This document shows positions 1 to 31,454 of a stretch of DNA of 31,454 nt, one piece after another. Position 1 is the first letter of the stretch; each line of letters begins with the position of its first letter. This stretch comes from a virus, in IMG/VR virus record IMGVR_UViG_3300034946_000431, positions 1 through 31,454 of that record; one strand, written 5' to 3'. The notes under the pieces were generated by a model. The model was not told the DNA's origin, ran no database searches, and was given only the letters and a program-made list of their open reading frames with translations. Position numbers and translations under genes: made by a program.

Positions 1-3000
1 TCTAAGTTCTACACTTAACGGTATCCACTCACTTTCACAATTTTGATATCCTCCGTCAAATGGACCAGTAATATCATACTGATTACATTCTAACGGTTCA
101 CAAAGTTCAACTGCAATAATAACTCCATCTTCTACATTAAACACATAAGCATTAAAACCATTTTGGTAAGTGCTGTTTGTACTATACCAACCATCTTGAA
201 CAAGAGCACAATCAACTCCTGCACCATCATAAAGAATAGCACCCACATTTAAACCGTATGATTCTTCATACATAAAGTCTCTAAATGCAGGAACTCTAAA
301 TACTGAAGGATCTCCAAACACCAATGCTGCTGCACTACAAGCATCTATAGAACTACCTGTACTTACTACTGGAGGATCTAAATTTACTTGGTAACCTTCT
401 AATAAAGAATTAACTGATAAACCAGTAGGTCTTGTACATGCTGTTGTGGTTGGAGGGATAACTATTGTTGCAGTTCCTGCTAATGCACAATCTGTTACAG
501 TAAATATACCATTTCCTATTTGACAATCTGCTTGTTGGGTTGTACTTGTAGTTGTAGTAAACAATGGTGGATTTGTTGATGTACTTGTTGTAGTAATAGG
601 TATAACAGGTCCTACTTCTCCAGCTATAACATCAAAATTAAGATCACAACAATCATTCTTTCCTGAATAGAAAAAAGCATTATCTGCTATATAAAAACTA
701 GGAAGGTATGAATGAAAAGATATCCAACTTTGTATGTTAAAGTCATAAGAAATTGTCCATGATTTATTACAGAAATACTTTTCGTTATTTAATGATATAG
801 GTCTTTTAATACGAGTAATTTTATTATAAAAGAAGTCACCTTCTTCATCATATGCTATAGTATCTAATAAAGGAGTAAAGTCAAGTTTAGTAATGATTAT
901 TCTATCAAACTTACTATCATATACACCATGTAAACCAATACCACTAAAGGCATTGTCTGTTTCTACATTAGGGAAAAATCTAAGAATGTGAAAAGGAAGC
1001 TCATCTTTCATAAACTTATTTACTCCAGAATTAAACGAAGTTAAGTCTATAGCTTTACCAGCTATTAGAAATATTTGACCTCTTTTAGCATCTGCTGTAA
1101 TTTGACCTTGTGGTATCTTTAATAAAAACTTATTTTGAGATCCTACATAACCAAGGTCTGTCTCAGCATAATCAATTGGTGGAGTTCCACTAAATAATCT
1201 AGGATTTCCAACATAAGCTGCTTGAGGATTACTTGTATCAATTGTCAATAGATTATTATATAGTAATGATTTATTTTCAAAACGAGCAAGTATTGCTTTG
1301 TTCTGAATACCATCTAATGATATAAGATTTCCAAAGTTTTGAGGAAAGTCAAAAAAGGAAAGTGCTCTATATACTAACCAGTTATTTACTCTATTGTCAG
1401 CATTTGTTGCAGCTGGATCAGAATATATAGTTCTAAATGGGTAATTAGTAAAGCAGTCATCATCTTGCCAATCAACAGGAAGGTGTGAAAATGAATTTTC
1501 TTTATTCTGCTTAGAGAATGTTACATTATAATAATATGTATTATCCTGAGCAATAGGTACATTAGCTTCTTGCACCCAATCATCAGGTATTCCTGAACTT
1601 ACATGTGGCCAGAAATCTCCTTCTTTATTATTAAATGCTTGACGTAAATCTGTATTATATGTGCTTTCACAATAAAAGCTAGGAACACCGTATGCAAAGT
1701 TATACATATAACCATCATAAAAAGTTCTAGCTGAACCTGATTCTACTGTAGATGGATCAGTAGAACAATCTAAGTTGTGGGCTTTATATGATATTATATT
1801 TGACATTACAATATTACCATTATCTTGAAGAACATAAGGTTCTAGAATAGATCTTGCAGAATGCCAATATTTTGGATATCCTACATTACCTATTTCATCG
1901 TAAAATATATCACTATCATCAGGAGCATTTACTCTATTGTCAATAAAGAAAGGAAGTTTAGTTTTATATGCAAACTTTGAGATGAACACATCTCCACCAA
2001 AAACAATACCTGTATCATCTCCAGGAGTAATTGTAAATAAACTAGGAATTAGTTTTTGATACCCTGTATCAATAGTTTGATAAGAATATATTTGTCCCCA
2101 TTGATTAGGAACTATATTCTTCATTGATGCATAATAAGAAAGTACAGAAATGTCTTTTTCTTTAGAAGGAGTAGCACATGTACTACTACTACATTCACCA
2201 TCAATAGCAGGACCAGAAGTAATTGTAAATCTAGAATTATCTTTAATCTCAGGTCCCTCACCATTTGGATTTATAGTAGGTGTATCTATTGGAAGAGGTA
2301 GTGGAAGAACTGTTCCATCTTTATCTTCTGTTTTAATAAATACAGAACTTTCTCTATTCCAATTATTAATATCTAATTCATCTTTTCCTAATGATTGTAC
2401 TCCAGGAATTAAGTATCTAGAAATATCGATTTCTCTTTGCTTAATACCTACATTTTGAGGAGTTCCAATTAACGATGTACTATTTTCAATATCAAAAGAG
2501 TAATCATAACTAGCTCTAGAGTTAAATGACATTCCATAATTTCTTCTAGTAATACCATTTATATAAATTGTAAGATATGATTGGTACGCTGTAAACATTG
2601 CAGCTCCATTAAAGTTACCTGATAGAGCTCCAATGTCTTCAGAGCTTTCTAAGGCATCTTGTTGAGCTTCTTTAGATAAAAGTTTATACTTAGCATTATC
2701 TTTAACTTCTACAAAATGAGCTTTACCAGCTCCAAACATTACGCTTTCTAACTTAAGTACACCACCTAAGAAAGGTTGTCCAAAAGATGTTTCAGGAGAA
2801 TTAAATATTTGTCTATTAGCTTCTTCTGACTTTATAGACCTTTGAGGTGTTTCTGTTTGACAGTCTAATGATGATCTTCTACTTACTGGTTCTATATTAC
2901 CATTAACATTTCCCATAACAACTTGTCCTGGAGCCATTACAACTGCTGGTTGAATATCTGTTTTTCTTTTATTTAGTCCACAATTGTTATACTCTACATC

Positions 3001-6000
3001 TCTTGTACTCTGTTGAACATTACCATTAGAATCAGTTATTAGAGCAACTCTTAACCATCTTTTATCAGGACCACCATTAAAATTAAAATTATCAGCACTT
3101 AACCACGCACATTGACTTACTGGTTGTTCATTATTTCTTGTAAAAGGATCAGTCCAACAAACCCTATAACCTGATAAACAGTTATTATTCTTTTCTACCA
3201 TGGTGTAATCACCAGGACCAATTAAACATACACCTCTTAATGTTGTAGGTTTTTCAGTTGAGCAAAATTCAATAGTTACACCTAATTCAATACACTTCTC
3301 TGCATATTTATTTGTGTCACGATCACGATATTGAATTATTGCATATCCTAATTCTGAATCTATCTCTTCACAAGTAACTAACCAAGCTACAGCCTCATCA
3401 TAATAAGCATTGTTATCTTCTAAAATAAAAGGGTCTTCTGCTAAATCATTATATGGATAATTTGGGTAATAGTAATCTTGCTCTTCTCTAGTATACTTAT
3501 TTACGTTCCTAAGCATACCTTTAGCAACAATAGATCTATTAGTACCTCTGTCACCTCTTACTATCTTAAATCCAACTATATCAGCTTTTTGTTCTGTTGT
3601 TAAATTTGAAGATTGTATTAATGATGCTATCTGCTTATTATCTACTCTTATTCCAATTGGAAAAATACCATCATCACGAAGTTCAGGTTGAATTAAAGTA
3701 GTTCTTGGATCTGTATTTGGATTACTTGTATCAACTGGACCTGTAGTTATGGAAGCTGAATAATTTATATCTACTCCAAACTCGTCTCTAAAAGTTGCTT
3801 TCACAATCCAAGTAGCTGCAACTTGAGAAATAAATAATAATTCATCAGAAAGAATTTCTAATACATAATCACCATCTGGAAACGAGGATGCAAATCCAGT
3901 TTGACTTCCATACATATATCTTTGTCCAGAACCAGTGGGTAATGAAGCTAGTACATTTCCATTAGTTGCATTTATTACTCTTGCAGAGTATGAATCTCCA
4001 GAAGGTACTGAAATTGTTAAACGAACTCTTGGATCAAGTAGTTCAATATCAGCACTCCCAAAAGCTATCGTTACTACAGATCCACTATAAGTAGTAGCAC
4101 CTATAAGCTCTAAAGGATCCTGAGATTCATTACTTTCATTATAACTTACTTCCAAAAACTCCCCATCAACAAAAGGAATCTCAGGTTCTTCACCACTTCC
4201 ATTTGGGTCTGTAGGATCTTCTTTTATTATTGGACCATTCTCAATAATTGGACTTACTAATACATCTGGAAACTTGTGGTGTCTAATTTTTTGCCCTGCT
4301 AAATCTCCCCATACATCATCATTACATGGGTATTCTTCTAAAGATTCCCAATAAGATAATTCACCATATTGGTAAGGACCTTTATAGTTACGTGCGTTAG
4401 GATTATAATCTTCAGAGAATCCTATTACAGATCCTGTATTGTATATTTTCCATTGAGGTGAATATCCAACTTCAACATCAATATATTGTTCAACTCCTAC
4501 AATGTCTATTGTTATAGAGTTTCCTGATATATATACTGGTTGAGATAAAGAATTAACTTGAATACAATCATTTTCACCCCTTAAAGTAAGTATTTGTGTT
4601 TCACCTTCAAGATTTGTATATGAAAACTTAGATTTAGGAAATAGAAAGCTACCGCTACCACAAACATTATAAGTATAGTATGGAACAGAAGTAATTTCTG
4701 AATACTCTGGTTCACCTATAAAATCATTATTTGTATCAGGTATTGGTATATAATCATTTTCATTACTTACCCTACCAGGAATATGAAAACCATCTGTTTG
4801 TTTACCGTTCTTTAATAAAAAAACAAGCTCAAATGCATACACCTCATCACGCATGTATCCACGCAAGTCTGTAGCATTTAACTCATCTGAATAATCTTCA
4901 CCTGGTGGAATTCTATATGTCTCCCATTGAAAATCTATATTGCTTGCAATTGATTGATAGTTAGTTCTATCTATAGAAGTAAGATTACTCCAAACAATAA
5001 CATCTTGAACAGCAGTAACATCATTAGCTATATCGTAATAAGGAAACTTTTCAAGTATATCTAATGTAGAAAGTAGTATAGGAGTTTGATTAGCCCCTGT
5101 ATATGTTATTTCTTTAGCAAACTCCTCAATATTATATGTTCCAACAAGTTCTACTGAAGGAACATTATTTATTGTTTTTATTACAGCTATATTAAAAAAC
5201 TGAAATTGACCAGTTAGATCAAGATTAGACACACCTACAACAATAGACTTTCCTACATTATAATTAAAGTTAACTGACACTATATCCTCATCAGCAATGG
5301 GAAGTGGGTTAGTTACAGAGTAATATGAAGTAAGTTCGTTTCCTGATGCATCTGCATATTGTACTGCAAATTGATATGTACCAGCAACTAAGTTACCAGA
5401 ACTATCTATTACATTTACAATGTCTAATTGAGGAAGAGAAAAGTTAGGTTGAATTTTAAGTTGGTTACAATCTACCTCACTACTATATACAGGGTCACAA
5501 CTAGGTGTACCTCCTACAAGTTTGTAAGGAACGTCTTCAATATCTAAATAACGTCTGTCGTTAAGTCCATCTGTCCAATATATTTCTGTAGTACAGTTAG
5601 TTATTCTATGTACAACTTTAGGAATCGGATTTTTTATATTAAAGTTTAGACAAGGAGCATTTACTAACGTTTGATAATTACAATCGTTATTATCCATAAA
5701 TCCAATCTCACTTTGTTCTGAAATAGAATTAACTAGGAAAAATATATGTTTTCTTTTTTCCTGAATATAATGTTGACCAATAAGTTTGTATCCTGATGGA
5801 AATCTAAGACACAACTCATTACCTAACTCATTTTGATAACTTACAGAATTATCATCAAAGTTCTCTACAGCAGCATTTAAAGCATACGTAACTTTACCTT
5901 GTCCAACTTGACTAACAGAACTATCCAAATTTAATCCTGCTTGAGCAGAACCTGGATTCATTCTAATATTACCTAGCTTTCTTTTGTCTTTTTTTTCTTC

Positions 6001-6006
6001 AGCCAT
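1..6006 (-). CDS. Giant muzzle/tail stabilisation-like protein (partial, C-terminus outside window)
   Basis: An uninterrupted reading frame of 2002 codons runs leftward from the ATG at 6004-6006 and off the left edge, so the C-terminus is missing. The N-terminus (LNLDSSVSQVGQGKVTYALN, about residues 25-45) and the following beta-rich region resemble the tail stabilisation or muzzle protein of crAss-like phages, functionally like P22 gp10 or T7 gp12, which forms the distal end of the short tail. About residues 1802-1823 form a Thr/Ser-rich linker (ITTTSTSTNPP then FTTTTSTT), followed by a Cys-containing segment with a second short Thr run, so the last 200 visible residues look like an appended module. 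The gene lies 5 bases after the stop of a tail-tubular-like gene, last in the visible tail operon. The family call is recognition; the beta-propeller fold is inferred from relatives. Confidence 0.75.
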   Translation of the reverse strand, partial: MAEEKKDKRKLGNIRMNPGSAQAGLNLDSSVSQVGQGKVTYALNAAVENFDDNSVSYQNELGNELCLRFPSGYKLIGQHYIQEKRKHIFFLVNSISEQSEIGFMDNNDCNYQTLVNAPCLNFNIKNPIPKVVHRITNCTTEIYWTDGLNDRRYLDIEDVPYKLVGGTPSCDPVYSSEVDCNQLKIQPNFSLPQLDIVNVIDSSGNLVAGTYQFAVQYADASGNELTSYYSVTNPLPIADEDIVSVNFNYNVGKSIVVGVSNLDLTGQFQFFNIAVIKTINNVPSVELVGTYNIEEFAKEITYTGANQTPILLSTLDILEKFPYYDIANDVTAVQDVIVWSNLTSIDRTNYQSIASNIDFQWETYRIPPGEDYSDELNATDLRGYMRDEVYAFELVFLLKNGKQTDGFHIPGRVSNENDYIPIPDTNNDFIGEPEYSEITSVPYYTYNVCGSGSFLFPKSKFSYTNLEGETQILTLRGENDCIQVNSLSQPVYISGNSITIDIVGVEQYIDVEVGYSPQWKIYNTGSVIGFSEDYNPNARNYKGPYQYGELSYWESLEEYPCNDDVWGDLAGQKIRHHKFPDVLVSPIIENGPIIKEDPTDPNGSGEEPEIPFVDGEFLEVSYNESNESQDPLELIGATTYSGSVVTIAFGSADIELLDPRVRLTISVPSGDSYSARVINATNGNVLASLPTGSGQRYMYGSQTGFASSFPDGDYVLEILSDELLFISQVAATWIVKATFRDEFGVDINYSASITTGPVDTSNPNTDPRTTLIQPELRDDGIFPIGIRVDNKQIASLIQSSNLTTEQKADIVGFKIVRGDRGTNRSIVAKGMLRNVNKYTREEQDYYYPNYPYNDLAEDPFILEDNNAYYDEAVAWLVTCEEIDSELGYAIIQYRDRDTNKYAEKCIELGVTIEFCSTEKPTTLRGVCLIGPGDYTMVEKNNNCLSGYRVCWTDPFTRNNEQPVSQCAWLSADNFNFNGGPDKRWLRVALITDSNGNVQQSTRDVEYNNCGLNKRKTDIQPAVVMAPGQVVMGNVNGNIEPVSRRSSLDCQTETPQRSIKSEEANRQIFNSPETSFGQPFLGGVLKLESVMFGAGKAHFVEVKDNAKYKLLSKEAQQDALESSEDIGALSGNFNGAAMFTAYQSYLTIYINGITRRNYGMSFNSRASYDYSFDIENSTSLIGTPQNVGIKQREIDISRYLIPGVQSLGKDELDINNWNRESSVFIKTEDKDGTVLPLPLPIDTPTINPNGEGPEIKDNSRFTITSGPAIDGECSSSTCATPSKEKDISVLSYYASMKNIVPNQWGQIYSYQTIDTGYQKLIPSLFTITPGDDTGIVFGGDVFISKFAYKTKLPFFIDNRVNAPDDSDIFYDEIGNVGYPKYWHSARSILEPYVLQDNGNIVMSNIISYKAHNLDCSTDPSTVESGSARTFYDGYMYNFAYGVPSFYCESTYNTDLRQAFNNKEGDFWPHVSSGIPDDWVQEANVPIAQDNTYYYNVTFSKQNKENSFSHLPVDWQDDDCFTNYPFRTIYSDPAATNADNRVNNWLVYRALSFFDFPQNFGNLISLDGIQNKAILARFENKSLLYNNLLTIDTSNPQAAYVGNPRLFSGTPPIDYAETDLGYVGSQNKFLLKIPQGQITADAKRGQIFLIAGKAIDLTSFNSGVNKFMKDELPFHILRFFPNVETDNAFSGIGLHGVYDSKFDRIIITKLDFTPLLDTIAYDEEGDFFYNKITRIKRPISLNNEKYFCNKSWTISYDFNIQSWISFHSYLPSFYIADNAFFYSGKNDCCDLNFDVIAGEVGPVIPITTTSTSTNPPLFTTTTSTTQQADCQIGNGIFTVTDCALAGTATIVIPPTTTACTRPTGLSVNSLLEGYQVNLDPPVVSTGSSIDACSAAALVFGDPSVFRVPAFRDFMYEESYGLNVGAILYDGAGVDCALVQDGWYSTNSTYQNGFNAYVFNVEDGVIIAVELCEPLECNQYDITGPFDGGYQNCESEWIPLSVELR

Positions 6007-6011
6007 AGTTC

Positions 6012-6980
6012 TTAGTTATTGCGTCTTCTACCGTATCTATTAGCTCGGTTAGGAAGCTCATACTTATTGAACCTATTTAGATCTTTTTTAATTCTTCTTT
6101 GCTTTTCCCAAGATGTTTGTTTCTTCGATTCAGTGAATGCCATAATCCACGCTTCATCACTAAGTTGTTTATAGTAACCTAACTTTGACTGAAGCTGATT
6201 AAACGTTTCATCATTAGTTTGATTAGTTAATGTCTCAAATACTTTATACTTAATAAAAGCTTCAACATATTCTGCAATCCTATAATTATCTGGTATCATT
6301 TGATTACCTGTATCATCATAGTCTGTAGAATAAAATAATAAATGAATTACAGCATGTCTAAAATTAGTTACAAACTTGTTGTCTCTAATATCAAAACTAT
6401 CAATACTTGAAGAGTGAGGAGTAAATTGACCAACAGGTGGTGCAAAGTTGTTCCAATCATTTCTATAATTTACATCACACTGTTGTCTTGCAGATATATT
6501 TCCTGGTTTAAGCAAGTAATCATACCTATAAGATCTTGCAATCTCATTGTTTGTTTTATATACAGCTTGAACAAGTTCAGGCATACATGTACCATCACAA
6601 GATGGGTGTTGACATGCAGAGTTATCACAAGGTGTACCACCAATAGTTAAAGGTGATATTTGAATGGTTGTTGCATTTGCAGCTTGAGAATAGAAAGATG
6701 TTGCAGACGGATAAGGATTACCTGGAACTTCAGCACACATCCAAGCTTCTCTAACAGCATGAAAGTTATCTGGTAACCTTGCTTGAAAATCTTCTACAAA
6801 TAAAACTTGCTCATCTATTTTGTAACTTGTTTTACCTAGCTTATTTAAGCATTTGTTCAAATATGTTGGAAACAATAAATCATCTACTGCTCCTGTATCA
6901 AAGTAACTCTTAAGTTCTTCTTTTACTGTAGCATAGATGGGTTCTGGTGATACAAAATTATATTTATGATAATATGACAT
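6012..6980 (-). CDS. Tail tubular/ring-like virion protein
   Basis: The 322-residue product begins with a helical segment (YATVKEELKSYFDTGAVDD, about residues 16-35) and then LNKCLNKLGKTSYKIDEQVL. This pattern resembles the connector/tail-tubular fold (P22 gp4, T7 gp11) found as ring proteins in crAss-like phages. It has a Cys/His-containing insertion around residues 114-133 (PCDNSACQHPSCDGTC) that could bind a metal. The C-terminus is strongly basic and Arg-rich (NRANRYGRRRNN). The gene starts 2 bases after the stop of the HU/IHF-like gene and ends 5 bases before the muzzle gene, fitting a role between portal and muzzle. The specific ring number cannot be decided from sequence alone. Confidence 0.6.
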   Translation of the reverse strand: MSYYHKYNFVSPEPIYATVKEELKSYFDTGAVDDLLFPTYLNKCLNKLGKTSYKIDEQVLFVEDFQARLPDNFHAVREAWMCAEVPGNPYPSATSFYSQAANATTIQISPLTIGGTPCDNSACQHPSCDGTCMPELVQAVYKTNNEIARSYRYDYLLKPGNISARQQCDVNYRNDWNNFAPPVGQFTPHSSSIDSFDIRDNKFVTNFRHAVIHLLFYSTDYDDTGNQMIPDNYRIAEYVEAFIKYKVFETLTNQTNDETFNQLQSKLGYYKQLSDEAWIMAFTESKKQTSWEKQRRIKKDLNRFNKYELPNRANRYGRRRNN

Positions 6981-6982
6981 TT

Positions 6983-7468
6983 CTAAAATCTTTTAGTCCA
7001 TTCGTTATATATATGTTGGTATTTTTTATCAGTAGTTACATAATGAGATAGTAATCGAGATGTTACTCTTGACGGTTTAAAAAACCAACATGTTGAGTGT
7101 CTAAACCTCGCAGTATCTCTAAACCACATCCAACCAAAGAAGTAACCTTCTGTATGATAGTTAAAATTATAAATGTGTTTACCTTTCTCTCTAGTCTTCT
7201 TCCAGTCAATAGGTAAATTTATAAAGTCTTTCTCACCATTAGATTTAATTCTTTTTCTCTTCTTCTTGTTTATTGAAAACTCTCCAAATCCACAAGGTAA
7301 TCTTTGTTTCTCACCTGTTTCTAGGATATGATGTTTAAACTGTTCGTTAAACTCATATATAATATTTTTCCATTCCTCAAAGGTTAAGCTTATAAGTGGG
7401 TGAGTTTTACAAAAATCTTTGTAATTATCTTTACTTGCACTTCTCCAATCTACTGCAACTCTTGGCAT
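6983..7468 (-). CDS. HU/IHF-like protein in the tail operon
   Basis: This 161-residue product contains FNEQFKHHILETGEKQRLPC followed by GFGEF and a basic stretch INKKKRKRIK (about residues 38-75). That order of helix, turn, G-F-G-x-F and basic strand matches the core of HU/IHF proteins (consensus roughly LPGFGTF followed by a basic arm). The second half is aromatic-rich (YFFGWMWFRDTARF, about residues 109-122) and has no HU counterpart that I recognise. crAss-like phages are known to encode IHF-like subunits; this may be one. It sits 4 bases downstream of one ring-like gene and 2 bases upstream of another. It may bind DNA or have been recruited as a virion component; the sequence does not decide. 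Confidence 0.55.
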   Translation of the reverse strand: MPRVAVDWRSASKDNYKDFCKTHPLISLTFEEWKNIIYEFNEQFKHHILETGEKQRLPCGFGEFSINKKKRKRIKSNGEKDFINLPIDWKKTREKGKHIYNFNYHTEGYFFGWMWFRDTARFRHSTCWFFKPSRVTSRLLSHYVTTDKKYQHIYNEWTKRF

Positions 7469-7472
7469 TTAT

Positions 7473-8198
7473 TTAGTTTGTTGGTTGTGATGTTGCTGTT
7501 TGTCCGTCTATTCCTTCATTACTTGTATCAGACTTAATATTAAAGTATGTACCTAAGAGCTTTGTAGATGTCATAGCTAATGTTTGTTGTTCTAAGTATC
7601 CAGGAATGAAAGATTGTTTGTCTAAGGGGTTCATACAATACTCATCGAGCGTGTAACTTGTACTACACTCACAATCTGGATACATTATATCTTTAGGTAC
7701 ATCGTCTTCAAGAAATGCTACAAATCTTACAGAAATTAACAAAGGATTGCTTACATATAAATATCCATTAGATATCCAAAAATAACTTTCTTTTTTTATG
7801 ATGGGAAGCTTTAGTAAGTTTAAATATCTATTTATAGTAATTTCTTTTATTTTAGTACCGTTCCCTCCCATAGCGTTTATAGAATAAACACCTTGTATCA
7901 CATACTGATAATTACCTTCAGATACCTTAGGAATTTTATTTTTTGATCTTGCCACTGTACAAGGGTCAACATAGTCACAACACTCAGAAATGGGAACTTC
8001 TATCATTTCTAAACAAGGAATGGTAGTAAATAAAGTATCACTAGCCCATAGCTTTCTTAAATTAGTTTCTCTTTTAATTAAAGCTATTGCATTAATTTTA
8101 ATCTCAGAAGCAATTGCTCTATCTGTTATACGTGCATCAGTAGATATGATCCTGTGTGTAGACCTTATATCTGAAACCAATTTTCTAAGTGTTGACAT
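7473..8198 (-). CDS. Ring/tail connector-like virion protein
   Basis: The 241-residue product has a helical N-terminus (about residues 1-50), a central beta-rich part ending in a YFWISNGYLYVSNPLLISVR segment (about residues 138-157) and a C-terminal stretch with NPLDKQSFIPGYLEQQTLAM followed by a disordered tail. The segment that reads out a strand pair (GYLYVSNP) before a helix that opens with a negatively charged loop resembles the layout of the 243-residue connector-like protein at 15441-16172, which suggests both belong to the ring-protein group of crAss-like tails. The gene lies 2 bases after the metallophosphoesterase and 4 bases before the HU/IHF-like gene, inside the tail operon. The relationship to the other ring-like protein is my own visual alignment and weak. 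Confidence 0.55.
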   Translation of the reverse strand: MSTLRKLVSDIRSTHRIISTDARITDRAIASEIKINAIALIKRETNLRKLWASDTLFTTIPCLEMIEVPISECCDYVDPCTVARSKNKIPKVSEGNYQYVIQGVYSINAMGGNGTKIKEITINRYLNLLKLPIIKKESYFWISNGYLYVSNPLLISVRFVAFLEDDVPKDIMYPDCECSTSYTLDEYCMNPLDKQSFIPGYLEQQTLAMTSTKLLGTYFNIKSDTSNEGIDGQTATSQPTN

Positions 8199-8200
8199 AA

Positions 8201-9451
8201 TTATATTCTTTCTTCAAATTCAGCTACTTTACCCACTTTAAAATCATAAACTAAAGCTAGAGCAGCTCGTACACTGTGTACAAAATTATTATCTTTATGC
8301 CATCTATCTGTTCCAGATAAACTAGGCATTTGTTGTATCCTAACTCCTTTTATTTCTTTTGCCATATAGTGATGTTTATCACCTGTGTGAACTTCTCTAT
8401 ATTTAGAATCCCCAAACCACTTACTATAAGTTGGATGTGTAGCAAATAATAAAGGTAAAGCATCAATCTTACAGTTACCGTGATGGAACCCAATAAATGT
8501 ATTACCAACTACAGTGGCTTTAATTAACCCTTCTTCTCTAACAAATGATATATGATCATCTTCTTTAAAAAATACATCCAATGCGTGAGCTAAGTAATAT
8601 GACTTAGTTCTATCGTGGTTACCTTGTACTAAAATAACCTCAACATGTTTAGAGTTAGTCTTTAGCATTTTAATAGTATCTACTAAAAGATTAAATCCCA
8701 TTTCATACTCTGATGCATAATCTAGTATTATATCTTGAGGAGTACCATTAGTTGTAGTGTTTTGATAAGTATCTGTATGAAAGAAATCATTAGATATAGG
8801 AAACACTACTTTATTTATATTATAAATAGATCTAACTTTATGAGTTAAAGCTTCTGCTATTCTTACAAATCTATTAACTCTAGTTTGTGGATCATTATCT
8901 CCATCAACATATCTTTTAGCTAAATGATAATCTGATAAAGATAACTCAATGTCTACAAGAGATTTCTTATTATCTATCTCAGGAGCAGGAATAGGAATGT
9001 AGTTTGATTTATAACTCTTTAAGAACTTACTAAAATCATCAGCTGTATAATCTGATGGACCTTTTCTTTTTGAGAATATAGAAGATGTAAACTTACCACT
9101 AGGTAACATCTTAGACCAATAGTTTGTAATTATATATTCTTCTAAGTTTATTTTATGAAGCTTTGCTAACTCTATATGATCTTTTGGTTCATAATCAGAA
9201 GTAATTGTACTTTCAACTGTACCTTTCTGTACATTAACTTTTTTTACAACTTCATTATATACTTCTCCTGAATTTGCTTTTGCTAAAAATTGACTACCAT
9301 CACAATTACCTTCCCCTTCATTTTTTATTTCTTTAATTAAATCAATAACTTCTTGTTCAGTAATATTTAATTTTTCAGCGTAAAACTTTTTACTTTTTTT
9401 CCAATGTAATAAATTCTTTAACTTAACTAGTAATTCTGGGTCGTTTGTCAT
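8201..9451 (-). CDS. Calcineurin-like metallophosphoesterase with N-terminal HTH
   Basis: The 416-residue product carries the metal-binding motifs of calcineurin-like phosphoesterases in order: SDYHLAK (Asp174, His176), NDFFH (Asn221-Asp222 region), GNHD (277-280), a His pair in GFHHGN (323-324) and GDKHH (357-361). Such enzymes hydrolyse phosphodiesters or phosphomonoesters with two metal ions; the nucleic-acid exonuclease branch (Mre11/SbcD) is one possible relation. Residues about 10-45 (KNLLHWKKSKKFYAEKLNIT then EQEVIDLIKEI) read as a helix-turn-helix, a possible DNA contact. It is first in the tail block, just after the double terminator, and runs 2 bases into the next gene. Substrate is unknown. 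DNA processing during ejection or packaging is inference. Confidence 0.85.
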   Translation of the reverse strand: MTNDPELLVKLKNLLHWKKSKKFYAEKLNITEQEVIDLIKEIKNEGEGNCDGSQFLAKANSGEVYNEVVKKVNVQKGTVESTITSDYEPKDHIELAKLHKINLEEYIITNYWSKMLPSGKFTSSIFSKRKGPSDYTADDFSKFLKSYKSNYIPIPAPEIDNKKSLVDIELSLSDYHLAKRYVDGDNDPQTRVNRFVRIAEALTHKVRSIYNINKVVFPISNDFFHTDTYQNTTTNGTPQDIILDYASEYEMGFNLLVDTIKMLKTNSKHVEVILVQGNHDRTKSYYLAHALDVFFKEDDHISFVREEGLIKATVVGNTFIGFHHGNCKIDALPLLFATHPTYSKWFGDSKYREVHTGDKHHYMAKEIKGVRIQQMPSLSGTDRWHKDNNFVHSVRAALALVYDFKVGKVAEFEERI

Positions 9452-9558
9452 GGTTTAAAATTTACAAATATCGTAAAGATATAAAAATTATTTTGCATAT
9501 CTCAATAAAATTGATTATAGGTACTTTTATTTATAATCAACTATGTTAGAAATAAAAA
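9452..9558 (-). promoter_or_regulatory. Likely promoter region of the tail block
   Basis: This AT-rich gap lies between the double terminator (9559-9615) and the start of the metallophosphoesterase gene. Because two terminators close the upstream block, the tail operon probably has its own promoter here. On the minus strand GATATTTG (9464-9471) matches seven of the eight positions of the Bacteroidota -7 element TAnnTTTG, but it lies very close to the start codon and I cannot place a convincing -33 element. The exact start point is uncertain. Confidence 0.35.
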
Positions 9559-9583
9559 CTCCCAAGGGACTAGCCCTCAGGAG
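9559..9583 (-). terminator. Rho-independent terminator (second of a pair)
   Basis: On the minus strand a 10-base-pair stem (CTCCTGAGGG with CCCTTGGGAG, two G-U pairs) closes a 5-base loop and is followed directly by TTTTTATTT. It follows the terminator at 9584-9615 immediately, so leftward transcripts meet two hairpins in a row. Confidence 0.8.
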
Positions 9584-9615
9584 AAAAACCTTGTAAACCA
9601 ACAAAACAAGGTTTT
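9584..9615 (-). terminator. Rho-independent terminator (first of a pair)
   Basis: Perfect 10-base-pair inverted repeat AAAACCTTGT/ACAAGGTTTT (9585-9594 with 9606-9615) around an 11-base loop, followed on the minus strand by five T. It lies about 10 bases after the stop codon of the last fibre-block gene. Confidence 0.8.
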
Positions 9616-9624
9616 AAGTATAGT

Positions 9625-10098
9625 TTAGTCAGTACAAATGCTAGGTGTAGTAAGATAAGAAAAAGGTGGTGGGTTTGTATCTAATGCACAAAATGATATT
9701 TGTCCAGGTGGTGTAAATTCATCTAATGCCCAATTAGGCGTTTGTAAAATACCATCACAATCAGTATAATTCCATGCACCTGCTGGAAAAACAGTACTAG
9801 TTGCTCCTAGAAGAGCTGTATCTACAGTCCACAAACCACAAATTGCAGCTTCAGTAGTACTTGTAGTGGTTGTAGTAGCAGGTAAGGGTATATCAATTGA
9901 CACATCGCACAACACTGTTGTAGATACAGCTCTTATAATAGTAGTACCGTTTGGTATATTATCACTTGGAAACCCATTTATTAAGTCTTGTCTAGAAACA
10001 TTAGTTTCAAATGCTGATATATAGTTATCTACATTTGAAAACAATGAGAAGTTATCAGCATCTACTCCTATAGTTAATATTTGTATTATTCCTGTCAT
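9625..10098 (-). CDS. Poly-Thr-linked fibre-like protein, paralogous module copy 3
   Basis: The 157-residue product has three parts. Residues 1-72 form the repeated module also present in the next two upstream genes; its marker segment is FSLFSNVDNYISAFETNV, with a Cys near residue 64 before a final I-x-I strand. Residues about 73-84 are a Thr-rich linker (PATTTTTSTTEA). Residues 85-157 are a short Cys-, Trp- and Pro-containing domain unlike the C-terminus of the copy at 10100-11176. The start is 1 base after the stop of the upstream gene, indicating coupled translation, and the double terminator follows. The position next to the collar fibre suggests a virion surface or fibre-tip role; function is not known to me. 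Confidence 0.7.
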   Translation of the reverse strand: MTGIIQILTIGVDADNFSLFSNVDNYISAFETNVSRQDLINGFPSDNIPNGTTIIRAVSTTVLCDVSIDIPLPATTTTTSTTEAAICGLWTVDTALLGATSTVFPAGAWNYTDCDGILQTPNWALDEFTPPGQISFCALDTNPPPFSYLTTPSICTD

Positions 10099-10099
10099 A

Positions 10100-11176
10100 C
10101 TATAAAGGGTTACATGTGCTATTTAAGTTACAATCACTTACCTCTTGAACTTGATTAGTTACACCGTCAAGTCTAAATATTCTAAATGGTTCTGTTGTTT
10201 CAGTATCTGTAGAAACATTTGCATAAGCGTACCATCCTGCAACTAAAAGAGTTCCAGTTATTACATCTCCCACTGCTAAGTTTATAAATGTATTACTACT
10301 AAGTGTAGTTGATGAAGTTCCTATAGTAATCTTGTTGTTGCAAAAGTTTGAACAACTTGCCTGAACACCTGTAGTTGAAATAAATAGTCCAGGAGTAACA
10401 GCAGCTGATACAGAGTTAGAAAAGTAAAATTCTTGTACACCGCCTTGCATAATATAAGGTGTGGTCATTGGAGTTATTAACTCATCTGTGCAATTTGGAT
10501 CTATATCATTCGGCTGATACCAAACACCATTTAGTCCCATTTTGTTTGACACCTCAAAAGTTCCTGTCCTAAGACTAGTTAGCGTTGCATTCACAATTGA
10601 TCCAACATTTAAAATTATTTGACCAGCATTAAAAAGATCAAACTGACTTATTGTACTATCTACAGTTGGAACACCATCAACAGTGATTGAAAGATTAAGT
10701 GTACCAAGTTCTGTAGGAGTGTTAGTTTGAAGTGACCACTTAAGTGTAGCTGTTGGACTTGTAGTAGTTGTAGTTGTTGTAGGTGCTACAGTAGTTGTGG
10801 TTGTTGTAGTTGTACTACTAGTACTAGTTGTTGTGGTTGTGGTTGGAGGTATAGTAGTTGTTGTAGTGGTTGTACTACTACTTGTGCTAGTTGTAGTAGT
10901 TGAAGTACTAGAGCTAGTTGTTGTAGTGGTTGTTGGTTGACATATGTTCTTTAAGGTTATAAAAGTTTTACATACTTTATTTGTTGCACTTACTGCAACT
11001 CTAACAAACTCTGTTCCAACAGGAGGTGTTGTTATATATCCAGGAGTTACAAACTGAGAAGCATTAATATTTGTTTCAAAAGGTGTAGTATAACCATCTA
11101 CATCTGAAAATAAATCAAATGGACCTGCTTGAGACCCAGCTGGTATAACTAATGATATTTGTATTTCTGGTTGCAT
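10100..11176 (-). CDS. Poly-Thr-linked fibre-like protein, paralogous module copy 2
   Basis: The 358-residue product begins with the same ~75-residue module as its neighbours (marker FDLFSDVDGYTTPFETNI, Cys near residue 69, strand FITL). Residues 81-143 are a very long Thr/Ser linker interrupted only by short IPP and VAP turns. Residues 144-358 are a beta-rich domain with several Cys residues (a CSNFC pair, and a C-terminal end in TCNPL). The linker is built of imperfect ACT/ACA/ACC codon repeats at about 10748-10935, likely prone to slippage and recombination. The modular layout is typical of adhesive or fibre proteins, so host-surface binding is a reasonable inference. Neighbouring genes are 1 and 11 bases away. 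Confidence 0.7.
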   Translation of the reverse strand: MQPEIQISLVIPAGSQAGPFDLFSDVDGYTTPFETNINASQFVTPGYITTPPVGTEFVRVAVSATNKVCKTFITLKNICQPTTTTTTSSSTSTTTTSTSSSTTTTTTTIPPTTTTTTSTSSTTTTTTTTVAPTTTTTTTSPTATLKWSLQTNTPTELGTLNLSITVDGVPTVDSTISQFDLFNAGQIILNVGSIVNATLTSLRTGTFEVSNKMGLNGVWYQPNDIDPNCTDELITPMTTPYIMQGGVQEFYFSNSVSAAVTPGLFISTTGVQASCSNFCNNKITIGTSSTTLSSNTFINLAVGDVITGTLLVAGWYAYANVSTDTETTEPFRIFRLDGVTNQVQEVSDCNLNSTCNPL

Positions 11177-11187
11177 ATGTTTTTGTT

Positions 11188-11403
11188 TTATGCTAGTTGT
11201 ATGTCTATAAAATTAACGCAGTCTCCAAGAGCTTGAACTCTTACCTCCGTAGCATTATCAGGAACAATAATCTGAGTTCCTTGTAATAAAAAAGCTACAG
11301 GTATATCAGAACTTATAGGAGTTAAAAAATTATCACTATCTGAATAAATATCAAATAAAGAAGTATCTGCTCCTGCTGTTGTTAATGTTATTTCTACTGT
11401 CAT
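11188..11403 (-). CDS. Stand-alone copy of the fibre module (copy 1)
   Basis: This 71-residue protein consists of only the module that forms the N-terminal domains of the two downstream genes. Matching positions include FDIYSDSDNFLTP against FDLFSDVDGYTTP and FSLFSNVDNYISA, then a VPDNATEVRV strand, then Cys62 and a final FIDIQL strand. It has no linker or second domain. Its start ATG overlaps the stop of the upstream membrane-protein gene as ATGA, a coupling arrangement. It may be a subunit that assembles with the longer copies or a cap on their attachment site; this is inference. Confidence 0.7.
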   Translation of the reverse strand: MTVEITLTTAGADTSLFDIYSDSDNFLTPISSDIPVAFLLQGTQIIVPDNATEVRVQALGDCVNFIDIQLA

Positions 11404-11606
11404 TTTTTTAGATTCTTTATTTTGTTTTTACAGAAGAAAGATTTAAAATATTTTATCCAGCTTCCACCGTAAATTTTATTTACAACATTAATCTTTAACA
11501 TTGATCCGTAATATATAATTGTTGTTAGAGCTACTACTGTAGCTAGTAAATCATTTCCTGCCATTACCATAAGTGATATTAATGCTAATTCTATTTTATA
11601 ATACAT
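11400..11606 (-). CDS. Small membrane protein, candidate holin component
   Basis: The 68-residue product has a long hydrophobic N-terminal segment (about residues 5-36, with one break at AGND) and a strongly basic C-terminal tail (KNKIKNLKK end). One or two membrane helices with a basic cytoplasmic tail is a holin-like layout, but many small phage membrane proteins look alike. It lies 6 bases after the stop of another small membrane protein, so they may work as a pair. No lysin gene is visible next to it. Holin is a guess from size and topology. Confidence 0.45.
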   Translation of the reverse strand: MYYKIELALISLMVMAGNDLLATVVALTTIIYYGSMLKINVVNKIYGGSWIKYFKSFFCKNKIKNLKK

Positions 11607-11612
11607 AATTTA

Positions 11613-11855
11613 TTATTTCTTTTTATTACCTAGATTTCCTAGTGTAGTCTGAACAATTCTTGCAAATGCAATAATCTCACCCCATAAAAAAATAATTCCT
11701 AATCCAGTAAATACTGTATTGTTTAATCCCCAATGCATATTATCATCTGTTATTAATAACGCTGATAATGCTGGAGCATATAAACCAATTAGTAAACAGA
11801 TGTGACCTAAAATCACAGCTAACCATTTTTTATATTTTTCTACAAATGATGACAT
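11613..11855 (-). CDS. Two-helix small membrane protein, candidate holin
   Basis: I take the start at 11853-11855, giving 80 residues (MSSFVEKYKKW...). The frame is open further up to 11927, but that extension would overlap a Cys-rich micro-gene that has clear coding features. The protein has a basic N-terminus, a first hydrophobic segment (about residues 12-34), a short polar loop, a second hydrophobic segment (about residues 44-66) and a Lys-rich C-terminus. Size and two-helix topology fit a class II-type holin. It follows the Cys-rich gene by a few bases and precedes a second small membrane protein. Confidence 0.5.
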   Translation of the reverse strand: MSSFVEKYKKWLAVILGHICLLIGLYAPALSALLITDDNMHWGLNNTVFTGLGIIFLWGEIIAFARIVQTTLGNLGNKKK

Positions 11856-11862
11856 TTTATTA

Positions 11863-12000
11863 TTATTTTGTACATGAACAATTACTTGGTGGTGTTTCAT
11901 CTTTAATATATATAGTTTGACACCCACAAGGCCAATTTAAAACAACTTCCTCGCATTTAGGATTTACAGGTAAAAATGCGTTCTTGTTACACCCTATCAT
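11863..12000 (-). CDS. Cys-rich 45-residue micro-protein
   Basis: A short frame from the ATG at 11998-12000 to a TAA at 11863-11865 encodes a 45-residue protein with six Cys: one near the N-terminus (MIGCNK), one in PKCEE, a CGC near residues 25-27 and two in the tail (NCSCTK). Its ATG overlaps the stop of the tail-collar fibre gene as ATGA, so it is positioned for coupled translation. The Cys spacing suggests a small metal-binding or disulphide-bonded protein. Below the usual length cut-off, it would be missed by most gene callers. I recognise no family. The alternative, a 24-residue N-terminal extension of the next gene in another frame, overlaps it and is less convincing. Confidence 0.6.
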   Translation of the reverse strand: MIGCNKNAFLPVNPKCEEVVLNWPCGCQTIYIKDETPPSNCSCTK

Positions 12001-13091
12001 ACAACAGTAAATCCTGGAATATAAATTATGTAATAAATTCCTATTCCTGGTTGATAATTAGGATGTCCTTGACCTCCACCTGTTGAATTAATGTTAACTG
12101 TATGTGTATGTGATCCAGCAGGTTCAGTTGCTGTAATATCAACACTTTGAATATTACTTGCACTACTAAACCTTGGTGGAGTTGCGATAGAAGGAGCAGC
12201 AACTGTAACAGGATCTTGAAATCCATGTACGTGGTCAGGTGCTTGAGATACATTTCCAACAGTATGTGTATGAGAAGGAAGTTCAGATTGATTTAAAATT
12301 ACTGAATTAGAACCTTGAGTTTGATTTAAGTTATAGGTTGGGTTACCAGCAACTGCTGGGTTTACTGCAGAACTCATTCCTGATCCACCCATTCCTGAAG
12401 TAGAACCAACTAATACTCTACCTCTTAAGTCTAATGTTCCATTAAGACCATTACATAAGAATATTCTATCCCAATCACCTATACCAGCTCCAGAAGCATC
12501 AAAGTTACTTAAAGATCCTCCATATGCAGTAATTGAATAAGGAGCCATTCTGTTGCTTATCTTTTGTTCACTAGGAGTTGTTGCTAAATAGTTTGATATG
12601 TAAGTATCTACATCTGATATTTTTACATATGTTGCATCTACTGAAGCTTCAAAAGTAGTTAAGCCTGAACTAGTTGCACATAATTTATTTATTACAACTT
12701 GTAATACATCATGTGTATTACTTGGATCAGCAGGAGGATCTATACAATCTAAATCATATGGGGTATTACTATTTTCATTTTCAAGAGCTGTCACTTTAGA
12801 ATCTAAAGTACATGAAACATCTACTAATGCACTAATATAATCATCTAGTGTATAAGGTCCCACCGCAGGTAATGCATTTTGTATTATTGCACAAACTTGG
12901 AAAGCTGTAACAGTAGGAAAAATAGTTGAACCTGTAGAAATAGAAAGTATAAACTCAATTATACTTTGTTCTACATTAATTAAAGGATCTCCATTACTTA
13001 TTCCTAATTCAGGAATATCTGAACCTGTGTATCTAACACATTTATCTGATGTAATCTCTACACATCCATTAAAACAATTTTGACAAGACAT
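11997..13091 (-). CDS. Tail fibre with C-terminal phage tail-collar domain
   Basis: The 364-residue product starts with a Cys-rich segment (MSCQNCFNGCVEITSDKCVR) that I associate with fibre-type proteins of Bacteroidota phages. Residues about 205-364 show a phage tail-collar domain: GDWDRIFLCNG, then LDLRGRVLVG, then NQSELPSHTHT, and a final HTHTV followed by a glycine-rich stretch and a hydrophobic C-terminus. This fold is found at tips of tail fibres and baseplates, where His residues can coordinate metals. It is presumably part of a host-recognition fibre. Gene order places it between Cys-rich micro-genes and the membrane/fibre-module genes. A different frame also carries a long overlapping open stretch at 12041-12259, which I regard as a shadow. 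Confidence 0.85.
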   Translation of the reverse strand: MSCQNCFNGCVEITSDKCVRYTGSDIPELGISNGDPLINVEQSIIEFILSISTGSTIFPTVTAFQVCAIIQNALPAVGPYTLDDYISALVDVSCTLDSKVTALENENSNTPYDLDCIDPPADPSNTHDVLQVVINKLCATSSGLTTFEASVDATYVKISDVDTYISNYLATTPSEQKISNRMAPYSITAYGGSLSNFDASGAGIGDWDRIFLCNGLNGTLDLRGRVLVGSTSGMGGSGMSSAVNPAVAGNPTYNLNQTQGSNSVILNQSELPSHTHTVGNVSQAPDHVHGFQDPVTVAAPSIATPPRFSSASNIQSVDITATEPAGSHTHTVNINSTGGGQGHPNYQPGIGIYYIIYIPGFTVV

Positions 13092-13118
13092 ATTTTTTAA
13101 TTTTATTATTAATTATTG

Positions 13119-13496
13119 TTAAGAGGTAGCAACACATGTTATTTCTCCACTTGTAATTTCACAACTTATTGTTGTGGTGCTAGTAGTAGTTGGTATACAT
13201 ACTTGATTTACTTTAGGGCATCTTAATTCACACCCTGCAGTTAATCTAATAACTTTACCAGCAATATCTTCTACAGAAAAATGTTCTGCGTAATCTGGAT
13301 TATTTTGTTTGTTTATGAGAATATCTCTGTATGCTAATAATTGAGTAAGTTCATAACTAGGTACACATGCGTTTAACATGAATACAACATTGTTGTACAT
13401 ATTATAACTCAACTCTGCAAGTTTGCAATCTATCCTTTTAAGTAGATCTGCTATGTCGCCACAATTCTCACAATTTGTAAACTTACTTTCTAACAT
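13119..13496 (-). CDS. Virion-associated protein with short Thr linker
   Basis: I place the start at 13494-13496, giving 125 residues (MLESKFTNCENCGDI...). This ATG lies one base after the TAG stop of the upstream Cys-rich micro-gene. The frame is open 15 residues further upstream, to an ATG at 13541, but that start would overlap the micro-gene. The protein has a Cys pair (CENC), a helical middle section (LLKRIDCKLAELSYNMYNN) and a Cys pair in CELRC. Near the C-terminus comes a short IPTTTSTTT linker followed by a CEITSGEITC tail. This linker and Cys arrangement recurs in other virion genes here. Function unknown. Confidence 0.65.
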   Translation of the reverse strand: MLESKFTNCENCGDIADLLKRIDCKLAELSYNMYNNVVFMLNACVPSYELTQLLAYRDILINKQNNPDYAEHFSVEDIAGKVIRLTAGCELRCPKVNQVCIPTTTSTTTISCEITSGEITCVATS

Positions 13497-13497
13497 A

Positions 13498-13596
13498 CTA
13501 TTTTTTATTTTTGGAACCGTTACAGTAAGTGCATAAGCCATTTGTTAATTGACATCCACACCCTACTTGTGTCCCACAATTTGCACACTGAGCCAT
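13498..13596 (-). CDS. 32-residue zinc-ribbon-like micro-protein
   Basis: The frame starts at the ATG 13594-13596 and ends at TAG 13498-13500, encoding MAQCANCGTQ then VGCGCQLTNG then LCTYCNGSKN KK. Six Cys are arranged CxxC, CxC, CxxC, the pattern of a compact zinc-binding protein. The start lies one base after the TAA of the 192-residue gene (TAATATG) and its TAG is followed one base later by an ATG (TAGTATG), so it forms the middle link in a tightly coupled chain. The regular Cys spacing and spacing to both neighbours make it a real gene despite its size. Role in fibre assembly is inference. Confidence 0.7.
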   Translation of the reverse strand: MAQCANCGTQVGCGCQLTNGLCTYCNGSKNKK

Positions 13597-13597
13597 A

Positions 13598-14176
13598 TTA
13601 TCTAAAGTTTACTAAATAATTAGTTCCTTGACACCCACAACCACACTTATTAAGATGGTGTAACATTTTATTTGCTTGATCGTATAAACGCATAGCTTCT
13701 TTGTCTGCACAATTGTTAGCAGCAGCTATAGCACCTTGGATAAAGAAATTAATCGTATTAAGGTTTACACTTGTTTGTTTTGCTAATTCGCCATCACATT
13801 GCATAAGATCTAACTTTAAAAAAGCTTCATTAAACTTTTCCTGTAAGTTAGCAGTACGTAATATTGTTTTCTTTACTGATATAGTAGTTGGTGGATCTAA
13901 CTCATCTACTTCTATGGTATACTCCAAGCAATATATTCCATCAGGAATATTTTGTTTACATCCTGCTTCAGTTATTCCTAAATCATCAGAACCATAAACA
14001 TTTGTTCCATTTACTACAAAAGGTAAAACCACCTCATCAAAGCCTGGTGGTGTAATTGTAATAGTTGGATTAAATGCTACTGGGGGATCTGTAGGATAGA
14101 ATGAAGCATCTGTAACAATAAGATATAAAGGGTTGTTATTGCAACCAGTTACTAAATCTAAATTATATTCTAACAT
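13598..14176 (-). CDS. Virion-associated hypothetical protein with Cys-rich C-terminus
   Basis: The 192-residue product has a beta-rich N-terminal half with an Ig-like feel (strands about residues 30-100, TITITPPGFDEVVLPF, YCLEYTIEVDEL) and a helical second half (NTINFFIQGAIAAANNCADK EAMRLYDQANKMLHHL). It ends with CGCGCQGTN. It is the first gene after the strong terminator at 14194-14237, with the start only about 18 bases past the T run. It is adjacent to the fibre genes and probably part of the same virion structure; I do not know the family name or function. Confidence 0.65.
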   Translation of the reverse strand: MLEYNLDLVTGCNNNPLYLIVTDASFYPTDPPVAFNPTITITPPGFDEVVLPFVVNGTNVYGSDDLGITEAGCKQNIPDGIYCLEYTIEVDELDPPTTISVKKTILRTANLQEKFNEAFLKLDLMQCDGELAKQTSVNLNTINFFIQGAIAAANNCADKEAMRLYDQANKMLHHLNKCGCGCQGTNYLVNFR

Positions 14177-14193
14177 ACACTTTTATTGTTATT

Positions 14194-14237
14194 AAAAAAA
14201 AATGCCAGAAAATGAGAACCTTCTCACCCTCTGGCAT
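14194..14237 (-). terminator. Strong rho-independent terminator between head and fibre blocks
   Basis: On the minus strand the sequence ATGCCAGAGGGTGAGAA pairs with TTCTCATTTTCTGGCAT (some G-U pairs) and is followed by nine T. It lies about 25 bases after the stop of the 383-residue gene and only about 18 bases before the start codon of the next gene. Confidence 0.85.
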
Positions 14238-14261
14238 ATAGTTTAGCTACTAATTAAGTTA

Positions 14262-15413
14262 TTAAGGAGCAGCAGTTGTAGTTGTAGTTGTAGTTGGGCA
14301 AACACTACCATATTGAGTAATGTTAAACGCAGCTGCAAGATCAGCAATTATAGCTGTAGATAGAGCTCCTTGAGGGATTGCAATAATTACAGTTGAATCT
14401 TGCATGATATAATCTCCCCACTGATAAGCAGCTTTATCAAATTCATTAAATCTAACTGTAACTGTATCATAAACAATACCTGGTGTTACATGAGATTCAA
14501 AGTTTTGATTAAATCCACCCATTCTTAGTAAAGACTTTAAGTAACCTGCTTGGTAACTGTAATAGTTCTTTTCTAATTGAGCTATTTCTTCTGAAGTACC
14601 TCTTGGATAAGAAGACTGTTGAACATCTGTAGCAACTGCTACGATATCACAATTGTCTGCTACGATAAAATCTGCAGTTGTTGCAGGTCCTGCATAAACA
14701 AATGCATGAAAACGCAATTTGTCAAATTCAAATGGATCAGCTGCTACATCACATGGTTGACCATATTTTGTTAAAGCCTTACCTGTAATTACTAATTTTG
14801 CAGCTGCATCATTACCTGATCTTGCAAATGTATAGAAAGAATTAAAGCTAATGTTATCAGGATTGTTACCTGGAGCTTGTTGTTCTAATTTTGCAATAAA
14901 TTGATCAATTAATGCTGGTACATCAACATCTAGACATGGATCACCTCCACAGTCACAACATGGTGCATTTACAGTTACTGAACGTGTGAATCCGTTAAAG
15001 TAAAGAGTATCAATGTAAGATGAGTGACCTCGTAACGTTAAAGTTACTACTTCACCACATTGTACATTCCATCCATCTACTTCAGTAATTTGGTTAAGTG
15101 CTGTTGCACAACCTTTTACAGAATAAAGTTCACTAACGTTATTTACGTTTCTGTTAGTAGGAGTTGCTGTTGGGCCTTGGGCTACCAAAGAAATCTTATC
15201 AGATCTTTTAGATCCTTGAAGATAAGTATTTGATCTACCTTGTGCAACGTAGAAATATGAACCAGCTCCTAATGCTGCAGTAGCGACTGGTGCATAGTCT
15301 TGGTTAAAAAATCCAACTTGACCAGCTGTCAAGTCTTGTGTTGATCCAGAGCTAGGGAGAGCTGTCTGCCCTACTGGGACTACAAATAATGTAGTCAATG
15401 AAAAATCCGCCAT
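14262..15413 (-). CDS. Virion structural protein, candidate auxiliary capsid protein
   Basis: The 383-residue product is largely beta-rich, with a Cys cluster CCDCGGDPC near residues 151-159 and a long helical region around residues 270-300 (EIAQLEKNYYSYQAGYLKSL). It ends in CPTTTTTTTAAP, a poly-Thr tail that is not followed by another domain, unlike the linkers in neighbouring genes. Its position within the capsid-encoding block and its size fit an abundant virion protein such as an auxiliary capsid or head-surface protein of crAss-like phages, but I cannot assign it exactly. A strong terminator follows its stop. Confidence 0.6.
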   Translation of the reverse strand: MADFSLTTLFVVPVGQTALPSSGSTQDLTAGQVGFFNQDYAPVATAALGAGSYFYVAQGRSNTYLQGSKRSDKISLVAQGPTATPTNRNVNNVSELYSVKGCATALNQITEVDGWNVQCGEVVTLTLRGHSSYIDTLYFNGFTRSVTVNAPCCDCGGDPCLDVDVPALIDQFIAKLEQQAPGNNPDNISFNSFYTFARSGNDAAAKLVITGKALTKYGQPCDVAADPFEFDKLRFHAFVYAGPATTADFIVADNCDIVAVATDVQQSSYPRGTSEEIAQLEKNYYSYQAGYLKSLLRMGGFNQNFESHVTPGIVYDTVTVRFNEFDKAAYQWGDYIMQDSTVIIAIPQGALSTAIIADLAAAFNITQYGSVCPTTTTTTTAAP

Positions 15414-15440
15414 TTTATTATATATTTAAGGGGTTATTAA

Positions 15441-16172
15441 TTATTCGTTTGTTTGTATCCTGAACTGTGCACTTTGTACAGCAGCACTATTTTCAGTATA
15501 CATTGCTAGGTTCTGAACTGTTAAATCTAAAAGTTCATCTTCTAAGTAATCATTTAGTTCACAGTCTGCATTTACTGAAGGGGTACCATCAAATTGAATG
15601 TAACCCTCTTTGTTAATGTATACAGGATATCTAAGATACATTATGTTAACAGTTTTAGGTGTAAATGTACCATCTGTATATACACTCATTGAGTCTGAAC
15701 TAACAGCATTTAGAGTTTCTTGATACTCAAAACTTGGTTTATAATTATCATTATTTAATAATATTGATAAATCTCCATGCTTACTAAGGTCTTCATTAAT
15801 CCAAAGAATTCTATCTTTACATTTACCTTTGTCTGCTACAATATAACTATCTACATAAAATAGATATTCAGGATCTAATACTGTTGTATCAGCATCCCAT
15901 TGATTTATTGCTGGGTTAGTTTCATTAAGAGTTAAAGGTTGATTATTATATTCTACAATTAAATTTTGTAAATCTTCATATCTCTTTTTAAAAGAATCCA
16001 TTCCCAATCTACTTGGAACTGAAAAGCCATCAACTTTTTGTTTTATCAATTTAATCTGAGCTTCATTCAAAGCTAAGATTTTATCTTCCAATTGAATCTG
16101 TTGATGTTCATTAGTCGATAGTTTATTTAATCTTTGATCTATTTTATATAATAAACTATCTACAGATATCAT
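15441..16172 (-). CDS. Head-tail connector/ring-like protein
   Basis: The 243-residue product begins with a helical coil region (about residues 1-50) and ends with IMYLRYPVYINKEGYIQFDG, then an ELNDYLEDELLDLTVQNLAM helix and a short tail (about residues 173-243). This strand-loop-helix end resembles head-tail connector and ring proteins (P22 gp4/T7 gp11 style, ring protein of crAss-like phages). The gene lies between the conserved virion gene 16201-17169 and the 383-residue gene, within the capsid block, where the connector gene is expected. Exact ring identity is not determined. Confidence 0.6.
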   Translation of the reverse strand: MISVDSLLYKIDQRLNKLSTNEHQQIQLEDKILALNEAQIKLIKQKVDGFSVPSRLGMDSFKKRYEDLQNLIVEYNNQPLTLNETNPAINQWDADTTVLDPEYLFYVDSYIVADKGKCKDRILWINEDLSKHGDLSILLNNDNYKPSFEYQETLNAVSSDSMSVYTDGTFTPKTVNIMYLRYPVYINKEGYIQFDGTPSVNADCELNDYLEDELLDLTVQNLAMYTENSAAVQSAQFRIQTNE

Positions 16173-16200
16173 ACCTAACTTTTTTTAGTAAAACTAGATA

Positions 16201-17169
16201 CTATACAGCGGCTAGTTTTTTAGATTTAAGTTTTCCTTCTAACACTAATAACTCATCTTGGTTATCTTCGTTAATTAAAAACTTTACTAATTCTTGTTCT
16301 TCTTTTGCTATCTCATATTCTCCTTCATAAACTACACCACTTGGCTTAATTCTATAAATTGAATGTTGAATAGCTTGTTTAACTAAATCCTTAATATGGA
16401 GTAAATCATCTTTCATGTTAGAAAATCTGTTAAATACTTCTACAGGATTTAATCCTTTAAAGTTACCAGATTTAACTTCTGCTTGCTTTAACAAGGTATC
16501 TACTTGATTATAAACAGTTTCCTCTTTTGTGTCACTGCTAATAGGAAGTCCTAAAAGTCTTGCAACTTTTCTTTTCTTCTCAATACTCATGCTATCAAAG
16601 CTAATAATAGCTCTGTTGATAAGTTGCTTTTTCTTGTAAACAAGTGCAGTTTCAATCTCATCATCTACTATATAATACTGTGTATCTGCTGGAAACTCTC
16701 CTCGTTCCCAAGCTTGATAACTAGATGCAATAGTTGGATGTACTCTTAACCATGCAAATGCTAGTTCTTGAAAAGTTTGATTTAAATCAAACAAGTTATC
16801 ACCGTCTAACAGTTTAACAGGTTTAACATGTAAATCATCATTTGTACCAGTTGACTTACCATAGTTCCAAAATGCTGCTCTAGGTCCTAAATCAATATCT
16901 CCAATTTCATTTTGAAGTCTATCTCTAAGTTCCGTAACTCTTTCTATTTCAAGTTCTTTCTCTGTTGGATCCTGAATACGTTTAATGTAAGAAGCTGTAG
17001 GATCTAATCCTGTTCTATACTTACCGTCTAATTCTTTATAAGGATACTTAAAAACTCCTGTTCCAGGGATTCTACTTAATCCTTGGTTAGCAAGTCCGCT
17101 ATCCATAGTTTGTAACTGAGAACTATTATACTCTCTCTTTATTGTAGAGACTTTTCCTATTTTACCCAT
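16201..17169 (-). CDS. Conserved crAss-like virion protein of unknown role
   Basis: The 322-residue product lies directly after the major capsid gene. It starts with a basic segment (MGKIGKVSTIKREYN), followed by a long helical charged part (about residues 70-95, EKELEIERVTELRDRLQNEI), an aromatic part (AFAWLRVHPTIASSYQAW) and a charged C-terminal helix (EYEIAKEEQELVKFLINEDN). I recognise the position and character from crAss-like capsid blocks but no function is known to me. The 162-base gap upstream is unusually structured (see separate entry). A cargo or head protein is possible. Confidence 0.55.
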   Translation of the reverse strand: MGKIGKVSTIKREYNSSQLQTMDSGLANQGLSRIPGTGVFKYPYKELDGKYRTGLDPTASYIKRIQDPTEKELEIERVTELRDRLQNEIGDIDLGPRAAFWNYGKSTGTNDDLHVKPVKLLDGDNLFDLNQTFQELAFAWLRVHPTIASSYQAWERGEFPADTQYYIVDDEIETALVYKKKQLINRAIISFDSMSIEKKRKVARLLGLPISSDTKEETVYNQVDTLLKQAEVKSGNFKGLNPVEVFNRFSNMKDDLLHIKDLVKQAIQHSIYRIKPSGVVYEGEYEIAKEEQELVKFLINEDNQDELLVLEGKLKSKKLAAV

Positions 17170-17331
17170 AATGTAGTTTAATTAATTTTTGGTTTATTCT
17201 TGTAGAGTGTCCTGATCAAACAGATAGGATCTAGTCCAACACTCTGGTATTTATGAGAAAGCAACCTCCCTCTAAGGAGGGACAGGGTGTGTGAGGAAGG
17301 AGCTTCTCTGTAATATTTACTATTACGTTTA
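17170..17331 (-). promoter_or_regulatory. Structured intergenic region after the major capsid gene
   Basis: This gap contains several inverted repeats: AGAGTGT/ACACTCT (17204-17210 with 17239-17245), TCCCTC/GAGGGA (17267-17272 with 17277-17282) and GAAG/CTTC (17296-17299 with 17303-17306). None is followed by a clear T run on the minus strand, so they are not ordinary terminators. They could protect the 3' end of the capsid mRNA, attenuate transcription or hold a promoter for the next gene. Confidence 0.5.
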
Positions 17332-18888
17332 TTAGAATTGTGGAATCTCTTCGATCAACACAGTTCTTGATAAATCTTCAATGAAAACATCGCAACGATC
17401 TTTCATCCAGATTTCGTATCCTGGGAATTTATTAGCAGAGCTCATTCCTTGAGATTTTGCAAATCCTAAGTGATGACGAGTTCCATCAATATAACCCCAA
17501 GTCATAGAAGGTGCACCCTTCATACGTACCTCACGGATATTGTTGATCATTGAACCATCAGATTCAGGAGATACATCAAATACCATAAATACAGGAGTAG
17601 ACTTCTTGTTTTGTCCAAATTCTAAGTTAGTTTGTGGTAAATCTAACTCTTTCAAGTGTACAAGTTCTACACGTCCAGTCTCACGAGTTACCATCGCATC
17701 AAATGCAAAGTTGTAAGTGATTGACTGTCCTTCTCCTTGTAGATATCTGTTTCCAGAATCTGCCATGAAAGTTAATCCAGAGTTTAATGCATCATCTTTT
17801 AAAGCTTGTTGGAATACATCGAATCCAGCTTCATTAGTATACATCTTAACTCGTCTATCTTTAACATCCACTCGTCTGTAGAATAAATCTCCAAATACTG
17901 AACGTATTAAGTTAGCAGAAAACTCTCCACGGTTATACTGTACTAAGTTACCGTTATTTCTCATTCTGTGGTATACACCAGCAGAAGTTCTTTTCAATTC
18001 TTGTCTAGACCCATTTGTCTTAACTGTTCCAGGCTTTGCCCAGATCATACGCTTAACTTTAAGCTCAATCATAGACTTACGCATCCAGAACTCAACGAAA
18101 GGTTCCCATTTAACATCATTACGAGTTAGTGGTAATTGATTACGTCTTTGTGGAGCATATACTAAAATATCTAAAGCTTTACCTGAATTGTCTCTCAACA
18201 TTTTATCATCAGCCCATTCTGTAATTTTGTGCTCATAACCATATCCTGAACCTAATGATTCAAACATTGTTATTTTCTCACCTAATCTAGGAAGACCTAA
18301 TAAATCTTGATCAAATTCTCCAATTGCAGCATCGATCAATTCTAGCTCAATACCTGGCTGTAAGAATGTAGATGACATAAAATCTACTGTTGGATTATCA
18401 CTTACAAGTGTAACTGAATATAACCAACCAGCATTCCAAGGCTGTGGATCTTTTATCACATATAGACGTGGTCCATATTGACGTGTTCCTACAGAAATGA
18501 TAGCGTTTTTAGAAAATTCATTTGTATCTAATACAAGTTGAAATTCTTGACCATCAATACCTGGTTTAGCTAAATCAGATGTAGTTGCTGGAATATCAAT
18601 GATTTTTGGAAATTTGTATGGTACAGCGATGTCCCATTTCCAAGAGTCACTATTCGTATCAATGAAGTACGGTGTGCTCTTATTAATCATATCTAAGAAA
18701 TCATTGCTATACAATGATGATTGAGTATACAGACTGATAATTTTCTTATCATAATCTGCAGGCTCTGTTGAGTGGAAGCTTTCCAAGTGATTTGCATCTG
18801 TCAGTTTCCCTACAGCACGCTTATCCATGGACGCAACTCTCGCATAAGTAAAACCAGTTAATCCTGGTATAGTTTGAACGTTTGACAT
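17332..18888 (-). CDS. Major capsid protein (crAss-like)
   Basis: The 518-residue product matches the crAss-like major capsid protein in length and feel: an N-terminal arm (about residues 1-60), a beta-rich body with YGPRLYVIKDPQPWNAGWLY (about residues 137-156) and a C-terminal domain ending in ELDLPQTNLEF and a long region with conserved Gly/Pro positions. It forms the icosahedral shell with an HK97-type fold. The gene sits directly after the scaffold-like gene, in the usual order portal, scaffold, capsid. Its coding sequence is richer in G+C than the neighbouring genes by eye, consistent with high expression. Recognition is by overall pattern and position. Confidence 0.85.
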   Translation of the reverse strand: MSNVQTIPGLTGFTYARVASMDKRAVGKLTDANHLESFHSTEPADYDKKIISLYTQSSLYSNDFLDMINKSTPYFIDTNSDSWKWDIAVPYKFPKIIDIPATTSDLAKPGIDGQEFQLVLDTNEFSKNAIISVGTRQYGPRLYVIKDPQPWNAGWLYSVTLVSDNPTVDFMSSTFLQPGIELELIDAAIGEFDQDLLGLPRLGEKITMFESLGSGYGYEHKITEWADDKMLRDNSGKALDILVYAPQRRNQLPLTRNDVKWEPFVEFWMRKSMIELKVKRMIWAKPGTVKTNGSRQELKRTSAGVYHRMRNNGNLVQYNRGEFSANLIRSVFGDLFYRRVDVKDRRVKMYTNEAGFDVFQQALKDDALNSGLTFMADSGNRYLQGEGQSITYNFAFDAMVTRETGRVELVHLKELDLPQTNLEFGQNKKSTPVFMVFDVSPESDGSMINNIREVRMKGAPSMTWGYIDGTRHHLGFAKSQGMSSANKFPGYEIWMKDRCDVFIEDLSRTVLIEEIPQF

Positions 18889-18921
18889 GTTATTCGTTTA
18901 TTAATTATTAATTACTGATTA

Positions 18922-20190
18922 TTATAAAAACCACGATGGGGCTTTAGATCCTTTTTTATTTGACTTGTTACTTTTACTTTTTGTAACTTGTCTAGCGACT
19001 TCCCCAAATAATTTGTTTGCCTGTTTAGAGGCACCCTTTCTTTGTATGGTAGATAACGTAGGATCTTTTTCTAAAACTTTCATTAAAAGTCCAACTTTTA
19101 CTTTCATTTCATGATTTTCAGGTCTTTTTAAATCTAAAATAGCACGATCAAAATCAGTAAGGTTTTCTCCAGCAGGAGTTTTCCACTTATCCACTAATAG
19201 GAAATCTTGTAGTTCGTTTGCTAAATTAGAATTAATTGGTATTCCATCAAATTCTTTTTCTTCTAGCTTATTTGATAATATAGACTGAACATTTTGTATA
19301 TATTGATTCTTTATATGAGTTTTTTGCTCTTGAACCTGTGCAGCTTCGTTATCTAGTTTTTGAAGCTTTTTAGCTTCTTTCTTTACTAATACTTTATGAT
19401 GTCTTGTAGCAACAGTGTCTAAATCACCGTAGTTCTGCAATCTTTCAATTTCTTTACTTATGTCTTCTGGTTCAAACCCTTGATCAGATAATGCTTGTTT
19501 CATTATTGAAACTTGGTTTTGCTCTTTTGATAAATCCATCTCTGAGAAATTTACAACATTATTATATGCTCCAAAATACTCTTTAGGATCTACACCTTTT
19601 ACAAAAATAGAATCAAATGCATTTTGGTAATCTTCTCCAAATTGACCAATGAAGTTTTGAACTAATTCTGTAGCTCCTTTCTTCTTCTCAGCGTTAAATC
19701 TTTCTAGAAACTCTTCTGGTGTATTAATAGAAACTTCTTCATCTTCTCCTTTATTAAATACTCCTAAGTTAAATAGATCATTTGATAAAGCAGTAAATTT
19801 ATTATCATCTTCTTCTTCATCATCATCATCACCAAGTTCATCTAAATCCTCACTCGCTTTCTTTAAAGCATCATTTGGAGGATCTATCTCAGTATCATCT
19901 TCATCATCTTCTTCACTATCAGTTAAAAAATCAGCGATTAATGATTCCCCTGATTGTTTTTCTTCATCAGTTTTACCATCTACACTTTTAGGAGGTGTGA
20001 TATCTTTTCCTCTTAGAGGATCATCGTTTGTTTCTTCTTTTGGACTTTCTATTTCGTTTACTATGGCTGTAACATCTTCAGGATTACCTGAAGCAGTTTC
20101 TGGAGCCATTAGATCATTCAACAGTTGAGCATCACCTGCTCCTGTTTCCATAGTATTTTCTATACCAAAAGGATTACTCTTGTCAGACAT
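18922..20190 (-). CDS. Acidic scaffold-like protein
   Basis: The 422-residue product has a long acidic stretch (about residues 75-135, with runs such as EEDDEDDTEIDP and DDDDEEEDDN), followed by a helical, coiled-coil-like middle (LDNEAAQVQEQKTHIKNQYI) and a basic C-terminal end (SKSNKSNKKGSKAPSWFL). An acidic N-terminal half and a basic C-terminal tail, placed between the portal and the major capsid genes, fit a capsid scaffolding protein whose basic tail contacts the coat. I see no protease motif. Function is inferred from position and composition. Confidence 0.7.
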   Translation of the reverse strand: MSDKSNPFGIENTMETGAGDAQLLNDLMAPETASGNPEDVTAIVNEIESPKEETNDDPLRGKDITPPKSVDGKTDEEKQSGESLIADFLTDSEEDDEDDTEIDPPNDALKKASEDLDELGDDDDEEEDDNKFTALSNDLFNLGVFNKGEDEEVSINTPEEFLERFNAEKKKGATELVQNFIGQFGEDYQNAFDSIFVKGVDPKEYFGAYNNVVNFSEMDLSKEQNQVSIMKQALSDQGFEPEDISKEIERLQNYGDLDTVATRHHKVLVKKEAKKLQKLDNEAAQVQEQKTHIKNQYIQNVQSILSNKLEEKEFDGIPINSNLANELQDFLLVDKWKTPAGENLTDFDRAILDLKRPENHEMKVKVGLLMKVLEKDPTLSTIQRKGASKQANKLFGEVARQVTKSKSNKSNKKGSKAPSWFL

Positions 20191-20331
20191 ATGTAGTTAT
20201 ATTTTATTAAAAATTGGTTTTATTTGAATAAAATTAGAATAACACTATGTATCTACAAAGGATATTTCACTTTTTTGTAAAATATTTATGCATAATATAG
20301 CATTAACTTTTTTAGTAACTAACTGGGTTAG
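20191..20331 (-). promoter_or_regulatory. AT-rich gap between portal and scaffold genes
   Basis: This 141-base gap is very AT-rich. A minus-strand CCTTTG box with TA three bases upstream is near, but does not exactly match, the Bacteroidota -7 element, so an extra promoter for the scaffold and capsid genes is possible but unproven. A short perfect 8-base-pair hairpin overlaps its left end (see separate entry). Confidence 0.3.
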
Positions 20332-20341
20332 TTATTTTTTT
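20316..20341 (+). terminator. Weak plus-strand hairpin with T run at the portal stop codon
   Basis: TAACTAAC/GTTAGTTA (20316-20323 with 20327-20334) closes a 3-base loop and is followed by seven T on the plus strand. It overlaps the portal stop codon. On the minus strand the same hairpin lacks a T run, so it points against the late operon and could stop antisense transcription. The stem is AT-rich and weak. Confidence 0.35.
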
Positions 20342-22911
20342 CTTCCTTTTGCATTCATTTTAGCAACAGCTAAATCGTTTGCTTGGTTATCTCTAGCTAG
20401 TGATATTTTCTCTCTTTCAATTTGTAATTTTTGTTGAGCTAAACTATTTTTAGAATTTATGTCAGCCATCTTACTATCATAATTTTTTCTAGCAGTAGAT
20501 TGTTGAATTGATAATCTTTCTATCTCTAACGAGTCTGGGCTACCAGAGTTATCTAAATCTTGAGTTGCTGTGCCCTCTTTAGACATTGCACTTATTATAG
20601 CAATCTCTTTCTTGTTTACACGATCAAGTTCATTCTGATAGTTTTCATTAGCAGTTTTTTGAGCAGTCATTTGTTGTGCTTGTTGCATTTGAGCTTCAGC
20701 CATTTTACCTTGTTGCTCCATTTGAGCTTGTTGCTGCTGTTGAGCTGCTTGTTGTTGTTGCAATTGCTGATCTCTTAAGTCCTTAAAAGTTTTCTTCATC
20801 TCTCTCATAGACTTGGTGCTATAAAGTTCAATGATATCATATAGACTTCCACCATTTTGAATAAGTGCTTGAGACAGTTGTCTAAGCTCATTAAACATTT
20901 GTGTATCTTCTGGTCTATTTGTTGGAAACACTTTTAAATCACGAAGTTTTAATTCATTTCCATTAACTTGTACAAATGCAGATTCTCCTTCTGATGTTAT
21001 ATAAGAAAGGGTAGATTGAGGTTTAGCACTTTGTATATATTGAGAAGCATCTATTATTGCCTGATACAACTGACCTGTTACATACTCGTGTGCAACGAAT
21101 AGAGGCTCTGTCTGAGAGTAACTCTGTTGCATAGCAGTATTTGTACCTGTAGCTGTTTCTGATGCAGCTATAGAACCCATACGCTGTCTAGACATACCTA
21201 TTAGTTCCCAACATTCTATTTTCATTTGTTGAGCTAAGTTATAGCGAGATTGTATTTCTTGTGTACGTGTAAGATCTAAAGATGTAAATTGATTAAAGCT
21301 ACTTGGTGCTTTTAAATTCTCTGGACTATCATCAATAAATACAACACCACGTTCTCTAGCTTCCATTTCCCACATATCTAATGCATCTTGTGCATCACCA
21401 TCTTTAGGAACTGGTATATGTCTAAGTGACATCAATTGCACCTTACCAACTTCTTTTTCTAAAAGTTTATACAATTGGTTCATACAAACATTATATATAG
21501 TTTGAAAAGGTTTCATTAGATCTACTAAAGATCTTGCCTCTGTATTCTTTTGCTCATACACTGTACCTATAATTGGACAATAGTCTAATAGTTTATAAGG
21601 TTTAACATGGTAAATGTCTGGACCAATTTTAGTTCCTTGATACCATTGGTTAATCCATCCCCACTCTAAAGATACCTGTGTAGGCATATCTCCTGACTTG
21701 TAGTCTTCAGTAACTAAAGCAGATTGTTCGTTACCCATTTCATCTTCATAAATAACTTTACCTATTTTCTTTTTAGAAACCCAATAACTTCTTAAAACTA
21801 CATATTTATATCCAAATGAAGATACATTACTTGTAAGTCCTAGAAAGTCACGAAGACCATCATTGTTTTCCTTCATTTCACTTTCTATAATCATCCGTGT
21901 TTGTAATACCAATGGATCATAGGTGTCATACATTACAGAGTCTTCTCCAGGCGTAACATCAGGATTTCCAAGGTTAGATTCTCTTACATTAATTAAACCA
22001 TAATCTTGTATTGAGCTTCTTAAATGATCTATTTCATCTTTAGTCAAATCTGGAAAAGCTTCTATTATTTCTGATATTTCCATAACCTCAACAGTACCAG
22101 CAGCATATGCTCCGTTACTTCTTCCTGATGGATCAGATATATATTTTTTATCTGGTGTAGTTAAGAACCAAGTATTTTTTGGATTGGCTACTTCTATGTT
22201 AAAACCTAATTTAGAGTTATCCTCATAGATATGATAAAACTCTCTAGCAGATATAAGTAAATCTCTAAAAGCATCTTCACTTTTTTCTTTTATATGAAAA
22301 TCTGCTTTGTTACAAGTAAGTGTATGATTTGCCCATTTTTCTGCAACAGATGTATATGAATCAAGTTCTTCTTTTACTTGCTCCATTGTAATAGCTTCTA
22401 CATCTTCCATTGATATTTCTTCGCCAGACATAGCTGCTTGAGCCATTACTTGTTGCTTAACTTGATTGATTACATAAGCTTTTAATGTATCAGTTTTAAA
22501 CTGTAACTCTTGAGCTTTACTATCATCATCAAAAGCTTTTACTCTGTAAGAGTCAGGTCTTTTGCTTATTTCACCAACAAGTTCATTAACTGGTGTTGTA
22601 ACAATTGAATAATGTTTTACATATCCAGGAAGACCTAAGTCCTTCTCTAGCATATCTGTAAAACTTTTAACTTCAGGTTCGTCTATTGCAAAGTCTTCTC
22701 TTCTTAGAATACCTTTCATCAAATCATAGTTAGGTACAAATGTATCTTTATTCCTAATATATTCTGCATAAGCTTTATTAGAAAAATAGTCCATGGTATT
22801 TTTTATCCAACTATCATCTTCCTTTTGCTTTTTTGTTTTAAACTGATCAGGGAAAATGTTTAAATAAGCATATCTAATGTTTTCCTCTTTTGTATATCTA
22901 ATAATGGCCAT
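20332..22911 (-). CDS. Portal protein
   Basis: The 859-residue product lies between terL and the scaffold-like gene, the position of the portal in crAss-like phages. It forms the dodecameric ring through which DNA passes. The N-terminal 600 residues are mixed helix and strand, including MKPFQTIYNVCMNQLYKLLE near residue 460, and a Gln-rich coiled segment is encoded by about positions 20640-20790 (about residues 707-757, QQLQQQQAAQQQQQAQ). The C-terminus is basic (MNAKGRKK). Length is usual for crAss-like portals. The start overlaps the terL stop by one base (TAATG). Identification is by position, length and overall pattern. Confidence 0.85.
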   Translation of the reverse strand: MAIIRYTKEENIRYAYLNIFPDQFKTKKQKEDDSWIKNTMDYFSNKAYAEYIRNKDTFVPNYDLMKGILRREDFAIDEPEVKSFTDMLEKDLGLPGYVKHYSIVTTPVNELVGEISKRPDSYRVKAFDDDSKAQELQFKTDTLKAYVINQVKQQVMAQAAMSGEEISMEDVEAITMEQVKEELDSYTSVAEKWANHTLTCNKADFHIKEKSEDAFRDLLISAREFYHIYEDNSKLGFNIEVANPKNTWFLTTPDKKYISDPSGRSNGAYAAGTVEVMEISEIIEAFPDLTKDEIDHLRSSIQDYGLINVRESNLGNPDVTPGEDSVMYDTYDPLVLQTRMIIESEMKENNDGLRDFLGLTSNVSSFGYKYVVLRSYWVSKKKIGKVIYEDEMGNEQSALVTEDYKSGDMPTQVSLEWGWINQWYQGTKIGPDIYHVKPYKLLDYCPIIGTVYEQKNTEARSLVDLMKPFQTIYNVCMNQLYKLLEKEVGKVQLMSLRHIPVPKDGDAQDALDMWEMEARERGVVFIDDSPENLKAPSSFNQFTSLDLTRTQEIQSRYNLAQQMKIECWELIGMSRQRMGSIAASETATGTNTAMQQSYSQTEPLFVAHEYVTGQLYQAIIDASQYIQSAKPQSTLSYITSEGESAFVQVNGNELKLRDLKVFPTNRPEDTQMFNELRQLSQALIQNGGSLYDIIELYSTKSMREMKKTFKDLRDQQLQQQQAAQQQQQAQMEQQGKMAEAQMQQAQQMTAQKTANENYQNELDRVNKKEIAIISAMSKEGTATQDLDNSGSPDSLEIERLSIQQSTARKNYDSKMADINSKNSLAQQKLQIEREKISLARDNQANDLAVAKMNAKGRKK

Positions 22912-24929
22912 TATGAGAATATTTTATGTTTAGAGCTGCTAAATACACCTCTAGATTTTGTAAATAATTTGTTTTTTTTGTTCTTATGCATAGCTGTTAA
23001 TCTAACATCGTCCTGTGCTCCCACCTTTCCAATAATTGGATCTAGTTTCATAGCAAGTCCTATAGCTAACTCAGCTGCAATAATTCTATCAAAGTTACCT
23101 GTTTCATTATACTGAATCATTTCTTCTAGTAATAATGGATCAAGTATTTTAGCCATACCTTTAGTACTAGATATAACCTCACCATCTTCATTAACTTCAG
23201 AAGCTACAATTTCTTCTGAATATTTCTTAAGACATCCATGTAAGAAGTCTCTAATCTTTTCTGATGATCTATGTATACCAAAGTCACGTCTTACAGTAGT
23301 ATTTGGTACAATTTCTTTTAACCAATTTGGTTGTCTCTCTAAATACTGACTATCTCCCTTAGCGATCATGTGATCAATAAAAGATATTTCATCATTCTCA
23401 CACAATGTTCTTGCGTTAAAGTATTTAATGAGGTAACGAGCTTGATTTTCCCAAGTTTCTTTCTTATCAGGACGTGCACAGTAACTTGCTACAAACATAT
23501 CCTGATATTTTTCACCAGCTATAGCATGCATCCTTTTATATATGTATACAGAACCTAATGAGCTACTATATGCAGACTTACCTTGTCTATATGGATCCAC
23601 CCCAGCTACATATAATCCATATGGTGGGTTTTCTATAGGAAATTCATATATCACTACAGGAGCATCTTTTAAGTCTGTATGCTTTAACGGAAAGTTGCTT
23701 ATAGGCATCTTATCTGTAAACTCATGCTTCACTCCTTCTCCATCATCAAATAGTATAACAGGTGTACCTGTTCTTTCTCCTTGTAATAGTCTAGTTTTTT
23801 GACGCTTTGCAGCTTCTAAGTCAAATATGTTCGTATCTTCATTTAAGAATATATCATCTACCTCTTGAGGATAGTACATCTTTTCTTTTAGATAAGCTAA
23901 TCTATCTCCAGCCTTTTTTAACCTTTCCAGGTTATCATTTGTAATCTTATCAGCCTTTTCCTTATTAGATACCATCATAGGTATGTCATGTAAGGGCGAA
24001 TCTTTTGGTTTATCTAAAAATTTACCAAGACTGCTGTCTTCTTTTGCTTCCATTCTATACTCATGACCAATAAATAACCCATGAATACGTTTATCATCTT
24101 TAGCATTGTTATATGTAAGAAAGTTAAAGTTCTCTACATCAAACATTAAGGACTTTGCATCCATAAACTTCTTCATATCCCCACCTGTACCTGTAAGTAT
24201 AGGACTACAACCCCAACCAAATGGTGTTGTGAATCCTGGAATAGCTGCCTGTAAACCTCTTAAGAAGTTACCTTTACCTATCTCATCAATGATCAATCTT
24301 CTAGGCTTTGTACCTGCAATAGCTTCTTCATTGTTACCATCATCTAGGTTACGAATAAGTATCTGTGAGAATGGCATTCTTTCACCAGCTCTAGTTTTAA
24401 TACCTAATGTAACTTGATTCTTCCAGTTATCTTCTACTCTTTGCCACCTCCAAGCTTTAGGTAAGAAGTTTAATCCTTTATCAATCTTATCTGTAATAAG
24501 TTTTATATCAGGAGAGTTTAGTCCTGCAATAACATTTTGTGAATTCTCATCAAACGTAGCTCCTTGTGCAATATAACTTGCTTCAATAACAGACTTTGCT
24601 AAACGTCTAATTCCTAGTATAACTAGTCCTTTCTTTTCTTTCTGTGCTCTGTCTATCTCATTAGTTACAAGCCACTCATTATCTCTTAGTAATGGATTTG
24701 CATACTTCTGGTTAATTCTACCATATTCATCAAGTATATCTACCTCTGTATGCCAAGCATTTAAATGCCAGTATAAGAAAGGGTTAATATAAGTACCATC
24801 CATCATACAACCGTTCATACTAAGCTCTTTATGAAAATTAAAGAACTCTGTGTACTCTTCAGAATCCTCATCTGGGACTCTTTTCTGGTTAATGAACCAT
24901 TCGTTGTAACTTATATTATGTAGTTTCAT
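22911..24929 (-). CDS. terL: Terminase large subunit
   Basis: The 672-residue product is the DNA-packaging motor and nuclease. The ATPase has a P-loop-like GIRRLAKS at residues 106-113, a Walker B RLIIDE at 211-216 and a coupling segment LTGTGG at 245-250. The RNase H-like nuclease has Asp445 in VAGVDPYRQG, Glu511 in RTLCENDE and Asp614 in NFDRIIAAE, the usual three acidic residues. The P-loop is not the textbook GxxxxGKS, since Leu-Ala replaces the usual Gly before Lys-Ser. The gene overlaps the portal by one base and directly abuts the upstream coiled-coil gene (TAA then ATG), so translation is coupled. Family and motif assignment are visible directly. Confidence 0.92.
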   Translation of the reverse strand: MKLHNISYNEWFINQKRVPDEDSEEYTEFFNFHKELSMNGCMMDGTYINPFLYWHLNAWHTEVDILDEYGRINQKYANPLLRDNEWLVTNEIDRAQKEKKGLVILGIRRLAKSVIEASYIAQGATFDENSQNVIAGLNSPDIKLITDKIDKGLNFLPKAWRWQRVEDNWKNQVTLGIKTRAGERMPFSQILIRNLDDGNNEEAIAGTKPRRLIIDEIGKGNFLRGLQAAIPGFTTPFGWGCSPILTGTGGDMKKFMDAKSLMFDVENFNFLTYNNAKDDKRIHGLFIGHEYRMEAKEDSSLGKFLDKPKDSPLHDIPMMVSNKEKADKITNDNLERLKKAGDRLAYLKEKMYYPQEVDDIFLNEDTNIFDLEAAKRQKTRLLQGERTGTPVILFDDGEGVKHEFTDKMPISNFPLKHTDLKDAPVVIYEFPIENPPYGLYVAGVDPYRQGKSAYSSSLGSVYIYKRMHAIAGEKYQDMFVASYCARPDKKETWENQARYLIKYFNARTLCENDEISFIDHMIAKGDSQYLERQPNWLKEIVPNTTVRRDFGIHRSSEKIRDFLHGCLKKYSEEIVASEVNEDGEVISSTKGMAKILDPLLLEEMIQYNETGNFDRIIAAELAIGLAMKLDPIIGKVGAQDDVRLTAMHKNKKNKLFTKSRGVFSSSKHKIFS

Positions 24930-25262
24930 TTACTTTCTGCTATCAGCAAAAGCTTTTGCCATTTGACCTAATTCTTGACCACCTCTTGTCTCAAGCTTCT
25001 TTTTTTCTTCTCTTTCACGTAGTTTGTTTACTTGATCAAGTAATGCTAGATAGTTCTTCATCATATCTTGAAGATATTTACCTTGTTGTTCTACTGTAGC
25101 TACAACTTGAGGAACTGCACCAGATTTAGTTTCTTTATAAGTGATTCTATCCTTAAGTTTATGTAAAGGATTGTCTTCAATATACTTTTGCCAGTTGCTT
25201 ATTTGACTTTCAGCCCAATCAAGCTCTGCGTTAATGTATGTAGTTTTCTTTGCTGTTGCCAT
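24930..25262 (-). CDS. Coiled-coil protein upstream of terL, candidate small terminase-like
   Basis: The 110-residue product is mostly helical with a strong coiled-coil pattern (about residues 65-95, LQDMMKNYLALLDQVNKLRE) and a charged Lys/Glu-rich segment (EREEKKKLETRGGQ). Position directly before terL with no gap suggests a partner in packaging, such as a small terminase subunit. That is inferred from location only; no DNA-binding motif is obvious. The start is 3 bases after the stop of the upstream gene. Confidence 0.5.
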   Translation of the reverse strand: MATAKKTTYINAELDWAESQISNWQKYIEDNPLHKLKDRITYKETKSGAVPQVVATVEQQGKYLQDMMKNYLALLDQVNKLREREEKKKLETRGGQELGQMAKAFADSRK

Positions 25263-25265
25263 ATG

Positions 25266-25535
25266 TTAATCTTCGTATTCATCAAAGGCTATGTTATAGA
25301 GGTTCTTTCCATCCATAATTATACTTTCTATGTCATCTTCCTGATGTGGAATATCCATATCTAAACTAGCTTGATAATTAATTAAGTTGTTATGTAGTTC
25401 TTTATCTGAGGTTGCCCATAGATCATTCATGTTTTTTGAATCTATAGCTGTAGCTATATGTTTACCTAGGGATATATCTGGATGTGATGTCTTTAACTCA
25501 GTTAATGTAGTTATAATTTTTTTGTAGAATTTCAT
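25266..25535 (-). CDS. Hypothetical protein
   Basis: An 89-residue, mostly helical protein with an acidic C-terminus (IAFDEYED end). I recognise no family, only that similar small genes occur before terL in crAss-like phages. Its ATG overlaps the stop of the upstream gene as ATGA. No catalytic or membrane motif is visible. Confidence 0.6.
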   Translation of the reverse strand: MKFYKKIITTLTELKTSHPDISLGKHIATAIDSKNMNDLWATSDKELHNNLINYQASLDMDIPHQEDDIESIIMDGKNLYNIAFDEYED

Positions 25536-25822
25536 ATTAGATCATTTATATCTTCATCAGTTAGTTTTTTATTTATCTCAATTTGAGGAAGGGAATCTGA
25601 TATACCTTCTTGATCCTGTTCTAATTCTAATTCTATTTCTGGAGGTGTGGAATAATACTCAGGTTTAATTGTCACCTTTATTCTATCACTCTCACCTTTA
25701 ATTTCGTTTTCTTCTCCTTCTATGTCAATAAAATCCACACCATCTTCAAACAAGTCTGCTAATATTTGCATCATTGCTGTTATTGGTATTTTAGTAAGCT
25801 TTAGAGTTCTTTTTTTTGACAT
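25532..25822 (-). CDS. Acidic hypothetical protein
   Basis: The 96-residue product has a basic N-terminal 15 residues and an acidic remainder (DFIDIEGEENEIKGESD, EIELELEQDQEG) ending in DEDINDLI. It has no recognisable domain. Its start overlaps the end of the upstream zinc-ribbon gene by 32 bases in another frame; an internal Met at residue 17 is the alternative start. Together with the neighbouring small genes it forms a packed cluster before terL. Confidence 0.55.
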   Translation of the reverse strand: MSKKRTLKLTKIPITAMMQILADLFEDGVDFIDIEGEENEIKGESDRIKVTIKPEYYSTPPEIELELEQDQEGISDSLPQIEINKKLTDEDINDLI

Positions 25823-26102
25823 TCTCTTTTAGTTTTGTCTCTTCTTCAGATGACATTTCTGCTTTCCATTTGCCTGTAGGGCATTCGCAAGATAAGCATT
25901 TTGTTTTTGCTGACAGTGTACAACCACAATTTACACAATGTGCATCTGGTCTAACTGACTTGTAATTTTTTGAATGAAACTTACAACTCTCACAAATAGA
26001 TGTCCTTTCAGTAGATACTTTTTCTATCTCCTTTTTAAGGTGTGCTGGGGGTATTAAATTATTCCTCCAACCTTCTATTATTTGTCCAAATTTAGTCTTC
26101 AT
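25791..26102 (-). CDS. Zinc-ribbon protein
   Basis: The 103-residue product has eight Cys and one His in the middle: CESCKFH (residues 37-43), then HCVNCGC, then CLSCEC. The CxxC pairs indicate two zinc-binding knuckles. The N-terminal 35 residues are basic and helical (WRNNLIPPAHLKKEIEK) and the C-terminus is Lys-rich. Proteins of this type occur before terL in crAss-like phages and may bind nucleic acid or regulate late genes. The start overlaps the end of the HU/IHF-like gene by 11 bases. Confidence 0.65.
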   Translation of the reverse strand: MKTKFGQIIEGWRNNLIPPAHLKKEIEKVSTERTSICESCKFHSKNYKSVRPDAHCVNCGCTLSAKTKCLSCECPTGKWKAEMSSEEETKLKENVKKKNSKAY

Positions 26103-26442
26103 TATTTAATTTTGACTTTAATGAATTAATTGTTAGTGTTAATGTACTAATTTTATTTTTAATCCAAGCCTCTTTTTTAGTTTGTTCTATTCCTTCAGCG
26201 ACATCTTTTTCATAACCCTCTTTAAATCCTTGAAGCTTTACTAATCTCTGATTAGCTTTTCTTATATTAAAGGTGAATTTACCAAACCCACTTATCTCAA
26301 CAGTATTGTTGTTTTTCAAAGCATCATTTGCACCATTAAACTGATGCATCACTACTTGGTTAATTACCTTTTCCGAGATAATCTTATCCCTCGATATCTG
26401 CTTGACTATCTTCTCTGATAGCGTCAACTTCTTTGACCTCAT
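26092..26442 (-). CDS. HU/IHF-like DNA-binding protein
   Basis: The 116-residue product has the HU/IHF core: helices (about residues 8-40), then NNTVEISGFGKFTFNIRKAN, the conserved G-F-G-x-F turn at about residues 47-53, and a following basic part. The C-terminus (about residues 75-116) is a helical coil (IKNKISTLTLTINSLKSKL). HU/IHF proteins bend DNA and help packaging, replication or regulation, and crAss-like phages encode such subunits. Its start lies inside the end of the upstream HTH gene (59-base overlap in another frame), and no later Met gives an intact core, so the overlap seems real. Confidence 0.7.
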   Translation of the reverse strand: MRSKKLTLSEKIVKQISRDKIISEKVINQVVMHQFNGANDALKNNNTVEISGFGKFTFNIRKANQRLVKLQGFKEGYEKDVAEGIEQTKKEAWIKNKISTLTLTINSLKSKLNNED

Positions 26443-26788
26443 GTGTAAGCTTGATTACTAAATTTAAATTTTTTTTGAAATCCAATACAATCACTGGATT
26501 CACTTCTATCTTTCCATTGTTCTTTAAGAAGATGAATTGCTTCTTTAACTTAGATACAATATTATTAATTGTTGCTGTTGTAGTATTATACTTTTCACAG
26601 AACTCTGTTCTATGATTAGCATATGATATACTTCCTTTCACTGCTGTAAAAGCAACAAGCTCTATTTCCCTTTTAGTAAGGTGTAAACTGTTTATTGCAG
26701 ATAGTATGCTATAATACTTTTCTGCCAATGCATACTCATTAACTTGAGTGCTCTGTAGTTGTTGTACTATTTGTGTTGGTTGTTTCAT
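26384..26788 (-). CDS. Helix-turn-helix protein, first gene of the late operon
   Basis: The 134-residue product has a region that reads as a helix-turn-helix (about residues 37-80, LTKREIELVAFTAVKGSISY then CEKYNTTTATINNIVSKLKK), followed by two strands and an acidic tail. Being first after the divergent control region, it is a candidate regulator of late transcription or a small packaging DNA-binding protein. It has no close family that I can name. The candidate promoter at 26854-26886 lies about 70 bases upstream. Confidence 0.6.
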   Translation of the reverse strand: MKQPTQIVQQLQSTQVNEYALAEKYYSILSAINSLHLTKREIELVAFTAVKGSISYANHRTEFCEKYNTTTATINNIVSKLKKQFIFLKNNGKIEVNPVIVLDFKKNLNLVIKLTHEVKEVDAIREDSQADIEG

Positions 26789-27031
26789 ATTTAGTTAGTG
26801 TTTGTTTATCCTTACCTAGGAATGTGAACAATCATGACTAGCCCACCCACCCCCAAAGATATACAATTTTTTGGATGCCAACCAAATTTTTAAAAAAACT
26901 TTTTTTTCAACATGCCCCCACCCCCCATGTGAGTAGCAAAGGAGACCCCTTCCAATTGAAACCCCACACATATAATGCAGTGTCTGGGATACCCCCTGTA
27001 ATACACTGTGTAACGCTTAAAACAAAACAAA
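26789..27031. promoter_or_regulatory. Divergent control region, C/G-run rich
   Basis: This 243-base gap separates the leftward late genes from the rightward early genes. It contains a CCCACCCACCCCC run (about 26842-26854), a CATG-flanked run of C5-A-C6 (26911-26929), an A/T block (about 26887-26908) and a perfect 11-base palindrome TACACTGTGTA (27002-27012). The run composition stands out against AT-rich surroundings. It likely holds promoters in both directions, and an origin or packaging site is possible. Confidence 0.6.
26854..26886 (-). promoter_or_regulatory. Candidate Bacteroidota-type late promoter
   Basis: On the minus strand TATCTTTG (26854-26861) exactly matches the -7 consensus TAnnTTTG, with a TTTG (26883-26886) 21 bases upstream as a -33 element. 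Transcription would start just before the GGGGGTGGGTGGG run and run into the HTH gene with a leader of about 60 bases. The spacing is slightly longer than typical. Confidence 0.55.
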
Positions 27032-27463
27032 ATGAGCGATTTATTAAAGTACAACGAGGTAGAGTCTAACGGTTCTGAGAGAGAAATTTTATCAACAGTT
27101 AAAGATGCAGGTGTAGGAGCTAAAATCCTATTGTCTAAAGCAAATCTTGGCAAGGAGGTACAGACTTACGCAGACGGTGGTACAGGTTACAATCGTGTGG
27201 TAGTGATGCTACGTAAGCCTGATAACACACAGCTTAAGTTAATTTGCAGTAAGCCTGTAAGTCAAGGGATTCGTAGTAAGGACATTACTCTTTCTCACTT
27301 ACGTGCTTTTCCAATTGGAGAGCACATTACATTAGACGGTACAGCAATACCACAAATCCAAATGCCAACAGGTGCAGGCTTTGAGGAGTTTGGTAATGTT
27401 GACGGTGAGGTTAAGGCTTACCAAGCTGAGTCAACCAACCCTCAGGACTACGTTGCATTCTAA
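27032..27463 (+). CDS. Isolated, GC-richer hypothetical protein
   Basis: The 143-residue product has alternating strand-like segments (RVVVMLRKPDNTQLKLICSK at about residues 55-74, then AFPIGEHITLDGTAIPQIQM) and an acidic C-terminal tail, reminiscent of a small beta-barrel nucleic-acid-binding protein, but I recognise no family. Hand counting of five lines of the gene gives about 41 percent G+C, versus clearly lower values in neighbouring early genes; it uses GGT and CGT codons, suggesting strong expression. It stands alone between two structured non-coding regions, with a palindrome at its stop codon and a hairpin after it. A single-strand DNA-binding or other abundant protein is a guess. 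Confidence 0.6.
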   Translation: MSDLLKYNEVESNGSEREILSTVKDAGVGAKILLSKANLGKEVQTYADGGTGYNRVVVMLRKPDNTQLKLICSKPVSQGIRSKDITLSHLRAFPIGEHITLDGTAIPQIQMPTGAGFEEFGNVDGEVKAYQAESTNPQDYVAF

Positions 27464-27480
27464 TGCAATGTAATATTACA
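27453..27480. other. Two adjacent palindromes at a stop codon
   Basis: TTGCAT/ATGCAA with a 4-base centre (27453-27468) overlaps the stop codon of the 143-residue gene. It is followed without gap by the perfect 12-base palindrome TGTAATATTACA (27469-27480). Such sites can be operators for dimeric proteins or parts of a transcription end structure. Confidence 0.5.
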
Positions 27481-27768
27481 AGGGGAGTGTAAAAACTTCC
27501 CTTGATAATATACATAGGGTGGGAAATATTCATATAGGGTGGGCTTTTTAAATAAAAACATACATTCTTTGTGTGTAAAGCAATGGTAGTGTTATCCATC
27601 AAGGAAAAAAGTCCTTATTAAAACACAAACAAATAACAGATTCAAGAAGATACATATAGCATTAACTCAAACATTTGCTCTATGTATATTATAACTTTCT
27701 TCTCTATATATATTATTATTAGGGGAGCTATAAAAACTTAACGCTGTAGAGCATTGTACTAAATTATA
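27464..27768. promoter_or_regulatory. Structured 305-base non-coding region
   Basis: No convincing gene is visible. It holds a 10-base-pair hairpin CAAGGGGAGT/ACTTCCCTTG (27479-27504, no T run), two direct repeats ATAGGGTGGG exactly 20 bases apart (27514-27523 and 27534-27543), a short AAGGA/TCCTT hairpin (27601-27616) and an imperfect 11-base-pair inverted repeat ATACATATAGC/GCTCTATGTAT (27650-27660 with 27677-27687). Promoters for the following genes are expected here, but I see no exact TAnnTTTG element. Confidence 0.55.
27514..27543 (+). repeat. Direct repeat ATAGGGTGGG, two copies
   Basis: Two identical 10-base copies begin 20 bases apart, about two helical turns, so a protein could bind both on the same face. 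The GGGTGGG core recurs in inverse orientation left of the 143-residue gene. Confidence 0.7.
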
Positions 27769-28083
27769 ATGGATATTAAAATTGTAAGACTTATTACTAC
27801 ACGTCATGATATAGTTGATTATAATAACGAGTCCTCTATAGAATCTACTATCGTAGGTATTGTAGATGTAGATGAAGATATTACTGACTTAATAGATTTG
27901 TATCATGATACTTGGAGAAGATTCTGGGATAGTGAGAATACACCTGAAGAGTATAAAGGTGCATGTGAGGAGAAAATAGAAACGGAAGTGGTCAAATTAT
28001 CTACTGTACAACAATTAGTATGGGAATATAAAAGACAACAAGAAGAGTATAGGTTTGCAGCTGGTGAAGAATTCTTAATGTAA
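27769..28083 (+). CDS. Acidic hypothetical protein
   Basis: The 104-residue product is acidic, with beta-like segments at the N-terminus (MDIKIVRLITTRHDIVDYNN) and a helical second half (about residues 55-95). No domain is recognised. The gene follows the structured non-coding region and is the first of a run of small rightward genes, and is followed by a repeated TAAA leader. Confidence 0.55.
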   Translation: MDIKIVRLITTRHDIVDYNNESSIESTIVGIVDVDEDITDLIDLYHDTWRRFWDSENTPEEYKGACEEKIETEVVKLSTVQQLVWEYKRQQEEYRFAAGEEFLM

Positions 28084-28113
28084 TAAATAAATAAATAATT
28101 AAATAAATAAATA
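28081..28113 (+). repeat. (TAAA)n leader repeat
   Basis: An intergenic run of TAAA units begins at the stop of the previous gene and leads to a start codon at 28122. Similar shorter runs precede the starts at 29186 and 31270. All three contain stops in several frames. Confidence 0.55.
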
Positions 28114-28121
28114 CAAGTGTT

Positions 28122-28619
28122 ATGGCATATAATATTAGAGTAAACAAATTGTTAAAAGGATTGAATGTATCATTAGAAGATTTTAAATTCTACATGAGTA
28201 ACGATGATATCACTACTAGTAGTAAGATTAACGTTATTACTAATGGAGACATAGTTTATAATCCTAAACTAATGACTACAATAGAACTAGTTGAGATGAG
28301 AGAGTCATTATTGAAGGACATCGAAAGTAAAGAGATTTGTAGGTTATACAAACTATTAGATGAAGCTAAAGGTGAGGTTCGTAGAATAGACGAAGCTATC
28401 CTAGAAATTGAATTAAGACATTTTGAAGATGAGTCAGATTTTGAAGCATCTGAAGATTGGGAACAGATGACTTATGATGAGAAAGGACCTTGGAGTCCTA
28501 ATTGGTTTAAGGAAGAGAGAACAGCATCTGAAGCACTAGAAGATCTTAAAAGAAAGATGGAGAAAGAAAAAGATGATGATCAAGACTTAAGTGGAACCTT
28601 CCCATTAACTAGACTTTAA
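28122..28619 (+). CDS. Acidic hypothetical protein
   Basis: The 165-residue product is strongly charged, with a helical coil (about residues 52-105, TTIELVEMRESLLKDIESKE then CRLYKLLDEAKGEVRRIDEA) and an acidic stretch with Trp residues (FEASEDWEQMTYDEKGPWSP). The C-terminus is Lys/Asp-rich. I do not recognise a family. It lies in the early-type gene cluster and begins after a TAAA leader. Confidence 0.55.
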   Translation: MAYNIRVNKLLKGLNVSLEDFKFYMSNDDITTSSKINVITNGDIVYNPKLMTTIELVEMRESLLKDIESKEICRLYKLLDEAKGEVRRIDEAILEIELRHFEDESDFEASEDWEQMTYDEKGPWSPNWFKEERTASEALEDLKRKMEKEKDDDQDLSGTFPLTRL

Positions 28620-28624
28620 TAGTT

Positions 28625-28924
28625 ATGGGACAGTCAATCAAAGAACAAATAGAAATAATAAAAAACCAAAGATTCATTAATAGATATATACAAATGGCAG
28701 ATCAAAATTTAGTTACAGGCTACAGAGTAAAAGACAAATCATTAAATGCTCATTACAATACCAATTCTGATTGGTTAGAGAGAAAAAAGATTCCTAGTGT
28801 TACATTTACTACTAATAATAATATTCAAATACATGATGATAGTGATATTACTTATCTTTACGATGATAGAATTCATGAATTTAATCAAGCTTACCAAGAA
28901 ACTAACGAACATCTAGAGAAATAA
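28625..28924 (+). CDS. Hypothetical protein
   Basis: The 99-residue product has a helical N-terminus (SIKEQIEIIKNQRFINRYIQ) and a polar middle rich in Asn and Asp. No family is recognised. It starts 5 bases after the previous stop and ends 2 bases before the next start, a tightly packed unit. Confidence 0.5.
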   Translation: MGQSIKEQIEIIKNQRFINRYIQMADQNLVTGYRVKDKSLNAHYNTNSDWLERKKIPSVTFTTNNNIQIHDDSDITYLYDDRIHEFNQAYQETNEHLEK

Positions 28925-28926
28925 TT

Positions 28927-29172
28927 ATGTCAGAAGATCCAAAAGTATTAGAGATGGTAAGAGAGACCTTAGAAGAGTCAGTCATGGTGTTAGCTATGCC
29001 TTATAGTGAGTTAAAAAGATTAGAAAGAATGGATATAAAAACCATTAGAGATTTCAGAGACTTTGACTTTGTTAAAGAAGAAGAAGATGAATCATTGTTA
29101 GATGCACAAAAGCACATCCAAACAGTATTCTTTGAAAGAGAATGGAATGATATTGAAGAACCAATTAATTAA
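28927..29172 (+). CDS. Hypothetical acidic protein
   Basis: The 81-residue product is helical and acidic (MVRETLEESVMVLAMPYSEL, KEEEDESLLDAQKHIQ). The sequence suggests a small helical adaptor; I recognise no family. It is followed by a short TAAA-rich leader to a lipoprotein gene. Confidence 0.5.
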   Translation: MSEDPKVLEMVRETLEESVMVLAMPYSELKRLERMDIKTIRDFRDFDFVKEEEDESLLDAQKHIQTVFFEREWNDIEEPIN

Positions 29173-29185
29173 TAAATAAATAAAA

Positions 29186-29329
29186 ATGAAAAAACTATTA
29201 TACCTAGTTGTATTGATGATATTAGTATCATCATGCAGAGCACAATGTGGTGCTAGAAAAACAAGAAAGAGTAATAAATATTACGGAACAATAATAAATA
29301 CAAACATAAATAAAACAGTTATATCATGA
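29186..29329 (+). CDS. 47-residue lipoprotein-like micro-protein
   Basis: A short frame from ATG 29186 to TGA 29329 encodes a signal peptide (MKKLLYLVVLMILVSSC) with a lipobox ending at Cys17 and a short basic, Asn-rich mature part. Bacteroidota lipoproteins with such signals are exported and anchored in the membrane. The stop overlaps the next start as ATGA. The gene is below usual length cut-offs. Phage lipoproteins can block superinfection; that role here is inference. Confidence 0.65.
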   Translation: MKKLLYLVVLMILVSSCRAQCGARKTRKSNKYYGTIINTNINKTVIS

Positions 29330-29721
29330 TTAAATTAATAAAAAACTTAGTTAGTAAAAGCAAACAAAGTAATAATAAGGGTAACGCCATGTTATCATTA
29401 AATCTTTATAAATCTAAAAACACATGGATGTTTGACGATGAAAGATTTAACATTACAGCAGAACCATTTGTAATGGGGATGTCTGAGATAATTAGTGATT
29501 TTCTACCAAAGGAACAAAATGAATGTTTAGCTACATTTAGTTTAAACAACTTTCCTGGTGCAGAAGAATTAACTTTAGATAGAGAAGAAGCAGATGGTGG
29601 ATGGTATACAGTAACTAAAAGTTCAATTGATCAAAATCTTGGACTATCTGGTTGGTTGTGTCCTGTTACAAGAGTTTACCTCAACGGAATACCTAAAAAT
29701 ATATATTATAACGTAAAATAA
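29326..29721 (+). CDS. DUF6717-like protein
   Basis: The 131-residue product matches what I recall of the DUF6717 family: NTWMFDDERFNITAEPFVMG (about residues 32-51) followed later by DGGWYTVTKS and GWLCPVTRVYLNG and an IPKNIYYN end. No function is known. The start could also be the ATG at residue 22 (MLSLNLYK), since the first 21 residues are basic and unlike the family; the overlap with the lipoprotein gene supports the first start. The family assignment is from memory and moderately certain. Confidence 0.6.
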   Translation: MIKLIKNLVSKSKQSNNKGNAMLSLNLYKSKNTWMFDDERFNITAEPFVMGMSEIISDFLPKEQNECLATFSLNNFPGAEELTLDREEADGGWYTVTKSSIDQNLGLSGWLCPVTRVYLNGIPKNIYYNVK

Positions 29722-29727
29722 AATCTC

Positions 29728-30003
29728 ATGAACACATCAAAATCAGTACTAGTATTTATATCAATATATTTCATGCAATGGATTATATTATCAGGAATTG
29801 TAACATTTACATCAGGCATGTTATTTAAAGAAGCTATTGTTACTACACCAGTAGGAGTATTTATGATACTCTTAGGATGGATTGTACCTTGCATAGTAGC
29901 ATTAGACTATCAAGAATGGTCAAATAAAAAGAGTCATCAGAAGAATATAGATAGAGAATGGCAAAGAACAGAGGCGAAATGGAATAAAGCTGAAATCAAA
30001 TAA
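29728..30003 (+). CDS. Two-helix membrane protein
   Basis: The 91-residue product has two hydrophobic segments (about residues 6-30 and 40-60) and a charged, Lys/Glu-rich C-terminal half (about residues 62-91). It is a small membrane protein with a cytoplasmic tail; holin, superinfection or membrane-remodelling roles are all possible. It lies between the DUF6717-like gene and a small phage family gene. Confidence 0.5.
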   Translation: MNTSKSVLVFISIYFMQWIILSGIVTFTSGMLFKEAIVTTPVGVFMILLGWIVPCIVALDYQEWSNKKSHQKNIDREWQRTEAKWNKAEIK

Positions 30004-30006
30004 CAA

Positions 30007-30213
30007 ATGGTAATAGAAAGAAAAAGTATCCTATCAGGCAAAACATCTAGTATGGACTTACCAATTACACAGTTACAATATGACTTGTGGAGAAATGGTA
30101 TGCTAATACAAGACGTTATGCCTGAAATAGGTGTAGAACAAAGAGAGTTTTTAATAACAGGAATGACTAAAGAAGAACAGACGTCATTCTTTAATAAAGA
30201 CGATGATGAGTAA
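30007..30213 (+). CDS. Small phage protein of the REFLITGMT type
   Basis: The 68-residue product contains LPITQLQYDLWRNGMLIQDV (about residues 18-37) and QREFLITGMTKEEQTSFFNK, a pattern I have seen as a short protein in many tailed phages, with the W..G.liQ then REFL.TG.T..E spacing. Its function is not known. The stop lies inside the start of the next gene. Confidence 0.6.
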   Translation: MVIERKSILSGKTSSMDLPITQLQYDLWRNGMLIQDVMPEIGVEQREFLITGMTKEEQTSFFNKDDDE

Positions 30214-30514
30214 AGAACATGAAATATTATATAGTGCACCATTATTTTACCCTTCAGCAAGAGAATGGATGTGGGACTATTGTATGTACTTAGGTCCTTA
30301 CACAGATAGTAAAGGAACCAATTTTGATTTAGGTGTCTATTTTAAGGATGATAAAGTAAACAGCTTTGCAATAGTTGATGGAAATATACCTGGTGATTAC
30401 CTTTCAGGAGATTGGAGAGATTATAAAGATCGTGGATCTTATAGACGTGAATGTTATATAGAAACAGCACGTAGAGTTAAAGAGTTGAACTTAATAAAAA
30501 CAAAAGATGAATAA
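30203..30514 (+). CDS. Hypothetical protein
   Basis: The 103-residue product is aromatic-rich at its N-terminus (WMWDYCMYLGPYTDSKG) and has a beta-rich middle (NFDLGVYFKDDKVNSFAIVD) with a C-terminal helix. The start is either the first or second Met of MMSKE; both overlap the upstream stop by 8-11 bases. No family is recognised. The following lipoprotein gene starts before its stop. Confidence 0.5.
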   Translation: MMSKEHEILYSAPLFYPSAREWMWDYCMYLGPYTDSKGTNFDLGVYFKDDKVNSFAIVDGNIPGDYLSGDWRDYKDRGSYRRECYIETARRVKELNLIKTKDE

Positions 30515-30887
30515 ATATATAATTTTAATATCACTAGCACTAGCTAGTTGTGCATTGACAGGTAATAGTGAACCAACTACAGTTGTAGCTACAATATATC
30601 ATGCTGTAAAAGGTCAAACAGATAGTACACCATTTATTACAGCAAGTAATTCAAGGATAAATCCAAGAAATCCTGCAGGACATAGATGGATAGCAGTTAG
30701 TAGAGACTTAGAACCTCTTGGTTTTACATTTGGAACTAAAGTTTGCATACAGAATGCTGGTAAGATGAATGGTGTTTGGACTGTACAGGATAGAATGAAC
30801 AGAAGATTCAATCATAGAATAGACTTTCTTGTTAATACAAGCATGAGAGGTGGTAAGTGGAACAATGTTAAGATAACTAAATTATGA
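30507..30887 (+). CDS. Lipoprotein with 3D/RlpA-like barrel domain
   Basis: The 126-residue product has a short signal peptide with a lipobox (ALASC, Cys15). The mature part shows the pattern of a 3D or RlpA-like double-psi beta-barrel: ATIYHAVKGQTDSTPFITAS (28-47), WIAVSRDLEPLGFTFGTKVC (61-80), then VWTVQDRMNRRFNHRIDFLV (90-109), with Asp95 and Asp106 in the usual acidic places. Such domains bind or cleave peptidoglycan. An anchored cell-wall-active protein encoded in the early cluster could act on the envelope at infection, or alter the envelope later; both are inference. Confidence 0.65.
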   Translation: MNKYIILISLALASCALTGNSEPTTVVATIYHAVKGQTDSTPFITASNSRINPRNPAGHRWIAVSRDLEPLGFTFGTKVCIQNAGKMNGVWTVQDRMNRRFNHRIDFLVNTSMRGGKWNNVKITKL

Positions 30888-31081
30888 TAGCAGGTAAATT
30901 TACTAGTTACACATGGGTATATAAAGTTATTACTAGCTGTGAAACAGAAGCTCATCTAGAGAATGCTGAAAATCTAATCACTAACTTTGATAAGTTATAT
31001 AAAGATGATTACTTAAGAAAGATATTAGTAACTCACTTAGGAGATAGATGGATGTATAGTTTATTAAATCACAAATTATAA
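30884..31081 (+). CDS. Small hypothetical protein
   Basis: The 65-residue product (MIAGKFTSYTWVYKVITSCE, then ENLITNFDKLYKDD) has a helical pattern and no known motif. It overlaps the upstream lipoprotein stop by 4 bases and its TAA shares one base with the next ATG (TAATG). I recognise it only as a typical phage small gene. Confidence 0.5.
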   Translation: MIAGKFTSYTWVYKVITSCETEAHLENAENLITNFDKLYKDDYLRKILVTHLGDRWMYSLLNHKL

Positions 31082-31245
31082 TGGAAGAACAAATATTTGA
31101 ATACTTAGATGCACTACGTGGTAGTGGAGAGACTAATATGTTTGGAGCAGGACCATATTTACAAGCAGAATTTGGAATAACACCAAAGGAAGCTAGGAAG
31201 CATGTAAGTGACTGGTTCAAACATAAACAGAAAAATCAAGAATAA
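31081..31245 (+). CDS. 54-residue small phage protein
   Basis: The frame from ATG 31081 to TAA 31245 encodes 54 residues with a conserved-looking core (LRGSGETNMFGAGPYLQAEF, then GITPKEARKHVSDWFKH). The NMFGAGPYLQ segment followed by an ITPKEAR helix is a pattern I have seen in small proteins of many phages; function unknown. Too short for most gene callers. Confidence 0.6.
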   Translation: MEEQIFEYLDALRGSGETNMFGAGPYLQAEFGITPKEARKHVSDWFKHKQKNQE

Positions 31246-31269
31246 TTAATAAATAAATACAGATAGATT

Positions 31270-31454
31270 ATGGGAATGGACGTTAGTGGATTAGATCCAA
31301 AAATAAAAGGTGAAAAACCTAAATATCCTGAGAACTACGAAGAGTTGTCAGATAAGGAACAACAAGCTTATTGGGATGAGGTTAATTATTTCCATGAAAC
31401 TAATCCTGGTGTGTACTTCAGAGCAAGTAATTGGGGATGGAGACCAATAGCAGA
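31270..31454 (+). CDS. Hypothetical phage protein (partial, C-terminus outside window)
   Basis: The visible 61 residues start MGMDVSGLDPKIKGEKPKYP and later contain NPGVYFRASNWGWRP, resembling a widespread phage family in which MGMDV at the start and YFR..W.WRP later are typical. The gene runs off the right edge, so its length is unknown. It follows a TAAA-type leader. Confidence 0.6.
   Translation, partial: MGMDVSGLDPKIKGEKPKYPENYEELSDKEQQAYWDEVNYFHETNPGVYFRASNWGWRPIA

Follow-up and report, generated by a model that had tools for sequence, protein, structure and literature searches.

A module at the N-terminus of Thr-linked head proteins and of the C-terminal piece of a split muzzle in crAss-like phages

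The muzzle of the crassvirus PhicrAss001 (gp44, PDB 7qok; PF25731 and PF25729) is a hexameric protein situated at the tail tip. In the solved virion of this phage the fibres are poorly resolved, and the tail barrel and hubs are stabilized by disulfides (PMC10172136). Tailspikes and tail fibres, for example the receptor-binding proteins of Klebsiella phages (PMC8262889), combine a short conserved N-terminal part with a variable C-terminal part that binds the receptor, and the same layout is seen in the proteins described here. In contrast to those anchors, the conserved part is a 70-residue domain predicted to be Ig/FN3-like (the module), with no detected relation to them and followed by a poly-Thr linker. 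With the Ig-like and FN3 domains of other phage virions it would have a general beta-sandwich fold in common, but it lacks a sequence match to any Ig/FN3 family, is strictly N-terminal and occurs singly. A muzzle is also present: the N-terminal piece (N-piece) encoded in the DNA analyzed here and the C-terminal piece (C-piece) of its relatives together make up the crassvirus protein. In gp44 and in the muzzles of the outgroups the chain is continuous and lacks the module; here it is cut, and one of the resulting ends carries a Thr-linked head, the other a module. A search of the open-access literature found no description of either the module or a split muzzle, and new here are the crAss-like source, the division of the muzzle into two genes in nearly all relatives, and the module copy on the C-piece.

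The window examined is the stretch of 31,454 bases in IMG/VR record IMGVR_UViG_3300034946_000431, and since its minus strand encodes a terminase, portal, major head protein, ring proteins and the start of a muzzle, it belongs to a crAss-like phage. The ring 1 protein gene (6012–6980) matches PF24228 (1.5e-7) and is followed by the muzzle gene, so that the crassvirus order is retained. Three module genes, ORF1 to ORF3, lie between a fibre-like gene and the ring-protein genes, and the muzzle is not adjacent to them. A terminator-like hairpin (9559–9583, minus strand) follows ORF3 at the end of the module gene set; two such sites were found against 1.0 expected by chance. Just upstream of ORF1 are two small ORFs for predicted membrane proteins (11400–11606 and 11613–11927) and a 45-residue, Cys-rich ORF (11863–12000), all of them possibly lysis genes. 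Two scans through bacterial genomes turned up no relative and therefore no link to a host; the nearest cultured relatives either infected Flavobacterium or were isolated on Leptolyngbya.

The preliminary description of this DNA had placed three copies of one module of about 70 residues at the start of ORF1 (11188–11403), ORF2 (10100–11176) and ORF3 (9625–10098), and these coordinates, all on the minus strand, proved exact. The modules themselves occupy the whole of ORF1 (71 aa), aa 1–80 of ORF2 (10937–11176) and aa 1–72 of ORF3 (9883–10098), and are scored at 2e-28, 6e-21 and 4e-25, respectively, by a single profile that was built with these three sequences included. The marker pattern reported for them, F-x-[LI]-[FY]-S-x-x-D-x-[YF], has exactly three matches in the six-frame translation, one per module; residue-shuffled ORFs gave a mean of 0.004 matches, and three matches in 0 of 500 trials. 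The mutual similarity it implied was borne out by pairwise local scores 7.5–12.5 SD above 5000 shuffles, none of which scored as high, and the ORF2 module used as a query against the record recovered the other two (1.3e-7 and 5.9e-6). ORF1 is, as described, a module without linker or head, and its orthologues (66–99% identical) are headless too. Paralogous modules within one genome are about 28–43% identical, and orthologues in the nearest relatives far more so, which indicates that the modules are old paralogues and not recent copies.

Linker lengths came out close to those first given. The Thr-rich linker of ORF2 (aa 81–144, 67% Thr; 10745–10936, minus strand) has 64 residues, compared with 63 earlier, and that of ORF3 (aa 73–86; 9841–9882, minus strand) about 10–14, depending on whether it is ended at aa 82 or 86, compared with 12. 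Thr tracts are also found near the C-termini of two more proteins of the structural region, encoded at 14262–15413 (ending in SVCPTTTTTTTAAP) and 13119–13541 (IPTTTSTTTISCEITSGEITCVATS), and Thr linkers therefore appear to be widespread in this virion. The C-terminal heads of ORF2 and ORF3, described earlier as unrelated, indeed fall into separate similarity clusters. The first part of the ORF2 head (aa ~145–259; 10400–10744, minus strand) is modelled as a beta-sandwich resembling Gram-positive pilin and CnaB-like domains (VIA Z up to 9.2), with a pLDDT of about 90 across residues 1–118 of the head, and this predicted likeness is one of fold only. An isopeptide bond was considered and is not claimed, the residue after the first Leu being Lys only in close relatives and Asp, Gly or Ser elsewhere. 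The second part (aa ~260–358; 10103–10399, minus strand) contains cysteines, has homologues in L010–L012, and was modelled with a pLDDT below 50. The ORF3 head (9628–9840, minus strand) is a small Cys-rich domain with a weak match (6.5e-4) to a head family of muzzle N-piece tails, using a profile built without the window and without its nearest homologue, L001.

When the three modules were searched against IMG/VR, 269 relatives were returned, of which the best 80 were kept, and an iterated profile gathered 205 module copies from related virus contigs, with 131 distinct sequences among them. Every one of these is N-terminal, with one copy per ORF, and stands either alone or before a Thr-rich linker and head. 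The genes form arrays of one to several members, and in close relatives (L001–L023) the order ORF1-ORF2-ORF3 is retained, with ORF1 orthologues 71–99%, ORF2 orthologues 68–88% and ORF3 orthologues 74–96% identical. AlphaFold2, run on 61 sequences for the ORF1 module, predicted a small, Ig/FN3-like beta-sandwich with a mean pLDDT of 94; the ORF2 and ORF3 modules are joined to that of ORF1 by the one common profile. Ig/FN3 and usher domains come closest to the model (Z up to 6.5), a likeness that reflects a common arrangement only. No Pfam family, those for Ig and FN3 included, was matched by ORF1–3 up to E = 1, and a profile search of PDB sequences with the module gave chance matches only. The preliminary description gave no name for the module, and neither the family collections (Pfam, PHROGs and NCBIfam) nor the PDB yielded a specific match. 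In a phage collection, tblastn with the modules gave no match, nor did the consensus at E up to 10, so that no isolate there carries the module. In a library of viral models the fold was found in five uncharacterized proteins of Virus NIOZ-UU157 (TM 0.86–0.92), deposited without function. Their lengths (417, 939, 77, 77 and 287 aa) fit headed, headless and C-piece forms, and the length and low identity of the 287-aa protein suggest that it is a C-piece.

That C-terminal heads have been exchanged on a duplicated module, as proposed at the outset, is now strongly supported, since related modules bear quite different heads. ORF3-type modules 74–77% identical to that of the window (96% for L001) are followed by a Cys-rich head of 83–87 residues in the window and L001, by a 26-residue tail ending in LLLQTGDPIEQQNTNYIKTQ in L015 and L019, by a region of about 400 residues with DUF5122-type propeller sequence and a LLLQTGDPIEQQNTNYIKTQ-type tail last in L021 and L022, and by a 791-residue DUF5122 and DUF285 region in L023. 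ORF2-type modules likewise bear differing heads. The C-terminal tail LLLQTGDPIEQQNTNYIKTQ is conserved at the end of many ORF3 orthologues (L015, L019, L021, L022 and L025); it is retained despite the insertion of a head of about 390 residues before it, and is absent from the ORF3 of the window. The module protein of L066 (6001–10050) reaches 1350 residues; it contains DUF5122 repeats, matches LRRs weakly, and is rich in Thr over a stretch of about 190 residues.

The muzzle gene at the edge of the window (1–6006, minus strand; PF25731 crAss_MUZ, 1.7e-44) is cut by the window start, and a profile built from muzzles matches crAss001 gp44 in PDB 7qok (1.4e-7). In a related locus (L073) the module profile found, close after the muzzle gene, a further gene of 288 residues consisting of a module, about 20 residues, and a domain that forms the muzzle C-terminus in other phages. 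This C-piece, which begins with a diverged module copy, is homologous to the C-terminus of single-chain muzzles in contig G008 (2.8e-111), Leptolyngbya phage Lbo-JY46 (1.6e-28) and Flavobacterium phage FpV4 (1.9e-16), in all of which the domain is fused to the body without a module. A Pfam search with the C-piece gave no direct match. PHROG 15100 covers both pieces, the N-piece aligning with its start and the C-piece with its last 190 positions (1588–1774/1783), and module profiles did not find the module inside unsplit muzzles. The split site in the window is FFYSGKNDCC (646–675, minus strand), after which the N-piece runs on into a Thr-rich linker (538–597, minus strand) leading to a head of its own. 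As the window stops inside the N-piece, and the nearest relative (G001) has an adjoining C-piece gene, a module-bearing C-piece is expected just past the window. The cut lies opposite gp44 residues ~1234–1238 (FYAF-KDGKM-WEQF), a segment that alone scores weakly; it probably falls at a hairpin turn, and nearly all relatives are cut at this turn too.

Among long contigs, 13 of 16 have a C-piece with the module at its start. A scan with the C-piece placed the module on it in all of the 80 best loci, a figure biased by the presence of the module in the query itself; when the query was the muzzle end of G008, which is unsplit, 76 of 80 loci were split and carried the module, two were unsplit (one being the query) and two were truncated or unclear. 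The C-piece module is present in each of the 22 split-muzzle contigs of 102–119 kb; 20 of these encode 1–3 free-standing modules in addition, while in G018 and G020 the muzzle-borne copy is the only one. About a third of loci L120–L199 have a module gene placed between the genes for the N-piece and the C-piece, and no module was found in L201, an outgroup record with an unsplit muzzle. A tree of the muzzle body, with the outgroups (L201 and Lbo-JY46) unsplit and G008 placed inside the split clade, suggests an old split and a single subsequent re-fusion. G008 was accordingly rejected as an ancestral unsplit form and is probably a secondary re-fusion; the junction in its muzzle (L200, 6194–11170) lacks the module, the head and both staple cysteines, and the re-fusion appears clean. 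An assembly artefact was rejected as the origin of the split, which recurs in well over 100 contigs, and a frameshift is unlikely, as C-pieces have their own Met start and a whole gene fills the gap in many loci.

Just before the cut, the N-piece carries the pattern FFYSG-xxx-CC and the C-piece, after its module, a cysteine in the context C-[ILMV]-W-x-H. At 72 loci the leading Cys of CC occurs together with the C-piece Cys, at 36 neither occurs, and there are no mixed cases (108/108 concordant, with some loci sharing a contig). Mapped on the tree, the two have changed together four times independently, always in one direction and without exception, a number too few to reach p = 0.05 by a sign test. 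The simple reading of this covariation is a disulfide that would staple the two chains together. The window N-piece has the CC, its first Cys being the predicted staple residue, and the C-piece of G001 has the matching Cys. The second Cys of FFYSGxNxCC was matched in every split muzzle, even where the first had been lost, with a pattern that required it and so would have missed absences; it may pair with a conserved Cys of the C-piece module.

The heads connect the two kinds of protein. In total, 31 head sequences of module proteins match muzzle N-piece tails, nearly all in other contigs, including L180 against L164 (85% over 149 aa), L158 against L141 (65% over 163 aa), L061 against L211 (78% over 63 aa) and G008 against L107 (72% over 64 aa). 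With a head profile seeded on the tails of muzzles, a module protein scores 3.8e-17. Since heads are common to both and a module copy starts the muzzle C-piece, attachment of the module to the virion is supported indirectly, and the free-standing module proteins may likewise be virion-attached. The reading we favour, and consider reasonably probable, is that the module is an N-terminal, Ig/FN3-like mount for exchangeable heads tethered by Thr linkers on the tail, most likely at or near the muzzle, in an aquatic crAss-like lineage. The two muzzle pieces would co-fold and be stapled by the disulfide, with the module on the outside of the hexameric muzzle; as the crAss001 muzzle is a hexamer at the tail tip, six copies of a muzzle-borne module would be on display. 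The heads, on long tethers rich in Thr, would be held at the tail tip, either fixed directly to the muzzle chain or via the module, and free-standing modules would dock at the muzzle or nearby, the headless ORF1 perhaps filling or spacing docking positions. Judging from their variability, exchange and position, the heads would touch the host surface, where they may bind a receptor and help adsorption. More tentatively, the C-piece module may be a docking socket, with headed and headless free paralogues assembling around the hexameric tail tip into a mixed ring; the disulfide-stapled cut, made at a surface turn in what is the most conserved protein of the tail tip, would then be the mounting point for heads that pass from the muzzle chain to separate proteins and back. 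Contig G008 has one free-standing module protein together with its unsplit, module-free muzzle, so docking cannot strictly need the muzzle-borne module.

The same contig favours a rival reading, which we think unlikely: the module would be a general anchoring domain at the N-terminus, meant for a different site on the virion (for instance a hexon pocket of the capsid or a ring of the tail hub), and the muzzle C-piece would have borrowed it separately. The position of the module genes away from the muzzle in the window agrees with this, as does the attachment of crAss001 head fibres through short N-terminal segments (PMC10172136), whereas the sharing of heads specifically with muzzle N-piece tails, the module genes between muzzle pieces and the failure to find the module in the unsplit outgroup record argue for the muzzle. 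An adhesive Ig-like decoration, with linkers and heads as extra adhesive domains, would suit the fold and the conservation of headless copies, but is improbable for a domain that is strictly N-terminal, single in each protein, and conserved while the sequence downstream turns over, the reverse of adhesive repeats. That module proteins act in the infected cell and not as virion parts, the module serving as a folding or solubility domain, has no result in its favour and is very improbable given the fusion of the same domain to a conserved structural protein and the recurrence of the heads on the muzzle tail.

Under the favoured reading, a tail-mounted module bearing exchangeable heads, the muzzle would consist of two chains joined by a disulfide across the cut, and module proteins would be found on the tail. 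For host recognition by crAss-like phages, the present analysis provides a domain family and an exact site at which aquatic relatives appear to vary what is displayed at the tail tip, suggesting a shared way of mounting changeable probes there.
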